A stretch of DNA of 64,000 nt from Pseudosulfitobacter koreensis (lineage in GTDB: Bacteria > Pseudomonadota > Alphaproteobacteria > Rhodobacterales > Rhodobacteraceae), in the NCBI RefSeq assembly GCF_024733015.1, contig NZ_JANKJG010000001.1, forward strand, positions 372,001 through 436,000, given 5' to 3'. Below, piece after piece: positions 1-64,000 of the stretch. Within the stretch, counting starts at the first letter, position 1. Each line of letters starts with the position of its first letter. Made by a program: the position numbers and the translations under genes. The notes under the pieces are model-generated. The model was not told where the DNA came from and did not search any database. It saw only the letters and a list, made by a program, of their open reading frames with translations.

Positions 1-2
1 GC

Positions 3-68
3 ATCCTGCCGCTTGCCGGTGTCAGCCGGATCAACTTTGCCCCCGACTGGCTGCGCGACCCGGTATGA
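3..68 (+). CDS. C-terminal tail of an unidentified protein (partial)
   Basis: An open frame enters from the left edge and gives 21 residues ending in DWLRDPV before a TGA stop. The codons are GC-rich like the neighbouring genes and a repeat element follows two bases after the stop, both of which fit a real gene end. The tail carries no motif I can assign. It lies upstream of the pxp operon on the same strand, so a transporter belonging to that operon is conceivable, but nothing visible shows it. Confidence 0.45.
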   Translation: MLPLAGVSRINFAPDWLRDPV

Positions 69-70
69 TG

Positions 71-128
71 CTTCATCTTGCTAAATAAACTCCGGGGGGC
101 GGCCGCAGGTCGGGGGGCTGGCCCCCCT
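71..128 (+). repeat. Dispersed 3'-end element, copy 1
   Basis: The element starts with CTTCATCTTGC, continues with ATAAACTCCGGGG, and ends in a GC-rich hairpin of six G (112-117), a CTGG loop and six C (122-127). The same layout recurs at 4958-5015 and 46006-46062, each time directly after a stop codon. No T-run follows the hairpin. It may act as an RNA 3'-end or attenuation structure between the upstream gene and pxpB; that role is inference. Confidence 0.75.
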
Positions 129-177
129 GCCCGATGTCAGCGATTGCACCCGCCCGAAGAAAAGGTAGTGTCCGGTC

Positions 178-918
178 ATGTCTAGCACTTATCCCACGAT
201 TCACACTGTCGGCCTTTCGGGCGTCCTGGTCACCTTTGCAGACGCCTTGGACGACACCGCCAACCGTGCAGCGCTGGCGTTCAGGGCCGCAGTCGACGCC
301 GAAGGCTGGGACTGGGTCCACGAAAGCGCGACCTCGCTGATTTCCGCGTTTTTCCGCACCGATCTGGCCGAATACCCTGCCGACAGGATCACCGGGCAGT
401 TGAACGATCTGCTGGCGACCCGCGACTGGTTTGCGGCACCGCTGCCCGAGGGGCGCAAGCTCTGGCACATTCCAGCGGTGTTCGGCGGTGATCTGGCCCC
501 ACAACTGGACGAGGCCGCCGAGGCCGCGGGCCTGTCGCCCCAGGATGCCATTGCCGAGTTGACCAGTACGCGCATGCGCGTCATCACCATCGGTTTTGCC
601 CCCGGCCAGCCCTATCTGGGCACGCTGGGCGAACATTGGAACATCCCGCGTCTCGGTACGCTTAGCCCCAACATTCCGCGCGGCGCGCTTGTCGCCGCCG
701 TGCGCCAGTTGTGTCTCTTTTCCAACAATACCCCCACCGGCTGGCGCCACGTCGGGCAGACCGCATTCCGCACCTTCCGGCCCACGTCCGACACGCCGTT
801 CCCCCTGTCACCGGGAGACGAGCTGCTGTTTCACGCCACCACACCCGAGGATTACAAGACCATCGCCGCCAACAACAACGACGGCGCAGGCGGTGCCACA
901 TGGGAGGCGCTGTCATGA
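178..918 (+). CDS. pxpB: 5-oxoprolinase subunit PxpB
   Basis: This 246-residue protein belongs to the KipI/PxpB family. With PxpC and PxpA it forms the ATP-dependent 5-oxoprolinase that opens pyroglutamate, a damaged form of glutamine or glutamate, to L-glutamate. The sequence shows the family core, including GFAPGQPYLGTL near residues 140-150 and the PSDTPFPLSPGDEL-like C-terminal stretch. The length is normal for the family. Its stop overlaps the pxpC start in an ATGA, so the two are translationally coupled. The start at 178 has only a weak AAGG about 13 bases upstream, so the exact N-terminus is less certain than the identity. In Bacillus the homologue was first described as the kinase inhibitor KipI. 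Confidence 0.92.
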   Translation: MSSTYPTIHTVGLSGVLVTFADALDDTANRAALAFRAAVDAEGWDWVHESATSLISAFFRTDLAEYPADRITGQLNDLLATRDWFAAPLPEGRKLWHIPAVFGGDLAPQLDEAAEAAGLSPQDAIAELTSTRMRVITIGFAPGQPYLGTLGEHWNIPRLGTLSPNIPRGALVAAVRQLCLFSNNTPTGWRHVGQTAFRTFRPTSDTPFPLSPGDELLFHATTPEDYKTIAANNNDGAGGATWEALS

Positions 919-1937
919 CCAAGGCCGCGCTCAAGGTTCACCAGATCGGCCCCGCCGCCGCCTTTCAGGATCTGGGTCGTCCCGGCTATATCGCCTCGGG
1001 CCTGACCCGTGGCGGCGCGATCGACACGCTGGCCGTCCACGAGGGTGCGGCCCTGCTCAAGCAATCGCCCGACTGTGCGGTTTTGGAAATCGCAGGCGTC
1101 GGCGGCGTGTTCGAGGCGACCGCCCCCCTGCGCATCGCCCTGACTGGCGCTGATATGACCGCGAAAATTGACGACGCGCCCGCCGCGTGGAACGCCGCCC
1201 ACCAGATGGAGGCCGGACAGCGGCTGACCATCGGTGCCGCGCGCTCGGGCAGTTACGCCTACCTGCACGTCGGCGGCGGATTTGACGCGCCGGTGCGCAT
1301 GGGCGCGCGGGGCGGTCACATGTCCGCCGGTCTGGGCAAGCTGATCGCCAAGGGGGACACGCTGCCTCTGTTGCCCGACATAGGCACCCGCACCGGATAT
1401 TTCCTGCCGCGCGATGCCCGCTTCGACGGCGGCACCGTGCGCATCGTGCCTTCTGTCCAGACCAACCGCTTCCCGCCAGAAGAGCGCGCCCGCTTCGAAG
1501 CCACAGCCTTCAAGCGCGACCCCCGCGCCAACCGCCAGGGCATCCGCATGGAGCATGAGGGCGAGGGCTTCGCCGCCGAAGGTATGCGCACCATCGTCTC
1601 CGAGGTCATCGTGCAGGGCGACATCCAAATTACCGGCGACGGAACGCCCTTTGTGCTGATGTGCGAAAGCCAGACCACCGGCGGCTATCCCCGGATCGGC
1701 ACCGTCATCCCTGCCGACCTGCCCCGCATGGCGCAAACCCCTGCGGGCGGCAAGATCACGTTCCAGTTCATCACGCTGGACGAGGCGGTCGCAATTCAGC
1801 AAAAAGACGCCAAGACGCGCGCGGGCCTTGCCGCGCAAGCGCAACCGCTGGTGCGCGACATCCACGACATATCCGACCTGCTGTCCTATCAACTGGTCAG
1901 CGGTGCCATCTCGGCCCAGGCCGACCCGTTTGAATAA
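915..1937 (+). CDS. pxpC: 5-oxoprolinase subunit PxpC (biotin-dependent carboxylase-like)
   Basis: This 340-residue protein is of the KipA/PxpC family, which resembles the allophanate hydrolase subunit 2 part of urea amidolyase. Family marks are the N-terminal IGPAAAFQDLGRPGY and LTRGGAIDTLAV stretches, the LAVTGADM-like strand, and the C-terminal GGYPRIGTVI. The frame is open further upstream, but the start at 915 is chosen because it overlaps the pxpB stop (ATGA) and begins directly at the conserved domain. PxpA follows 12 bases after the stop with AAAGGAAC as ribosome binding site. Despite the family label there is no biotin carrier domain here. Confidence 0.93.
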   Translation: MTKAALKVHQIGPAAAFQDLGRPGYIASGLTRGGAIDTLAVHEGAALLKQSPDCAVLEIAGVGGVFEATAPLRIALTGADMTAKIDDAPAAWNAAHQMEAGQRLTIGAARSGSYAYLHVGGGFDAPVRMGARGGHMSAGLGKLIAKGDTLPLLPDIGTRTGYFLPRDARFDGGTVRIVPSVQTNRFPPEERARFEATAFKRDPRANRQGIRMEHEGEGFAAEGMRTIVSEVIVQGDIQITGDGTPFVLMCESQTTGGYPRIGTVIPADLPRMAQTPAGGKITFQFITLDEAVAIQQKDAKTRAGLAAQAQPLVRDIHDISDLLSYQLVSGAISAQADPFE

Positions 1938-1949
1938 AGGAACATCGCC

Positions 1950-2717
1950 ATGCAAGTGGATCTGAACGCCGATATGGGCGAAAGCTTTGGCCCTTGGAAC
2001 ATGGGCGACGACGCGAGCCTGCTGACCACCGTCACCTCTGCCAACATCGCTTGCGGGGCTCATGCGGGCGACCCCGACGTAATGGCCACGACTATGGGCA
2101 TCGCGCTGCAAAACGGCGTCGGCATCGGATCGCACCCTGGTTTTCCCGACCTTCAGGGCTTTGGCCGCCGCCGCATCCACATGCCCACGGGATCGCTGCA
2201 AAACTCGATCCGCTGTCAGGTTGGCGCATCGCTGGGCATGGCCGCAGCCCTCGGGGCATCGGTGCGCCACGTCAAATTGCACGGTGCCTTGGGCAACATG
2301 ACCTCGGAAGACGAGGACATGGCCCGCGCCTGCTACGAAGCGGCGTTGTCCGTCGATGAAAACCTTATCGTGATGGTGCTGGCCGCCACCGCACAGGAAC
2401 GCGCCGCCCGCAGCCTGGGCTGCAAGTTCGCCTGCGAGATCTTCGCCGACCGCGCCTATAACGACGACGCGACGCTGGTCGACCGCTCGATGCCCGGTGC
2501 CGTGATCCACGACCCCAAGGTCGCAGGTCAGCGCATGGTCGACATGGTCAAGGCGCAGGCGATCATCACTGATTCAGGCAAGCATATCGAAACGCCCATC
2601 GACACGATCTGCTTGCACGGCGACACGCCCACAGCCGTACAGATCGCCGCCGAAGTGCGCGACGCTCTGGAAGCGGCGCAGATCACCGTAACCCAGTTTG
2701 CGGGCCGCACCGCCTAG
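1950..2717 (+). CDS. pxpA: 5-oxoprolinase subunit PxpA (LamB/YcsF family)
   Basis: The 255-residue product is a LamB/YcsF family protein, the third subunit of the PxpABC 5-oxoprolinase. It begins with the hallmark VDLNADMGESFGPW and keeps NIACGAHAGDP, GIGSHPGFPD and VKLHGALGN, which hold the conserved Asp and His residues of the family active site. It is last of three genes in the order B-C-A and follows pxpC by 12 bases. A clear AAGG site precedes the ATG. All three subunits look intact, so the organism should recycle 5-oxoproline to glutamate. Confidence 0.95.
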   Translation: MQVDLNADMGESFGPWNMGDDASLLTTVTSANIACGAHAGDPDVMATTMGIALQNGVGIGSHPGFPDLQGFGRRRIHMPTGSLQNSIRCQVGASLGMAAALGASVRHVKLHGALGNMTSEDEDMARACYEAALSVDENLIVMVLAATAQERAARSLGCKFACEIFADRAYNDDATLVDRSMPGAVIHDPKVAGQRMVDMVKAQAIITDSGKHIETPIDTICLHGDTPTAVQIAAEVRDALEAAQITVTQFAGRTA

Positions 2718-2789
2718 CTTCACAAGACCGCTTGCAGGCCGCGACAGGCCGGTTAGGGTGCGGGCAATCCACTTGAAAAGGTTGCCCAC

Positions 2790-4181
2790 ATGCCCCTGAC
2801 CCAGCCCACGTTCGCCCAGACCGACACCGCCACGCCGCTAACCATCGTCCCCGAGGATACTTGCGCCGACTGGCTGGCCTCGCTGGACGCGCCCGCGCAG
2901 AAATGGGCCGAGGCATCGGGTTTTGCAGGCAAGATCGGTCAGGCGCTTGTCGTTCCCGACATGGACGGCGGCGTGCAGATGGCCGCCGTCGGCTACGGCA
3001 CCGAAGCCGACCGCAAGCGGGCTCGCTTTCACGTCGCGGCAGCGCTGCCCAGATTACCTGCAGGCATCTATGCGTTCCACAGCGACCTAGACGCCGAGAC
3101 GCTGGAAACCGAAGCTTTGGGCTGGCTTCTGTCCTCCTACCGCTTCGACCGCTATGCCGAGCAGAGCCCATCACGTGTGCAACTGGTCGCGCCGGAAGGC
3201 ATAGACGCCCCCCGCATCGAAATCATCGCAGCGGGCGAAGCCCTGACCCGCGATCTGATCAACACCCCCGCGTCCGACATGGGCCCGCCCGACCTGGAGG
3301 CTGCCGCGCGCGAACTCGCGGAAGAATTCAGCGCCAGCATCGACGTCACCACCGGCGACGATCTGCTGACCGTCAACTTTCCGATGATCCACGCGGTGGG
3401 CCGCGCCGCAGACCGCGCACCACGTCTGATCGACATGCGCTGGGGCGATGCGGGGCCAAAACTGACACTGGTCGGCAAGGGCGTGTGTTTCGACACCGGC
3501 GGGCTGAACCTCAAACCCGGCGCATCCATGGGCCTGATGAAGAAAGACATGGGCGGATCCGCCGCCGTTCTGGGTCTGGCCCGCATGATCATGGCGCTTG
3601 GCCTGCCGCTGCAGCTGCGCGTGCTGATCCCGGCGGTGGAAAACTCGGTCTCCTCCAACGCCTTCCGCCCGCAGGACATCCTGACCTCGCGCAAGGGTCT
3701 GACCGTCGAGATCAACAACACCGACGCCGAGGGGCGTCTGGTGCTGGCCGATGCGCTGGCACTCGCTGACGAGGACACGCCTGATCTGATCGTGTCGATG
3801 GCCACTCTCACCGGGGCTGCCCGCGTTGCCGTTGGCCCCGACCTTGCGCCTTATTACGTCGATGATCTGCAACTGGTCACGGCACTGGAGCAAGCTGCCG
3901 CATCTGTCGCCGACCCGGTCTGGCGGATGCCGTTCCACACACCTTACGAGCCGATGATCGAACCCGGCATCGCCGATCTGGACAACGCGCCCAAAGGCGG
4001 GTTCGCAGGGTCTATCACCGCCGCCCTGTTCCTGCGCCGCTTTGTCACCAAGACGCCACGCTACATGCATTTCGACATCTATGGCTGGCAACCCTCCGAC
4101 GCCCCCGCCCGCCCCAAGGGCGGCGTGGGCCAAGGCACGCGCGCGCTGCTTGCGGCCCTGCCTACCGCGCTGAAACTATGA
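2790..4181 (+). CDS. Leucyl aminopeptidase family protein (peptidase M17)
   Basis: This 463-residue protein is a di-metal M17 aminopeptidase, which removes N-terminal residues from peptides in the cytoplasm. The signature NTDAEGRL lies at 310-317. The metal and catalytic residues are in place: Lys230 and Asp235 in LVGKGVCFDTGG, and Asp253 in MKKDMGG. The N-terminal 150 residues are the usual variable M17 domain. AAAAGG lies about 9 bases before the ATG. The stop overlaps the start of the NlpC/P60 gene (ATGA), and this pair of peptidases probably acts together in peptide or murein peptide turnover. That shared role is inference. Confidence 0.92.
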   Translation: MPLTQPTFAQTDTATPLTIVPEDTCADWLASLDAPAQKWAEASGFAGKIGQALVVPDMDGGVQMAAVGYGTEADRKRARFHVAAALPRLPAGIYAFHSDLDAETLETEALGWLLSSYRFDRYAEQSPSRVQLVAPEGIDAPRIEIIAAGEALTRDLINTPASDMGPPDLEAAARELAEEFSASIDVTTGDDLLTVNFPMIHAVGRAADRAPRLIDMRWGDAGPKLTLVGKGVCFDTGGLNLKPGASMGLMKKDMGGSAAVLGLARMIMALGLPLQLRVLIPAVENSVSSNAFRPQDILTSRKGLTVEINNTDAEGRLVLADALALADEDTPDLIVSMATLTGAARVAVGPDLAPYYVDDLQLVTALEQAAASVADPVWRMPFHTPYEPMIEPGIADLDNAPKGGFAGSITAALFLRRFVTKTPRYMHFDIYGWQPSDAPARPKGGVGQGTRALLAALPTALKL

Positions 4182-4957
4182 CCGACCGGCGCACCACGCC
4201 CAACCCGGCCTGGGTGGACAGCTCTGCGCCCGCGCAGGTCGGCGTGACGCTGACCGATCTGCTGGACGCGCCGAACGGCACCCGCGACCGGCAACTGATC
4301 TACGGCGATCCGATCACGGTGCTGGGTGCGCGTGAGGGGCACAGCTATGTCCGCTCGGACAAGGATGGCTATATCGGTTTCGTTCCCACGTCAGCCCTGA
4401 TCAACCCGACCCAGCCCACGCACCGCATTATCGCCCGCGCCAGTCACGCCTATGCGCAGGCCGACATGAAATCGCCCGACCGCCTCCCCCTCACCTTTGG
4501 CAGCCGTCTGACCGCCCTGTCGGAAACGCCCAGGTTCATCGAAACCGCAGCGGGCTTCGTCCCAAAGCAGCACATCGCCCCAGAAGATCAACACCATAAT
4601 GACCCCGCCACCATCGCGGAAATCTTCCTCGGCACGCCCTACCTCTGGGGCGGCAATTCAGGCACCGGCATCGACTGCTCCGGCCTGATCCAGGCCGCCT
4701 GCCTTGCCTGCAACATCGCTTGCGATGGCGACAGCGACCAGCAGGCGCGCAACCTCGGCACCGCATTGCCCGACGACACGCCCCCCCGCCGCAACGATCT
4801 GTTGTTCTGGAAAGGCCATGTGGCGCTGGTCTACGACAGCGAAACGCTTATCCACGCCAACGCCCACCACATGGCGACCTCGTTCGAGCCCATAAGCAAT
4901 GCCCTTAACAGAATAGCCCAATCAGATGGGTTGCTGACCGCCCACAGGCGTCTGTAA
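4178..4957 (+). CDS. NlpC/P60 family C40 cysteine peptidase with SH3 region
   Basis: The 259-residue protein has an N-terminal SH3b-like region (about 20-130) and a C-terminal NlpC/P60 domain. The Cys nucleophile is Cys167 in GIDCSGL. The His is most likely His214 in KGHVALVYD, with His226 a candidate third residue. Such enzymes cut gamma-D-glutamyl links in murein peptides. No signal peptide is visible, so a cytoplasmic role in degrading recycled murein peptides is likely. It is coupled to the aminopeptidase upstream by an ATGA overlap. The dispersed repeat follows at the base after its stop. Confidence 0.9.
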   Translation: MTDRRTTPNPAWVDSSAPAQVGVTLTDLLDAPNGTRDRQLIYGDPITVLGAREGHSYVRSDKDGYIGFVPTSALINPTQPTHRIIARASHAYAQADMKSPDRLPLTFGSRLTALSETPRFIETAAGFVPKQHIAPEDQHHNDPATIAEIFLGTPYLWGGNSGTGIDCSGLIQAACLACNIACDGDSDQQARNLGTALPDDTPPRRNDLLFWKGHVALVYDSETLIHANAHHMATSFEPISNALNRIAQSDGLLTAHRRL

Positions 4958-5015
4958 CTTCATCTTGCCTGATAAACTCCGGGGGGCGGCCGCAGGCCGG
5001 GGGGCTGGCCCCCTT
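4958..5015 (+). repeat. Dispersed 3'-end element, copy 2
   Basis: It opens with CTTCATCTTGCCTGATAAAC directly at the NlpC/P60 stop, then runs through CTCCGGGGGGCGGCCGC into a hairpin of five G (5000-5004), CTGG and five C (5009-5013). It is nearly identical to the copy at 71-128. Here it lies between two convergent genes, where it could end transcription from both sides. That function is inferred from position and structure only. Confidence 0.78.
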
Positions 5016-5029
5016 ACCCGCTCACAATC

Positions 5030-5377
5030 TCAATCCACCGGGCGGATCAGCTTGCGCTCCAGCACCCGCAGCACAGCCTTCAGATCGCCGCCGCGCCGCA
5101 GGATCTGGCCATCCATCCCGATCACCGCATACATCCCCTGCTTGCCGCGCAGCTTGGGGCGCTTTTCGATCCGGTACATCGGATTTTCCGCCGTGCGTCG
5201 AAAGACCGAAAACACCGCCACCTCTCGCAGGCAGGATATGCCGTAATCGCGCCATTCGCCAGCGGCCACCATGCGGCCATAGAGCGACAGGATCAGTGCC
5301 AGTTCGGGACGTTGAAACGCCACTTGCGGGCTGGGCATTTCGCGCAGGTTGACGGGGGGTGGCGTGTGCAGTGTCAT
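5030..5377 (-). CDS. DUF2794 domain-containing protein
   Basis: The 115-residue product matches the alphaproteobacterial DUF2794 family by its core: FQRPELALILSLYGRMVAAGEWRDYGI, then FSVFRRTAE and the C-terminal GGDLKAVLRVLERKL. The function of the family is unknown. The frame is open to 5407, but the start at 5377 (MTLHTPPP) gives the usual family length and lacks the Cys/His-rich extra residues; neither start has a strong ribosome binding site. No signal peptide or membrane segment is seen. The gene is divergent from paaI and convergent with the NlpC/P60 gene. Confidence 0.82.
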   Translation of the reverse strand: MTLHTPPPVNLREMPSPQVAFQRPELALILSLYGRMVAAGEWRDYGISCLREVAVFSVFRRTAENPMYRIEKRPKLRGKQGMYAVIGMDGQILRRGGDLKAVLRVLERKLIRPVD

Positions 5378-5491
5378 ATGATGACAGTTGCGCCGAAACA
5401 TGCGCAAATCAAGTCCCGTCGCGCAGCATCAGACTTGAAAGCGTTACAGTTTGCAGGCAACGTGCCCAAACTTGGAAACATGAGGTGATCC

Positions 5492-5932
5492 ATGACCCCG
5501 CAAGATCGTGCCGAACACAGCGCCCGCGAGATGCTGCAGGGCGACACCGCCAGCCAGTCGCTGGGCATGACCATCACCCACATCGCACCGGGTCGCGCCA
5601 CGCTGACCATGCCGGTTACCGACCTCATGCTGAACGGCCACGGCATCTGTCACGGCGGCTATATTTTCACTCTGGCCGACAGCGCCTTTGCCTTTGCGTG
5701 CAACACCTATAATCAGCGCACCGTGGCCCAGCAGAACCAGATCACGTATCTCGCCCCCGGACAGGCGGGCGACACGCTGAGCGCCACTGCGATCGAGGTT
5801 TCGCGCACGGGCCGGTCAGGCATCTACGACGTCAGCGTGACCGGCAGCGACGGCACGGAACTGGCGCTGTTTCGCGGCCTGTCGCGCACGATCAAAGGCC
5901 AGATTTTCCCTGAGGAGGAGGGCACCACATGA
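5492..5932 (+). CDS. paaI: Hydroxyphenylacetyl-CoA thioesterase PaaI
   Basis: This 146-residue hotdog-fold protein has the PaaI hallmarks: GMTITHIAPGRATLTMPV, GHGICHGGYIFTLADSAFAFACN with the conserved Asp, and an EVSRTGRSGIYDV strand. PaaI hydrolyses ring-hydroxylated phenylacetyl-CoA thioesters and so rescues trapped CoA during phenylacetate breakdown. The start is fixed by a strong GAGGTGATCC just before ATG. Its stop overlaps the paaK start (ATGA). The epoxidase genes paaABCDE and the ring-opening genes are not in the window, so the pathway is split in this genome or only partly present. Confidence 0.93.
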   Translation: MTPQDRAEHSAREMLQGDTASQSLGMTITHIAPGRATLTMPVTDLMLNGHGICHGGYIFTLADSAFAFACNTYNQRTVAQQNQITYLAPGQAGDTLSATAIEVSRTGRSGIYDVSVTGSDGTELALFRGLSRTIKGQIFPEEEGTT

Positions 5933-7230
5933 AAGACCTGACACCGGATCAAGCCAGCCTTGATCTGATCGAGATCGCCTCGCGCGATGAAATTTCGGCC
6001 TTGCAGGTGCAGCGGCTGAAATGGTCGCTGAACCACGCCTACAGCAACGTGCCGCACTACAAGCGCGCTTTCGATGCCGCGGGCGTGCATCCCGATGACC
6101 TGAAGTCCCTGTCAGACCTGTCAAAGTTTCCCTTCACCGTGAAGCAGGACCTGCGCGACAACTACCCCTTCGGCATGTTCGCCGTGCCGCGCGAACAGGT
6201 CTCGCGCATCCATGCCTCGTCGGGCACCACAGGCCAGCCCACCGTCGTCGGCTATACGCGCAACGATCTGGACGTCTGGGGCAGCGTCGTCGCCCGCAGC
6301 CTGCGCGCGTCCGGCCTGCGGCCCGGCGATCTGTTGCACAATGCCTATGGCTACGGGTTGTTCACCGGTGGCCTCGGCATCCACTTGGGTGCGGACAAGC
6401 TGGGCCTGTCCACCGTGCCGATTTCGGGCGGGATGACACCGCGCCAGGTGCGTCTGATCGAGGATTTCAAACCTGACGGCATCACCGTCACGCCCTCCTA
6501 TGCCCTGTCGATCCTGGACGAATTCAACGCCCAGGGCCTGGATCCGCGCGACTGCTCGATGAAGGTCGGCATTTTCGGCGCCGAACCCTGGACCAATGCC
6601 ATGCGCCGCGAGATCGAGGATGCGTTCGACATGCACGCTGTCGACATCTACGGGCTGTCCGAAATCATGGGCCCCGGCGTCGCCAACGAATGTGTCGAGA
6701 CGAAAGACGGTCTGCACATCTGGGAGGATCACTTCTATCCCGAGGTCATCAACCCCGAGACGGGCGCGCTGGTGGCTGACGGCGAACAGGGCGAGCTGGT
6801 CTTTACCTCGCTGTCCAAAGAAGCATTCCCGATCATCCGTTACCGCACCCGCGACCTGACGCGGCTGCTGCCGGGCACAGCGCGCAGCATGCGGCGGATG
6901 GAAAAGATCACAGGGCGCTCCGACGACATGATCATCCTGCGCGGCGTCAACGTCTTTCCGACCCAGATCGAGGAATGTCTGATGGCCACCGACGGACTGG
7001 CCCCGCATTTCCAGATCGAACTGAGCAAGCCAGGCCGGATGGACCAGCTCTGCGTGCTTGCCGAAGCCGCGGACGCCTCCGTGCAAGGCGACACGCGCGA
7101 TGCAGCGGCCAAGGCGCTGTCAGCCCGGATCAAGCAGGTCATCGGCATTTCGGTCAAGGTGCTGGTGTCCAACGTCGGCGGCGTCGCCCGGTCCGAGGGC
7201 AAGGCGGCGCGGATCATCGACAAACGCTGA
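5929..7230 (+). CDS. paaK: Phenylacetate-CoA ligase PaaK
   Basis: The 433-residue enzyme activates phenylacetate with ATP and CoA to phenylacetyl-CoA, the first step of aerobic phenylacetate breakdown. The adenylate-forming P-loop SSGTTGQP lies at 97-104. The family also shows YGLSEIMGPGVANEC, the RYRTRDLTRL motif and the C-terminal GRSDDMIILRGVNVFPTQIEE hinge region. The length is typical. It is translationally coupled to paaI. A strong hairpin lies between its end and the convergent regulator gene. Confidence 0.96.
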   Translation: MKDLTPDQASLDLIEIASRDEISALQVQRLKWSLNHAYSNVPHYKRAFDAAGVHPDDLKSLSDLSKFPFTVKQDLRDNYPFGMFAVPREQVSRIHASSGTTGQPTVVGYTRNDLDVWGSVVARSLRASGLRPGDLLHNAYGYGLFTGGLGIHLGADKLGLSTVPISGGMTPRQVRLIEDFKPDGITVTPSYALSILDEFNAQGLDPRDCSMKVGIFGAEPWTNAMRREIEDAFDMHAVDIYGLSEIMGPGVANECVETKDGLHIWEDHFYPEVINPETGALVADGEQGELVFTSLSKEAFPIIRYRTRDLTRLLPGTARSMRRMEKITGRSDDMIILRGVNVFPTQIEECLMATDGLAPHFQIELSKPGRMDQLCVLAEAADASVQGDTRDAAAKALSARIKQVIGISVKVLVSNVGGVARSEGKAARIIDKR

Positions 7231-7247
7231 CCCTTGCGGTCGTCACT

Positions 7248-7275
7248 GCCGCGCCCCGGTCAATCGGGGCGTGGC
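7248..7275. terminator. Hairpin between convergent paaK and tetR-type gene
   Basis: An 11-base-pair stem (7248-7258 with 7265-7275, one G-U pair) encloses a 6-base loop. It lies 18 bases after the paaK stop and covers the last codons of the regulator on the other strand. There is no T-run on either side, so if it terminates transcription it is not a classical intrinsic terminator. Confidence 0.5.
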
Positions 7276-7895
7276 GTTGCCACCCCATAGCGTGCCATGA
7301 ACATCTCGACGGCGCCTTTCACGATCCGGTCGATCTCTGTCGGTGTCACCCGATCCATCACGCCAAAGATCAGTCGCGGCCACAGGTCCGCCTTGCACAG
7401 CTCCCCGAACTGGTCGGCGGCAAGCTGCATGTCGTCGATAATCAACTCGCCGCGCGCCTCCGCCCCTTCGAAATACTGGATCAACTCGGCCTTCATCACC
7501 ATCGGACCCGAGGCATAGAACTGCCGCCCCAGATCGGGAAACCGCTCGCTTTCAGCCACGCAAATCCGGAACATCTGCAAGCCGAAGGTCGACGTCAGAA
7601 ACCCCAGCAGATGCCGCGCCGCCTCTTCCAGCACCACGCGCGGGTGGCCGCAGCTGTTGATCATGTCCACCGCCGCATGCGACTGGCGGCGGCATTCACC
7701 GGCGGCAACTTCCATGAACAACAGCCGCTTGTCGGGGAAATAGCTGTAAAGCGTGGCCTTGGACACGCCCGCAACCTTGGCGATTTGATCAACGCTTGCC
7801 CCCTCGAATCCATCGACCAGAAACACTGATCGCGCGCCTTCAAGCACCTGATCGAATTTGCGGCCTTTGCGAATGGCAGGGCTTTGGTCGTTCAT
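7260..7895 (-). CDS. TetR/AcrR family transcriptional regulator
   Basis: This 211-residue repressor-type protein has an N-terminal helix-turn-helix: the GASVDQIAKVAGVSKATLY stretch lies at about 32-50, followed by SYFPDK. The C-terminal ligand domain resembles AefR-like TetR proteins (VAESERFPDLGRQFY). Its gene is convergent with paaK and divergent from mbfA. A palindrome sits in its own promoter, so autorepression is likely. Phenylacetyl-CoA sensing for the adjacent paa genes is a reasonable guess, since TetR-type PaaR regulators exist, but no palindrome of this type is visible before paaI. The ligand is unknown. Confidence 0.9.
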   Translation of the reverse strand: MNDQSPAIRKGRKFDQVLEGARSVFLVDGFEGASVDQIAKVAGVSKATLYSYFPDKRLLFMEVAAGECRRQSHAAVDMINSCGHPRVVLEEAARHLLGFLTSTFGLQMFRICVAESERFPDLGRQFYASGPMVMKAELIQYFEGAEARGELIIDDMQLAADQFGELCKADLWPRLIFGVMDRVTPTEIDRIVKGAVEMFMARYGVATPRPD

Positions 7896-7920
7896 GCGAG
7901 TCTCCCGTTGGGGTAACGCA

Positions 7921-7949
7921 GATATAAACTGATTGGTTCAGTTCGCACA
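7921..7949 (-). promoter_or_regulatory. Promoter of the tetR-type gene with palindromic operator
   Basis: On the minus strand a -10-like TATATC (7921-7926) is separated by exactly 17 bases from a weak -35 hexamer (7944-7949). The 17-base spacer is itself an inverted repeat, AACTGA-N5-TCAGTT (7927-7943). An operator filling the promoter spacer is a common layout for TetR-type autorepression. The hexamers are assigned by eye. Confidence 0.62.
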
Positions 7950-7977
7950 GTATATTCCCGCACCTTTGCGCTTGCGC

Positions 7978-8005
7978 TTGTGCATTCCCGGCAAGCACGT
8001 ATATT
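7978..8005 (+). promoter_or_regulatory. Putative mbfA promoter
   Basis: TTGTGC (7978-7983) and TATATT (8000-8005) lie 16 bases apart, 36 bases before the mbfA start codon. They fit a housekeeping-type alphaproteobacterial promoter. The Irr-type palindrome overlaps the -10 hexamer. Confidence 0.55.
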
Positions 8006-8018
8006 AGAATCGTTCTAA
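8004..8018 (+). promoter_or_regulatory. Irr box (iron control element) before mbfA
   Basis: The perfect inverted repeat TTAGAA-TCG-TTCTAA matches the known iron control element bound by Irr in alphaproteobacteria. It overlaps the -10 hexamer and likely start point of mbfA, which fits repression by Irr when iron is scarce and release when iron or haem is plentiful. Irr control of mbfA is reported in other alphaproteobacteria; here it is inferred from the site. Confidence 0.78.
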
Positions 8019-8040
8019 ACCATACGGCAGTGAGTCCCCC

Positions 8041-9015
8041 ATGCGCTTCAACCTTGCCCGCAAACGGTTCCGCGACCTCGACGAACAGGAAATCCTGGCT
8101 CTGGCCATTTCGTCAGAGGAAGACGACGCGCAGATATATCGTGGCTATGCCGAAAGCCTGCGCGCCGATTTCCCAGCCAGCGCCGCCGTGTTCGACGGCA
8201 TGGCCGCCGAGGAAGACACCCACCGCCAACGCCTGATCGACCTGCACCGCGCCCGCTTTGGTGCCGTCATCCCGCTGATCCGGCGCGAACATGTCTCGGG
8301 CTTCTATGCCCGGCGACCCGTCTGGCTGACGCGCAATCTGGGGCTCGACCCCATCCGCGCCGAAGCCGCCGCGATGGAGCGTGATGCCGAACGCTTCTAC
8401 CTTGCCGCCGCCGCGCGAACGCAAGATGCCGACACGCGCAAACTGCTGGGCGATCTGGCTGCCGCCGAGGCGGGCCACCAGACCACTGCCGAAGACCTGC
8501 ACGACCAGCACCTGACCGAAGGGGCTCGCAACACCGAAGAAGACGTCGAACGCCGCCAGTTCATCCTCACTTGGGTGCAGCCGGGTCTGGCCGGGCTGAT
8601 GGACGGATCGGTCTCGACCCTCGCCCCGATCTTCGCCACCGCCTTTGCCACGCAGGACACTTGGACCACCTTTCTAGTCGGACTTGCCGCCTCGATCGGC
8701 GCAGGCATCTCCATGGGTTTCACCGAGGCCGCGTCCGATGACGGCGCGCTATCGGGGCGAGGCTCTCCCGTCAAACGTGGCGTGGCTTCGGGCGTCATGA
8801 CAACGGTGGGCGGCTTGGGCCACGCGCTGCCCTATCTGATCACCGATTTCTGGACGGCAACCACCATCGCCATCATCGTTGTCTTCGTCGAACTTTGGGC
8901 GATTGCGTGGATTCAGAACAAATACATGGAAACACCCTTCTTTCGTGCTGCCCTTCAAGTGGTCTTCGGCGGCGCTCTGGTCCTCGCGGCAGGTGTTTTG
9001 ATCGGCAGCGGATAG
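8041..9015 (+). CDS. mbfA: Membrane-bound ferritin MbfA (ferritin-like plus VIT1/CCC1 transporter)
   Basis: The 324-residue protein joins a ferritin/erythrin-like domain (about 10-160) to a membrane VIT1/CCC1-type domain (about 178-324). The iron ligands are visible as EEDTH at 57-61, Glu113 and neighbouring acids, and AEAGH at 141-145. The membrane part contains WVQPGLAGLMDGSVSTLAPIF and GISMGFTEAASDDG, with acidic residues in the helices. MbfA exports excess iron and protects against iron and peroxide stress. The Irr box upstream agrees with this role. The start ATG has a poor ribosome binding site but begins right at the domain. Confidence 0.93.
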   Translation: MRFNLARKRFRDLDEQEILALAISSEEDDAQIYRGYAESLRADFPASAAVFDGMAAEEDTHRQRLIDLHRARFGAVIPLIRREHVSGFYARRPVWLTRNLGLDPIRAEAAAMERDAERFYLAAAARTQDADTRKLLGDLAAAEAGHQTTAEDLHDQHLTEGARNTEEDVERRQFILTWVQPGLAGLMDGSVSTLAPIFATAFATQDTWTTFLVGLAASIGAGISMGFTEAASDDGALSGRGSPVKRGVASGVMTTVGGLGHALPYLITDFWTATTIAIIVVFVELWAIAWIQNKYMETPFFRAALQVVFGGALVLAAGVLIGSG

Positions 9016-9049
9016 ACAGGCCGCAAACCGCAGGCTATCCCTAAGGCCA

Positions 9050-9979
9050 ATGTTGGCCATCTTCCTCAAGACGTTGCCGTTTTTCGCGCTGATCGGACTG
9101 GGATACTGGGCCGGGCGCGCGCGCTTTTTCACACAGGAAGCGACGGCCTACCTGACCAAATTCGTCTTCTACTTCGCCCTCTCGGCCATGCTCTTTCGCT
9201 TTTCCGCCAATCTTGGCCTCGCCGAAGTCTGGAACGGACGCCTGGTCGCCGCCTATCTCTGGGGCACATTGTTCGTCTACGGCATCGCCACCATTGTGGG
9301 CTATCTGCGCAGGCAAACCACCGAAGTCACCGCCATCGAGGCGCAATGCGCAGTGATCGGCAACACCGGCTTTCTGGGCGTGCCGATGCTGACCCTGCTG
9401 CTGGGCGAGGCCGCGATCGGGCCCGTGGTCTTGGCACTGGCGGTGGACCTTATCGTGTTTTCCTCGCTGATCGTGATCCTGATAACCGCCGCGCGCGAAG
9501 GCGAGATCAAGCTCGGCATCATCAAGGCAGTCGCCATCGGCCTGCTCAAGAACCCGATGATCGTGGCCATCACGCTGGGCTTCATCTGGTCCGCGCTGCG
9601 CATCCCGATCCCCGGCCCGTTCAATGAATTCCTGGGCATCCTGGGCGGCGCGGCTACCCCTTGCGCCCTCTTCGCCATCGGCGCGTCGCTGGCAAGCAAA
9701 TCCGCTGAACGGCTGTCGGTCGCGGGATGGCTCAGCTTTTGCAAACTGGTGCTGCACCCGCTCTTCGTGGCCTTCGCCGCCCTGTTCCTGTTCTCGGTCG
9801 ACACGTTCTCGGCCACCGTCATCATATCTGCCGCCGCCCTTCCCGTCGCGGGCAACATCTTCATGCTGGCCCAACACTACGGCGTCGCCCCCCAGCGTGT
9901 TTCGGCGGCGATCCTGGTCTCGACCGCCATCAGCATCGTCACCGTATCGTTAGTCATCGGCTGGCTGACCGCGGCTTAG
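9050..9979 (+). CDS. AEC-family transporter
   Basis: This 309-residue membrane protein belongs to the auxin efflux carrier (AEC) family, with about ten hydrophobic segments in two halves. Recognisable parts are FFALIGLGYWAGRARFF at the N-terminus, IGNTGFLGVPML near the middle and LPVAGNIFMLAQHYG before the last helices. Bacterial members carry organic anions such as malate, but the substrate here cannot be told. It starts 34 bases after mbfA, behind an AAGG site. Shared transcription with mbfA is possible. Confidence 0.85.
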   Translation: MLAIFLKTLPFFALIGLGYWAGRARFFTQEATAYLTKFVFYFALSAMLFRFSANLGLAEVWNGRLVAAYLWGTLFVYGIATIVGYLRRQTTEVTAIEAQCAVIGNTGFLGVPMLTLLLGEAAIGPVVLALAVDLIVFSSLIVILITAAREGEIKLGIIKAVAIGLLKNPMIVAITLGFIWSALRIPIPGPFNEFLGILGGAATPCALFAIGASLASKSAERLSVAGWLSFCKLVLHPLFVAFAALFLFSVDTFSATVIISAAALPVAGNIFMLAQHYGVAPQRVSAAILVSTAISIVTVSLVIGWLTAA

Positions 9980-9980
9980 G

Positions 9981-10036
9981 CTTCTTTTGGCCTTTAAATA
10001 TCCCCGCCGGAGGCTCCCGTCCTTGCCGGGCGCGCC
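9981..10036 (+). repeat. Diverged 3'-end element (TTTAAATATCCCCGCCGGAGG type)
   Basis: Directly after the AEC transporter stop comes CTTCTTTTGGCCTTTAAATA and then a GC-rich part with CCGCCGGAGGC. The plan (pyrimidine-rich start, A/T box, GC-rich end) resembles the other 3'-end elements of the window, but the sequence is much diverged. It may be a second subfamily. Homology is uncertain. Confidence 0.4.
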
Positions 10037-10078
10037 GTCACCCGATAGCCATGCGGCAACCGATGAAGGAGCACACTC

Positions 10079-10912
10079 ATGCAAACCATTTCCGAAAATG
10101 CCTGCTTTGGCGGCACCCAAGGCGTCTATACCCACGCCTCCGACGCTTGCGCCTGCGACATGACCTTTGGCCTGTTCCTCCCGCTCGAGGCGCGCGACGG
10201 CCCGGTTCCGGTGCTGTGGTATCTGTCCGGCCTGACCTGCACCCACGAGAACGCGATGACCAAGGCGGGTGCCCAGACCTGGGCCGCCGAACATGGCATC
10301 GCGCTGGTCTTTCCCGACACCTCGCCGCGCGGCGACGATGTGGCCGACGACGATGCCTATGATCTGGGCAAGGGTGCAGGGTTCTACGTCGATGCGACCC
10401 AAGCGCCGTGGAAACCCCATTTCAACATGTGGTCCTATATCTCGGAAGAACTACCCGACCTGATACAGGAGCATTTTGCGGTGGACATGGACCGACAGGC
10501 GATCACCGGCCATTCGATGGGCGGTCACGGTGCGTTGACGCTGGCGATGAACCTGCCGGGGCGTTTCCGCTCGGTCTCGGCCTTCGCGCCGATCTGCAAT
10601 CCGGCGGGCAGCGATTGGGGCCGCAAGCAACTTCAGGCCTATCTTGGCGACGATGAAACCACGTGGACCCGTCATGACGCCAGCCTGATGATGTCCCGAC
10701 AGGGCTTCGACGGCCCGATGCTGATCGACACCGGCACCGACGACCAGTTCATCGACCTCCTGAAACCCGAAGCCTTGGCGGAAGCGGTTGCCAAACGTCG
10801 CCAGCAGGCCACCCTTCGCCTGCAACCGGGCTATGATCACAGCTACTTCTTCGTCTCGACCTTCATGGAGGATCACGTGGCCTTCCACGCCGACGCGCTT
10901 TACGCCGATTAA
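10079..10912 (+). CDS. fghA: S-formylglutathione hydrolase
   Basis: The 277-residue esterase D family enzyme splits S-formylglutathione to formate and glutathione, the second step of glutathione-dependent formaldehyde detoxification. The nucleophile Ser146 lies in GHSMGGHGAL. The acid is in LIDTGTDDQFIDLL and the His in QPGYDHSYFF. GLTCTHENAMTKAGAQ is a typical family stretch. The GAAGGAG site precedes the ATG. The partner formaldehyde dehydrogenase gene is not in the window. sthA starts 8 bases downstream. Confidence 0.96.
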   Translation: MQTISENACFGGTQGVYTHASDACACDMTFGLFLPLEARDGPVPVLWYLSGLTCTHENAMTKAGAQTWAAEHGIALVFPDTSPRGDDVADDDAYDLGKGAGFYVDATQAPWKPHFNMWSYISEELPDLIQEHFAVDMDRQAITGHSMGGHGALTLAMNLPGRFRSVSAFAPICNPAGSDWGRKQLQAYLGDDETTWTRHDASLMMSRQGFDGPMLIDTGTDDQFIDLLKPEALAEAVAKRRQQATLRLQPGYDHSYFFVSTFMEDHVAFHADALYAD

Positions 10913-10920
10913 GGACACCC

Positions 10921-12345
10921 ATGTCGCATTACGATCTTGTCATCATCGGGTCCGGCCCTGCGGGCCGGTCCGCCGCCATTCAGGCGGGCAAGCTGAAACG
11001 ACGCGTGCTGGTCATCGACCGGGGCGACCGGCTGGGCGGGGTGTCGGTGCACACCGGCACAATCCCGTCCAAGACCCTGCGCGAAACCGTACTGAACCTC
11101 AGCGGCTGGCGCGAACGCAGCTTTTACGGGCGCTCGTACCGCGCCCGCCCGGACATCGGGGCCGAAGACCTGCGTGCACGGCTGCACATGACCCTCGATT
11201 ACGAGGTGGACGTGCTGGAACACCAGTTCGCCCGCAACCACGTCGATACTCTGCACGGCGCGGCGCGGTTCGTCGATCCGCACACCGTCGAGGTCGACAC
11301 CGAGGCGGGCAAGAAGACGAAGATCACCGCCGACAAGTTCCTGATCGCCACCGGCACGCGCACCTACCGGCCCGACAACGTGCCGTTCAACGGGCGCACC
11401 GTGGTGGACAGCGACAACTTTCTCGAGATGAAAGAGATCCCGCGCAGTCTGGTCGTGATTGGCGCGGGCGTGATCGGCGTGGAATATGCCACGATGTTCT
11501 CGGCCCTCGACGTGCGGGTGACGCTGATCGAGCCGCGCGAGACATTTCTCGATTTCATCGACACCGCGACAATTCAGGAATTCACCCATGAAATCCGCGA
11601 AAACGGCGTCGATCTGCGGCTGGGGTCCGCCGTGGACAAGATCGAAGATGCGGGCGCCCACATCGAAGTGAGCCTCGCCAACGGTCGGCACGTGCGCGGC
11701 GAGATGCTGCTCTTTGCCGCCGGTCGCATGGGTGCGACCGACCAGTTGAACACCAAGGCGGCAGGGCTCGAGACCGACCACCGCGGGCGCTTGTCGGTTC
11801 AGCGCAAGACCTATCAGACCAATGTGCCACATATTTACGCAGCCGGCGACGTGATCGGGCATCCTTCGCTCGCCTCTACCTCGCTGCAACAGGGGCGCGT
11901 TGCGGCCTGTCATGCGCTTGATACGCCGACGCTTGAGGAAAGCCCTTGGTTTCCCTATGGGATCTATTCGGTTCCTGAAATCAGTACCTGCGGCATGTCC
12001 GAGGAGGAGATGCAGGAGCGCGGCATCGCCTATGAGGTCGGGATTGCGCGCATGCGCGAGACATCGCGCGGGCACATCATGGGGCTGGAACACGGAATGC
12101 TGAAAATGCTGGTCAGCCTGAAAACCCGCCGGGTGCTGGGCGTCCAGATCGTGGGCGAAGGCGCGACCGAGCTGATCCACATTGCCCAGGCGGTGCTGAA
12201 CCTGAAGGGCACGGTGGATTACTTCGTGCAGAACACCTTCAATTATCCAACTCTTGCAGAGGCTTACAAGATCGCGGGTCTTGACGCCTTCAACCGCATG
12301 CCGATCCCCGAACAATACAAGACCCCGCGCAAGGGCACCGAATGA
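10921..12345 (+). CDS. sthA: Soluble Si-specific NAD(P)+ transhydrogenase
   Basis: This 474-residue flavoprotein transfers hydride between NADPH and NAD+, balancing the two pools in the cytoplasm. The FAD-binding [10 protein letters not shown] is near the N-terminus, the NAD(P)-binding [17 protein letters not shown] in the middle and the dimer domain at the C-terminus. Where lipoamide dehydrogenases carry the redox disulfide, this protein reads [15 protein letters not shown] with no cysteine, which is the mark of the transhydrogenase branch. AAGGACACCC precedes the ATG. The end overlaps the next gene in an ATGA. Confidence 0.93.
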
Positions 12346-12791
12346 GCCTCTATATTGACGCCGATGCCTGCCCGGTAAAAGCCGAGGCTGAACGGGTTGC
12401 CACGCGACACCGCCTGAAGATGTACGTGGTCTCGAACGGCGGCCTGCGCCCTTCGCAAAATCCGCTGGTCGAAACCGTCATCGTGCCCGAGGGACCGGAC
12501 GTCGCCGACATGTGGATCGCCGATCGTGCAGGCCCCGGTGACGTGGTGGTGACAGGCGACATTCCCCTGGCTGCGAAATGCGTCGAAGCGGGCGCGCAAG
12601 TGCTGAAACATGACGGCGAACCGCTGACGCGGGCCAATATCGGCAACGTGCTGGCCACCCGCGACCTGATGACCGATCTGCGCAGCGCCGATCCCTTTCG
12701 TCAGGGTGGCGGCAAAGGCTTTACAAAGGCCGACCGCTCACGTTTTCTGGACGCATTGGAGCGGGCGATACGCGCCGCCGCAAAGACTTAA
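12342..12791 (+). CDS. YaiI/YqxD family protein (UPF0178)
   Basis: The 149-residue product begins with the family hallmark [23 protein letters not shown] and keeps [17 protein letters not shown] and the C-terminal [13 protein letters not shown]. Family members have a PIN-like fold and are suspected nucleases, but a function is not established. The start is coupled to sthA by an ATGA overlap. A HAD-family gene follows after 47 bases. Confidence 0.9.
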
Positions 12792-12838
12792 GGCGCCCCT
12801 GTCCCGCAACGGATACCGGCGCGGGAAAGGCGATAAAT

Positions 12839-13459
12839 ATGACCATCAAGGCCGTCGTGTTCGACATCGGCAACGTGTTGATCGAGTGGCAACCCGAACG
12901 TTTCTTCGACCGTGAAGTCGGCGGCCAGCGCCGTCACGAGATGTTCGCCAACGTGGACCTGCACGGCATGAACGACCGCGTCGACATGGGCGAGAATTTC
13001 ACCGACGTCGTCATGGCCACCGCCGACGCCAACCCCGACTGGGCAATGGAAATCCGCATGTGGCACGACCGCTGGATCGACCTGGCGTCGCCCGCCATAG
13101 ACCGCTCCGTGCGGCTGATGGCGGCGCTTCAGGCCAAGGGCGTTCCGGTGTTCTCGCTGACAAACTTCGGCATCCAGACCTACGACATAGCTGCCGAAAG
13201 ATACCCGTTCCTGCGCGCGTTCGACCGCGATTTCATTTCCGGGCACATGGGCGTGATCAAGCCCGACGCGCAGATCTTCGAGATGCTGGAAGCGGCCACC
13301 GGCCTTGCGGGCGAAGAGCTGATCTTTACAGACGACCGCGCCGACAATATCGCCGCCGCTGCGGTGCGTGGCTGGCGCACGCACCAGTTCACAAACCCCG
13401 AAGGTTGGGCCGACCGGCTGGTTGCCGAGGGGTTGCTGACCGAGGAGGAATCGCAATGA
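12839..13459 (+). CDS. HAD family hydrolase (YihX-like)
   Basis: This 206-residue protein has HAD motif I as FDIGNVLIEW (Asp9), motif II around FSLTNFG, and the C-terminal IKPDAQIFE plus FTDDRADNIAAA with the metal-binding Asp pair. The GN after the first Asp is typical of YihX-like sugar phosphatases such as alpha-glucose-1-phosphatase. The true substrate is unknown. Its stop overlaps the start of the ornithine cyclodeaminase homologue (ATGA), so the two are co-expressed. Confidence 0.87.
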   Translation: MTIKAVVFDIGNVLIEWQPERFFDREVGGQRRHEMFANVDLHGMNDRVDMGENFTDVVMATADANPDWAMEIRMWHDRWIDLASPAIDRSVRLMAALQAKGVPVFSLTNFGIQTYDIAAERYPFLRAFDRDFISGHMGVIKPDAQIFEMLEAATGLAGEELIFTDDRADNIAAAAVRGWRTHQFTNPEGWADRLVAEGLLTEEESQ

Positions 13460-14376
13460 GCCATATCCCCATCATCCCCTTCGCCGAAGGTGACGCGCTG
13501 CTCGACTGGATCGGCCTGACCGACGCATTGGCGGCGGGTCACGCCCTGCCCCGCGCCGAGATTGGCGATACCTTCCTCTACCGGAACCCCGACACGCTGC
13601 TGAACCGGTCTGCCTGGATCGACGGGCTGGGCATCGCGGTGAAATCGGCGACGATCTTCCCCGGAAATCCGGCCAAGAACCAGCCGATGGTGAACGGCGG
13701 CGTCACGCTCTATTCCGACACCGATGGCACGCTGGAGGCGATTGTCGATTTCCATCTGGTGACCAAGTGGAAGACCGCAGGCGACAGCCTGACCGCCGCG
13801 CGCAGACTGGCACGCCCCGACAGCAAGAACATCCTGATCGTCGGCGCAGGCACTGTGGGCCGCAACCTGCATGCCGCCTATTCTGCGGCGTTCCCCGACG
13901 CCCGCTTTACCGTCTGGAACCGCACGCGCGCCAATGCCGAAACGATGGCGCAGGAGATCGACGGACTGCAGGTCGCGGACGATCTGGAGGCTGCCGTGCG
14001 TGCCGCCGACATCGTCACCAGCGCCACCATGTCCACCGAACCGCTGATCCGCGGCGCTTGGCTGCAACCCGGCCAGCACATCGACCTGATCGGCGCGTAC
14101 CGCCCCGACATGCGCGAAGTCGACGACGCGGCCTTGCAAAAATCGCGGATTTTCGTGGACAGTTTCGACACCACGGTCGGGCACATCGGCGAGATCAACA
14201 TCCCGCTGGAAAGCGGCGCGATCACCCGTGACGATCTGCTGGCGGATTATTACGGAATGGACGCGCTGACCCGCACATCCGCCGACGAGATCACCCTGTT
14301 CAAGAACGGCGGCGGGGCGCATCTGGACCTGATGACCAGCCGCTATATCCTGGACCGCTGGACCGCCGCCAAATGA
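13456..14376 (+). CDS. Ornithine cyclodeaminase / mu-crystallin family protein
   Basis: The 306-residue protein has the family layout: an N-terminal dimer domain with VKSATIFPGNPAKNQPMVNGG and a Rossmann domain with ILIVGAGTVGRN. It also shows ATMSTEPLI and a C-terminal ITLFKNGGGAHLDLMTS. Members include ornithine cyclodeaminase, alanine dehydrogenase and imine reductases, and the sequence alone does not decide. The frame is open further upstream, inside the HAD gene; the start at 13456 is chosen for its ATGA overlap and the GAGGAGGAA site before it. Its own stop overlaps the hydrolase start, again ATGA. Confidence 0.87.
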   Translation: MSHIPIIPFAEGDALLDWIGLTDALAAGHALPRAEIGDTFLYRNPDTLLNRSAWIDGLGIAVKSATIFPGNPAKNQPMVNGGVTLYSDTDGTLEAIVDFHLVTKWKTAGDSLTAARRLARPDSKNILIVGAGTVGRNLHAAYSAAFPDARFTVWNRTRANAETMAQEIDGLQVADDLEAAVRAADIVTSATMSTEPLIRGAWLQPGQHIDLIGAYRPDMREVDDAALQKSRIFVDSFDTTVGHIGEINIPLESGAITRDDLLADYYGMDALTRTSADEITLFKNGGGAHLDLMTSRYILDRWTAAK

Positions 14377-15296
14377 CCTATGTGCTGCTGATCCTTCTGG
14401 CCGCGCTGATCGCCGCACCTGTGCTGGCCGAGCGTTTTCGCCCCCGGATGGGACCAAAGGCGCGGCAGAAAGCACCCGGCAATTTCGCCACATTGTCACG
14501 CGGCGTGGTGCATTACGACTGGCTGGGCCCGGTGCGCGGGCCAGTCTGCGTCTGTATCCACGGGCTGACCACGTCCTCCTATGTCTGGGGTGGGTTGGCG
14601 CGCGGGCTGGCAGCGATGGGCTTTCGCGTGCTGATCTTTGACCACTACGGGCGAGGCTATTCCGACCGGCCGAAGGGCGCCCATGACAATGCGTTTTACC
14701 TCAGCGAGGTCGAGGAACTGCTGGCCCACGAAGGTGTGGATCAGGACATCACCCTGATCGGCTATTCAATGGGCGGCGCGATTGCCACGCTCTATGCGGC
14801 GGCGCATCCCGACCAGATCCGCCAGCTGATCCTGCTGGCGCCTGCGGGGATGACGCAAGTGCGCACCCAGCTGGGCCAGTTCGTCAGGAAAACCCCGATA
14901 TTGGGCGACTGGATGATGCTGGCCTTCTTTCCCTATCAGTTGCGCAAGGGGCTCAAGGCCGAAGAGGCGCTGCCAACCCAAGTCGAGAACATCGGCGACA
15001 AACAGCGGGCCGAACTGAAATGGCGCGGTTTTGTGCCTGCCGTCCTTGCCAGCCTGCGCGGCGTGCTCAGCCGCACACAAAAGACCGAGCACCAGATCAT
15101 CCACCGCGAGGGCATCCCGGTCCTGGCGATCTGGGGGCGCGAGGACACGGTGATTTCGCTGTCCTCCGTCGGTGTGCTGGCCGAGTGGAGCCGCCACGCC
15201 CATCAAGAGGTGATCGACGGTGCGACCCACGCGCTGACCTATACACATGCCGATCAGGTGATAGAGATCATACGGGATAACCCGCCAAAGATTTAG
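14373..15296 (+). CDS. Alpha/beta hydrolase with N-terminal membrane segment
   Basis: This 307-residue protein has one hydrophobic segment at about 3-20 and then an alpha/beta hydrolase fold. Ser132 sits in the nucleophile elbow GYSMGGA. The oxyanion-hole region is CIHGLTTSSY, the acid is probably in WGREDTVI and the His in GATHALTY. It is likely an inner-membrane-anchored esterase or lipase-like enzyme; the substrate is unknown. It is the last gene in a run with 4-base overlaps. A short tandem duplication covers its stop codon. Confidence 0.85.
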   Translation: MTYVLLILLAALIAAPVLAERFRPRMGPKARQKAPGNFATLSRGVVHYDWLGPVRGPVCVCIHGLTTSSYVWGGLARGLAAMGFRVLIFDHYGRGYSDRPKGAHDNAFYLSEVEELLAHEGVDQDITLIGYSMGGAIATLYAAAHPDQIRQLILLAPAGMTQVRTQLGQFVRKTPILGDWMMLAFFPYQLRKGLKAEEALPTQVENIGDKQRAELKWRGFVPAVLASLRGVLSRTQKTEHQIIHREGIPVLAIWGREDTVISLSSVGVLAEWSRHAHQEVIDGATHALTYTHADQVIEIIRDNPPKI

Positions 15297-15313
15297 GCCG
15301 CCAAAGACCTAGA
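15282..15313. repeat. 16-bp tandem duplication over two convergent stop codons
   Basis: Two 16-base units, CCGCCAAAGATTTAGG (15282-15297) and CCGCCAAAGACCTAGA (15298-15313), agree at 13 of 16 positions. The first carries the TAG stop of the alpha/beta hydrolase. The second carries, on the other strand, the TAG stop of the MFS gene. The genes are only 12 bases apart. Confidence 0.7.
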
Positions 15314-16562
15314 CCGCCGGTTTCGCCATCAGGACCGCGCCCAAGGGCCGTTCTCGGATCGGCAGATGCACGATGGCACTAAACGCTCCGACGCCCACGC
15401 CGATCCACCACACCATCGTGTAGTCCCCGGTGATGTCGTACATCCGCCCGCCCAGCCATACGCCGAAAAAACTGCCCAGTTGGTGGCTAAAGAACACGAT
15501 GCCATAGAGCGTGCCCATGTACCGCAGCCCATAGATATGCGCGACCAGCCCCGAGGTCAGCGGCACAGTTGCCAGCCACAGCGCGCCCATTCCGACCGAA
15601 AACAAGATCACCGACGCAGGCGTGATCGGCAACATGATGAACAGCGCCGCGATCACCGTGCGACCCACGTAGATCCCTGCCAGCAGGTATTTCTTGGAAT
15701 ATCGCTTGCCTGCCCAACCGGCGGTCAGCGTGCCCGCGATATTGGCCAGCCCAATCAGCGAAATCGCCACCGCCCCCAGCGCCGAGGTGCTGGTGATCCC
15801 GATATTGTGCAGCACGCCTCCCGGCAGGATCGGGCCACACAGCTCTGTCACAAAGGCCGGAAAATGCGCGGTGATGAACCCCAGTTGATAGCCGCAACTG
15901 AAAAAACCAAGGAAGATCAGCGTATAAGACGGATCGCGAAAGGCCTTTACCAGGATCTGGCCCATGCTCTCTTCCAACTCGGCCTTGGACGCCGTGACCG
16001 GCGCGCGCATCAGCGGCAGCGACAGCAGCATCGCCAGGATGGTTGCGGCGAAGACCATGAACACCATCTGCCAGCTCATCATCGTCAGCAGCCATTCGGC
16101 CACCGGCGCGCCGAACACCTGCCCCGCGCTGCCCGCAGCGGTGGCGATGGCCAGTGACATCGACCGGTTGTCATCGCTTGCAGCACGCCCCACCACGGCC
16201 AGAATGACGCCAAAGCCTGTGCCCGCGATGCCGAAACCCACCAGCCACGCATAGGCCTGATGTTCGATCGGCGTGGTCGATCCCGCCGACAGCACCAGCC
16301 CCACGGCATAGATCACCGCACCCATCACGATGGCCTTTCGGTCACCGATCTTTTCAGCGATGGCCCCGAATATCGGCTGCCCGACGCCCCAGGCAAGGTT
16401 CTGGATCGCGATGGCCAGTGAAAATTCGGTGCGCAGCCAGCTGAATTCCTCGGCGATGGGGATCTGGAACACGCCGAACGACGCGCGGACCGCGAAGCTG
16501 ACCATGATGATAAAGCAGCCGACCAGCAGGACGGGCGTGAACAGGGGGGTGCGGGGGGTCAC
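15309..16562 (-). CDS. MFS transporter
   Basis: The 417-residue protein has about twelve hydrophobic segments and the major facilitator layout. The loop between helices 2 and 3 reads GAIAEKIGDRKAIVMG, the usual basic motif A. It resembles oxalate/formate or monocarboxylate-type carriers, but the substrate cannot be told. The start is a GTG preceded by CGGAG at good spacing. It is convergent with the alpha/beta hydrolase gene and stands alone on the minus strand. Confidence 0.88.
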   Translation of the reverse strand: MTPRTPLFTPVLLVGCFIIMVSFAVRASFGVFQIPIAEEFSWLRTEFSLAIAIQNLAWGVGQPIFGAIAEKIGDRKAIVMGAVIYAVGLVLSAGSTTPIEHQAYAWLVGFGIAGTGFGVILAVVGRAASDDNRSMSLAIATAAGSAGQVFGAPVAEWLLTMMSWQMVFMVFAATILAMLLSLPLMRAPVTASKAELEESMGQILVKAFRDPSYTLIFLGFFSCGYQLGFITAHFPAFVTELCGPILPGGVLHNIGITSTSALGAVAISLIGLANIAGTLTAGWAGKRYSKKYLLAGIYVGRTVIAALFIMLPITPASVILFSVGMGALWLATVPLTSGLVAHIYGLRYMGTLYGIVFFSHQLGSFFGVWLGGRMYDITGDYTMVWWIGVGVGAFSAIVHLPIRERPLGAVLMAKPAV

Positions 16563-16710
16563 TGTGATGCTCCGATTGCAGGGTCCGCAAACCTTAGGAA
16601 ATTCTGGCGATCGGTCAAATCAGCAATTCCGGCAGCTACGTCACGAAATTTGATGAGACCCCGCGCCTCCCCGCGCTTTTCAACGCCGCGACGCTCGGCT
16701 AAGCCAAGGC

Positions 16711-17778
16711 ATGACCAAATTCAGCACAGTTTACGCACAGTTGACCGCCGACGGGACCCTGCACTCCGATCCCGCCCAGGAGGCGGTGATGGGCGAGTTC
16801 GACCGCATCCAGCAAGCCCTGACCAAACCTGTCAAGACGGGATGGTTTCGCAAAGCGCCCGAGGCGCCCAAGGGGCTCTACCTGTGGGGCGGCGTCGGGC
16901 GAGGCAAGTCGATGCTGATGGATCTCTTTGTGCAGCACATCGGCGACGTGCCCGCGCGGCGGGTGCATTTCCACGCCTTCATGCAGGAAATCCACGCCGC
17001 ACTGCACGAGGCCCACCAGAACGGTATCGAGGATGCGGTCGCACCCGTCGCGACCAAGGTCGCGGAAAGCGTGCGGCTTCTGGCCTTCGACGAGATGCAG
17101 ATCACCGACATCACCGACGCGATGATCGTGGGGCGTCTGTTCCGCGCCCTGTTCGAGGCGGGCGTCTGCGTCATCACCACGTCAAACCGCCACCCCGACG
17201 AGCTTTATAAGAACGGGCTGAACCGGCAGCTGTTCCTGCCCTTCATCGCGCTGATCCAGGAAAAGATGGTGGTGCACGAAATGGTCAGCCCCCGCGATTA
17301 CCGCCAGGATCGGCTGTCGGGCGAGGCGCGGTTCTTTACCCCCATATCCGCCGAGACACGCGCGACGATGGACGCGGTCTGGCGCGACCTGACGGGCGGC
17401 GAGGCCGAACCACTGGTGTTGCGGATCAAGGGGCGCGATGTGGAACTGCCCGCCTATCGAAATGGCATCGCGCGCGCGCCGTTCTATGAGCTGTGCGGCA
17501 AACCATTGGGACCGGGCGATTATCTGGTCATCGCCGACACCGTGCGCGTGCTGATGATCGACAACATCCCGCGTTTGTCGCGCAGCAACTTCAACGAAGC
17601 GAAACGCTTCGTCACGCTGATCGACGCGCTTTACGAGGCCAAGGTCAAGCTGATCGCCTCTGCCGCCGCCGTGCCCGAAATGCTCTACGTCGAGGGCGAA
17701 GGCACGTTCGAGTTCGAGCGCACCGCATCGCGGCTGCGCGAGATGATGGCCGACGATTGGGGTCAGCCCGAGGCGTAG
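16711..17778 (+). CDS. zapE: Cell division protein ZapE (AFG1-like ATPase)
   Basis: This 355-residue P-loop ATPase is of the AFG1/ZapE family, which in E. coli acts on the FtsZ ring late in division. Walker A is GGVGRGKS at 60-67 and Walker B lies in LLAFDEMQITD. The stretches RVHFHAFMQEIH, TTSNRHPDELYKNGLNR and FNEAKRFVTLIDALYE are family marks. In alphaproteobacteria the gene often lies near the TCA-cycle genes, which are not seen here. The last 16 bases overlap the convergent membrane protein gene. Confidence 0.94.
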   Translation: MTKFSTVYAQLTADGTLHSDPAQEAVMGEFDRIQQALTKPVKTGWFRKAPEAPKGLYLWGGVGRGKSMLMDLFVQHIGDVPARRVHFHAFMQEIHAALHEAHQNGIEDAVAPVATKVAESVRLLAFDEMQITDITDAMIVGRLFRALFEAGVCVITTSNRHPDELYKNGLNRQLFLPFIALIQEKMVVHEMVSPRDYRQDRLSGEARFFTPISAETRATMDAVWRDLTGGEAEPLVLRIKGRDVELPAYRNGIARAPFYELCGKPLGPGDYLVIADTVRVLMIDNIPRLSRSNFNEAKRFVTLIDALYEAKVKLIASAAAVPEMLYVEGEGTFEFERTASRLREMMADDWGQPEA

Positions 17779-18305
17779 CGCACCAGTGCTGCCAGCAATC
17801 CTTCGGTGTCCACGCGACCGTTCGCGCGGCGCAGATGCGGCGAGACTTCGAACGCGCCGCGCCGGGCCGCCACGTTCAACAGCGTGTCGATATAAACGTC
17901 TGACTGGCCCTTCGCCAGCGCGTTCAGCAGCAGGATTTGCAATGCTTTGCCCGACTGCGGCGTGTAGCCGTACCAGTCCAGCACCTGCGCGGTCAGCTGT
18001 TCCAGATCCAGAGGGTGCCCTTGGGGGTCGGTCATGCCCGCGAGTGTTTGCGCGGCAGAAAGCGGTTCCGCCTCTGGTGTCGTTGCATCGTGGCCGGGGC
18101 CGTGCACCCAGTCCTGTGCAGCAAGCGATGGGATGTCCGCCGCGTCATCGACGTTGCCCTGGGTTGCCAGCAGCAAGAGCAGCGCCGCCACCGTCAAAGC
18201 GCCACCCGCGCCAAACGCCAGAACTGTCAGGAAAGGTATCCGTTCATCACGAAGCAGCAGGTGCTGCGTATCCGTGGCGGACGCCCCGATTGCGCGGCGA
18301 CCCAT
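17763..18305 (-). CDS. Conserved-looking single-pass membrane protein, function unknown
   Basis: I do not recognise this 180-residue protein. It has a short basic N-terminus, one hydrophobic segment at about 24-47, and a soluble part of about 130 residues. The segment DLEQLTAQVLDWYGYTPQSG and the ALQILLLNALAKGQSDVYIDTLLNVAARRG stretch suggest packed helices. The orientation should put the soluble part in the periplasm. It lies downstream of folC on the same strand with a 139-base gap, and its 3' end overlaps zapE by 16 bases. Codon use is like that of its neighbours, so a real gene is likely. Confidence 0.7.
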   Translation of the reverse strand: MGRRAIGASATDTQHLLLRDERIPFLTVLAFGAGGALTVAALLLLLATQGNVDDAADIPSLAAQDWVHGPGHDATTPEAEPLSAAQTLAGMTDPQGHPLDLEQLTAQVLDWYGYTPQSGKALQILLLNALAKGQSDVYIDTLLNVAARRGAFEVSPHLRRANGRVDTEGLLAALVRYASG

Positions 18306-18444
18306 AGTGGCACTCTCAAAATCCGGCAGGTTGGGGCATTATGCCTTTTCGGCTGCTCGGCCACCAGATGTAGAGAAGCGCTGGCAATCGCGTCAATATG
18401 GGCCAAATCGAATGCGACCGCCCTGTGGCAAGGAAACAGCGGTT

Positions 18445-19719
18445 TCAGCCGTTTTCACGCAAGATATTCCCCGCCAGATAGAGCGAACCGCAGATCAGCA
18501 CCCGCGCCTGTGGATCGACGGTCAGGATCGCATCCAACGCTTGGGCTACGCTCCCTGCCGTGTCGGCCTGCATGCCCGCCCGCTCCGCCGCCTCGGCCGT
18601 GGTCGCGGCAGGCAGGGTGTTCGTCTCGCCCGGTATCGACACGGCGGTCAGGCTGGCCGTATGCGCCGCCAAGGGGCGCAGATAGCCGTCGATATCCTTG
18701 GTGTTCAGCATTCCGCAGATCAGATGCGTGGGCCGCTTGGGCAGGTTGCCCAGCACCTCGGCCAGCGCCTCGCCCGCCGCAGGGTTGTGCCCGCCGTCCA
18801 GCCACAGCTCGGCGTCACCCGCACGCTCGGCCAGCGGCCCGCTGCGCAGCCGCTGCATCCGCGCCGGCCACTGCGCGCCGGTGACGGCAGCGGTGCACGC
18901 GGCCTCGTCCAGCCCAAGCGCGCGCAGAACCATCAGCGCCGCCCCCGCGTTCTGGACCTGATGCGCGCCGATCAGATTGGGCAGCGGCAGGTCGAGCAGT
19001 CCTGTTTCGTCCTGAAACGCCATGCGCCCGTGATCGGGGCCGATGTGCCAGTGCTGGCCGTAAACCATCAACGGCGCGCCCAGCCGCTGGGCCACGCCTT
19101 CGATTACCTCAAGTGCTGCGTCTTCCTGCGGTCCGACCACGCACGGCACGCCGCGCTTGATGATCCCGGCCTTTTCGCCCGCGATCAGGGCAAGCGTGTC
19201 GCCCAGGTACTGCTGGTGGTCGATGCTGACCGGGGTGATCACCGTCATCGCCGGTTTTTCGATCACGTTGGTGGCGTCCAGACGTCCGCCCAGCCCCACC
19301 TCAAGCAGCGTGTAATCCGCAGGGGTGCGCGCAAAGGCGAGGATCGCGGCGACGGTCGTAATCTCGAAATAGGTGATGGTTTCGCCGTTGTTGGCGGCAT
19401 AACACTCGTCCAACACCGCCGTCAGCGCGTCCTCGGAAATCAGTTCTCCGGCAAGCCTTATCCGTTCGTGAAACCGCGCCAGATGCGGCGAAGTATAGGC
19501 GTGAACCCGTTTGCCCGCAGCCTCAAGCCCCGCGCGGATCATCGCCTGCGTCGATCCTTTGCCGTTGGTTCCGGCAATATGGATCACCGGCGGCAGATCG
19601 TGCTGCGGATTGCCCAAGGCGTCCAGCAGATGCCAGACGCGGTCGAGCGTCAGGTCAATGATCTTGGGATGCAGCGCCATCATCCGTTTCAGGATGACGT
19701 CCGAACCTTGCGCGATCAT
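18445..19719 (-). CDS. folC: Bifunctional folylpolyglutamate synthase / dihydrofolate synthase
   Basis: The 424-residue Mur-ligase-like enzyme adds glutamate to dihydropteroate and to folates. The P-loop HIAGTNGKGST lies at 47-57, followed by TSPHLARFHERI, the GGRLDATNVI omega-loop region and GGHNPAA in the C-terminal domain. The length fits the family. The start overlaps the accD stop in an ATGA, so it is translated with accD. The accD-folC order is common in proteobacteria. Confidence 0.95.
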   Translation of the reverse strand: MIAQGSDVILKRMMALHPKIIDLTLDRVWHLLDALGNPQHDLPPVIHIAGTNGKGSTQAMIRAGLEAAGKRVHAYTSPHLARFHERIRLAGELISEDALTAVLDECYAANNGETITYFEITTVAAILAFARTPADYTLLEVGLGGRLDATNVIEKPAMTVITPVSIDHQQYLGDTLALIAGEKAGIIKRGVPCVVGPQEDAALEVIEGVAQRLGAPLMVYGQHWHIGPDHGRMAFQDETGLLDLPLPNLIGAHQVQNAGAALMVLRALGLDEAACTAAVTGAQWPARMQRLRSGPLAERAGDAELWLDGGHNPAAGEALAEVLGNLPKRPTHLICGMLNTKDIDGYLRPLAAHTASLTAVSIPGETNTLPAATTAEAAERAGMQADTAGSVAQALDAILTVDPQARVLICGSLYLAGNILRENG

Positions 19720-20696
19720 TTTTTGGGCTGTGCCGGTTTGGGCGCAGGTGCGGGTGCAGGGTCGCCCTGCGCGGCCTTGGGCACGTCGACGGGTTTGGGT
19801 GGTTCGATCACGGGATCGGGGGCGGGCAGATCGCCTTTGACGGCAGGCGGCAGGCCCAGCAACATGCGTGTGATGTTGATCAGTTCGTCGCGCATCTGCG
19901 TGCGCGGTGTGACGCGGTCCAGCATGCCGTGATCCAGCAGATATTCGGCGCGCTGGAACCCTTCGGGCAGCTTTTCACGGATGGTCTGTTCGATCACACG
20001 CGGCCCGGCAAAGCAGATCAGCGCGTTCGGTTCGGCAATATGAACATCGCCCAGCATCGCGTAGGACGCGGTGACGCCCCCCGTCGTCGGATGGGTCAGC
20101 ACGACGATATAGGGCAGGTTCGCCTCTTTCAGCATCTGCACCGCGACCGTGGTGCGCGGCATCTGCATCAGCGACAGGATACCCTCCTGCATCCGCGCGC
20201 CACCGGCGGCCGAGAACAGGATCAGCGGACGCTTTAGCTTCACGGCCTCCTCGGCGGCGGCGATGATCGCGTTGCCGACGTACATACCCATGGAGCCTGC
20301 CATGAACGTGAAATCCTGCGCACAGGCGACGATGGGCGTGCGCCCGATCTCGCCGGTGGCGACCAGCATCGCCTCGGCCTCGCCCGTGGCTTTCTGCGCG
20401 GCCTTCATCCGGTCGGGATATTTCTTCTGGTCGCGGAAATGCAGCGGATCGGCGGTGGGCGTGGGCACGTTGACCTGCGAAAAGATACCGCCGTCGAACA
20501 GCGCCTTGAAGCGATCGCGCGGCGTGATGTTCATGTGATGGCCGCAGTTGGTGCAGACGTTCAGATTGTCGCTGACCTCGCGGTGGAACAGCATGGTGCC
20601 GCACTCATCGCATTTGGTCCACAGATTGTCCGGCGTCTCGCGGCGCGAAAAGATCGAGTTGATCCGGGGCCGGACGTAGTTGTTGATCCAGTTCAT
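19716..20696 (-). CDS. accD: Acetyl-CoA carboxylase carboxyltransferase subunit beta
   Basis: This 326-residue subunit moves the carboxyl group from biotin to acetyl-CoA at the start of fatty acid synthesis. The N-terminal zinc ribbon has Cys29, Cys32, Cys48 and Cys51. The carboxyltransferase core shows FSAAGGARMQEG and THPTTGGVTASYAMLGD. The last 35 residues are rich in Pro, Ala and Lys, a flexible tail with no clear role. AGGAAGTG precedes the ATG. It is upstream of folC and 60 bases after the CPBP gene on the same strand. Confidence 0.97.
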   Translation of the reverse strand: MNWINNYVRPRINSIFSRRETPDNLWTKCDECGTMLFHREVSDNLNVCTNCGHHMNITPRDRFKALFDGGIFSQVNVPTPTADPLHFRDQKKYPDRMKAAQKATGEAEAMLVATGEIGRTPIVACAQDFTFMAGSMGMYVGNAIIAAAEEAVKLKRPLILFSAAGGARMQEGILSLMQMPRTTVAVQMLKEANLPYIVVLTHPTTGGVTASYAMLGDVHIAEPNALICFAGPRVIEQTIREKLPEGFQRAEYLLDHGMLDRVTPRTQMRDELINITRMLLGLPPAVKGDLPAPDPVIEPPKPVDVPKAAQGDPAPAPAPKPAQPKK

Positions 20697-20756
20697 GAGT
20701 ACACTTCCTGCTGGCCTGTTGGACCCTCAGATAATGCCCTGAGCCAGCAATTGCAA

Positions 20757-21674
20757 TCAACGGCGCAAGGCCAGGCGCACGGCCAGCCAGCCGGTCAGCA
20801 TGATCGCGAAATCAACGGGCAGCCAGCGCGCGATGGCAGCTTCGTCCGACAGCGCGAAGGGCATTATGTAGAGCGCAAGCCCCGACAGGTCGTCGGGCAT
20901 GGCGGTAAACAGCATCGCGATGACGTTGTTGATGAAATGCACGGCGATGGCAGGCCCCAGCGTGCCGGTGCGCGCGGTCAGGTCCGCCATCAGCAGCCCG
21001 AAGATGCCCGCCCATGCGGCGATCCAGATCGCATTGCCGCCCGTCGTTTCGGGCGCATAATGGCCCAGTGCAAACAGTGCCGATGGCAGCACCATCCACA
21101 CCAGCGGCGAGGTGAACCGCGCCGCCAGTTGCTGCTGGATATAGCCGCGAAAGAGCAGCTCTTCGGCGCTGACCTGCACCAAAACCGCCAGCAGCGACAG
21201 TGGCAGCAGCGCCGCCCAGACCCCAAACGGCAGTCCGGGCAGCATCGGCGGGTCCATCCCCCAGGGCGGCAACACCACCAGCGCCAGTGACAGTGCAACC
21301 ATCGCCGCCGCCGCCACGCCGAACTGCAATGCAAAGGGGCGCCAAGGCCCAAGCAGCGTCAGGGCAGATCGGTTGTGCAGCACCGTCACCAGCAGCGCCA
21401 GCACCAGCGTCATCGCGCCAAAGCTGAACAGCAGCGCCAGCATATCGAAAGGGGTGGCACCCGTTGCCTCATTGCCGACTGCCGCACCCGCACGCGCAAA
21501 AGGCGCGAACAGCGCGAACAGCGCGAACAGCGTGGTGTAGAACACCTGCGCCAGCAGGATGTAGCCGCCTGCCCCAAGCACCAACCCTGCGACCAGCCGC
21601 CAAAGCTGCGCGTGGCTTCGGGCGGGTGCGACGAACGCCTGATGCGGCGCGTAGGCGGCGGGCGGCCGGATCAT
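20757..21674 (-). CDS. CPBP family intramembrane metalloprotease
   Basis: The 305-residue protein has about eight hydrophobic segments and the Abi/CPBP protease domain in its C-terminal half. All three motifs are present: EELLFR at 171-176, FALGH with His205, and HFINN with His246 and Asn250. It should therefore be an active membrane protease of the Rce1-like clan. Its ATG overlaps the stop of the ABC-like gene (ATGA), so the two proteins are made together. Roles of bacterial relatives include bacteriocin immunity and membrane protein processing. The substrate is unknown; the ABC-like partner is the first candidate. Confidence 0.9.
   Translation of the reverse strand: MIRPPAAYAPHQAFVAPARSHAQLWRLVAGLVLGAGGYILLAQVFYTTLFALFALFAPFARAGAAVGNEATGATPFDMLALLFSFGAMTLVLALLVTVLHNRSALTLLGPWRPFALQFGVAAAAMVALSLALVVLPPWGMDPPMLPGLPFGVWAALLPLSLLAVLVQVSAEELLFRGYIQQQLAARFTSPLVWMVLPSALFALGHYAPETTGGNAIWIAAWAGIFGLLMADLTARTGTLGPAIAVHFINNVIAMLFTAMPDDLSGLALYIMPFALSDEAAIARWLPVDFAIMLTGWLAVRLALRR
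21503..21529 (-). repeat. Three tandem copies of a 9-base unit in the CPBP gene
   Basis: GCGCGAACA occurs three times in a row on the plus strand and encodes the repeated LFA of the first long hydrophobic stretch of the CPBP protein (about residues 49-58). The unit is in frame, so slippage would change helix length by three residues without a frameshift. Confidence 0.8.
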
Positions 21675-24600
21675 TCCTCATCCTCAAGCGATGGGGCCAC
21701 GGGGCTGCGCACCTCGGTCAGGTCCAGTCGGGCGTCGCGCAGCAGGTCTGCGGCGCCGTTCAGATGCGTGCCGACGCTCTGCAGCAGTTGCAGCAGCACG
21801 CCGGTGTCGTTCTCGTAGACAGCGCGGAATTCCTCGGCCCCCAGCCGCAGGAACTTGCCGTCGGTCGTGGCGGTCAGATCCATCTGGCGCGGCTCGTTCA
21901 GGATGATCGACAGGTCGCCGATCACCCGCCCAGGATTGACGGTGGTCACGGGGTGGCTTTCGCCATCCGCATCGCGGTAACTCAGCAGCGCCTGCCCCGT
22001 GACGCACAGATATGCGGCGTCGGCAGGCTCGTCGGTCGAAAACACGCGCTGCCCTTCCACCACGGGATACCATTTCGCGGCAAAAGCCAGCAGGCGCTGG
22101 TTGCGCGCGTCAAGCTTGCCGAACAGCTCGGTGCGTCCGATCACCCGCAGCTTGCGGCGCAGATCGACCGCGCCAGAGCCGTTTTCGTCGTCGGCCTCCT
22201 GCGTCAGGATACCGTCGATGCGCCCATTGCGGATTTCGATGAACAGATCATAGGCGTCTGGGTTTTCGAACGATTCCTCCATGAAGATCAGCGTCGATTT
22301 CGGCAGCAGTTCCCGCAGACCCGTGCGCGCCGCGCTGCGCTGGATACTGTTGTGGCTGGCCAGCGCGCGGTCCAGAACCAGAATGTCGGGCCGCTTGATC
22401 GCCGCACGGCTGAAGGCGGCGCGTTCCTGAAAGATCGTCGGAATCTTGATGCCGCCAAGTCCGGTGGGGATGTCAAAGATCGTCTCGGCCACCAGCCCCT
22501 GCAAACCTTGCTCGACCAGCAGATCCGACACCAGATCCTCGACCTCTCTGGCACGCGCGCCCGCCATTGCGGAGACACGCCCATACAGCGCGTTTTCCAG
22601 AATGGTCAGCCGCGGCAGGTAGTTTTCCGGTGCGATCGGCACGAACATATCCGCCATCAACGCGCGCAGGCCAGGCCCGTGCTCGCGGCGGATCTTCAGG
22701 ATCTCATCCTTGAAGCTTTCGGGGAAGGCCGCCCCGAACTGTTCCGCCGTCAGCGCAAAGGGCACCGTCAGCAGCAGAGCGAATTCGTCATCGTTCAAGG
22801 CCGCGTCCCCGTTGGCATGGCGACGCTCGGCAATGTCGACCAGTTGCTCGTACATCTCTTCTTCGATGCCCAGCGCAGTGAACAACGGGTGATTGGTGCC
22901 GTCCCGGCCAAAGGTCTGCAGCAGCGTCTCCATCAAGGTCTGCGAAATCGCGATGCCCTGTTCGGCCAGTCCCTGTTCGGTGATCAGCCGCAGAAAGTGC
23001 CCCTCGTCGGCCAATGCCTGCTGGCTGATGCTGAACCGGGGGGCTGCGAACAATAGGTTGCCGCCCAGCGGCACCGACGGGTTGAAACGGTCGGGAGAAA
23101 AGCGGTTCACCACCTCATCCAGTCCGGCGGCCTGCAAGCGTCTTTCAACCTCGGGGCGCAGATCGACAATGGCCTGCGCAAGTTTCGGATGCTGTTCGAC
23201 GTTGATGATCGAGTTCATCATGCGGCGCACCATCTGATCCTGAACACCGACCGCATTGATCAGCCGGAACCACCACGCGCGGATGTCGCCCGCATCGTTC
23301 AGACCCGCCAGCCCCGGATCGACCCAATCGGCACGCAGGCTGTCGATGCTGTTGCCCGCGCGGCCCGCCTCGATGCCCATGCGGTCCTTCTTGCCGGGGT
23401 CCCACAGAACCGTGCGCGGACTGGTCATCAGCGGCATCAACAGGTTGCTGCCCAGCGTGCCGTCGAACAGATAGGGCCGCGAATGGGCATATCCGATGCG
23501 CGCGGCGATCACCGCCTGATGCAGGTCCGACAGATCGTGCCCGGACATGGTGACATGGCCCCGCGCAGGCATCACCTCGCGGGTCAGCAGGTCGGCAAGC
23601 GCCGTGCGCTCGGTCTGGCTGGCCACCTGAATGGCGACGCGCGCGCCTGCCGGTATCTTCAGGTCTATGTTCTCGAGGACCATGTTGCCATCGGCGTCGC
23701 GCACGGTGACGCCATCCAGCACGATTTCACCGTCCAGATGGGGCACAGACTTCGGCGCGCCCTCGAACTTCTCGGCGTCGATCATCCCCTTGGGATTGAA
23801 CCGCTCGGTGACGATATCCCAGCGCACCGACATGTCCTGTACCTGGTTGTAATAGGTCAGCAGTTCCTTCCACGGGCTTGACAGGTCCTTGTAGGCCGCC
23901 AGCGCCGCGACCAGCGCGCCGACCGACACCTGCCCCTTGATCACCAGATAACCGCCCACCGAATAGAAAAAGAATGGCGTCAGCTGGGTGATGAAGTTGT
24001 TGATGAACTTCATGAAGAATTTTTTCTGGTAAATCCGATAGCGGATGTCGAAGAGCCGCCCAAGCCGGTCGGTGAATTGCGCCAGCCGGTAGCGCCAACC
24101 GCCATTGGTGCGCAGATCAGTGACCCCTGCAGCACTTTCCCCGATCTCGGACGACAGCGCACGCACCTCTACGATCCGCGCCTTGTTCAGCACGTTGATC
24201 TGGCGTTGCAGCATCGGGATCAGCCAGGCCTGCAACGGGATCAGCGCCACACCGGCCAGCCCGAACCAGACACTTTGCGCGAACAGGAACGCCACGATGA
24301 TCAGCATCTGCCCCGCCTGAAACACCGGCTGCGCCAGCGCGTCGCCCATCAGCCCGCCCATCGGCTCGGCCTCGGAGGTGACCATGCTGACCAACTCGCC
24401 TTGCGACGTGGTGCGGAAATAGCTGCGCGGAAACCGCATCATCCGCGCGATCAGCGTATAGCGCAGGCGGCGCAGCAGCCTTTCCGACACCACGCCCTTC
24501 ATCGTATTCAGGCGCATCTTCAGCAGTCCGTGCAGCAGCACCGCCAGCAGATAAAGACCGCAGAGTACCATCAGAAAGGTGATCTGGCCCAGCTCCGCGC

Positions 24601-24769
24601 CCCACAGGACAACCGTATCGGAAGCGGCACCGATGGCATCGTTGATGATCCGCTTGGGCAGTTCCAGCGTGGCGTAGAGAAACGGAAACGTCACCAGCGT
24701 GACCAGCAGCAACAGCACCTGATCGCGTTTGGAGTGTTTCCAGATAAAACCGAACAGCGATCGTTCCAT
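21671..24769 (-). CDS. ABC-exporter-like protein with degenerate ATPase domain and C-terminal cyclic-nucleotide-binding-like domain
   Basis: This 1032-residue protein has an exporter-type membrane domain (about 15-310) and the first part of an ABC ATPase fold (346-450). About 260 extra residues with no recognised fold follow, then the second part of the ATPase (about 715-855) and a CNB-like domain (about 895-1005). The ATP-site motifs are lost: the Walker A place reads VASQTERTA (382-390), the Q-loop IGYAHS, and the LSGGQ place IPTIFQ (776-781). Walker B VLD is followed by Arg801 instead of Glu, and the H-loop place reads FMEES. The CNB part keeps GDLSIILNEPR (951-961), including the phosphate-contacting Arg position. 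The start is set at 24769, where MERSLFGF follows AGGCGGG; the frame is open 39 codons further. It is probably a membrane sensor or scaffold rather than a pump. The CPBP gene is coupled downstream. Confidence 0.85.
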   Translation of the reverse strand: MERSLFGFIWKHSKRDQVLLLLVTLVTFPFLYATLELPKRIINDAIGAASDTVVLWGAELGQITFLMVLCGLYLLAVLLHGLLKMRLNTMKGVVSERLLRRLRYTLIARMMRFPRSYFRTTSQGELVSMVTSEAEPMGGLMGDALAQPVFQAGQMLIIVAFLFAQSVWFGLAGVALIPLQAWLIPMLQRQINVLNKARIVEVRALSSEIGESAAGVTDLRTNGGWRYRLAQFTDRLGRLFDIRYRIYQKKFFMKFINNFITQLTPFFFYSVGGYLVIKGQVSVGALVAALAAYKDLSSPWKELLTYYNQVQDMSVRWDIVTERFNPKGMIDAEKFEGAPKSVPHLDGEIVLDGVTVRDADGNMVLENIDLKIPAGARVAIQVASQTERTALADLLTREVMPARGHVTMSGHDLSDLHQAVIAARIGYAHSRPYLFDGTLGSNLLMPLMTSPRTVLWDPGKKDRMGIEAGRAGNSIDSLRADWVDPGLAGLNDAGDIRAWWFRLINAVGVQDQMVRRMMNSIINVEQHPKLAQAIVDLRPEVERRLQAAGLDEVVNRFSPDRFNPSVPLGGNLLFAAPRFSISQQALADEGHFLRLITEQGLAEQGIAISQTLMETLLQTFGRDGTNHPLFTALGIEEEMYEQLVDIAERRHANGDAALNDDEFALLLTVPFALTAEQFGAAFPESFKDEILKIRREHGPGLRALMADMFVPIAPENYLPRLTILENALYGRVSAMAGARAREVEDLVSDLLVEQGLQGLVAETIFDIPTGLGGIKIPTIFQERAAFSRAAIKRPDILVLDRALASHNSIQRSAARTGLRELLPKSTLIFMEESFENPDAYDLFIEIRNGRIDGILTQEADDENGSGAVDLRRKLRVIGRTELFGKLDARNQRLLAFAAKWYPVVEGQRVFSTDEPADAAYLCVTGQALLSYRDADGESHPVTTVNPGRVIGDLSIILNEPRQMDLTATTDGKFLRLGAEEFRAVYENDTGVLLQLLQSVGTHLNGAADLLRDARLDLTEVRSPVAPSLEDEE

Positions 24770-24984
24770 TTGCCCGCCTGATATGTGCCGCGCGGGCATG
24801 AGGGTCGTCAGCCAGGGCAAAGTATGTCCCGCAATAGGTGAAATCAAGCAGCGCGCATGTGCGCCTGCGGCCCTGAACCTGTGCAATTGTGCATCGCCTG
24901 CGATCTAGGCGCGGGCAGCCTTGCGTCTTGTGCCTTAAACCGCTGCCCGTTATTGCAAGGGGAACTGATCACCGGGAGGCCAAA

Positions 24985-26748
24985 ATGCTCAAGGGCAAAT
25001 TCGACAAATCCAGATTGCCAAGCCGTCACGTGACCGAAGGGCCCGCCCGCGCGCCGCACCGGTCCTATTACTATGCGATGGGCATGACCGAAGAGGAAAT
25101 TCACCAGCCCCTGGTCGGTGTCGCGACCTGCTGGAACGAGGCGGCGCCCTGCAACATCTCCCTGAACCGACAGGCCCAAGCGGTGAAGATGGGCGTCAAA
25201 TCCGCCCATGGCACGCCGCGCGAATTCACCACCATCACCGTCACCGACGGCATCGCGATGGGCCACGAGGGCATGCGGTCCTCGCTGGCCTCGCGCGAGG
25301 CGATTGCCGACACCGTCGAGCTGACGATGCGTGGCCACTGCTACGACGCGCTTGTGGGTCTTGCGGGCTGCGACAAATCGCTGCCGGGGATGATGATGGC
25401 GATGATCCGTCTGAACGTGCCGTCAGTGTTCCTATACGGCGGGTCGATCCTGCCGGGTCGCGTGGCGGCTGGCGCACCGGTGCCTGCCGAATACCTTAAC
25501 CGTGACCTGACAGTGCAGGACATGTTCGAAGCCGTCGGCCACCAGCAGAACGGCACCATGACCGAAGCCGAGCTTGAAATCCTCGAACGCGTCGCCTGCC
25601 CCTCTGCTGGTGCCTGCGGTGGCCAGTTCACCGCCAACACCATGGCTTGCGTGTCCGAGGCCATCGGCCTTGCCCTGCCCAATTCCTCCGGTGCCCCCGC
25701 CCCCTACGAGTCGCGCGACGAATACGCCAAGGCGTCGGGTGCGGCGGTGATGAACCTGATCGAAAAGAACATCCGCGCCCGCGACATCGTCACGCGCCAA
25801 TCGCTGGAAAACGCCGCGCGCGTGGTCGCCTGCACGGGCGGGTCGACCAACGCGGGCCTGCACCTGCCCGCGATGGCCCACGAGGCCGGCATCGACTTTT
25901 TCCTCGATGACGTCTGCGAGATTTTCCGCGAGACCCCCTATTTCGTCGATCTGAAACCGGGTGGTCAGTATGTGGCCAAGGATCTCTACGAGGTCGGCGG
26001 CATCTATGTGGTAATGAAGGAACTGCGCAAGGCGGGCCTGATCCACGAGGATTGCATGACCGCCACCGGCTATTCCATCGGCGAGGAACTGGACAAGGTC
26101 GCGCTGGAAGCGGACGGCAAGGTGATCTATCCGATCGAGACTCCGCTGACCAAGACCGGCGGCGTCGTCGGCCTCAAGGGGAACGTCGCGCCCGAAGGCG
26201 CCATTGTGAAGGTTGCGGGCATGGAAGCCCAGCACCAGATCTTTACGGGACCAGCGCGCGTCTTCGAATGTGAACAAGATGCCTTCGAATCTGTACAACA
26301 ACGCACCTACGAGGAAGGCGACGTGTTCGTCATCCGCAACGAGGGCCCCTCGGGCGGTCCGGGCATGCGCGAGATGCTGGCGACCACGGCGGCCCTGTCG
26401 GGTCAGGGCATGGGCAAGAAGGTGGCACTGATCACCGACGGCCGTTTTTCGGGCGCGACACGCGGCTTTTGCGTGGGCCACGTAGGGCCGGAAGCCGCAC
26501 ATGGCGGGCCGATTGCCTTCCTGCAAGACGGCGACGTGATCACCATCAACGCCATCGAGGGCACCATCAACGTGGCCCTGACAGACGACGAACTGGCCGA
26601 GCGCAAAGCCAACTGGAAAGGCCCGCGCGACACGATCTATGGCGCCGGTGCGCTGTGGAAATATGCGCAGCTGGTCGGCGCGACCTACAAGGGGGCGGTG
26701 ACCCACCCCGGTGCCAAGCTTGAGCGGCATGAATACTGGGACCTGTAA
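24985..26748 (+). CDS. ilvD: Dihydroxy-acid dehydratase
   Basis: The 587-residue iron-sulfur enzyme dehydrates dihydroxy-acids to 2-keto acids in valine, leucine and isoleucine synthesis. Cluster cysteines are seen in [25 protein letters not shown] and [17 protein letters not shown], and the C-terminal part shows [22 protein letters not shown]. The start at 24985 is chosen for the GGGAGG site seven bases before it and for family length; the frame is open 32 codons further up. It is divergent from the ABC-like gene across 215 bases in which I see no clear promoter or attenuator. The lipoprotein gene overlaps its end. Confidence 0.97.
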
Positions 26749-27325
26749 AGGTGCCGTCCTTGCGGGGCTGATGGCCCTTGCGGGATGTGACACCGGCGGC
26801 GGCGCGACATCCGCGCCGCTGCGCGCAGCCTCGATGGCGAACGGGGAGATGATCCTCGTCGCGCCCGAAGGATTCTGCATCGACCGGCGCAGCCTCAAAT
26901 CGTCGTTTGCACTTCTGGCGCGCTGCGACACGCTGGGTGACCCCGATGGTGCCTATGGCGCGCCGTTGGGCCTGATTACGGTCAGCCTGTCGACCATTCC
27001 GGCGAACGCTGCCCCGATCAGCGCCGCAGCACTGCAATCGGCGCTGTCGGACGGTTCGGTTCTGGACCGCATCGAGACCGCAGACGCCGTACTGCTGCGG
27101 GTGCAGGGCACGGCGCCCACGCGCGAGGGTCTGTCGGCAACCCATTGGCGCGGCACCGGGCAGGTCGGATCGCAGCGCGTCGGGCTGGCTATGTACGGCG
27201 CCGGCGACAGTGCCGCGACAGGCCGCGAGGGCGGGCGTGTTCTTGACCGGCTGATGCAGCGCACCCGCGCGCAGGCAGCGGCGACTGCCCAGGCTGCATC
27301 TGCCACGCCAGCGGCGACTGAATAA
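26729..27325 (+). CDS. Small predicted lipoprotein, function unknown
   Basis: I do not recognise this 198-residue protein. The first 20 residues form a lipoprotein signal with a lipobox LMALAGC, so the mature protein should start at a lipidated Cys and lie in the periplasm or outer membrane. The mature part has [16 protein letters not shown] and [12 protein letters not shown], giving two more cysteines that may form a disulfide. The tail is Ala-rich. The start chosen lies inside the end of ilvD (20-base overlap) and gives the cleanest signal; another ATG six codons upstream is possible. Confidence 0.72.
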
Positions 27326-27429
27326 TGGCCACAAGGGCCGAAAAACGCCCCGCCGCAGCGATTGCCGGTTTATTTGAATGAAAGCTTTTCGTTAGATACC
27401 GAAAAACAGAACCCGAGGCGAAACGGCCC

Positions 27430-28203
27430 GTGCCACAAAACAAGATCAGCTTTCTAGAACGTCTGTCGCACCGGCTTGCCATGCGGCGGTGGGCACGTGC
27501 CGCACGCAATGCAGGCACGGTCAACCTGCACACGCTGCGCCAGCTGCGCAACAGCGCACGGCTGATGCGGGCACATATCGACGGGCTGATCCACACCGCA
27601 GATGAACGTCTTGCTCTGCCGGTGATCGGGTCGACAAGCTTTGCCAAGCCGCACAATTCCGACTGGGCATGGCGGCCCGAGTTGTGGCGCGGCCCGCTGC
27701 ACCAGCCCGGCATGTCTTCGGTTCAGACCAAGTCGATGCTGGGCGACGAAGTGACCCTGTTTCACGACTGCAAACTCAGCGAGCTGACCCTGCGCCAGTT
27801 GCGCAACACGCGCGAGGAAGACATCGCGCCCTACGGTCTGCGGATGGATGTCTTCAGCTTTGATGGATCGTTCCTGTCTTTGGTGATCGACCTGCCCGGC
27901 GCTGCGGCAACCGGGCTGCGCAAGACGCATCTGTTGCGGATGTCGTGCATCGTCGAGATGGAAAAGCCGCTGGAAATCTTCGCGCGGCTGAACATCAAAC
28001 ACGGCCCCAACACGGAACAGATCGTGCGTGAACTGCCCCTCCACCAAGAGGATGTGGTGGTCGAATTCGATCTTGCCTATTCCAACCTGAACGAAAAGCG
28101 GGTCGAAAAAATCTGGGTCGATCTGATCTTTGAAGGCCCCGAAATGAACCAGGTCGTCCTGCGCGACCTGACCTTTTCACGCCGCCCACGCGCCGCCCTT
28201 TAG
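27430..28203 (+). CDS. Uncharacterised DUF6478-like protein
   Basis: The 257-residue product resembles proteins of Rhodobacterales that I recall as DUF6478, but I hold that name loosely. It starts at GTG behind GAGGCG. The N-terminus is basic and helical (FLERLSHRLAMRRWARAARNAG). The rest seems to be beta-rich, with DVFSFDGSFLSLVIDLPGAA, LRMSCIVEMEKPLEIFARLNIKHG and an immunoglobulin-like feel. There is no signal peptide. A 123-residue gene follows after 27 bases on the same strand and may be functionally linked. The role is unknown. Confidence 0.7.
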   Translation: MPQNKISFLERLSHRLAMRRWARAARNAGTVNLHTLRQLRNSARLMRAHIDGLIHTADERLALPVIGSTSFAKPHNSDWAWRPELWRGPLHQPGMSSVQTKSMLGDEVTLFHDCKLSELTLRQLRNTREEDIAPYGLRMDVFSFDGSFLSLVIDLPGAAATGLRKTHLLRMSCIVEMEKPLEIFARLNIKHGPNTEQIVRELPLHQEDVVVEFDLAYSNLNEKRVEKIWVDLIFEGPEMNQVVLRDLTFSRRPRAAL

Positions 28204-28230
28204 CAAGTCCTGTAACGAAAGGCCGACTTC

Positions 28231-28602
28231 ATGAGCATTCTGACCGTCACAGGCACCAAGATCATCAACGGAATCTGGCAGGGTATCGTCAGTTCCGAGA
28301 ACACCGAGACGCCGGAGCTGGCGGTGCATCTTCTGGACAAGCCGGTGGCAAACGTGCAGCTGACCGAGGACCACGCCAAGGGACACTGGCTTTTGCAGGT
28401 TCCGATCCCCGTCGATGCCATCGCGGAAGGCATCCAGACCTTTGTGATCACCGACGCCGAGGACGGCACCCGGCTGGCGCATTTCCACCTGATGGCGGGC
28501 GAGGTGCTGGGCGACGACATCCGTGCCGAAGTGGACCTGTTGCGCGCCGAGCTGGACATGCTCAAGCGCGCGTTCCGGCGTCATTGTGTAGAAACCACCT
28601 GA
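28231..28602 (+). CDS. Uncharacterised 123-residue protein
   Basis: I do not recognise the family. The sequence has a beta-rich first two thirds (HWLLQVPIPVDAIAEGIQTFVITDAEDG, LAHFHLMAGEVLGDD) and a C-terminal amphipathic helix, RAEVDLLRAELDMLKRAFRRH, that could form a coiled coil for oligomers. It lies 27 bases after the DUF6478-like gene behind a GAAAGG site, so the two are probably one operon. It ends 6 bases before the convergent enoyl-CoA hydratase gene. Confidence 0.68.
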   Translation: MSILTVTGTKIINGIWQGIVSSENTETPELAVHLLDKPVANVQLTEDHAKGHWLLQVPIPVDAIAEGIQTFVITDAEDGTRLAHFHLMAGEVLGDDIRAEVDLLRAELDMLKRAFRRHCVETT

Positions 28603-28608
28603 AGCCGC

Positions 28609-29394
28609 TTAGTCCGGGCGCACCCGCGCCGCCGTGCCCTTCGCAAAAGCATCGAGCCTGTCGTGCGAGGCCTCTTGCGTGTTGACGATCCCCGCCACCA
28701 CGCTTTCGGCATAGGCTGCATCCAGCGCCGACATGTTCTGCATGTGGCTGATCGCGGAACAGATTGCAAAGTTCGACAGCGGCGGGTTCTGCGCTGCGGT
28801 GCGGGCCAGTTCCAGCGCCTTGGTCTGGCTGTCCTGCACGCGGTACTGCGCAAGACCGACCTGCACGGCCTCGTCCTCCTTGTAGACGCGGCCCGTCAGC
28901 ATCATGTCGATCATCCGCGCCTTGCCCACCAGATCGGCCACGCGGATCGTGGCACCGCCACCGGTGAACAGGCCGCGCTGGCCTTCGGGCAGGGCGAAAT
29001 AGGTCGTGGGGTCCATCACGCGCACGTGGGCCGCCGATGCCAGTTCAAGGCCGCCGCCGACCACGGCCCCCTTCAGCGCCGCGATGATCGGGACACCGCC
29101 ATATTCCATCTTGTTGAACGCCTCGTGCCAGCGCAGGCACAGGTGCATGAAATCTTCGGGGCGGCGTTTTTCGGTGTGGTGTTCGACCAGATCCAGACCG
29201 GCACAAAAATGATCACCCTGCGCATTCAGAACGACGGCGCGCGCGCCGAGGCGCGGCAGTTTCGAGAACACCTCGATCAGTTCTTCGATGGTTTCGGCAT
29301 TCAGCGCGTTGCGCTTGGCGGGCCGTGACAGCGTGACTTCGACGACGCCGTCATCGTGCGGTGTGACGGTCAGATTCTCGACGGTGAAATCCAT
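28609..29394 (-). CDS. Crotonase / enoyl-CoA hydratase family protein
   Basis: The 261-residue protein has the crotonase fold. It shows [18 protein letters not shown], the first oxyanion-hole region [10 protein letters not shown], the second [20 protein letters not shown], and then [20 protein letters not shown]. The catalytic Glu positions cannot be fixed with certainty; LPEGQRG places one. The start at 29394 follows GGAGGAGCG at good spacing, and the frame is open further upstream over the ctpA terminator. Enzymes of this family hydrate or isomerise acyl-CoAs; the substrate here is unknown. Confidence 0.88.
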
Positions 29395-29504
29395 GTGTGC
29401 GCTCCTCCTGCGGTTTGCACCCCTGTGACCACTTTGCGGCCCCCCTGTCCACTGCGCCGTCGCGTCGAAAATTGTGCGACTGCCGCGCGTCGCACCCAGG
29501 ATGC

Positions 29505-29531
29505 AAAAAGGGCGGCACCTTCGCGCCGCCC
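29505..29531 (-). terminator. Intrinsic terminator of the gpmI-envC-ctpA operon
   Basis: On the minus strand, 11 bases after the ctpA stop, a perfect 7-bp stem (GGGCGGC with GCCGCCC, 8-base loop) is followed by TTTTT. This is a classical rho-independent terminator and it closes the operon before the crotonase gene. Confidence 0.88.
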
Positions 29532-29542
29532 CTTGGTCTTTG

Positions 29543-30880
<1,338 letters not shown>

Positions 30881-30886
30881 CAGACT

Positions 30887-32017
30887 TTATCCATCCTTAC
30901 CTTGGCGGAACCACGATGCCGGGTCCTGCGGAACGTTGTCTTGTCTTACTTCTATATAGAGCGTTTCGGAACGGGCAGTGCCAGAGCCTTCACCTTCCTG
31001 TGACATTTCAGTTGCCGCAGCGGCGGTCGAAAGGCCACCCATCAGCCCGATTGGCGCATCCGTCGCGACCACTTCGCCGGTCTGCACGTAGACCGCGCCC
31101 AAACCTGCAAAAATAAACAGCGTATCGGGCTGCGGTTCGAGAATCACCACCTGCCCGAGATCCAGCAGAGGGCCCTGGTACCGCACGGTCGCCGCCGTTG
31201 GCGATGTGACCAATGCGCCTGGCAGCGTGCCGAGCAGGATACCGGGGCGCGCTATCCCCGCCGCGTCCGCCTCGTTCGCGCCACGCAGCACCAGCCCGCG
31301 CACCGGCAAGGGCAGATCGCCGATGCGTGCGGCCAGGTCGGGCAGGCTGACTGCCTGCTCGTCCTGCGCGATGTTCGAAATTTCTGCCGAGAACGCGCCC
31401 AGCGTTTCCGAGGATTCGATCAGGATCGCGGTGTTCACCGGATCTTCGGTAAAGCGGCGCGGCAGGTCGGTGCGTTCCGCCATCGCCTTGGACAGTTCCG
31501 TGCGGGCGGTCTGAACGCCGCTCAGACCCCTTTGCATCTGCGCGGCGGCTTCGGTCTGGATCGCGCGCAGGTTCTGCACGTCCTCCAGATCGCGGCGCAG
31601 CCCGGCGGCACGGGCGTTCAGCGCTGGCGTCAGTTCGGCCAGCAACATGCCCGCGCGCGCGGTGCCTGTCGGCCCGTCGGGGTGCAGGAACGATGTGGGT
31701 GACGGCGTGGCCCCAATGGTCTGAAGCGTGCCGAGAAAGCCCGCCACCTCGCCGTCGCGCGCCTCGAGCTGGCGGGTCAGTTGCGTTTCGCGCAGCGACG
31801 CACGGCGCAAACCGTCGCGCATCGCGGCCAGACCCGCCTCGTAGGCCTGGATCGTGGCGGTCAGCGCCTTGACCCGGTCGCGCGCACTATCAGCGGCATC
31901 CAGCTGCGCCGCCGCCTCTTGCAGTTGCGCCCCTGCGTCCTGCGCCAGCGTCGCGCCGTCCTGCGCGAGCAGAATTGCAGGCCAGAGGCCCACCAGAAGT
32001 ACAAGCGCGCGGATCAT
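30887..32017 (-). CDS. EnvC-like murein hydrolase activator with degenerate LytM domain
   Basis: The 376-residue protein has a signal peptide (about 1-18), a long coiled coil (about 25-215) and a C-terminal M23/LytM-like domain. The zinc ligands are missing: the first motif reads GANEADAAGIARPG without the usual His and Asp, and the final HLHFEV motif reads TLYIEV. This agrees with EnvC-type proteins that activate amidases rather than cut murein. The start overlaps the gpmI stop (ATGA) and ctpA follows closely. The order gpmI-envC-ctpA is widespread in alphaproteobacteria. Confidence 0.88.
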   Translation of the reverse strand: MIRALVLLVGLWPAILLAQDGATLAQDAGAQLQEAAAQLDAADSARDRVKALTATIQAYEAGLAAMRDGLRRASLRETQLTRQLEARDGEVAGFLGTLQTIGATPSPTSFLHPDGPTGTARAGMLLAELTPALNARAAGLRRDLEDVQNLRAIQTEAAAQMQRGLSGVQTARTELSKAMAERTDLPRRFTEDPVNTAILIESSETLGAFSAEISNIAQDEQAVSLPDLAARIGDLPLPVRGLVLRGANEADAAGIARPGILLGTLPGALVTSPTAATVRYQGPLLDLGQVVILEPQPDTLFIFAGLGAVYVQTGEVVATDAPIGLMGGLSTAAAATEMSQEGEGSGTARSETLYIEVRQDNVPQDPASWFRQGKDG

Positions 32018-33522
32018 GTCAGCAGATTGCTCCCGGTCATTTCGTCCGGCTGTTCCAGCCCCATCAGGTGCAGCAGCGTCGGTGCCAGATCGGCAAGCCT
32101 GCCGTCTTTCAACGTGCCTTGCGCCCCCACGACGGCCACTGGCACCAGATTGAGCGTGTGCGCCGTGTGCGGACCGCCGGTTTCCGGGTCAATCATCACC
32201 TCGCAATTGCCGTGGTCAGCCGTGACGATCATCGCACCGCCTGCGGCCTCAAGCGCGTCCATGACCTGCGCCAAGCCACAGTCCACCGCTTCGCAGGCGG
32301 CAATCGCGGCATCCAGATCGCCGGTGTGACCGACCATGTCGGGGTTGGCATAGTTCACCACGATCAGATCGTAGCCATCGCCGATGGCCTGCACCAGATG
32401 CGCGGTGACTTCCTCGGACGACATCTCGGGTTGCAGGTCATAGGTGGGCACATCAGGGCTTTTGGGCATATGGCGGTCTTCGCCATCGGCTGGCACCTCG
32501 ACCCCGCCGTTCAGAAAGAACGTCACATGGGGGTATTTCTCGGTCTCCGCGATGCGGAACTGGCGCAGTCCGTGCTGTGCCACCCAGGCGCCCAGCGTGT
32601 TAATGATCGCAGGCTTGGGATAGGCCGTTTGCATGTAGGCGGCGTGCTGATCGGAGTATTCCGCCATGCCCAGCAGCGCCGACCAAGCGGGCCGTGTGCC
32701 CGTCTCGAATGCCTCGAACTCGGGCGCGCCGATGGCCGCCATGATCTCGCGGGCGCGGTCGGCGCGAAAGTTCAGGCAGAACACGCCGTCTCCGTCCTCT
32801 GCACCGGCATATTCTCCGATTACCGTGGCTGGTATGAATTCGTCTGTCTTGTCAGCGGCATAGGCTTGGGCCACAGCATCCTGCGCAGTCGGCGCGGTAT
32901 CGCCCTTGGCCTGCACGACTGCCTGATATGCCTTTTGAACGCGGTCCCAGCGGTTGTCGCGGTCCATCGCGAAATAGCGGCCCGTGACGGTCGCGATGCT
33001 TGCGCCCTCGGGCAGTGCCGCGATCAAGGTGCGCAAATACCCCTCGGCTGATTTCGGGGCCACGTCGCGGCCGTCGGTCAGCGCGTGGACCTTCACCGCC
33101 AGACCGGCTTGCGTACAGGCCTTGGCCGCGGCGATCATGTGGTTGAGGTGTCCATGCACGCCGCCGTCGGACACGACGCCCATCAGATGCGCGGTGCCGC
33201 TTCCCGCCCTGACCGCGCGGATGAACCTCTGCAGCGCATCGTTCTCGAAGAACGAGCCGTCCTCTATGGCCAGGTCGATCTGGCCGAGGTCCATCGCCAC
33301 CACGCGCCCCGCGCCGATATTGGTATGCCCCACTTCCGAATTGCCCATCTGCCCCGAAGGCAGACCCACATCGGGCCCGTGGGTGATCAGTGTCGCGTTC
33401 GGGCAGGTCGCCATGATGCGGTCGAAGGTCGGCGTATTCGCAAGCGCGGGCGCGTTTCCGGTAGTATCCTCGCGCAGACCCCAGCCATCAAGAATACACA
33501 GAACAACGGGTTTTGAGGGCAT
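32014..33522 (-). CDS. gpmI: 2,3-bisphosphoglycerate-independent phosphoglycerate mutase
   Basis: This 502-residue manganese enzyme interconverts 3- and 2-phosphoglycerate in glycolysis and gluconeogenesis. Asp12 lies in LCILDGWG and the phosphorylated Ser62 in MGNSEVGHTNIGAGR. The C-terminal metal sites are visible in NYANPDMVGHTGD and VTADHGNCE. The length is typical. It is the first gene of the gpmI-envC-ctpA operon. Upstream lies a 205-base gap with short inverted and direct repeats but no promoter I can name. Confidence 0.96.
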   Translation of the reverse strand: MPSKPVVLCILDGWGLREDTTGNAPALANTPTFDRIMATCPNATLITHGPDVGLPSGQMGNSEVGHTNIGAGRVVAMDLGQIDLAIEDGSFFENDALQRFIRAVRAGSGTAHLMGVVSDGGVHGHLNHMIAAAKACTQAGLAVKVHALTDGRDVAPKSAEGYLRTLIAALPEGASIATVTGRYFAMDRDNRWDRVQKAYQAVVQAKGDTAPTAQDAVAQAYAADKTDEFIPATVIGEYAGAEDGDGVFCLNFRADRAREIMAAIGAPEFEAFETGTRPAWSALLGMAEYSDQHAAYMQTAYPKPAIINTLGAWVAQHGLRQFRIAETEKYPHVTFFLNGGVEVPADGEDRHMPKSPDVPTYDLQPEMSSEEVTAHLVQAIGDGYDLIVVNYANPDMVGHTGDLDAAIAACEAVDCGLAQVMDALEAAGGAMIVTADHGNCEVMIDPETGGPHTAHTLNLVPVAVVGAQGTLKDGRLADLAPTLLHLMGLEQPDEMTGSNLLT

Positions 33523-33584
33523 GATGCAGCGCGGCCTTTGTGACTATATCGTGGCGTTCTAACCCAGCGCAGCGGCGACGTGAA

Positions 33585-33613
33585 CCGTTTTGAACGGAAT
33601 TGGCGGAATTGGT
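33585..33613. repeat. Inverted repeat and 9-base tandem repeat in the gpmI/zinc-finger gap
   Basis: CCGTT-TTG-AACGG (33585-33597) is a perfect inverted repeat. It runs into GGAATTGGC GGAATTGGT (33596-33613), a tandem 9-mer. They lie in the divergent gap, 63 bases before gpmI, and might be an operator. A further 5-bp hairpin (CCCCC, TTGCAT, GGGGG) lies near 33664-33679. No regulator is known for these. Confidence 0.45.
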
Positions 33614-33727
33614 TGCAGACCTTTGCCGACACTGTGGAGTATGCAGGGCTGGGCTGACCGTAACCCCCTTGCATGGGGGCAGCCTTCCGGCCCATAAAGG
33701 CAGCGCTATCCGACCGATGAGGACCCC

Positions 33728-33907
33728 ATGACCCTGCAAGCCCCCGAGACCAAGATCGTCGATCAATACCGCGTGGCCTGTGACGGCTCCGAAGGGGCGC
33801 TGGGCCACCCGCGGGTCTGGCTGCAAATTCCGCAGGCGCAGGGCTGGATCGAATGCCCCTATTGCGATTGCAAATTCGTCCACGCAGACCACACGGCCGA
33901 CAGCTGA
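33728..33907 (+). CDS. Small zinc-finger protein (zf-CHCC, NDUFS6-like)
   Basis: This 59-residue protein has the zf-CHCC layout: [19 protein letters not shown], then [11 protein letters not shown]. The likely zinc ligands are Cys18, His26, Cys43 and Cys46. The family includes the mitochondrial complex I subunit NDUFS6, and alphaproteobacterial relatives are taken as complex I accessory proteins. The ATG has GAGGA about 5 bases upstream. The DUF2459 gene overlaps its end. No complex I genes are in the window, so that link is from family knowledge only. Confidence 0.85.
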
Positions 33908-34557
33908 AACGGCTTGCCGTTGCCCTGCTTGTCCTGCTTCTGAGCTATCCAGGTGCCGCGATCATCGGCGCATTGATCCCGTCGGGCGGCAGCGTTGACG
34001 CTGCAGCCCCCACACGGCAGGTGCTGCTGATCGCCGGACCGATCCATTATGATTTCATCCTGCCGCTGGACGCCGAAACCCACGCGGCATTTGCCGATCT
34101 GCCGGGGGCTGTCGATCTGATGGGCGTCGTCGGCGCGCAAAATCTGCTGGTCGGCTGGGGGGCGCGCGATTTCTATACCACGGTCGGCACCTATGGCGAC
34201 GTGACCGCGCGGGCCACGTGGCGTGGCGCGATTGGCGACACGTCGGTCATGCGGCTGGACGTCGTGGGTGCGGTGCCCCCCTCGCTGGACCTGCGCAGCC
34301 TGCGCATGACCGAGGCCCAATACGCGCGCTTCCTGTCCGCGCTGCGCGCCAGCTTCGATGGCGCGGCCCCGCTGGAGAACCCCGGCTTTACCGCCACCGA
34401 TCTGTTTTATCCTGCCGTCGGTCGTTTCAACCTGCTGACCACCTGCAACGTCTGGGTCGGCGGGATGATCCGCGCCGCAGGTCTGCGCTTTGGCAGCTGG
34501 ACGCCACTGCCGCTGTCGGTCAGCCTGTCGCACTGGCTGTACCAGTCAGCGGATTGA
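33853..34557 (+). CDS. DUF2459 (TIGR02117) family membrane-anchored protein
   Basis: The 234-residue product has a basic N-terminus, one hydrophobic segment ([23 protein letters not shown], about 21-43) and a large outer domain. That domain shows [34 protein letters not shown] and [19 protein letters not shown], with a conserved-looking Cys/Asn. I assign it to DUF2459/TIGR02117, whose function is unknown. The N-terminus is uncertain: the only in-frame ATG (33853) lies 55 bases inside the zinc-finger gene. TTG codons at 33862 and 33868 and a CTG at 33904 are alternatives. Confidence 0.8.
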
Positions 34558-34582
34558 GCCGCCCGCCGCCCGGTCGGGATTT

Positions 34583-34604
34583 GAGTTTATTTTGCAAGAT
34601 GAAG
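34583..34604 (-). repeat. Dispersed 3'-end element, half copy in reverse orientation
   Basis: Read on the minus strand, this gives CTTCATCTTGC followed by AAAATAAACTC, matching the first 22 bases of the full copies at 71 and 4958. The GC-rich hairpin half is absent. It lies 25 bases after the DUF2459 stop, before polA. Confidence 0.65.
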
Positions 34605-34709
34605 CTGTGGACCGTGCGCGCGAACTAAATCCGCCTGAGCCCGGCGCACCGTCTGGAAGCTGTGGCGCGCCTGTGGCACAAGACTGCCAAAGCCAGCAGC
34701 GAGGGTGCG

Positions 34710-37508
34710 ATGTCAGGAAAATTCGGAAAAGGGTGCCACCTGCACCTGATCGACGGCTCGGCGTTCATCTTTCGCGCCTACCATGCGCTGCCGCCGCTGA
34801 CGCGCAAGTCCGACGGGCTGCCCATCGGGGCCGTGGCCGGGTTCTGCAACATGCTGCAACGCTATGTCGAGGGCAACGCGGGCGGCGACGTGACCCATGT
34901 CGCCGTGATCTTCGACAAGGGCAGTCACACCTTCCGCAACGACATGTACGACCAGTACAAGGCCAACCGCGATGCGATGCCCGAGGACCTGCGCCCGCAG
35001 ATCCCGCTGACCCGCACCGCGACCCAGGCGTTCAATATCGCCTGCAAGGAGAAAGAAGGCTTCGAGGCTGACGACATCATCGCCACGCTGGCCGTACAGG
35101 CCCGCGCCGCAGGGGGCCGCTGCACCATCATCAGCAGCGACAAGGACCTGATGCAACTGGTCGGCGACGGCGTTGAAATGCTGGACGCGATGAAGAACAA
35201 GAGCATCGACCGCGACGGCGTGTTCGAGAAATTCGGCGTCTTTCCCGACCGCGTGGTCGATGTGCAGGCACTGGCGGGCGATAGCGTCGACAACGTGCCC
35301 GGCGCGCCCGGCATCGGGATCAAGACCGCCGCCTTGCTGATCAACGAATTCGGCGATCTGGACGCGCTGCTGGCCCGCGCCGACGAGATCAAGCAACCCA
35401 AGCGGCGTCAGACCCTGATCGACCATGCCGACCAGATCAGACTGAGCCGTGATCTGGTGCGGTTGGACGAGAACACCCCGCTCGACTTTACGCTGGACGA
35501 TCTGGAAGTGCGCGAGCCCGATCCCGACCGGCTGCTTGAGTTTCTGGCAGAGATGGAGTTTCGCACCCTGTCCAAACGCATTGCCGAGGCGCTGCACGTC
35601 GAAGCACCGGTGATCGAGGACAAGGCCCCCGCACCCGCCGATATGCCCGAGATAGAGAGCGTACCGTTCAACGCGGATGCCTACGAACACGTCCGCGACG
35701 CCGCCGGTCTGCAGGTCTGGATCGACCGCATCCGCGAGCGTGGTTACGTGGCCGTGGACACCGAGACCACCGGTCTGGATGAGATGACTGCCGAACTGGT
35801 CGGTATCTCGCTGTGCATCGAAGCCGGGCAGGCCTGTTACATTCCGCTGATCCACAAGGACAGCGGCACCGATGATCTGTTCGGCTCGGACGCGCTGGCC
35901 GAGGGGCAGATGCCGCTGGAGCAATGTCTGCAGATGCTGACTCCGGTGCTGGAGGACCCGTCGGTCCTGAAGATCGGGCAGAACATGAAATACGACGCCA
36001 AGATCTTTGCGCAGCTTGGCATCACCGTGGCGCCGATAGACGACACCATGCTGCTGTCCTATGCGATGCACGCGGGCCTGCACAATCATGGCATGGACGC
36101 GCTGTCGGAGCGCTATCTGGGGCACACGCCGATCCCGATCAAACCGCTGCTGGGCACGGGCAAATCCGCGATCACCTTCGACCGGGTGCCGCTGGATAAG
36201 GCTGTGCCCTACGCGGCTGAGGATGCGGACATCACCCTGCGCTTGTGGCAGACCCTGAAACCGCAGTTGCACCGCGTCGGCGTGACCAAGGTCTACGAGA
36301 CGCTGGAGCGTCCGCTGGTTCCGGTGCTGGCGGCAATGGAACGGTCCGGCATCAAGGTCGACCGCGATACGCTGTCGCGGATGTCCAATGCCTTTGCCCA
36401 GAAGATGGCGGGGCTGGAGGACGAAATCTACGAACTGGCGGGCCGCAAGTTCAACGTGGGCTCGCCCGCGCAGGTGGGCGAGGTCCTGTTCGAGGACATG
36501 GGCCTTGAGGGCAGCAAGAAAGGCACCAACGGCAAGTATTCCACCGGGGCCGACATCCTGGAAGACCTTGCCACCCTGCATGATTTCCCGCGCCGGATTC
36601 TGGACTGGCGGCAGCTGAGCAAGCTGAAATCCACCTATACGGATGCGCTTCAGGATCACATCAACCCGGAAACGGGGCGGGTTCACACCTGCTATTCCAT
36701 CGCGGGCGCATCGACCGGGCGGCTGGCCTCGACCGATCCGAACCTGCAGAACATTCCGATCCGCAGCGAGGAAGGCCGCCGCATCCGCGAAGCCTTCGTC
36801 GCTGAGCAAGGCAAGACGCTGGTGGCGCTGGACTATTCGCAGATCGAGCTGCGTATACTGGCGCATATCGCCGACATCCCCGAGCTGAAACAGGCCTTTG
36901 CTGATGGCATCGACATTCACGCGCTGACAGCGTCCGAGATGTTCAATGTCTCGCTGAACGATATGACGCCCGAGATCCGCCGCCAGGCCAAGGCGATCAA
37001 CTTTGGCGTGATCTACGGCATCTCGGGCTTTGGCCTGGCGCGCAACCTGCGCATTCCGCGGGCCGAGGCGCAGGGCTTCATCGACCGTTATTTTGAACGC
37101 TTCCCCGGCATCCGCACCTATATGGACGACACCAAGGCCTTCGCCAAAGAGCACGGGTTCGTCCAGACGCTGTTCGGCCGCAAGATCCACACGCCCGAGA
37201 TCGCCAGCAAGGGCCCGCGCGCCGGTTTTGCCGCCCGCGCCGCGATCAACGCGCCGATCCAGGGCACTGCCGCCGACGTGATCCGCCGCGCGATGATCCG
37301 TATGCCTGCGGCGATTGCGGATATCCCGGCGACGATGCTGCTGCAGGTGCACGATGAATTGCTGTTCGAGGTCGAGGCCGGGTCAGAAGATGCGCTGATC
37401 GACGCCGCCCGCGATGTGATGGAAAACGCCGCCGATCCGGTGGTCAAGCTGGACGTGAAGCTGACGGTGGATGCGGGCAAGGGCGCGAACTGGGCCGAGG
37501 CGCACTGA
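34710..37508 (+). CDS. polA: DNA polymerase I
   Basis: This 932-residue enzyme fills gaps and removes RNA primers. It has the 5'-3' nuclease domain (about 10-300; LIDGSAFIFRAYHALPP) and the 3'-5' exonuclease domain (about 330-530). The latter keeps its acids in VDTETTGLDEM, NMKYDAKI and YAAEDADIT, so proofreading should work. The polymerase domain shows motif A LDYSQIELR, motif B RRQAKAINFGVIYG and motif C VHDELLFEV. The start at 34710 is preferred because GAGGG lies 5 bases before it; the frame is open 16 codons further. Confidence 0.97.
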   Translation: MSGKFGKGCHLHLIDGSAFIFRAYHALPPLTRKSDGLPIGAVAGFCNMLQRYVEGNAGGDVTHVAVIFDKGSHTFRNDMYDQYKANRDAMPEDLRPQIPLTRTATQAFNIACKEKEGFEADDIIATLAVQARAAGGRCTIISSDKDLMQLVGDGVEMLDAMKNKSIDRDGVFEKFGVFPDRVVDVQALAGDSVDNVPGAPGIGIKTAALLINEFGDLDALLARADEIKQPKRRQTLIDHADQIRLSRDLVRLDENTPLDFTLDDLEVREPDPDRLLEFLAEMEFRTLSKRIAEALHVEAPVIEDKAPAPADMPEIESVPFNADAYEHVRDAAGLQVWIDRIRERGYVAVDTETTGLDEMTAELVGISLCIEAGQACYIPLIHKDSGTDDLFGSDALAEGQMPLEQCLQMLTPVLEDPSVLKIGQNMKYDAKIFAQLGITVAPIDDTMLLSYAMHAGLHNHGMDALSERYLGHTPIPIKPLLGTGKSAITFDRVPLDKAVPYAAEDADITLRLWQTLKPQLHRVGVTKVYETLERPLVPVLAAMERSGIKVDRDTLSRMSNAFAQKMAGLEDEIYELAGRKFNVGSPAQVGEVLFEDMGLEGSKKGTNGKYSTGADILEDLATLHDFPRRILDWRQLSKLKSTYTDALQDHINPETGRVHTCYSIAGASTGRLASTDPNLQNIPIRSEEGRRIREAFVAEQGKTLVALDYSQIELRILAHIADIPELKQAFADGIDIHALTASEMFNVSLNDMTPEIRRQAKAINFGVIYGISGFGLARNLRIPRAEAQGFIDRYFERFPGIRTYMDDTKAFAKEHGFVQTLFGRKIHTPEIASKGPRAGFAARAAINAPIQGTAADVIRRAMIRMPAAIADIPATMLLQVHDELLFEVEAGSEDALIDAARDVMENAADPVVKLDVKLTVDAGKGANWAEAH

Positions 37509-37525
37509 TGGCCTGACCCGGCGTC

Positions 37526-37753
37526 TCAGCCGGGGATCGTCATCCGGGCCACCAAGCGCCGCGCCAGCGGTGCGACAAACAGGACGACCGGAAAGGCGAC
37601 CGCCCAACTGGTCAGCCATGCGCCCATCCAGATCGTCACGAAGCCCTCCCAGACCTCGGTGGCGCGCAGCATGCTGATGCCCGAGACGATCAGCGACATC
37701 ATCCCGCTGAGGAAAAAGCCGAAGGCGATGGGGGCGTAGCGGGCGGGAATCAC
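37526..37753 (-). CDS. DUF2798 family small membrane protein
   Basis: The product of 75 residues has two hydrophobic segments (YAPIAFGFFLSGMMSLIVSGI and WMGAWLTSWAVAFPVVLFVAPLARRLV), the plan of DUF2798. The function is unknown. The frame is open to an ATG at 37813, but a GTG at 37753 is behind GAGGT at good spacing and gives the family length, so I use it. The gene is convergent with polA. Confidence 0.78.
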   Translation of the reverse strand: MIPARYAPIAFGFFLSGMMSLIVSGISMLRATEVWEGFVTIWMGAWLTSWAVAFPVVLFVAPLARRLVARMTIPG

Positions 37754-37826
37754 AGGCGGACCTCGTTGGCTGGGAGTGCTGCGAATTTCACACGACAGGC
37801 GGGCCAGGTCCATATGTCTTGGACCT

Positions 37827-38585
37827 TCAGGCCGACTTCATCCAGCCCAGCGTCTTGTCTGTCTGCGCACCCGGCGTGTATTCGGCAGACACCCAGCCAT
37901 CATAGCCGCTGTTGTCAATCGCGCGGAACAGGGCCGGAAAATCGACGACACCCGAGCCAGGAGGCCCGCGACCCGGCGCGTCGCCGATCTGGATGTGGCG
38001 GATCAGCGGGCGCATCGCGGCAAAACACGCCAGCGCATCGCCGGTGATTTCCTGTGCATGGTAGCTGTCCCATTGCAGCGCCAGATTGTCGGCACCGACC
38101 TCTGCGATGATCCCGGCGGCAAGGTCGAAATCGTTCAGAAAATAGCCCGGCGCGGACGCGGGGCAGAGCGGTTCCAGCGTCAGGGTCAGACCGACAGGCG
38201 CAAGGCCGCAGGCAAGTTTGAGGTTTTCGACCATCGTCTTGCGCGCAGCGTCTCCCTCCGCCACGCCTGCCATCACGTGAATGAACGACACACCCAGCGC
38301 CTGCGCAAAGCGCGTGGCGCGGCGCATGTCGTGGGCAAACCGGTCCTCGCGCCCTGCCATCGCCGCGAACCCGCGGTCGCCGCCGGTGTAGTTCGGCGGC
38401 GGCGCGTTGATCAGGACCATCTCCAACCCGCAGCGTTGCAGGGCCTGCTGGATCTCGCCTGCAGGAAAGTCATAGGGAAACAGCACTTCGACAGCCGTGA
38501 ACCCTGCCTGCGCCGCCGCGTCGAAACGGTCGAGGAAGGGCAGCTCGGGCCAAAGATGTGTAAGGTTTGCGGCAAATCTGGGCAT
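37827..38585 (-). CDS. Hydroxypyruvate isomerase family TIM-barrel protein
   Basis: This 252-residue sugar-isomerase-like TIM barrel begins MPRFAANLTHLWPELPF and shows VEVLFPYDFPA, LTLEPLCPAS, LQWDSYHAQ, HIQIGDAPGRGPPGSG and FPALFRAID. The Glu in LEPL, the Asp in QWDSYH, the His in HIQIGD and the Glu in VSAEYTP are the expected metal ligands. Relatives include hydroxypyruvate isomerase (Hyi) and 2-oxo-tetronate isomerase (OtnI); which one cannot be decided, as no glyoxylate or tetronate genes are adjacent. The start is chosen by alignment to the family N-terminus. Confidence 0.85.
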   Translation of the reverse strand: MPRFAANLTHLWPELPFLDRFDAAAQAGFTAVEVLFPYDFPAGEIQQALQRCGLEMVLINAPPPNYTGGDRGFAAMAGREDRFAHDMRRATRFAQALGVSFIHVMAGVAEGDAARKTMVENLKLACGLAPVGLTLTLEPLCPASAPGYFLNDFDLAAGIIAEVGADNLALQWDSYHAQEITGDALACFAAMRPLIRHIQIGDAPGRGPPGSGVVDFPALFRAIDNSGYDGWVSAEYTPGAQTDKTLGWMKSA

Positions 38586-38638
38586 GATCGCCAGCTTGGC
38601 CCACCCCGCAGGGCGCGCCAAGGTCTAATCGTATGGTT

Positions 38639-39214
38639 TCAGGGCAATTCGTCCGACGGGATGATGCCGAAGAACGCGCCGCGGGACCACACGCCGAACC
38701 AGCCGTCGTGATGCGTGCCGATGTCCACCAGCCGGTAGAAACTCTTGCGGTCGATCAGCGCCTCGAGGTTGCGGCGCACGATGATATAGGGCGACGGCTC
38801 GCCGGTTTCGGCGTCGCGGACCACGCGGATCGGCGTGTCGGGACCCGCCACCGTCACGTCGTCGGTCTTGGTCACGAATGTCAGTTCCTGCTCCGTACCT
38901 TCGCCCTCGACATCGAAATCCACCGCCAGAAACGGCGCGTCCTCGACGGTGATCCCGACCTTTTCGACCGGGGTGACGAGGAAATAATCGTCGCCTTCGC
39001 GCTTGAGAATCGATGCGAACATCTTGACCAGACCGGGCCGCCCGATCGGCGTGCCTTGGTAGAACCACGTGCCATCGCGTTTGATCTGCATGTCCAGATC
39101 GCCGCAAAAGGCGGGGTCCCACTTGTCCACCGGCGGCAGTCCGCGTGTTTTTGCTGCTTTTATCGACGCAACAAGGCTGTCAGCGTCGGGCGTCACGGTT
39201 TTTTGTCCGCTCAT
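38639..39214 (-). CDS. DUF1285 domain-containing protein
   Basis: The 191-residue product fits DUF1285 by GLPPVDKWDPAFCGDLDMQIKRDGTWFYQGTPI near the N-terminus, then MFASILKREGDDYFLVTPVEKV. It ends with IDRKSFYRLVDIG and WFGVWSRGAFFGI. The family is cytoplasmic with no established role. It is divergent from the MoxR operon and lies 53 bases upstream of the isomerase on the same strand, so these two may be co-transcribed. Confidence 0.88.
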   Translation of the reverse strand: MSGQKTVTPDADSLVASIKAAKTRGLPPVDKWDPAFCGDLDMQIKRDGTWFYQGTPIGRPGLVKMFASILKREGDDYFLVTPVEKVGITVEDAPFLAVDFDVEGEGTEQELTFVTKTDDVTVAGPDTPIRVVRDAETGEPSPYIIVRRNLEALIDRKSFYRLVDIGTHHDGWFGVWSRGAFFGIIPSDELP

Positions 39215-39305
39215 GACTGGATTTTACCCCTTCCGGCTTTTGCTATTTCGCGTTTGCACGATACGTTGTCTGCAACAGCAATATAACCTGCGAGAGTGAA
39301 AAGTC

Positions 39306-40316
39306 ATGAGTGACGCCGAAAACATGGTGGCCGAGATCGAAGCACTGGGCGAGAAACTGGCCGAGGCCAAGGCGTCGATCACCCGCCGGTTCATCGGACA
39401 GCCGCGTGTCGTCGAGCTGACGTTGACGGCGCTTCTGTGCGGGGGTCACGGACTTCTGATCGGCCTGCCCGGCCTGGGCAAGACGCGGCTGGTCGAGACG
39501 CTCAGCACGGTGATGGGGCTGGACGGCAACCGCGTGCAGTTCACGCCCGACCTGATGCCTGCCGATATTCTGGGGTCAGAGGTGCTGGACACGGGCGCGG
39601 ATGGCAGCCGGGTGTTCCGCTTTCTGCCCGGTCCGATCTTTTGCCAGTTGCTGATGGCCGACGAGATCAACCGCGCCTCGCCGCGCACGCAATCGGCGCT
39701 GTTGCAGGCGATGCAGGAGAAAACCGTGACCGTCGCAGGCGAAGACCGCCCGCTGGGCAACCCGTTTCACGTGCTGGCGACGCAAAACCCGATTGAGCAA
39801 GAGGGCACCTACCCCCTGCCCGAGGCGCAGCTTGACCGGTTTCTGGTGCAGATCGACGTCGCCTATCCCGACCGCGACACCGAACGCGATATCCTGATCG
39901 CCACCACGGGCGAGCTCGAGGACAGATCCGTCGCGGTGTTCTCGGATGGCGAACTGCTGGCGGCCCAACGTCTGCTGCGGCGGATGCCCGTGGGCGACAG
40001 CGTGGTCGAAATGATCCTCGATCTGGTGCGTGCCTTCCGCCCCGATGCGCCCGATGCCTCGCAGCAAGTGCGCGACAATGTGGCCTGGGGCCCTGGCCCG
40101 CGCGCCTCGCAGGCGCTGATGCTGGCAGTGCGCGCCAAGGCGTTGCTGGATGGCCGTCTGGCCCCCTCCGCCGAGGACGTCGTCGATATGGCACGGCCCG
40201 TTCTGAGCCACCGGATGGCGCTGAACTTCGCTGCGCGGGCACGGGGCGACAGCCTTGTTGACCTGATCGAAACCACCGCCGCGGGCCTGTCCCGCCGGGG
40301 TGAGGCCGCCGCGTGA
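39306..40316 (+). CDS. MoxR family AAA+ ATPase
   Basis: This 336-residue AAA+ chaperone has Walker A GLPGLGKT at 53-60 and Walker B LLMADEINRASPRTQ. The sensor region is HVLATQNPIEQEGTYPLPEAQLDRF, and a C-terminal lid follows. MoxR proteins help assemble or activate partner proteins carrying von Willebrand A-type domains. Here the partner is encoded next: the stop overlaps the GTG of the DUF58 gene. It heads a four-gene operon for an envelope-linked complex. Confidence 0.93.
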   Translation: MSDAENMVAEIEALGEKLAEAKASITRRFIGQPRVVELTLTALLCGGHGLLIGLPGLGKTRLVETLSTVMGLDGNRVQFTPDLMPADILGSEVLDTGADGSRVFRFLPGPIFCQLLMADEINRASPRTQSALLQAMQEKTVTVAGEDRPLGNPFHVLATQNPIEQEGTYPLPEAQLDRFLVQIDVAYPDRDTERDILIATTGELEDRSVAVFSDGELLAAQRLLRRMPVGDSVVEMILDLVRAFRPDAPDASQQVRDNVAWGPGPRASQALMLAVRAKALLDGRLAPSAEDVVDMARPVLSHRMALNFAARARGDSLVDLIETTAAGLSRRGEAAA

Positions 40317-41200
40317 CGCCAGACCCGATCACCCTGCGCCAGTCTGCCGAAAATCAGGCCGCGCGCCTGCCCGCCCTGCTGGCCCGTGCCGAGCATCTGG
40401 CAGGTGCCGTCCTGCTGGGAGATCACGGTCGCAGACGTGCGGGCACCGGCGACGATTTCTGGCAATATCGCCCCGCACAGGTGGGCGACAGCCGCCGCAT
40501 GATCGACCACCGCCGCAGTGCGATGGGCGACACCCAGTTCGTGCGCGAACGCGAATGGCAGATCGCGCAATCGGTAATGCTGTGGTGCGATCAGGGCGCC
40601 TCGATGCGGTTTAACAGCACCGACGCACTGCCGACCAAGGCCGAACGAGCGCGGGTTCTGACGTTGGCGCTGGCGATCCTGCTGGTGCGCGGCGGTGAAC
40701 GCGTGGGCCTGACCGGCACCCGCCTGCCGCCAAGGCGCGGTCGGATGCAGGTGATGCGGCTGGCCCAGATGCTGTCGGAGGATTCAGACGATGATTACAG
40801 CCCACCCGAACACCGCGCGATGATCCCCCATGCGCAGGCCATGTTCGCGTCGGACTTCATGGGCGATATCGCGGATGTGCAACTGGCCCTGACCAAGGCC
40901 GCCGACCGCGGCGTGCGCGGGGTTCTGATGCACGTGCTGGACCCCTCGGAAGAGGCATTTCCCTTCCGGGGACGCACGATATTTGAAAGCGTCGGCGGCA
41001 CCCTGCGCCACGAGACGCTGAAGGCGAATGACCTGCGCGACCGCTATCTGGAACGTCTGGCCGCCCGCAAGGCCGAGTTGCAGCGCCTCTGCGCGCTGAC
41101 TGGCTGGCATTACGGCGTGCACCACACCGACAGCAGTGCGCAATCAGCCCTGTTGTGGTTGTACCGTGCGATGGACAGAACAGTGATGGCACGCGGATGA
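40313..41200 (+). CDS. DUF58 domain-containing protein
   Basis: The 295-residue protein has the DUF58 mark YRPAQVGDSRRMIDHRRSA at about 46-64 and a von Willebrand A-like fold after it. No membrane segment is seen. DUF58 proteins are regular partners of MoxR ATPases. It starts at a GTG that overlaps the MoxR stop (GTGA) and ends overlapping the next ATG (ATGA), so its amount is tied to both neighbours. The function of the complex is not known. Confidence 0.9.
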   Translation: MTPDPITLRQSAENQAARLPALLARAEHLAGAVLLGDHGRRRAGTGDDFWQYRPAQVGDSRRMIDHRRSAMGDTQFVREREWQIAQSVMLWCDQGASMRFNSTDALPTKAERARVLTLALAILLVRGGERVGLTGTRLPPRRGRMQVMRLAQMLSEDSDDDYSPPEHRAMIPHAQAMFASDFMGDIADVQLALTKAADRGVRGVLMHVLDPSEEAFPFRGRTIFESVGGTLRHETLKANDLRDRYLERLAARKAELQRLCALTGWHYGVHHTDSSAQSALLWLYRAMDRTVMARG

Positions 41201-43959
41201 CGGTTCTGGGCGGCATAGGGTTCACAGCACCGTGGTTGCTGGTGGCATTGGCGGCCTTGCCGATCCTCTGGCTGATCCTGCGCGCGGTTCCGCCCGCGCC
41301 GATCCGCCGCCGTTTTCCCGGCGTGGCGCTGCTGTTGGGGCTGAACGATGCCGACGCGGTGTCGGACCGCACGCCGTGGTGGCTGATGCTTCTGCGGATG
41401 CTGGCCGTGGCGCTGGTGATCCTGGGCCTTGCCGGTCCGGTGATGAACCCCGAAACCGAACGTGCCCGCATCAGTGGCCCCCTGCTGGTGGTGCTGGACG
41501 GCACATGGGCGGGGGCCGCGCATTGGCCGCAGATGATCGAAACGCTGCAGGGCGAGCTAGACCGCGCCGCCACCGACGACCGCGCGGTTGCCGTGCTGCA
41601 ACTGACCCGCCCCGAGGCCCCTGTGTTTCAGGCCGCAAGCACTTGGCCCGCGCGCCTTGCCGGGTTCCAACCCGCGCCTTGGCAGCCGGGCGATGCCCAG
41701 ATTGACAGTGCGGTCGCGCTGATCGCCGGGGCAGAGGCCACCAGCGCCATCTGGATCGGCGACGGGTTGGCCTATGACGGGCAAGACCGCGTGCTGAGCG
41801 CGCTGGAGACACTTGGGCCGCTTTCGGTGATCCAGTCGGGGCAAAACGTCCTTGGGATGACCCCCGCGACCTATGCCGACGGTGCCGTGCAACTGTCGGT
41901 GGCGCGTGCCGCCAGCGGACCTGCGCGCGCCGTGACGGTTCTGGCGCAGGGACGCGATCCTGCCGGCAATCCACGCGTTCTGGCCACCGCTCAGGCAGAC
42001 TTTGCCGATGGCGCGACCGAGGCGCAGACCGAACTGGTTCTGCCCGCCGAGTTGCGCGCCCGTGTCACCCGTTTCGAAATACAAGGCGGGCGCAGCGCTG
42101 GTGCGATGACCCTGACCGACGACAGCCTGCGCCGCCGCGAAGTCGCGCTGATCGCGGGCCGCACCGACCGCGAAGGGCTGGAACTTTTGTCGCCGCTGCA
42201 CTACCTGCAACAGGCGCTGGAACCCACCGCCGACCTGATCGACGGTGCGCTGGCCGACGTGCTGCCCGCCAATCCCGATGTGATCGTTCTGGCAGATGTG
42301 GCAGGCCTGACCGACAGCGAAAACGCGGACCTGTCCGCCTGGGTCGAAAACGGCGGGCTGCTGCTGCGCTTTGCCGGCCCGCGTGTTGCCGCGAGCGACG
42401 TCAGCCGCGATACCGTCGATCCGCTGATGCCCGTGCGCCTGCGCAGCGGTGGCCGCAGCGTCGGCGGCGCAATGAGCTGGGGCGAGCCGAAATCGCTCGC
42501 TCCCTTCCGCAACAGCTCGCCGTTCTTCGGCCTGAACATCCCTGAAGACGTGCGGGTCAGCGCGCAGGTGATGGCGCAGCCCGGTCCCGATCTGGCCGAA
42601 GCGGTGATCGCCGATCTGTCGGACGGCACGCCGCTGGTGACGCGCAAACGCATGGGTCAGGGGCAGGTGGTGCTGTTCCACGTGACCGCCAATGCCGAAT
42701 GGTCCACCCTGCCGCTGTCCGGTCTCTTCGTCGAAATGCTGGAACGGCTGGCGGTTTCCTCCGCCGCCGCCACGCCCGAGGCCGCCGATCTGCAAGGCAC
42801 AGTGTGGCAGCCCGAGCAGGTGATGGACGGCTACGGCGCGCTGCGCGACGCGGGCACATTGCCCGGCATCGACGGCCCCCGGCTGGTCGAGGCACCGCTT
42901 GGCCCCGACATGCTGCCCGGTATCTATGCCTCCGACGACCGCTATCTGGCCCGCAACGTGCTGAGCGCCGATGCGGTACTGACCCCCGCCACATGGCCCG
43001 CGCGCGTGCCCGTGACCGGATTTCGCGCCGCCCCGCCCGAGGCCTTGGGCGGTCTGCTGATGGCACTGGCGCTGTTGCTGCTGGCCGCCGACGTGGTGGC
43101 GTCACTGGCGCTGTCCGGTCGGCTGGGGCCGACACGTGGCGCTGTTGCGGCCCTCGCAATGATGCTGATGCTGCCGCAGGGCGCCGACGCGCAGGACACC
43201 GAGGTGCAAAGCGCAATCGAGGCCACATCCGAAGTCGTGCTGGCCCACGTCCTGACAGGCAACGCCGAGATCGACGAGATCGCCGAGGCAGGCCTGCGCG
43301 GGCTGTCCGACACGTTGTTCTTCCGCACATCGGTCGAACCCGCGCCGCCCATGGGCGTGAACCTGGAAACCGACGACCTGGCGTTCTTTCCCATCCTTTA
43401 CTGGCCGATCACCCCCGACCAGCCGCGCCCCTCGTCCGAGGCCTACGCGCGGCTGAACGACTATATCCGGTCCGGCGGGTTGATCCTGTTCGACACGCGC
43501 GATGCCAATATCGCAGGTTTCGGCACCGCCAGCCCCAATGGCCGCAAGCTGCAGGACCTGGCCGCACCGCTGGATATCCCGGCGCTGGAACCCGTCCCCG
43601 GCGACCATGTGCTGACGCGTACATTCTATCTTTTGCAGGATTTTCCGGGCCGCCACATCAGCCGCGATGTCTGGGTCGAAGCAGCCCCGCCCGGTGCCGA
43701 ACAGGTCGCGGGCATGCCGTTTCGCAATCTCAACGACGGGGTGACGCCGGTGGTGATCGGCGGCAATGACTGGGCCGGGGCTTGGGCGGTCGATACCTCG
43801 GGCAATCCGATGCTGCCCGTCGGCCGCGGCTTTGGCGGTGAACGTCAGCGCGAGCTGGCCTACCGCTTTGGCATCAATCTGGTGATGCACGTGCTGACCG
43901 GGAACTACAAAAGCGATCAGGTGCACGTGCCTGCGTTGCTGGACAGGCTGGGCCAATGA
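41197..43959 (+). CDS. BatA-type membrane protein with C-terminal DUF4159 domain
   Basis: This 920-residue protein begins with a BatA-like N-terminal part (two membrane segments in about 1-85; GFTAPWLLVALAALPILWLIL). A large outer region follows, with a glutamine-amidotransferase-like segment (VIVLADVAGLTDSENADLSAWV). Further membrane segments lie at about 617-665 (LGGLLMALALLLLAADVVA), then DUF4159 (about 670-915; LETDDLAFFPILYWPI and the GGLILFDTRD strand). It likely anchors the MoxR/DUF58 complex to the inner membrane. The start at 41197 is chosen for the ATGA overlap; the frame is open 14 codons further. Confidence 0.88.
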   Translation: MTVLGGIGFTAPWLLVALAALPILWLILRAVPPAPIRRRFPGVALLLGLNDADAVSDRTPWWLMLLRMLAVALVILGLAGPVMNPETERARISGPLLVVLDGTWAGAAHWPQMIETLQGELDRAATDDRAVAVLQLTRPEAPVFQAASTWPARLAGFQPAPWQPGDAQIDSAVALIAGAEATSAIWIGDGLAYDGQDRVLSALETLGPLSVIQSGQNVLGMTPATYADGAVQLSVARAASGPARAVTVLAQGRDPAGNPRVLATAQADFADGATEAQTELVLPAELRARVTRFEIQGGRSAGAMTLTDDSLRRREVALIAGRTDREGLELLSPLHYLQQALEPTADLIDGALADVLPANPDVIVLADVAGLTDSENADLSAWVENGGLLLRFAGPRVAASDVSRDTVDPLMPVRLRSGGRSVGGAMSWGEPKSLAPFRNSSPFFGLNIPEDVRVSAQVMAQPGPDLAEAVIADLSDGTPLVTRKRMGQGQVVLFHVTANAEWSTLPLSGLFVEMLERLAVSSAAATPEAADLQGTVWQPEQVMDGYGALRDAGTLPGIDGPRLVEAPLGPDMLPGIYASDDRYLARNVLSADAVLTPATWPARVPVTGFRAAPPEALGGLLMALALLLLAADVVASLALSGRLGPTRGAVAALAMMLMLPQGADAQDTEVQSAIEATSEVVLAHVLTGNAEIDEIAEAGLRGLSDTLFFRTSVEPAPPMGVNLETDDLAFFPILYWPITPDQPRPSSEAYARLNDYIRSGGLILFDTRDANIAGFGTASPNGRKLQDLAAPLDIPALEPVPGDHVLTRTFYLLQDFPGRHISRDVWVEAAPPGAEQVAGMPFRNLNDGVTPVVIGGNDWAGAWAVDTSGNPMLPVGRGFGGERQRELAYRFGINLVMHVLTGNYKSDQVHVPALLDRLGQ

Positions 43960-46001
43960 CCGGAACCATCGTATTCGATCCGCTGCTGCCATGGCTCTGG
44001 CTGGCTGTGCTGGCCGCGATTGCCCTTGCGGGCGTGGCGCTGGCGGTGTTTCGCGGCCTGCGCGGCTGGGCCCTGCGCGCTGCTGCGGCGCTGGTCGTGC
44101 TGGCGGCATTGGCGCAACCGTCCTATCAGGTCGAAGACCGCGCCCCGCTGAGCGATATCGTCATTCTGGCCGAAGACACCAGCGCATCGCAGGGCCTGCC
44201 GGGCCGCAGCGAACAGACGACGCAGGCCGCCGACGCGCTTGAGGCGCAGTTGACCGCGCGGCCCAACACCGAAGTGCGCCGCATCACCGTGCCCGACGCC
44301 GAGGGCGATGGCGGCACCCTGCTGATGCGTGCCCTGTCGGATGCGCTGGCCGAAGAACCGCAGGCGCGGGTGGCGGGTATCATCGCGCTCAGCGACGGAC
44401 AGGTGCACGACGCCGACATGGCGCTGGCCCTGCCCGCGCCGCTGCACCTGCTGCAATCGGGCTTTGCCGACGATTGGGACCGCCGCCTGACCGTAGTGGG
44501 TGCCCCCGCCTTCGCCATCATCGGCGAGCCTGTCACCCTGACCCTGCGGATCGAGGACATGGGTGCCGCCCCCGCAACAGAGCCCTTTGCCGAACTGGAC
44601 ATCTCCGTCGACGGCGAGGACGCGCAAACCTTCCGCGTGCCGGTGGGCCAGGACATCGACCTGCCCGTGACTTTGCCCCATGGCGGGCGCAACGTGATCC
44701 AGTTCACCACCCCGACGCAGGAAAACGAGCTGACCGCGCGCAACAACACCGCGTTGATCCAGATGAACGGCGTGCGCGACCGCCTTCGCGTTCTGCTGGT
44801 CTCGGGCGAGCCGCACGCAGGCGGGCGCACATGGCGCAACCTGTTGAAATCCGACAGTTCCGTCGATCTGGTCCACTTCACCATCCTGCGCCCACCAGAC
44901 AAGCAGGACGGCGTGCCCGTGGGCGAGTTGAGCCTGATCGCCTTCCCCACGCGCGAGCTGTTTCTGGAAAAGATCGACGACTTCGACCTGATCATCTTCG
45001 ACCGCTACAAGCGGCGCGGCATCCTGCCTGCGCTCTATCTGGAAAACGTCGCCAACTACGTGCGTCAGGGCGGCGCGGTCCTTATTGCCGCCGGACCCGA
45101 CTTTGCCACTGCCGACAGCCTCTACCGTTCGCCCCTGGGCGCGGTCATCCCGGCGGTGCCGACGGCGCGCGTGCGGCAGGACGCCTATCTGCCCAAGGTC
45201 ACCGATCTGGGCGAACGTCATCCCGTCACCACCAACCTGCCGTCGCGCGGCGATTGGGGCCGCTGGCTGCGCCAGATCGACGTCACGCCCAATTCCGGCG
45301 ATGTGGTGATGTCTGGCCTCGACGACCGGCCGCTTCTGGTACTCGACCGCGTCGAGGAAGGACGCGTGGCATTGCTGGCCTCGGATCAGGCCTGGCTTTG
45401 GTCGCGCGGCTACGAAGGTGGCGGGCCGCAGCTGGAACTGCTGCGGCGACTGGCCCACTGGATGATGAAGGAACCCGAGCTTGAGGAAGAGGCGCTGACC
45501 GCGACCGCCACCGGACAGTCGATGCGCATCCTGCGCCGCACCTTGGACGAAAGTGTGCCGTCCGTCACGCTCACCGCACCCGATGGCACCACGACCGAAC
45601 TGACCCTGCAAAACATCGCACCGGGCCAGTTCGTCGCCGACTACCAAGGCCCCGAGATCGGTCTCTACCGTCTGGAAAACGGCGATCAGACCGCCGTGAT
45701 CGGCCTCGGCCCCGCCGCCCCGCGCGAGTTCATCAACACGGTCGGAACTCCTGAGTTGCTGCAACCCGCAGTCGACGCCACGCGCGGCGGTGCGCTCTTG
45801 CTCGAAGAGGGCCTGCCCGACATCCGCAACGTCCGCGAGGGCCGCCCCGCCGCAGGCCGCGGCTGGATCGGTCTGACGCCGCGCAACGCCTTCGAGACCC
45901 GCGACGTGCGCGCCTCGGCGCTGCTGCCCGGCTGGCTGGTCCTGATGCTCAGCGCATTCTTCATCATCGCCGCGTGGCTGCGCGAGGGGCGCAGACGGTA
46001 A
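43956..46001 (+). CDS. Large membrane protein with glutamine-amidotransferase-like domain
   Basis: The 681-residue product has two membrane segments near the N-terminus (about 10-52) and one near the C-terminus (about 653-676). A long periplasmic part lies between them. The middle shows RLRVLLVSGEPHAGGRTWRNLL, LIIFDRYKRRGILP and YVRQGGAVLIAAGPDFAT, which looks like a class I amidotransferase fold used for binding, as no catalytic Cys triad is evident. The N-terminal half has VILAEDTSASQGLPGR, reminiscent of a von Willebrand A metal site. It is fourth in the MoxR operon, coupled by ATGA. Confidence 0.85.
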   Translation: MTGTIVFDPLLPWLWLAVLAAIALAGVALAVFRGLRGWALRAAAALVVLAALAQPSYQVEDRAPLSDIVILAEDTSASQGLPGRSEQTTQAADALEAQLTARPNTEVRRITVPDAEGDGGTLLMRALSDALAEEPQARVAGIIALSDGQVHDADMALALPAPLHLLQSGFADDWDRRLTVVGAPAFAIIGEPVTLTLRIEDMGAAPATEPFAELDISVDGEDAQTFRVPVGQDIDLPVTLPHGGRNVIQFTTPTQENELTARNNTALIQMNGVRDRLRVLLVSGEPHAGGRTWRNLLKSDSSVDLVHFTILRPPDKQDGVPVGELSLIAFPTRELFLEKIDDFDLIIFDRYKRRGILPALYLENVANYVRQGGAVLIAAGPDFATADSLYRSPLGAVIPAVPTARVRQDAYLPKVTDLGERHPVTTNLPSRGDWGRWLRQIDVTPNSGDVVMSGLDDRPLLVLDRVEEGRVALLASDQAWLWSRGYEGGGPQLELLRRLAHWMMKEPELEEEALTATATGQSMRILRRTLDESVPSVTLTAPDGTTTELTLQNIAPGQFVADYQGPEIGLYRLENGDQTAVIGLGPAAPREFINTVGTPELLQPAVDATRGGALLLEEGLPDIRNVREGRPAAGRGWIGLTPRNAFETRDVRASALLPGWLVLMLSAFFIIAAWLREGRRR

Positions 46002-46005
46002 AGCT

Positions 46006-46062
46006 CTTCATTTTGCCGGACAAACTCCGGGGTGAGGCCGCAAGGCCGAGGGGCAGAGCCCC
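46006..46062 (+). repeat. Dispersed 3'-end element, copy 3
   Basis: It starts four bases after the stop of the large membrane protein gene with CTTCATTTTGCCGGACAAAC and continues TCCGGGG. It then has two small hairpins: GGCC-GCAA-GGCC, and GGGGC-AGA-GCCCC (46050-46062). The latter ends at the stop codon of the convergent pbpC. Compared with copies 1 and 2 the hairpin part differs but keeps its pairing, which suggests that structure is conserved. Confidence 0.75.
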
Positions 46063-48071
46063 TAATGTCCCACTTCGACCTCGACCGACGCCGATTGCCC
46101 CGATGCGTCGATCACCGAAATCCGGCTGAACCCCGCCCCATCCAGCGCCAGCGCCACCTCGCGCTGTCTCAGCCCCGACGCGACCGGCGCGCCGTTCAGC
46201 AACACGGTCAGCGGCAGTTGCCCGCCGCGCAGCTTCACCGTCAGCCCGCTCCCCCCCGCAAGCACCGCGCCGCTGGGGGGAAAGGCCACCGTCAGCGTGT
46301 CGCCAGAGCGCACCGCACCATAGCGCGCGTCGAAACGTTGCAACGGTTGCGGCAGGCGCGCCGTGGGCACGATCAGAGTCTCGGGCGGCGGTGGCGGCAG
46401 CGGATCGCGGGCAGACTTCAAACGGCCAAAGGCTTCGAACAGAACCGGCGCTGCCAGGTCACCGCCAAAGGCACCGGGCACCGGCGTGCCATCGGGCCGT
46501 CCCATCCAGACGCCGATCACATGCCGCCCGTCATAGCCCACGGCCCAGGCGTCGCGGTGCCCGTAGGACGTGCCGGTCTTGTACGCCAACCCCATCACAC
46601 CCGCGCCTGCTGGCGGCGGACTATCCGACAGGATATCGCCCACCTGCCAAGCCGCCGCGCGCCCGACCAGCCGCGCAGGCGGCGCATCGGACGCCATGGT
46701 GTTCAGGTGCAGACGTGGCCCTGCACCGCCCTGGGCCAGAGCCGCGTAAAGCTGCACCAGATCGCTCAGCGTCAGCCCGACACCGCCCAGCGCCACCGCG
46801 AGGCCGGGTTGTCCCTGCACCACCGGTAACGCGCCGCTGCGGCGCAATGCGGCCATCAGGCGGGCAGGGCCAAGCGCCTCGGTCAGTGCGACCGGCGGAA
46901 TGTTCAGCGACAGTTGCAAGGCCCGCCGCGCGGTGATGTCGCCGCGAAACATGCCGTCGAAGTTCTGCGGCGCATAGTGGCCAAAGGCCGTGGGGCGGTC
47001 GGGCATGATGGTTTCGGGATGCGCCAGCCCCCGGTCAAAAGCCAGCGCATAGATCAGCGGCTTCAGCGTCGATCCCGGCGAGCGCAGGGCGCGCGTCATA
47101 TCGACGAACCCCTGCGTCCCGTCCCCATCCGTGTAATCGGCCGACCCGACCGAGGCGCGCACCTCGCCCGTGCGGTGGTCCGCCACCAGGATCGCGGTGG
47201 ACACGCCGCGCGGCTGATCGTGCACCGCCCGTGTCGCCAGTGCCTCGAGTGCAGCTTGCAGGCGCGCGTCCAGGGTGGTGTCGTGGCGCGGGTTCAACGG
47301 ATTGGTGGCGACCAGATGATCACCCACATGCGGCGCCAGTCGCGGCATCCGCGCCATGCGCAGGGGCAGGGCGGCGTGCGTCGCAGGCAGGCCCAACCGC
47401 GCCAGAACCCGATCGCGTGCCGCTTGGGCAGCCTGCGGGAAACGGTCCGGGCGGCGGCTTTCGGGCGACTGCGGCAAGGCGATCAGCAGCGCCGATTCCG
47501 CTGGTGTCAGCCGCCTCGGCGGCTTGGCAAACCACGCGCGGGTGCCCGACTGAATGCCCTCGACTGCGCCGCCGTAGGGCGCGTGTTGCAGATAGAGCGT
47601 CAGGATCGCGTCCTTGTCCAGCCTCCGTTCCAGCGCCCACGCGACACGCATCTGGCGCAGCTTGCCCGCCCAGCGTCCGGTGCCCGTATTTTCCAGCAAG
47701 CGCGCCACCTGCATCGTCAGCGTGGACCCGCCCGACACCACATCGCCATTCCACGCCGCCTGCCCCGCCGCGCGCAGCAGCGCCAGCAGATCGACGCCGT
47801 TGTGTTTGGTAAACCGTTTGTCCTCATAGGCAATCAGCATCCGCACGAACACCGGATCGACATCCGCCAGCGAAACCGCCAGCCGCTGACGCCCATCTTC
47901 AACCGGATAGGCGCGCAACAGCGTGCCGTCGCGCGCGCGCACTTCCACAGAGGTTTCCGCCAGCACTTGCGGCAGCACGGTTGCCGCAACCCAGTCGTCC
48001 CAGGCATCGCGCAGCCCCGCGATCAGGCCCAGAGCCAGCGCCAGCGCAATCAGGCTGCGCGCGCCTATCAC
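46062..48071 (-). CDS. pbpC: Penicillin-binding protein 1C
   Basis: This 669-residue bifunctional murein synthase has a membrane segment near the N-terminus. The glycosyltransferase domain shows AYEDKRFTKHNGVD, GGSTLTMQVARLL and LQHAPYGG. The transpeptidase domain has SPGSTLKPL as SxxK, SLN and KTGTS. A C-terminal BiPBP_C domain follows (about 570-669). The start is a GTG overlapping the stop of the alpha-2-macroglobulin gene (GTGA). PBP1C with a bacterial alpha-2-macroglobulin is a well-known pair thought to trap invading proteases and repair the wall. Confidence 0.95.
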   Translation of the reverse strand: MIGARSLIALALALGLIAGLRDAWDDWVAATVLPQVLAETSVEVRARDGTLLRAYPVEDGRQRLAVSLADVDPVFVRMLIAYEDKRFTKHNGVDLLALLRAAGQAAWNGDVVSGGSTLTMQVARLLENTGTGRWAGKLRQMRVAWALERRLDKDAILTLYLQHAPYGGAVEGIQSGTRAWFAKPPRRLTPAESALLIALPQSPESRRPDRFPQAAQAARDRVLARLGLPATHAALPLRMARMPRLAPHVGDHLVATNPLNPRHDTTLDARLQAALEALATRAVHDQPRGVSTAILVADHRTGEVRASVGSADYTDGDGTQGFVDMTRALRSPGSTLKPLIYALAFDRGLAHPETIMPDRPTAFGHYAPQNFDGMFRGDITARRALQLSLNIPPVALTEALGPARLMAALRRSGALPVVQGQPGLAVALGGVGLTLSDLVQLYAALAQGGAGPRLHLNTMASDAPPARLVGRAAAWQVGDILSDSPPPAGAGVMGLAYKTGTSYGHRDAWAVGYDGRHVIGVWMGRPDGTPVPGAFGGDLAAPVLFEAFGRLKSARDPLPPPPPETLIVPTARLPQPLQRFDARYGAVRSGDTLTVAFPPSGAVLAGGSGLTVKLRGGQLPLTVLLNGAPVASGLRQREVALALDGAGFSRISVIDASGQSASVEVEVGH

Positions 48072-51000
48072 GGCGTGACGGTCATGCGGCCCGTCGCCGT
48101 CACCGCGCGGTATTCGGGGCGGTACATATCCTGCACCAGCGCCGCCGGGTGGTGATAATCGCCCGGACTAATCGCCCGTACTACGTAGGCCAGTTGGAAA
48201 GGCTCATCCCCGCGATGATCCACCGCCGCCACGAAGCGTTCGGCGCGGAACTGTACGGTCTCGGTCTCGGGCACCTGCAACCATTCCAGTGCACCGATAT
48301 CCCCTGCGCGCAGCAGGTTGGGGTTGTCGATCTCCAGCCCCGCAGGCAGTGCGTCGTCCACGATCAGCCGCGCGCCCACATCCTCGAAGGGTTGGATGGT
48401 CAACACGACCACACGCCGCTCGCCGGCGGCGAAGGGTCCATCGACGGCTTCACCCTTCATCGTGTAATATGCGCGCTCGATCGCATAGCCGTAACCGCCC
48501 GCATCCGACGCCACCACCGGTACGCCGTAGGTGGTCAGCGTCACGTCCGTGGGCACGCCCGACACATTGCGGATGCTGTGCGGTTCGCCGCCTGGCTCCA
48601 TCGTCTCAATCACCGGGCCGCTGGCGGGCTGGTCATCCACGGTCAGACCGGGGTTGGCCGTATCGGCGCTCAGCGCCTGCGAGGCCATCAGCACCTGTGC
48701 GGCCTCTTGGGTGGACAGGCTGCGGCTGGTGTTGCCGATGCGTGTCGCCACGGCGCTGCGGTCAATCGCATTGCTGCCCGACAGCGCCGCAAGTTTCAGA
48801 ACACCTGCCGCATCCCGCAGCGGCGTGCCGAAGTCCGCGCGGAACCGGGTCGGTTCTTCCGCATCATTTGCCATCTGCGCGCTGGCGGTAGCAAAGAGCC
48901 CGTCCGCCCGCAGTTGATCCCCGTACATCGCCAGTGCCGCGCCCAGCTGGGCGGTCGCCAGTGGTGTGCCGAAATCATCGCCCTTGGTGTCGGCATAATA
49001 GCGCAGATCGCCCATCGACGCGGACCCGTTGCGCGCCAGAACCAGCAGCGCATAGGCGATGTCTTCGCCGCCCTCGTCAAAGTCGGCGGCGTAGTTCACC
49101 CGGTTCTTGAGGTTGTCCATCGCCAGATCGTAAGCCAGGTCCGGCACCGCGAAGCCCTTGTCGCGCGCCTGTGTCAGGAAATCCGTGACGTAGACATCGA
49201 GCCAGAAGTCACCCGATTGCGCCCGCCACAGACCGAACGCGCCGTTGCTGGTCTGGCGCGCTAAGACGCGGCGAATTGCGCCATCTATACGCTCCGGCAG
49301 GTCGGTGATCCGGGCTGCGGGCGCGAAGTCGCTAAGGTACAGCAGCGGCAGCGCTGCGGACGTGACCTGCTCGGTGCAACCGTAAGGGTAGCGGTCGAGT
49401 TGCATCAGAAGTCCCGGCACATCGAACCGCGCCAACGGCCCCGCCGCCAACGTCGCCCGGGCCGCGCCCGGTTTCAGGCCCGCAAGCACGTTGTCGTCAA
49501 AGGTAAAGACCTCGCCTGCGCCGAGGCTGAACCGCCGTGTCGTCGCGACCTCGGGGTCGGTCACCCGCACGCCCAGCGCCAGTGTCTTTGCCAGTTCCTT
49601 GCCTGCGGGCGTCGTCAGCGTGACGGTGACAGTATAGTCGCCAGCGCGCGCGGCACTGAACGGAACGGTGATGCGCTGCGAGGCCCCCTCGGCCAGATCG
49701 AACGAGGCCGGGGCAGTGCCCAATTCCAGCCCATCCGAGGCCAGCGCCAGTTGCACGGTGCCGCCCGGTCCATCTGCATGGACCACGTCCAGCAGCAGGC
49801 GGCTGCTGTCGCCGGGGGCAAGGAACTTCGGCAGCGACGCAGTCACGACCACGGGATCGCGGGCCAGCACATCGGCCTGCGCCTGCCCGACAGAGGTTGG
49901 GGACCATGCCACGGCCATCAGGCGAATCGTGCCGTTGAAGGCAGGTCGCGGAATGCTGACGGTGGCGGTGCCATCCGCCCCCAAGGTAACCGGCCCGGTG
50001 AACCACGACATCAGCTCTTCGGTCGGCGGCGGCGATTGCAGCCCCTCCAAACCCGCGGCATCGCCGCCAGACCTGACCGTACCCAGAGCGCCGTTCATCC
50101 CGTCGATCAGACGGCCATAGACGTCGCGCATTTCAACGCCCAACCGGCGCTGGCCAAAGTAATGACCGGACGGATCGGGCGCCTGATAGCCGGTAAGGTT
50201 CAGAATGCCCACATCGACGGCGGCCAGCGTGACAAAGGCTGTTTCGCCTGCGGCGACACCTTCGACCCTGACCGTTGCGTCAAAGCTGCCCTTTTGCCCG
50301 TCCACCGCGTCGGGTGCGCTGACGCTGACGGCCAGTTGCCTGTCGCCGGGGGCCACGGCGGCATGCGCCACGCCCAGCGCGCGGGCCGGGTTTTGCCCCG
50401 CCTGCACATCCATCGGGCGGATGACCGAGGCTGTGACATAAGCCCCTGTGCCCCAATCTGCGCCGACTGTCAGCGGCACGATGTTTTCGCCTGCCGTCAC
50501 CGCGACCACGCGGCGGTCGATCACACGGTTCGATGCCACGGTGATCAGCGCGGTGCCGTCATAGCCCGGCACCAGACGCAATTGCGCGGTATCGCCCACG
50601 GCGAAGCTGTCGGCGTTCAGCGACATCTCCAGACGGTCGGGCGCATCGCTGCCTTCACCGGCACCATACCAGCCTGAGTAGAAATTCGCGGACGACGCGA
50701 TATAGGGCGCGCCCGAGGTTTCGACGACCAGTTCATATTCGCCCCATTCGGTCGCGGCCTCCACGGTGACAGGCACCTGCCCCAGCGTCGCGCTGCCCGA
50801 GGCGACGCGTATGCGGCGGGTCGTCGGCTCCCAATTCCAGTTGCCGTAAAGCTGATACCATTGATACTGCGTCTCGACGCGGTTCACGGTCCATTTCACC
50901 GGCAGTGTCCCTTCGGTCGCGATCAGGTCAAAGCGGGCGGTGGACATCTCGGGCAGCACATCATCAAACGCCGGGTTGATCCCGATCATTGCGCCTTGCG

Positions 51001-53479
51001 GTGCAATGGGTGCTGTGACCTCGCGTTCCACCGGGCGGCCCGATCCTTCGGACACGCGGACGGTCACGCGGGCTTCCAACAGTTGCCCTTCCGGGTCCAC
51101 ATCGGGCAGCACCAGCGGCAGGGTTAGGGTGCCGTCGGCACCGGTGCGCGCGGGGTCCAGATAGCGGGTGCGCGGCGAGAATTGCGTGTCATGGCGGCCA
51201 AAGCTGTAGCCGGGCCAGTCGTCCAGCCCGTCGCGGCGCAGCAGGCGCACTTCGCCCTCGACAGCCAGATTGGCACCCGCTGCGCCGAACAGATAGCGCG
51301 CGTCGATCTTCAGAGGCGGCGTGTCCGTCAGACGCAAAGGTGCATCGGGCAAAGACAGGTCAAAGTCGATGCGTTCGGGCAGGAAATCCTCGACCAGGAC
51401 GGTTTGCGTCGCCAGCGGAGCGGCCTCGAGATCGGATTTCAGGTCCAGCCGCCACGCGCCGCGCGGCACGTCCATGCCCAGCGGCAGGTTGAACACGTGG
51501 CCGCCTGCCCGTGGATCGGTGGACAGCGTGCGGCTGTATTCCACACCATCGGGGCGCGTCAGGATCGCTGTCAGCGGCAGGCCCGCAATCGCCTCGGCCC
51601 TGCCGTCGCGGGTCAGGGCGGTCACGTTGATCACATCACCCACGCGGTAGGCACCCCGGTCGGTCGCCATGAAGGTGTCGATGGGCGGTGCGGGCGGGCG
51701 CCCCTCGACGCCGCGATCAGACAGGTCGAACGCGGGATCGGTCAATGGCAGGAACGCCATGTCTTCGGGATCATCCGCAGCGCCGATCTGCGCCACCAGC
51801 AGCGCAGGGGCGGAGCCGCCGGTGCCGCGCACCAGCCCCGCGTCGAAACTGGCAAAGCCGTCCGCGCCCGATGTCGCCTGCCCCAGAACCACGTTGGCGC
51901 GCGAGATCAGTGTGAGTGTGACACCCGGCTGCGCCTCGGCGGTGCCCAGCGACCGGGTGGAGACGGTCAACCCGTCGATGCCCTGCCAGGTGGACAGGCC
52001 CAGATCGGTCAGAACGAACCACTGGCTTGCCGTCGCCGCGTCGTATCCCTCGACGTCAGGCTGGCGCGCGGTCAGCACGTAGATGCCGGTGGGCTGCCCT
52101 GCCAGCGCGTCGCCCAGCGGCAGGCGGGTGGTCGTGTCCACGTTCAGATCGTTCTGCACCTCGGCGGTGCCGGTCCAGACCTCCTGCGCGATCTCGTCCG
52201 CGAACTGCCGGTCGGCGTAGTAGGACATCGGCGTGCCGAAATAGCTCTCCTGGATGGCGCGCAGCAGGTTGCGGTCAGAGACGCGGCGCAGGGCCAGATC
52301 GACCTGCGGCATGTTCACCGTCTCGATAGGCAGGGCGGCATCGGCGCTGCGCGGCAGCACGTAGGACCGGCCCGGAAAACGTACAAGAGGGGCCCGATCT
52401 CGTACGTAAATGTTTAGCGTGACATCGCGGGCCAGCGTCTCGCCGCTGGCGGCGGGCAGACCGCTGCGAAAGGTCACCTCGTAGCGTGCGCCGTGCTGGA
52501 CGCCGTCGAGGCAAAGCTGACGGTCTTCGGCCTGCACCACCACACCGGCGGCGGCGGTGCGCGCGAAGGGTTCATAGTCGACCCCGGATGCGGCAAGGTC
52601 TTCGGAGAATTCGGCGCAGATGCGCGGGCTGGCGGCGTCGTTGTCAACCCGGTGATCGACCACGCGGAACCCGTATTTGCCGATGGCATCCTCGAGTGCT
52701 GCGTCGATGTCGTCGCGCGGCTGGATGTCATAGGCCAGCCGCAGCGCAGGGATCATGTCGCGGCCACGCTCCAGCGCTTCCAGTGCTTCGGCCATGCCTT
52801 GCAGGGCGGCGGCCCTGGCCCCGGCACCATCCGCGCGCAGGTAGGCGTTTATGGTTGCGGGCAGGGCTTCAAGACGCGACTGACGGCGGAAATCGGACGG
52901 GTCGGACGTGCCAAGACGCAAGGCATGATAGGCCCAGTTTTCCCACAGATCGCCCCGGTCGGTCAGCGCCAGCGCCGCGCCCAACCAGCGCATGCCGGTC
53001 ACGCGGTTGTTCTGCGCAAAGGCCTCGGCCGAAGCGGTCAGCATCTGGTCCGCCGTGCGGCCATTGACGGCAAAGCGGATCGGGAACCCTTCGGCGAGGT
53101 CGCGCGCGGCCTCCAGATCGTTCTGTCCGAGGAACTTCAGGTCTTCGACACGCTGGGCCTGCTGCGCCAGCACGGCAGGATCTGTCGCGACCCGTTCGGC
53201 GGAAAACGCACCCGCATAGGGGGTGCGGTCGGTCACGGCGGATTTGGGGAAACAGGCGTTCGAGCGGCTGTTGTAGGTGAACGCGACGCAAGCGCCGTTC
53301 GCGTCGCAGGCATTGGTGCAGGCGGATTGGGTCGTGTCAAAAAGCGGCGTCAGGTCCGCGCCGTAAAAGTCCACATCGCGCGAATAGACATAGCGGTGAT
53401 CGGGCACGATGTCCTGTGCAAGGGCCGCCGAAACCCAGGCCATCGTCGCCAACACCAGTGCCGAAAATATGCGCGTCAT
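48068..53479 (-). CDS. Bacterial alpha-2-macroglobulin
   Basis: This 1803-residue periplasmic protein has a signal peptide (about 1-22) and a Cys-rich PAN/Apple-like domain (about 45-85; CTNACDANGACVAFTY). A long series of MG domains follows, including the MG2-like FMATDRGAYRVGDVINVTALTRDG. The thioester CTEQ is intact at Cys1368-Gln1371, so it can bind attacking proteases covalently. The start at 53479 gives the cleanest signal peptide and lies 9 bases after GGAG; two upstream in-frame ATGs exist. It lacks a lipobox, so it is not a lipoprotein, unlike E. coli YfhM. It is coupled to pbpC downstream. Confidence 0.94.
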   Translation of the reverse strand: MTRIFSALVLATMAWVSAALAQDIVPDHRYVYSRDVDFYGADLTPLFDTTQSACTNACDANGACVAFTYNSRSNACFPKSAVTDRTPYAGAFSAERVATDPAVLAQQAQRVEDLKFLGQNDLEAARDLAEGFPIRFAVNGRTADQMLTASAEAFAQNNRVTGMRWLGAALALTDRGDLWENWAYHALRLGTSDPSDFRRQSRLEALPATINAYLRADGAGARAAALQGMAEALEALERGRDMIPALRLAYDIQPRDDIDAALEDAIGKYGFRVVDHRVDNDAASPRICAEFSEDLAASGVDYEPFARTAAAGVVVQAEDRQLCLDGVQHGARYEVTFRSGLPAASGETLARDVTLNIYVRDRAPLVRFPGRSYVLPRSADAALPIETVNMPQVDLALRRVSDRNLLRAIQESYFGTPMSYYADRQFADEIAQEVWTGTAEVQNDLNVDTTTRLPLGDALAGQPTGIYVLTARQPDVEGYDAATASQWFVLTDLGLSTWQGIDGLTVSTRSLGTAEAQPGVTLTLISRANVVLGQATSGADGFASFDAGLVRGTGGSAPALLVAQIGAADDPEDMAFLPLTDPAFDLSDRGVEGRPPAPPIDTFMATDRGAYRVGDVINVTALTRDGRAEAIAGLPLTAILTRPDGVEYSRTLSTDPRAGGHVFNLPLGMDVPRGAWRLDLKSDLEAAPLATQTVLVEDFLPERIDFDLSLPDAPLRLTDTPPLKIDARYLFGAAGANLAVEGEVRLLRRDGLDDWPGYSFGRHDTQFSPRTRYLDPARTGADGTLTLPLVLPDVDPEGQLLEARVTVRVSEGSGRPVEREVTAPIAPQGAMIGINPAFDDVLPEMSTARFDLIATEGTLPVKWTVNRVETQYQWYQLYGNWNWEPTTRRIRVASGSATLGQVPVTVEAATEWGEYELVVETSGAPYIASSANFYSGWYGAGEGSDAPDRLEMSLNADSFAVGDTAQLRLVPGYDGTALITVASNRVIDRRVVAVTAGENIVPLTVGADWGTGAYVTASVIRPMDVQAGQNPARALGVAHAAVAPGDRQLAVSVSAPDAVDGQKGSFDATVRVEGVAAGETAFVTLAAVDVGILNLTGYQAPDPSGHYFGQRRLGVEMRDVYGRLIDGMNGALGTVRSGGDAAGLEGLQSPPPTEELMSWFTGPVTLGADGTATVSIPRPAFNGTIRLMAVAWSPTSVGQAQADVLARDPVVVTASLPKFLAPGDSSRLLLDVVHADGPGGTVQLALASDGLELGTAPASFDLAEGASQRITVPFSAARAGDYTVTVTLTTPAGKELAKTLALGVRVTDPEVATTRRFSLGAGEVFTFDDNVLAGLKPGAARATLAAGPLARFDVPGLLMQLDRYPYGCTEQVTSAALPLLYLSDFAPAARITDLPERIDGAIRRVLARQTSNGAFGLWRAQSGDFWLDVYVTDFLTQARDKGFAVPDLAYDLAMDNLKNRVNYAADFDEGGEDIAYALLVLARNGSASMGDLRYYADTKGDDFGTPLATAQLGAALAMYGDQLRADGLFATASAQMANDAEEPTRFRADFGTPLRDAAGVLKLAALSGSNAIDRSAVATRIGNTSRSLSTQEAAQVLMASQALSADTANPGLTVDDQPASGPVIETMEPGGEPHSIRNVSGVPTDVTLTTYGVPVVASDAGGYGYAIERAYYTMKGEAVDGPFAAGERRVVVLTIQPFEDVGARLIVDDALPAGLEIDNPNLLRAGDIGALEWLQVPETETVQFRAERFVAAVDHRGDEPFQLAYVVRAISPGDYHHPAALVQDMYRPEYRAVTATGRMTVTP

Positions 53480-53659
53480 GATAAAATGCTCCATCCCAAA
53501 CTTTGCAAACGGTGCCACGGCGTCGCCCCCCTTGGCAACGATTCATGCTGGCATTCGGGTCGTGTCGGGCTGTCGACGCAGACGCTCCTGCGGAACTTAA
53601 GACCACCTTTACCTTGATGCGCGAAACCTGTCGGGAAATGGCATTCTGACGGGGGCACC

Positions 53660-55861
53660 ATGTCGCTGGCCAACAAACTGGCAGAGGAACGGCGGGGGCG
53701 GCTGGCCGCCGAGCGGATGCTTGAACTCAAGCAGTCCGAACTGGCTGCCGCGCGCCGCAAGCTGGACCGCCATGCCCAGACGCTGAGCGCCGAAATCAAC
53801 GAAACGCGGGCCGAAGTGGCGACGGTACGCGACGAAAACCTGCGGGTGAAATCCGACCTCAGCGTCGCCCACCACAAGGTCGAGGTGGCCGAGCGGCGGC
53901 TGTGGCATTCCATCGAGACGGTGACCGACGGCTTTGCCTTTTTCGACGACACCAACCGGATGCTGGCCGCGAATCGTGCCTATCTGGTGATTTTCGACGG
54001 GATGGAGATGGTTCGTCCTGGCGTGAACTACATCACCATCCTGCAAATCCTGACCGACGAGGGGATCGTGAACACCGAAGGCGTGCCCCACGACGAATGG
54101 CGCATCATGATGGCTGACCGCTGGCTGGCCCCCTACCCCGAGCCCGTGACGATCCGGCTGTGGAATGACCAGTACATCAAGCTTATCGATCGTCGCGGCC
54201 CCGGTGGCGATATCGTGTCGCTGGGTCTGAACATCACCACCACCGTCGTCTACGAAGAGCGTCTGAAAGAGGCCCGCGCCGTGGCAGAATCAGCCAGCCG
54301 CGCCAAATCGGCATTTCTGGCGAACATGAGCCACGAAATCCGAACCCCGATGAACGGCGTCGTGGGCATGGCCGACCTGCTGACCGATACCGGGCTGAAC
54401 GAGGAACAGCGTCTATATGTGGACACCATCCGCAACTCGGGCGAGGCGCTGCTGACCATCATCAACGACGTTCTGGATTATTCCAAGATCGAGGCGGAAA
54501 AGCTGGCGCTGCATCCCGAACCCTTCGACCTTGAGCGCTGCATTCACGAGGTGATCATGCTGCTGCAACACGCCGCGCGCGAAAAGGACGTAAAGCTGTT
54601 GCTGGACTACGACCTGTTCCTGCCCACACGGTTTGTCGGCGATCCCGGTCGGATCAGGCAGGTTCTGACCAACCTGATCGGCAACGCGGTAAAGTTCACG
54701 GCGGAAGGGCACGTGCTGGTGCGGGTGACCGGCGTGCCTGCGGATCAGGGGCGCGAGAGCCAGGTCAACATCGCCATCGAAGACACCGGCATCGGCATTC
54801 CGGCGGACAAGATCGACCACATCTTTGGCGAGTTCAACCAGGTCGAGAACGACCGCAACCGGCAATTCGACGGCACCGGCCTGGGTCTGGCGATTTCGCA
54901 ACGGCTGGTGGGGCTGATGAAGGGCAAGATCTGGGTGACCAGCGAGGAAGGGGTTGGATCATGCTTTGGCTTTTCGCTGCATCTGGAAACCGCCGAACAG
55001 GAAGAACCACGCCATCCTGCCATCCCCAAGGGCATAGGCCGCGTGATGGTGGTGGACGATGTGGCCGCCGACCGACTGATCCTGGAACGCCAGATGGAGA
55101 TGCTGGGCCTGAGCGTCATATCCTGCCCGGACGGCGCTGCGGCCCTGCAGCGGCTGGACGATACAGTCGATCTGGTGCTGACAGACCATAACATGCGCGA
55201 TATGGACGGGCTGGAACTGGCACAGAAAATCCGCGGCGCAGGCCATCAGATGCCGGTGATCCTGCTGAGCACCAACCCCGGCCATGCCGACCGCGATCCC
55301 GACCGCAAATATCTGCATGCATTGATGCAGAAACCGGCGCCGCGCCGCGTGTTGTTCAGCATGCTGGAATCACTGGGGCCGATTGCGCGGCCCCCACCCG
55401 ATGCGGTGGCCGTGCCGGACAGGCCGCCGCAGTTGCGCCTGATGCGCGTACTGGCCGCCGAGGACAACAAGACCAACCAGCTTGTGCTGCGCAAGATGCT
55501 GGCGCATCTGACCATCGACCTGCAATTTGCAAACAACGGCGAAGAGGCCGTCGCACTCTACCAGAGCTTTGTGCCCGATCTGATCTTTATGGACATCTCG
55601 ATGCCCAAGATGGATGGCAAGGACGCCACCCGCGCCATTCGCGCGCTGGAAGCGGGCAGCGGTGTCGCGGTGCCGGTGGTTGCCCTGACCGCACATGCGA
55701 TGGACGATGAAGAGGCGGCGATCATGGCGGCGGGCCTGAACCACTATCTGACCAAGCCCCTGCGCAAGGACGCGCTGGAACGACAGGTCATCGCGGCCTG
55801 TCCGCCCGGTGCGCAGCCGCCCCTTGCCGTGCAGGAGGCGGCGCTTCAGGCTTCGGGGTAG
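53660..55861 (+). CDS. Soluble hybrid histidine kinase with two receiver domains
   Basis: The 733-residue protein starts with a coiled coil (about 5-80) and a PAS-like domain (about 82-195). HisKA has His225 in NMSHEIRTPMN. The ATPase domain has the N-box near Asn342, DTGIGI at 375-380 and GTGLGL at 405-410. Two receivers follow: the first with Asp509 in LVLTDHNM, the second with Asp645 in LIFMDISMPKMDG. No membrane segment or signal peptide is seen, so it senses a cytoplasmic cue, perhaps through the PAS domain. No response regulator or phosphotransferase gene is adjacent. Its 3' end overlaps yaaA by 16 bases. Confidence 0.93.
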   Translation: MSLANKLAEERRGRLAAERMLELKQSELAAARRKLDRHAQTLSAEINETRAEVATVRDENLRVKSDLSVAHHKVEVAERRLWHSIETVTDGFAFFDDTNRMLAANRAYLVIFDGMEMVRPGVNYITILQILTDEGIVNTEGVPHDEWRIMMADRWLAPYPEPVTIRLWNDQYIKLIDRRGPGGDIVSLGLNITTTVVYEERLKEARAVAESASRAKSAFLANMSHEIRTPMNGVVGMADLLTDTGLNEEQRLYVDTIRNSGEALLTIINDVLDYSKIEAEKLALHPEPFDLERCIHEVIMLLQHAAREKDVKLLLDYDLFLPTRFVGDPGRIRQVLTNLIGNAVKFTAEGHVLVRVTGVPADQGRESQVNIAIEDTGIGIPADKIDHIFGEFNQVENDRNRQFDGTGLGLAISQRLVGLMKGKIWVTSEEGVGSCFGFSLHLETAEQEEPRHPAIPKGIGRVMVVDDVAADRLILERQMEMLGLSVISCPDGAAALQRLDDTVDLVLTDHNMRDMDGLELAQKIRGAGHQMPVILLSTNPGHADRDPDRKYLHALMQKPAPRRVLFSMLESLGPIARPPPDAVAVPDRPPQLRLMRVLAAEDNKTNQLVLRKMLAHLTIDLQFANNGEEAVALYQSFVPDLIFMDISMPKMDGKDATRAIRALEAGSGVAVPVVALTAHAMDDEEAAIMAAGLNHYLTKPLRKDALERQVIAACPPGAQPPLAVQEAALQASG

Positions 55862-56619
55862 GGTCTTACGAACACCGGCGCATCAGGTTCTGACAATTCA
55901 GGCTGATAGGCATAGCCGCCGCTGTCAAAGTCGGTCAGTGCGGCAGGATCGGTCACCCGGTTCTGCACCACAAAGCGCGCCATCGCGCCGCGCGCCTTCT
56001 TGGCGAAGAAGCTGACGATCTTTGGCCCCTGCCCCTTGTCCTCCATGAACTTCGGGGTAATCACACGCAGTTTCAGTGACTTGAGCGCCACTGCACCGAA
56101 ATATTCCTGGCTGGCGCAGTTGACCAGTACGTCGCTGCCCGTCGCTTTGGCCTGCGCATTCAGCGCCTTGGACAGTTCGTCGCCCCAGTAGTCATAAAGG
56201 TTCGCTCCGCGCCGCGTTTTCAGGCGGCTGCCCATTTCCAGGCGGTAGGGCTGGATCGCGTCGGCGGGCCGCAGCAGGCCGTAAAGCCCCGACAGAATGC
56301 GCAAATGGTCCTGCGCCCAGGCCATCTCGTCCGCATCCAGCGACGCCGCGTCGAGACCCTGATAGGTGTCGCCGGCGAAGGCCAGTGCGGCGGGGCGGAC
56401 AGCCTCGGGTTCGGGTTGGGCCGCGAAGGTCTGGAAACGGTCGCGGTTCAGCCGCGCCAGATCGTCCGACAGGTGCATCAACGACTTCAGATCGCCCAGC
56501 GTCAGATTGCGCGCGGTCTTGGCCAGCCGCACCGCGTCGTCCTGCATTGCGGGCGCGGTCATCTCGAGGTCGCGCGCCTCCCAGTCCAGCCGCTTGGCGG
56601 GCGAAATCACTACCAGCAT
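55846..56619 (-). CDS. yaaA: Peroxide stress protein YaaA
   Basis: The 257-residue product is of the YaaA/DUF328 family, which lowers free iron and limits damage during peroxide stress. It begins MLVVISPAKRLDWE and shows LSGLYGLLRPADAIQPYRLEMGSRL, LVNCASQEYFGAV and VISFFAKKARGAMARFV-like sequence. The start at 56619 follows AAGGAGAAACG. The frame is open further upstream. It stands alone, convergent with the hybrid kinase gene. Confidence 0.94.
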   Translation of the reverse strand: MLVVISPAKRLDWEARDLEMTAPAMQDDAVRLAKTARNLTLGDLKSLMHLSDDLARLNRDRFQTFAAQPEPEAVRPAALAFAGDTYQGLDAASLDADEMAWAQDHLRILSGLYGLLRPADAIQPYRLEMGSRLKTRRGANLYDYWGDELSKALNAQAKATGSDVLVNCASQEYFGAVALKSLKLRVITPKFMEDKGQGPKIVSFFAKKARGAMARFVVQNRVTDPAALTDFDSGGYAYQPELSEPDAPVFVRPYPEA

Positions 56620-56743
56620 TCGTTTCTCCTTCGGGATTTGCACAAGAACTAGTGCGACGGGGCCGAAACGTCCAGAACGCGTTGAAGACAAAAGCTAGTG
56701 CCAAAATCTGTCGGCAGCATGGGCTATCCCGAGAGGCGTGAAG

Positions 56744-56756
56744 CCTTAGCGTAAGG
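56744..56756. promoter_or_regulatory. Short palindrome between recQ and yaaA
   Basis: CCTTA-GCG-TAAGG is a perfect inverted repeat in the 198-base gap between recQ and yaaA, both on the minus strand. It lies 125 bases before yaaA. It might be an operator for the stress gene. Nothing else is clear in the gap. Confidence 0.35.
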
Positions 56757-56817
56757 TGTTGGGCCGCGTCGATATACGCAGTGTCGGTCATGACACGCCA
56801 TTGATGGAACAGGCGGC

Positions 56818-58860
56818 CTAAGCCGCTGACAAGACCGCCAGAAACGCTGCGCCAAATCTTTCGGCGCGGCGTTCGCCCAGCAAACGCTCGAGCGCCCCTG
56901 CATCCGCTGAACGCATCTGTGCCACTTTCGCCAATTGCGAGGCCGAGCAACTGAGCGGTTTGTCGGTGCCACCCGCGCCGCGTGCCAGTTGTGCCTGCGC
57001 GTCCATCAACTGATCATAGACCGTACCCGCCGCGCGCCCTGCCAGCTTGCGGCGGGTCGGATGCACATCATTCACCGCACCGTTGATCACTTGCAGGAAC
57101 GTTTCGCCATAGCGTTCCAGCTTTTTCGCGCCGACACCGCTGATCCCGGCCATCGCATCCAGATTGGTGGGGCGCTTTTCCGCCATTTCGATCAATGTGC
57201 GGTCGGTAAAGATGACGTAGGCCGGCACCCGCGCGGCCTCCGCCAGGGCGCGGCGCTGCGCCTTGAGCGCGCTGAGCAGCGGCGCGTCTTCTTCGGATAC
57301 CATCTCCTTGACCGCCGGGCGGCGGTTGGTGCCGGCACTGCGGATGCTGTCGCGGCGCAGGCTGATCGTGGCCTCGTCACGCAGGATCGGCAGGGCGGCA
57401 TCGGTCATGCGCAGGGCGCCGTGGCGGGCGGGATCGGGGCGGATCAGATCGTGGCCCATCATCTGACGGAACACCGCCTGCCATTCGCGTTTGTCGTATT
57501 CCTTGCCCACGCCATAGGTCGGCAGGCTGTCATGCCCGCGTTGCGCGATCTTGTCGGTGCGGTTGCCCAGCAGGATGTCGATCAGGTGCCCCGCGCCGAA
57601 CCATTCTTCGGTGCGCAGCATTGCGGACAGCGCCTTGCGCACAGCCGTGGTGCCGTCGAAAACCTCGGCGGGCTTGTCGCACAGATCGCAGTTGCCGCAG
57701 GTCGTTTCCGTCTCTCCGAAATAGCCCAGCAGCGTGTTGCGGCGGCAATCCAGTGCCTCGGCCAGACCCAGAAGCGCGTTCAGCCGACCGTGATCGGCAC
57801 TGCGGCGTTCGGGCGGGGCGAGGCCCTCGTCGATCTGCGAGCGGCGCAGCTTGATGTCGTCGGGGCCGAACAGCGTCAGGGTTTCAGCGGGGGCCCCGTC
57901 ACGCCCGGCGCGGCCGATTTCCTGATAATAGGCCTCGATGCTCTTGGGCAGGTCAGCGTGGGCGACCCAGCGGATGTCGGGCTTGTCGATGCCCATGCCA
58001 AAGGCAACGGTCGCCACGACGATCAACCCGTCTTCCTGCTGAAAGCGACGCTCGGCGATGCGGCGGTCGTCGGCGTCCATGCCGCCGTGATAGTGGATCG
58101 CACCGTGGCCCCCCTCGCGCAGGGCCTGGGCCAGCGTTTCAGTCTTGGCGCGGGTGCCGCAATAGACGATGCCCGACTGCCCCTTGCGCGCGGCGGCAAA
58201 GTTCAGGATCTGGGCGCGCGGCCCGTCCTTGGCCGCAAAGGCCAGGTGGATGTTGGGCCGATCGAACCCGCGCAGAAATGCTGTGGGGGGTTCACCGTCG
58301 AACAGTTTCTGCACGATCTCGGCCTGAGTTTCGATGTCGGCGGTGGCGGTGAAGGCGGCCAGCGGCACGTTCAGCGTGCGGCGCAATTCGCCGATGCGCA
58401 GGTAATCGGGGCGGAAATCATGGCCCCACTGGCTGACGCAATGCGCCTCGTCCACCGCGATCATCGACACGCCGATACGGCGCAACATGCCCATGGCAGA
58501 GCCTGCGGCCAGACGTTCGGGTGCCATATAGAGCAGCTTCAGCTCGCCCCGCTCAAGCGCGTCCCAGACGGCGTCGGTTTCTTCGGGGGTGTTGCCGGAG
58601 GTCAGCGCGCCCGCAGAGACGCCCGCCTCTTGCAGAGCGCGCACCTGGTCGCGCATCAGGGCTATCAGCGGCGATATCACCACTGTCACGCCATCGCGCA
58701 TCAGCGCAGGCAGTTGGAAACACAGGGATTTTCCACCGCCCGTGGGCATGATGGCCAGCACGTTTTCGCCCTGCGCCACGGCATGCACGATCTCTTCCTG
58801 CCCGGGGCGGAAGGCGTCAAAGCCGAAAACATCGGACAACAGCGTGGCAGCGCCTGTCAT
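56818..58860 (-). CDS. recQ: ATP-dependent DNA helicase RecQ
   Basis: This 680-residue 3'-5' helicase has Walker A PTGGGKS (39-45), DEAH at 137-140, the GRAGRDG motif VI and the zinc-binding part CGNCDLCDK. A winged-helix RQC region and an HRDC domain (about 530-600; LLSALKAQRRALAEAARVPAYVIFTD) follow. The extra tail after HRDC is moderately long and rich in Ala and Arg. It acts in recombination and fork repair. It lies 88 bases after the yggT terminator on the same strand, so it has its own promoter. Confidence 0.96.
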   Translation of the reverse strand: MTGAATLLSDVFGFDAFRPGQEEIVHAVAQGENVLAIMPTGGGKSLCFQLPALMRDGVTVVISPLIALMRDQVRALQEAGVSAGALTSGNTPEETDAVWDALERGELKLLYMAPERLAAGSAMGMLRRIGVSMIAVDEAHCVSQWGHDFRPDYLRIGELRRTLNVPLAAFTATADIETQAEIVQKLFDGEPPTAFLRGFDRPNIHLAFAAKDGPRAQILNFAAARKGQSGIVYCGTRAKTETLAQALREGGHGAIHYHGGMDADDRRIAERRFQQEDGLIVVATVAFGMGIDKPDIRWVAHADLPKSIEAYYQEIGRAGRDGAPAETLTLFGPDDIKLRRSQIDEGLAPPERRSADHGRLNALLGLAEALDCRRNTLLGYFGETETTCGNCDLCDKPAEVFDGTTAVRKALSAMLRTEEWFGAGHLIDILLGNRTDKIAQRGHDSLPTYGVGKEYDKREWQAVFRQMMGHDLIRPDPARHGALRMTDAALPILRDEATISLRRDSIRSAGTNRRPAVKEMVSEEDAPLLSALKAQRRALAEAARVPAYVIFTDRTLIEMAEKRPTNLDAMAGISGVGAKKLERYGETFLQVINGAVNDVHPTRRKLAGRAAGTVYDQLMDAQAQLARGAGGTDKPLSCSASQLAKVAQMRSADAGALERLLGERRAERFGAAFLAVLSAA

Positions 58861-58948
58861 ATGGAAACCTTGATGTGAATTGTCTGCTCTTTTGATGCAG
58901 AATCACACACTAAGATTCTGTGAACAAGGTCTGCTGGCCAACAGGGCC

Positions 58949-58976
58949 AAAAAAATGCTGCGGGCTATGGCCGCAG
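58949..58976 (-). terminator. Intrinsic terminator after yggT-type gene
   Basis: On the minus strand, 21 bases after the YggT stop, a 6-bp stem CTGCGG / CCGCAG with a 7-base loop is followed by CA and seven T. It separates the YggT gene from recQ. Confidence 0.8.
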
Positions 58977-58997
58977 GCCCAGTAACAGGAGTAGCGA

Positions 58998-59285
58998 TCA
59001 GTAGAACGCGGCGGCGTTGTTCATCAGGATGATGCGCAGAACGGCGACCGCGATCAAGACCACCAGCGGCGCCAGATCCAGCCCGCCCATCGGCGGCAGA
59101 ACTTGACGGATACGGCTGTAAAGCGGCTCGAGCAGTCGGTTCAGCCCATCCCAGATCTGGGCTACGAGCGGCTGGCGCAGGTTGAGCACCTGGAAGTTGA
59201 TCAGCCAGCTCATCACCACGTGGGCGATGATAAAAAACCAGACAATGTTCAGCAGCAGCATCAGGATTTGGAACAGCGATTGCAT
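58998..59285 (-). CDS. YggT family membrane protein
   Basis: The 95-residue protein has two membrane segments (FQILMLLLNIVWFFIIAHVVMSWLI and APLVVLIAVAVLRIILM) around a short loop with LNRLLEPLYSRIRQVLPPMGGLD, the YggT/DUF165 loop pattern. The role is not settled; relatives are linked to division, osmotic tolerance and membrane protein placement. The start at 59285 is behind AGAGGTGAG at good spacing; the frame is open nine codons further. Confidence 0.9.
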   Translation of the reverse strand: MQSLFQILMLLLNIVWFFIIAHVVMSWLINFQVLNLRQPLVAQIWDGLNRLLEPLYSRIRQVLPPMGGLDLAPLVVLIAVAVLRIILMNNAAAFY

Positions 59286-59409
59286 CAAACTCACCTCTTT
59301 GTTGCACTCCAACTAGTCGTGCCCTGACAAAAGGGCAAGCCTGCCGCGAGGTTGTTGGTTGACAGTTCGCCCCGCTGCCCGTGAACAGGGCGCAAAAGGA
59401 GCCTGCGCC

Positions 59410-59967
59410 ATGTTCCCCTTCGTCCGCCTGTTCAAAGACATCCTGATCGCCCGCCGTCTGCCGCCTCTGGAAGGTTTCGGCGATATTCACACCAGTCGGC
59501 ACATCTGCTGGCCTTGGGACATCGACATGTTTGGCGAGCTGAACAATGGCCGCACGCTGACGCTCTATGATCTGGGGCGTCTGGCGATGGCGCAGCGGGG
59601 CGGGCTGGTCTCGGTGCTGTTCAAGAACAAGTGGGCGCTGACGATGGCAGGGGCTTCGGTGCGTTACCGGCGCAGGATTACCATGTTCGAGCGGTTCACG
59701 ATGCGGTCGCGTCTGGTGTGCTGGGATGACCGCTTCATGTACCTGGAACAGTCGATGTGGAAGAAAAACGGCGAATGCGCCAGCCACGTGCTTTATCGCT
59801 CGGCGCTGCTGGAGAATGGACGTGCCATCAACCCGGCACGGGCCGCCGAGGCGCTGGGTCAGAACCCGGTCAGCCCGCCTGTCCCCGACTGGATTGCCGC
59901 CTGGATCGAGGCCGAAGCCACGCGTCCGTGGCCACCGATGCAGGACAAGATCGCACCTGCGTCATAA
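59410..59967 (+). CDS. Acyl-CoA thioesterase family protein (4-hydroxybenzoyl-CoA thioesterase-like)
   Basis: The 185-residue hotdog-fold protein shows WPWDIDMFGELNNGRTLTLYDLGRLAMA, the place where this family carries its active-site Asp and Asn, and VRYRRRITMFERFTMRSRLVCWDDRFMYLEQ. It resembles THEM6-like and YbgC-like thioesterases. The start at 59410 is behind AAAGGAG. The substrate is unknown. It runs in the same direction as the UMF1 transporter gene 68 bases later. Confidence 0.84.
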   Translation: MFPFVRLFKDILIARRLPPLEGFGDIHTSRHICWPWDIDMFGELNNGRTLTLYDLGRLAMAQRGGLVSVLFKNKWALTMAGASVRYRRRITMFERFTMRSRLVCWDDRFMYLEQSMWKKNGECASHVLYRSALLENGRAINPARAAEALGQNPVSPPVPDWIAAWIEAEATRPWPPMQDKIAPAS

Positions 59968-60035
59968 ACCTTCACTTGCCTATGATCGCGGCCCCGTGCT
60001 TCTAATCGCGCCAACAATATGGGGCGGGGACTGGC

Positions 60036-61406
60036 ATGGCGGACGTATCACTGAGGAAACGCATCTGGGGCTGGTATTTCTTTGACTGGGCCAGCCAGCC
60101 GTACAACACGCTGATGCTGACGTTCATCTTCGGCCCCTATTTTGCCCAGACAGCCACCGCGCATCTGGTTGCGGACGGCATGGCCGAAGGTGCGGCCAGG
60201 GCGCAGGCGCAGGCGCTTTGGGGCTACGGGCTGACCGTGGCGGGCATATCCATCGCCATTCTGGCCCCGATCCTAGGCGGGATTGCCGACAGTTCGGGAC
60301 GCCGGATGCCGTGGATATGGCTGTTTTCGGCCCTGTATTTCATCGGCTCCTATGCGCTGTGGTGGACAGCGCCGCAGGATTTTTCGGTGCTCTGGGCGCT
60401 GTTCTTCTTTGGCATCGGTCTGGTCGGGATGGAATTCGCCACGATCTTTACCAACAGCTACCTGCCATCGCTGGGCCCTCGAGACGAGTTGGGCAAGATT
60501 TCCGGGTCGGGCTGGGGCTTTGGCTATGCGGGCGGCGTGCTGGCGCTGCTGCTGATGCTGGCGCTGTTTCAGGCGGGCGACAGTGGGCGCACGATGGCGG
60601 GGCTGGAGCCGTTGTTCGGACTGGACCCTGCCACCAAGGCCGACACCCGCGTCGTCGGGCCGTTCACCGCGATCTGGTTCGCGGTCTTCATGATCCCGTT
60701 CTTTTTGTGGGTCAAAGAGACGCCCGCCGACGCGCCGCGCCTGAAGTATAAATTCGGCAACGGCATGCGCGAGTTAAAGCAGACGCTGATAAACCTGCCG
60801 GGCAATCCCAGCCTGTTGGCCTATCTGGGCTCGTCGATGTTCTACCGAGACGCGCTGAACGGGATGTATACGTTCGGCGGCATTTATGCGTTGGGCGTGC
60901 TGAACTGGAGCATCACCGAAGTGGGTATCTTCGGCATCATCGCAGCCGCCAGCGGGGCGCTGTTTTGCTGGCTGGGCGGATTTGCCGACCGGGCGCTGGG
61001 GCCAAAGCCGCTGATCATCATGTGTTGTCTGATCCTGATGGGCACCGCGATCCTGATAGTTTCCCTTTCGCCCACCTCGATCTTCGGGATCGCGCTGGCG
61101 GAGGGGTCAAGCCTGCCCGATATCATGTTCTATGTCGCGGGCATGCTGATCGGTGCGGCGGGCGGCGTTCTGCAAAGCGCCAGCCGCAACATGCTGACAC
61201 GGCAGGGCAACACCGAGCGGATGACCGAAGCCTTCGGGCTTTATGCGCTGTCGGGCAAGGCGACGACGTTCCTGGCCCCGGCGCTGATCGCAATTGCCTC
61301 GCAAATCAGCGGAAGCCAGCGCGTCGGGGTGTCGCCGTTGATCGTGCTCTTTGCAATCGGTCTGATCATGCTAGTCTGGGTGAAACCCGATGGAGAGCCT
61401 GAGTAA
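60036..61406 (+). CDS. MFS transporter, UMF1/Atg22-like family
   Basis: The 456-residue protein begins RIWGWYFFDWASQPYNTLMLTFIFGPYFAQ, the strong mark of the UMF1/Atg22-like family, and has about twelve membrane segments. APILGGIADSSGRRMPWI is the family form of MFS motif A. Fungal Atg22 exports amino acids from the vacuole; the bacterial substrate is unknown. Its TAATG end overlaps the mepA start by one base. Together with mepA this might recycle products of murein breakdown, which is inference. Confidence 0.88.
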   Translation: MADVSLRKRIWGWYFFDWASQPYNTLMLTFIFGPYFAQTATAHLVADGMAEGAARAQAQALWGYGLTVAGISIAILAPILGGIADSSGRRMPWIWLFSALYFIGSYALWWTAPQDFSVLWALFFFGIGLVGMEFATIFTNSYLPSLGPRDELGKISGSGWGFGYAGGVLALLLMLALFQAGDSGRTMAGLEPLFGLDPATKADTRVVGPFTAIWFAVFMIPFFLWVKETPADAPRLKYKFGNGMRELKQTLINLPGNPSLLAYLGSSMFYRDALNGMYTFGGIYALGVLNWSITEVGIFGIIAAASGALFCWLGGFADRALGPKPLIIMCCLILMGTAILIVSLSPTSIFGIALAEGSSLPDIMFYVAGMLIGAAGGVLQSASRNMLTRQGNTERMTEAFGLYALSGKATTFLAPALIAIASQISGSQRVGVSPLIVLFAIGLIMLVWVKPDGEPE

Positions 61407-62329
61407 TGATTTTACGCCGTTTGTGTTTCGCCGCGTTGATGGTCGTGACCGCTGCCTGCAGTGGCCAGTCCGACACCAACATCGACGGCACGCCGTTGCC
61501 CGACATCGACCCCGCCACCCTGCAGGGGCTGGCCAAGGCCGCATTCGGGGCCGAGCGGGTTGGATCGCAACAGGCCCCTGCGCCCTTCGGCAGCTATTCC
61601 AAGGGCTGCGCCGCCGGAGCTGCGCAACTGGCTGAGACCGGACCCACATGGCAAGCGATGCGCCTGTCGCGCAACCGGAACTGGGGCCACCCCGAACTGG
61701 TCGATTTCATCGAAAAGCTCAGCCGACAGGCGGCCCGGCAACCGGGTTGGAACGGGCTTTATGTCGGTGACCTGAGCCAGCCGCGCGGCGGGCCGATGCT
61801 GACCGGGCATGCAAGCCACCAGATCGGGCTGGATGCCGACATCTGGATGCTGCCCGCGACCAACCTGAACCTGAGTGTGACCGAGCGCGAAAACATCTCG
61901 TCGATCTCGACCCGGCGCGCCAGCGGTGCGTTCACCAACGGATCGTGGACGCGCGCGCATCACGAGATCATCAAGGCCGCAGCACAAGACGACCGCACCG
62001 CGCGGATCTTTGTCTTTCCGGGGGCCAAGGTGCAGATGTGCAAGGATGAAAAAGGCGACCGCGCTTGGCTGCGAAAGGTGCGCCCATGGTACGGTCACCA
62101 CTATCATTTCCACGTGCGGCTGGCCTGCCCCAAGGGTGCGCGCGGCTGTGTCGATCAAGCGGCCCCGCCCCCCGGCGATGGCTGTGACGACGCGCAGCAG
62201 TGGGTGAACAACATCCTGAACCCGCCAGCGCCGGACCCAAACGCACGCAAGACGACACCGAAACCCAAACGCGAACTGATTGTCGCCGATCTGCCTCAGC
62301 AATGTTCTGGCGTTCTGCGCTCGCAGTAG
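61406..62329 (+). CDS. mepA: Penicillin-insensitive murein endopeptidase MepA
   Basis: The 307-residue M74 metallopeptidase cuts D-Ala-mDAP cross-links in murein. The N-terminus is a likely lipoprotein signal with lipobox VVTAAC. The metal-binding motifs are present: TGHASHQIGLDADIWM, ARIFVFPGAKVQMCKD and GHHYHFHVRLACP. The start overlaps the stop of the UMF1 gene (TAATG). The Pro/Lys-rich C-terminal tail is probably a linker. The last 28 bases overlap the next gene. Confidence 0.94.
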   Translation: MILRRLCFAALMVVTAACSGQSDTNIDGTPLPDIDPATLQGLAKAAFGAERVGSQQAPAPFGSYSKGCAAGAAQLAETGPTWQAMRLSRNRNWGHPELVDFIEKLSRQAARQPGWNGLYVGDLSQPRGGPMLTGHASHQIGLDADIWMLPATNLNLSVTERENISSISTRRASGAFTNGSWTRAHHEIIKAAAQDDRTARIFVFPGAKVQMCKDEKGDRAWLRKVRPWYGHHYHFHVRLACPKGARGCVDQAAPPPGDGCDDAQQWVNNILNPPAPDPNARKTTPKPKRELIVADLPQQCSGVLRSQ

Positions 62330-63138
62330 TTTGCACGGCAGCCTGCGTTCAGGCCGAACCGACACTGACATTGGATGGCGTGATCACGCTGCCGCGTCTG
62401 TCGGAAGGGTTTGGCGGGCTGTCTGCAATCGAAATGTCCGATGGCGGTGCCGAAGCTCTGGTGCTGTCGGACCGGGGTGGTCTGTATCATCTGACGTTGG
62501 ACCGCTCGGGCGATGCGGTTCGGGTGATCAATGCGGTGCGCGACGACCGGGCCGTGCATCTGGGCGACACCGAAGGGTTGGCGCTGGATGCGGACGGCAC
62601 CTTGTACGTGTCGATGGAGGGGCAGGCAGGCATCGCGGCAGAACAGCCCGATGGCAGGCTTGTCCGACAGCCGGGGCATCCCGATTTCAAGGATTTGGTC
62701 GAGAACCGGGCGCTTGAGGCCCTGGCCATCGCACCGGATGGAACGCTTGTCACTCTCCCGGAAATCTCTGCCAGAAACAGCGAACCCTTTCCCATCTATC
62801 AGCTGAAGGACGGGCGCTGGACCAAGGGGCCATTCCTGCCCCGAGACGGCATCTTTCTGGTCACGGGCGCCGATTTTGGCCCCGACGGGCTGTTCTATCT
62901 GCTTGAGCGCAGCCTGTCGTTGCGTGGGTTTGCCACCCGTATCCGCCGGTTCGATCTGTCCGCGCCCGATTTGGAGGAGACCACGCTTTTGGTCACCGAA
63001 CCGGGCACTTACGGTAATCTGGAAGGGCTGAGCCTCTGGCAGGATGACCTGGGCATCACGCATCTGTCGCTGGTCGCCGACGACAACTTTTATACGTTCT
63101 TCAGCAACCAGATCGTCGAATTCACCCTGACGGAATAG
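62302..63138 (+). CDS. Esterase-like activity of phytase family protein
   Basis: This 278-residue protein has a signal peptide (FWRSALAVVCTAACVQAEP) and a beta-propeller-like body with LSDRGGLYHLTL, DTEGLALDADGTLYVSMEGQAG, NRALEALAIAPDG and YLLERSLSLRGFATRIRRFDL. These match the phytase-like / esterase-like PF13449 family. Activity is not established. The start at 62302 lies inside the end of mepA and lacks a clear ribosome binding site, so coupling to mepA is probable. The cysteine before VQAEP could make it a lipoprotein, though signal peptidase I cleavage at AEP also fits. Confidence 0.83.
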   Translation: MFWRSALAVVCTAACVQAEPTLTLDGVITLPRLSEGFGGLSAIEMSDGGAEALVLSDRGGLYHLTLDRSGDAVRVINAVRDDRAVHLGDTEGLALDADGTLYVSMEGQAGIAAEQPDGRLVRQPGHPDFKDLVENRALEALAIAPDGTLVTLPEISARNSEPFPIYQLKDGRWTKGPFLPRDGIFLVTGADFGPDGLFYLLERSLSLRGFATRIRRFDLSAPDLEETTLLVTEPGTYGNLEGLSLWQDDLGITHLSLVADDNFYTFFSNQIVEFTLTE

Positions 63139-63174
63139 CTTGCACGGCTGCGCGCTTGGGCCTATGGACCGCCC

Positions 63175-63193
63175 GTCCGTCATGATGGCGGAC
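63175..63193. promoter_or_regulatory. 19-base near-perfect palindrome before the queuosine-precursor transporter
   Basis: GTCCG-TCATGATGG-CGGAC is symmetric except for one T/G pair, which can pair as G-U in RNA. It lies 36 bases before the transporter ATG and 37 bases after the previous stop. It could be an operator or an RNA hairpin. There is no T-run, and it does not look like a known preQ1 riboswitch. Confidence 0.45.
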
Positions 63194-63228
63194 CAAGTCG
63201 CCGCACCCTTGTAAAAACGGAACACATC

Positions 63229-63840
63229 ATGAAACGCGCGCATATCCCCGGCATCATCGCCATGGCCGCCATCGTCGTGGCCTCGAATATCCTTGTCCAA
63301 TTCCTGTTCGGTCAATGGCTGACCTGGGGAGCATTCACCTATCCGCTGGCCTTTCTGGTCACCGACATCATGAACCGCGTCTATGGCGCACCCGCAGCCC
63401 GCAAGGTGGTGCTGGCCGGTTTTGCCGCAGGTGTCATTTGCAGCCTGATCGGCACGCAGATCATGGGCGAGTTCGGCCCGCTGGTCACTGTGCGCATCGC
63501 CGTGGCATCGGGCATCGCATTCCTGACAGCCCAGTTGCTTGACGTCGCGATATTCTCGGCACTGCGCAGTGGCGCGTGGTGGCGTGCGCCACTGGCGTCG
63601 ACGCTGATTGGCAGCAGTGTTGACACGGTCCTGTTCTTCTCGATCGCCTTTGCCGGATCGCTGGCGTTCATCCATCCCGCCACGGATGTTGCCTGGGCGG
63701 CCGAAGCGCTGCCGTTGTTGGGCGTCGGGCCGGTTGTCCCGCTTTGGGTTTCACTGGCGGTCGCGGATTGGTCGGTGAAATTATTGCTTGCTTTGGCGGC
63801 ACTTATCCCGTTTCGCGCCATTACCCGTCGCATTGCATGA
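63229..63840 (+). CDS. Queuosine precursor transporter (YhhQ/VUT family)
   Basis: The 203-residue membrane protein has about six hydrophobic segments and the family marks WGAFTYPLAFLVTDIMNRVYG and VSSVDTVLFF-like sequence (LIGSSVDTVLFFSIAF). Relatives import queuine, preQ0 or preQ1 for the queuosine modification of tRNA. No queuosine synthesis gene is in the window, so which precursor is taken up cannot be told. The ATG is behind a modest CGGAA site. Confidence 0.9.
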   Translation: MKRAHIPGIIAMAAIVVASNILVQFLFGQWLTWGAFTYPLAFLVTDIMNRVYGAPAARKVVLAGFAAGVICSLIGTQIMGEFGPLVTVRIAVASGIAFLTAQLLDVAIFSALRSGAWWRAPLASTLIGSSVDTVLFFSIAFAGSLAFIHPATDVAWAAEALPLLGVGPVVPLWVSLAVADWSVKLLLALAALIPFRAITRRIA

Positions 63841-63851
63841 AAAAAGTGTTT

Positions 63852-63880
63852 TGACATCTCGCGCTGGCATGCCAACTTTC
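63852..63880 (+). promoter_or_regulatory. Putative promoter with palindrome at the right edge
   Basis: A perfect -35 hexamer TTGACA (63852-63857) is followed after 17 bases by the poor -10 candidate AACTTT (63875-63880). A perfect palindrome, TGGCATGCCA (63866-63875), fills the second half of the spacer. A poor -10 with a palindrome beside it suggests a regulated promoter. The assignment is by eye. Confidence 0.4.
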
Positions 63881-63913
63881 AACTGTCTGAAACAATTGAA
63901 AGGAGGTGCTCTA

Positions 63914-63970
63914 GTGTCCAGAAAGGTATTGGAGAGAGGTGTCGGAACAGCTTGGAGGAACGCCCGGTAA
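63914..63970 (+). CDS. Possible 18-residue leader peptide ORF
   Basis: The sequence AAAGGAGGTG, almost the full complement of the 16S rRNA 3' end, lies 5 bases before a GTG that opens only 18 codons (VSRKVLERGVGTAWRNAR). The codons AGA, AGA and AGG are rare in the surrounding genes. A second ORF starts inside it in another frame. It may be a translated leader that controls the next gene, or a start-site artefact. It matches nothing I know. Confidence 0.4.
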   Translation: MSRKVLERGVGTAWRNAR

Positions 63971-64000
63971 GGCAGTCCTTGGCGATGTGATCCACCAAGT
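63939..64000 (+). CDS. Start of an unidentified protein, cut by the window end (partial)
   Basis: A GTG behind GGAGAGAG opens a frame that stays open to the right edge: VSEQLGGTPGKAVLGDVIHQ. Twenty residues carry no recognisable motif. Codon choice is GC-rich after the first codons. It overlaps the last 32 bases of the leader-like ORF in another frame. The product cannot be named from this piece. Confidence 0.4.
   Translation, partial: MSEQLGGTPGKAVLGDVIHQ

Follow-up and report, generated by a model that had tools for sequence, protein, structure and literature searches.

The window, by which we mean the whole 64,000-nucleotide stretch of Pseudosulfitobacter koreensis DNA that was analyzed, carries on its minus strand a gene (ATG at 24769, stop at 21671) for an ABC exporter-like protein, together with a gene for a membrane protease that overlaps it by 4 nt (21671-21674). 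The features discussed here are as follows.

20757..21674, minus strand: CPBP/Rce1-like membrane protease gene (PF02517, E 4e-18)
21671..24769, minus strand: gene for a pseudo-ATPase ABC exporter-like protein of 1032 aa that ends in a cNMP domain (open frame and translation, Pfam, full-length homologues)
23780..24769, minus strand: transmembrane domain (TMD), residues 1-330, of the type IV exporter kind (ABC_membrane 41-290, AF2 model)
23435..23734, minus strand: degenerate nucleotide-binding domain (NBD), N-terminal half, residues 346-445 (AF2 model, Pfam; alignment with solved NBDs starts at residue 343)
23603..23626, minus strand: Walker A position, VASQTERT, residues 382-389
23480..23482, minus strand: Q-loop position, Ser430
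22610..23434, minus strand: insert of about 275 residues, 446-720
22202..22609, minus strand: degenerate NBD, C-terminal half, residues 721-856 (AF2 model and structural alignment)
22430..22444, minus strand: signature position, IPTIF, residues 776-780
22367..22384, minus strand: Walker B, ILVLDR, residues 796-801
22274..22276, minus strand: H-loop position, Glu832
21734..22174, minus strand: cyclic-nucleotide-binding (cNMP) domain, residues 866-1012 (Pfam core 905-988; PF00027, E 9e-14)

The exporter ancestry of the protein is plain from both sequence and predicted structure. The ABC_membrane family (PF00664) matches residues 41-290 with an E value of 1.9e-21 (77 bits against a cut-off of 28), and a sub-threshold ABC_tran match covers residues 365-442 (21.8 bits against a cut-off of 25). 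In the predicted model, residues 343-859 form one NBD fold that places 226 of 239 residues on the NBD of ComA at 2.5 Å (Z 24.7), and the model also aligns to PCAT1 and TM287/288 with Z of about 25. The initial annotation had recognized a membrane domain and the outline of an ATPase, which this match and this fold bear out. It had also proposed a structure prediction, and here the NBD fold is complete, its ATP site is the degenerate one, and the single fold leaves no second ATP site elsewhere in the predicted chain. The best sequence and structure matches are the type IV, ABCB-like homodimers MsbA, PCAT1, ComA, and BmrA, which share the order of a six-helix TMD followed by an NBD. In contrast to these, the window protein has no intact set of ATP-site residues, a large insert between the Q-loop and the signature, a C-terminal cNMP domain, and a TMD that is conserved above its NBD. 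Judged from its sequence, the insert is a repetition of the ATPase helical subdomain, the opening segment of which (xNLLFG) occurs in it more than once; hhalign of the second against the third repeat gave a probability of 97.9 (E 3.7e-13), and the insert modelled alone folds with a pLDDT of 91.5. A Foldseek search for a known fold gave no significant match to the insert, and a second structure aligner gave weak matches only; three of these, including the top one (Z 3.1), were NBD regions of ABC proteins.

Most of the key ATP-site residues are replaced. VASQTERT stands where type IV ABC exporters have GxxGxGK[ST], with Arg388 in place of the Lys; the Q-loop Gln is Ser430 (IGYAHS), LSGGQ is IPTIF, the catalytic Glu after Walker B is Arg801, and the H-loop His is Glu832. 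The replacements quoted in the initial annotation thus lie at the canonical motif places. They are also a property of the family: in 111 aligned sequences, the Walker A Lys, the Q-loop Gln, LSGGQ, the catalytic Glu, and the H-loop His are each absent from all 111, and the substitutes recur, with E387 in 94/111, R388 in 98/111, Ser at the Q-loop position in 89/111, LPTVF as the commonest signature, K, Q, R, N, or T in place of the Glu, and D, E, or N (69, 15, and 11 of 111) in place of the His. The homologue search suggested earlier therefore found the same losses throughout and not one sequence with intact motifs, and the window copy is not a lone exception among intact homologues. As a control, an ordinary exporter of the window's bacterial family was compared across 30 orthologues. 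The motifs were intact in 30/30, 13 of 14 ATP-site columns were invariant, and the other varied only between T and S. Since these columns are nearly invariant in the control while the Lys, Gln, LSGGQ, Glu, and His are found in none of the 111 sequences, the loss is more than chance. Matched pairs of the exporter-like family had an identity of 0.61 in the TMD, 0.41 in the NBD, and 0.35 in the ATP-site columns (35%, versus 97% in the control exporter), whereas the NBD of the control (0.76) was above its TMD (0.72). The order of conservation is reversed relative to an ordinary exporter, and the TMD, with many invariant polar residues, is the best-conserved part of the protein.

Catalytic-motif loss alone could resemble the decay of a gene, or an error of assembly, but that explanation is refuted by the conserved frame and by the selection test, and we give it practically no credence. 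Against a homologue of 94% identity, dN/dS was 0.065 for the whole gene and 0.04 to 0.15 by domain, indicating purifying selection in every domain, the dead NBD included, and about 100 different intact homologues were found in finished and draft genomes. The earlier argument that an intact frame speaks against decay is upheld by these results.

The window protein, a conserved membrane protein of marine bacteria, is the extreme end of an alphaproteobacterial superfamily that we found in 132 of 385 genomes and that shows a graded loss of ATP-site residues. None of 240 superfamily members has the full set of seven, some relatives having up to six. The wider relatives keep the Lys, LSxxQ, the Glu, or the His in part, and some have YVGQD at the Q-loop position, which indicates that the loss was stepwise and repeated. 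Rooting the superfamily tree with ordinary exporters gave outgroup branches too long to be trusted. A swapped Mg site, in which the Walker A Ser/Thr becomes Glu/Asp and the Walker B Asp is lost, was also considered; the two changes are present together in 83 of 109 unfused sequences (Fisher p 0.007), but tree-independent pairs fell short of significance, and we do not claim it.

The partly retained residues in these relatives would fit a protein that still uses nucleotide, through either a rewired ATP site or an asymmetric heterodimer with a hydrolyzing ordinary partner encoded elsewhere, as in TAP or TM287/288. In the window copy, two of the seven key residues are left by letter, namely the Walker B Asp (D800, kept in 80/111) and T389, which occupies the Ser/Thr position of Walker A; with Arg388 in place of the Lys, this combination could in principle allow weak nucleotide holding. 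Several ordinary exporters are encoded in the same genome. In a heterodimer, an ATP site forms where the Walker motifs of one chain meet the signature of its partner; the exporter-like protein has neither, which would leave both composite sites incomplete. The inspected loci showed no exporter gene next to the exporter-like one, and the presence of a single family copy in some genomes argues against obligate pairing of the two paralogues. Exporters with degenerate sites are well known, and such sites still hold ATP (PMC7756269), but TAP, TM287/288, TmrAB, BmrCD, MRP1, BSEP, and CFTR/SUR, whose nucleotide sites are likewise degenerate, differ in that one-degenerate-site exporters keep one consensus site per dimer, while the window half-transporter has none in a homodimeric-looking chain. 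We regard continued nucleotide use as unlikely.

The C-terminal domain may point to a different kind of control. It matches PF00027 with 51.6 bits against a cut-off of 27.5, and its phosphate-binding cassette reads GDLSIILNEPR, with Arg961 conserved in 110/111 sequences and the usual Glu replaced by Asp952 in 106/111. Because of this Asp, cyclic-nucleotide binding by the window copy may be weakened; the 54%-identical B paralogue (L002) retains the Glu. In unfused relatives, a stand-alone cNMP gene lies next door on the same strand in 93 of 97 loci, and the family tree holds at least two separate cNMP fusions.

The gene neighborhoods of these unfused relatives link the family to glycosyltransferases, with GT28 near 73 and GT4 near 70 of the 97 loci, upstream and divergently transcribed. 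Among 149 genomes of the window's bacterial family, a GT28 orthologue is present in all 31 that have the exporter-like gene versus 7 of the 118 without it (Fisher p 1e-25, counted over related genomes with kinship uncorrected). The two genes are not direct neighbors in this bacterial family, although in 10 of 12 genomes with both on one contig, GT28 and a family member are 20-82 kb apart. Instead of glycosyltransferases, the window copy is flanked by the CPBP protease, accD, and folC, and the CPBP gene adjoins the exporter-like gene, with accD and folC, in 64 of 80 homologous loci. Beside the B paralogue of the window's genome lies a 347-residue glycosyltransferase-like gene product, which is absent beside the other B copies examined and so is not a conserved neighbor.

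The overlapping and adjoining protease gene, the fused or adjacent cNMP domain, and the missing ATP-site residues would also suit a pure membrane receptor or scaffold without translocation, which reads a cyclic nucleotide and organizes glycosyltransferases or, for Rhodobacterales copy A, the CPBP protease. The strong conservation of the TMD and its invariant polar residues, as if a translocation path still mattered, speaks against this, and we consider it rather doubtful.

A slightly better than even case can be made for a cyclic-nucleotide-controlled pseudo-ATPase that descends from an ABC exporter of the homodimeric type and acts in a surface-glycan pathway as a gate or conduit or as a scaffold. 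The pseudo-ATPase part of this explanation is well supported by sequence comparison and the predicted model. ATP-driven pumping would have been lost, and a cAMP- or cGMP-type signal bound by the cNMP domain would set the conformation of the protein through the dead NBD, now serving as a transmission piece. The GT28/GT4/phosphatase cluster would produce a surface glycan, and the protein may help to make or place it, either as a glycolipid conduit that works like a flippase or as a gate under ligand control, or as a membrane scaffold for the enzymes. The lost ATP residues, the cNMP domain, and the co-occurring glycosyltransferase together make a signal-controlled gate or scaffold, rather than a pump, the probable role. 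The initial annotation had offered a sensor, channel, or scaffold, a choice that we infer can be narrowed by the cyclic-nucleotide and glycosyltransferase links; its conserved pseudo-ATPase exporter fold stands, but it had overlooked the cNMP domain, the nature of the insert, and the alphaproteobacterial gradient of loss. More tentatively, and less likely than not, the whole lineage may have changed its role, by steps that its present-day relatives still display, from ATP-powered pumping to that of a cyclic-nucleotide-gated surface-glycolipid conduit, control having moved from ATP at the NBD to a neighboring and later fused cNMP protein.

No published description of the family was found in the literature searched, most subscription journals being outside its coverage, and none of the 25 NCBIfam models listed reached its cut-off. 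In annotated plasmid records, relatives are called "ABC transporter transmembrane domain-containing protein," "ABC transporter ATP-binding protein," or "cyclic nucleotide-binding domain-containing protein"; generic names of this kind suggest an ATPase, for which the sequences give no support, and many genes entered as "ABC transporter ATP-binding protein" may carry the wrong name. The exporter fold serves as a channel or regulator in CFTR and SUR (degenerate-site systems are reviewed in PMC7756269). Degenerate exporter ATP sites are known as one of two, while here both are gone in an apparent homodimer of a widespread family. The family opens an old question to testing: what use an ABC exporter fold has once ATP is out of play, and by what route a pump can turn into a gate or a regulator, of which CFTR and SUR are examples. 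It also ties cyclic-nucleotide signalling to an uncharacterized glycan gene cluster across the Alphaproteobacteria.

The gene under study, copy A, encodes a protein with the fold of an ABC exporter that, on examination, lacks the ATP-site features by which such exporters are defined.

Copy A, its domains and the adjoining gene (window positions or protein residues)
21671-24769, minus strand: ABC-exporter-like gene, copy A, open frame of 1032 residues
Residues 41-290: ABC exporter transmembrane domain (TMD), Pfam
Residues 365-442: nucleotide-binding domain (NBD), sub-threshold Pfam match
22610-23434 (residues 446-720): insert in the NBD, repeats of an x-N-L-L-F-G stretch
Residues 905-988: cyclic-nucleotide-binding (cNMP) domain, clear Pfam match
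20757-21674: CPBP/Rce1-like protease gene, 4-nt overlap with copy A

The domain outline in the initial annotation was right about the exporter TMD and overlooked the cNMP domain. The motif replacements claimed there are borne out: Arg388 occupies the place of Lys, Ser430 that of Gln, IPTIF that of LSGGQ, Arg801 that of the Glu and Glu832 that of His. Walker B Asp800 and a Thr at 389 are retained. The fold has been kept. An AlphaFold2 model based on 62 family sequences (mean pLDDT of 82) has type IV exporters as its structural matches, and a second aligner superposed model residues 343-859 on the ComA NBD, covering 226 of its 239 residues at 2.5 Å. This indicates that the NBD fold is whole around the insert in the predicted structure and that the one degenerate ATP site is the only site, which was the point that a structure prediction had been proposed to check. 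The insert holds multiple copies of the stretch that opens the NBD helical subdomain, with repeats 2 and 3 aligning at a profile probability of 97.9 (E value of 3.7e-13) and repeat 1 more weakly; the insert looks like a segment of the NBD's own helical subdomain multiplied in tandem. Modelled alone, segment 440-775 reached a pLDDT of 91.5. A PDB search with the insert gave no clear match; among the weak top hits are NBD regions of ABC proteins.

The ATP-site loss is family-wide and copy A is not a lone exception, the possibility that a homologue search had been meant to address. The Walker A Lys, the Q-loop Gln, the catalytic Glu, the H-loop His and LSGGQ are each absent from all 111 aligned close-family sequences, of which 103 are different and which come from Rhodobacterales and, in a few cases, from Gammaproteobacteria such as Granulosicoccus and Moritella. 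The replacement letters are partly conserved, with Arg388 in 98, Glu387 in 94, Ser430 in 89 and an acidic residue (Asp or Glu) at position 832 in 84. A further full-length member, copy B (L002), is encoded in the window's genome and shares 54% identity with copy A.

In profile searches, members of the wider family turned up in 132 of 385 alphaproteobacterial genomes, as proteins of about 900 residues carrying the same insert. No sequence among 240 has all seven key ATP-site residues; the fullest set, in the wider relative L249, has six and is missing the Gln, and the fused Rhodobacterales type has zero to three. Of the 109 unfused sequences, 61 retain the Lys, 55 the Glu, 34 the His and 22 the Gln. 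At the position of the Walker A Ser/Thr, 93 carry Glu or Asp, and at that of the Walker B Asp, 84 carry Asn or Ser (relatives including L195-L224 and L249). This looks as if an acidic Mg ligand had swapped sides from Walker B to Walker A; the two changes are associated (p = 0.007), not significantly so on independent tree pairs. Judged from the sequences, the loss is a gradient rather than one single event, and the 8 to 17 state changes of each trait on the TMD tree point to relaxed ATP-site constraint across the entire wider family. Because the root of this tree is not reliably placed, the view that the family started as an ordinary exporter and then degenerated is inferred from ordinary exporters at large.

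The protein as a whole is under selection. Compared with a 94%-identical homologue, copy A has a dN/dS of 0.065 for the whole gene and of 0.04 to 0.15 in each domain. In a control set, an ordinary exporter of the same bacterial family with 30 orthologues, the NBD is more conserved than the TMD (0.76 versus 0.72) and the ATP-site columns are 97% identical, whereas in the exporter-like family (pairs at 45 to 65% TMD identity) the TMD exceeds the NBD (0.61 versus 0.41) and the ATP-site columns, at 0.35, fall below the NBD average.

The family is linked to cNMP-domain proteins and to glycosyltransferase genes. A stand-alone cNMP-binding protein gene adjoins the exporter-like gene on the same strand at 93 of 97 unfused-relative loci (of the other four, two are fused and two have no cNMP gene in the DNA examined), an annotated Rhizobium record has the identical gene order, and the tree requires at least two separate fusions. 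At one relative's locus (L178, 5394-8470), class III cyclase and MBL-fold hydrolase genes adjoin the pair; among the 97 loci, 8 have a cyclase-like gene nearby and 6 an MBL gene. A divergent upstream cluster at these loci encodes GT28 (73), GT4 (70) and histidine phosphatase (58). The window's genome has a matching, uncharacterised cluster (L307) with no exporter-like gene beside it.

Contig C5, 2153-8119: glycosyltransferase cluster, in the order deacetylase-like, GT28, histidine phosphatase, two GT4, GT28, nucleotide-sugar dehydrogenase

Across 149 genomes of the window's family, the GT28 orthologue occurs in 31/31 with the exporter-like gene versus 7/118 without it (p = 1e-25, overstated since related genomes are not independent), and it lies 20 to 82 kb from a family member in 10 of the 12 genomes having both on one contig. 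Copy A itself neighbours the CPBP protease gene, accD, folC and ilvD, a setting distinct from the glycosyltransferase one and conserved in most Rhodobacterales. The protease gene is syntenic at 64 of 80 homologous loci, and its product is a possible partner.

Much work exists on degenerate sites in exporters that keep a second, active site (PMC7756269). No description of this family was found in the literature searched, and in public records its members bear generic ABC transporter names. Without ATP, the usual pump cycle would be impossible. The cNMP domain is the obvious candidate for the input signal, although in copy A, where Asp replaces the Glu of the phosphate-binding cassette that copy B keeps, the sequence may reflect drift away from cyclic-nucleotide binding too. 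The conservation of the TMD suggests that it still lets through or binds some molecule, and the partner genes point to a glycan or glycolipid. Taken together, these considerations lead us to lean towards a gate or flippase-like conduit under cyclic-nucleotide control, or else a scaffold, that would act in a surface-glycan pathway.
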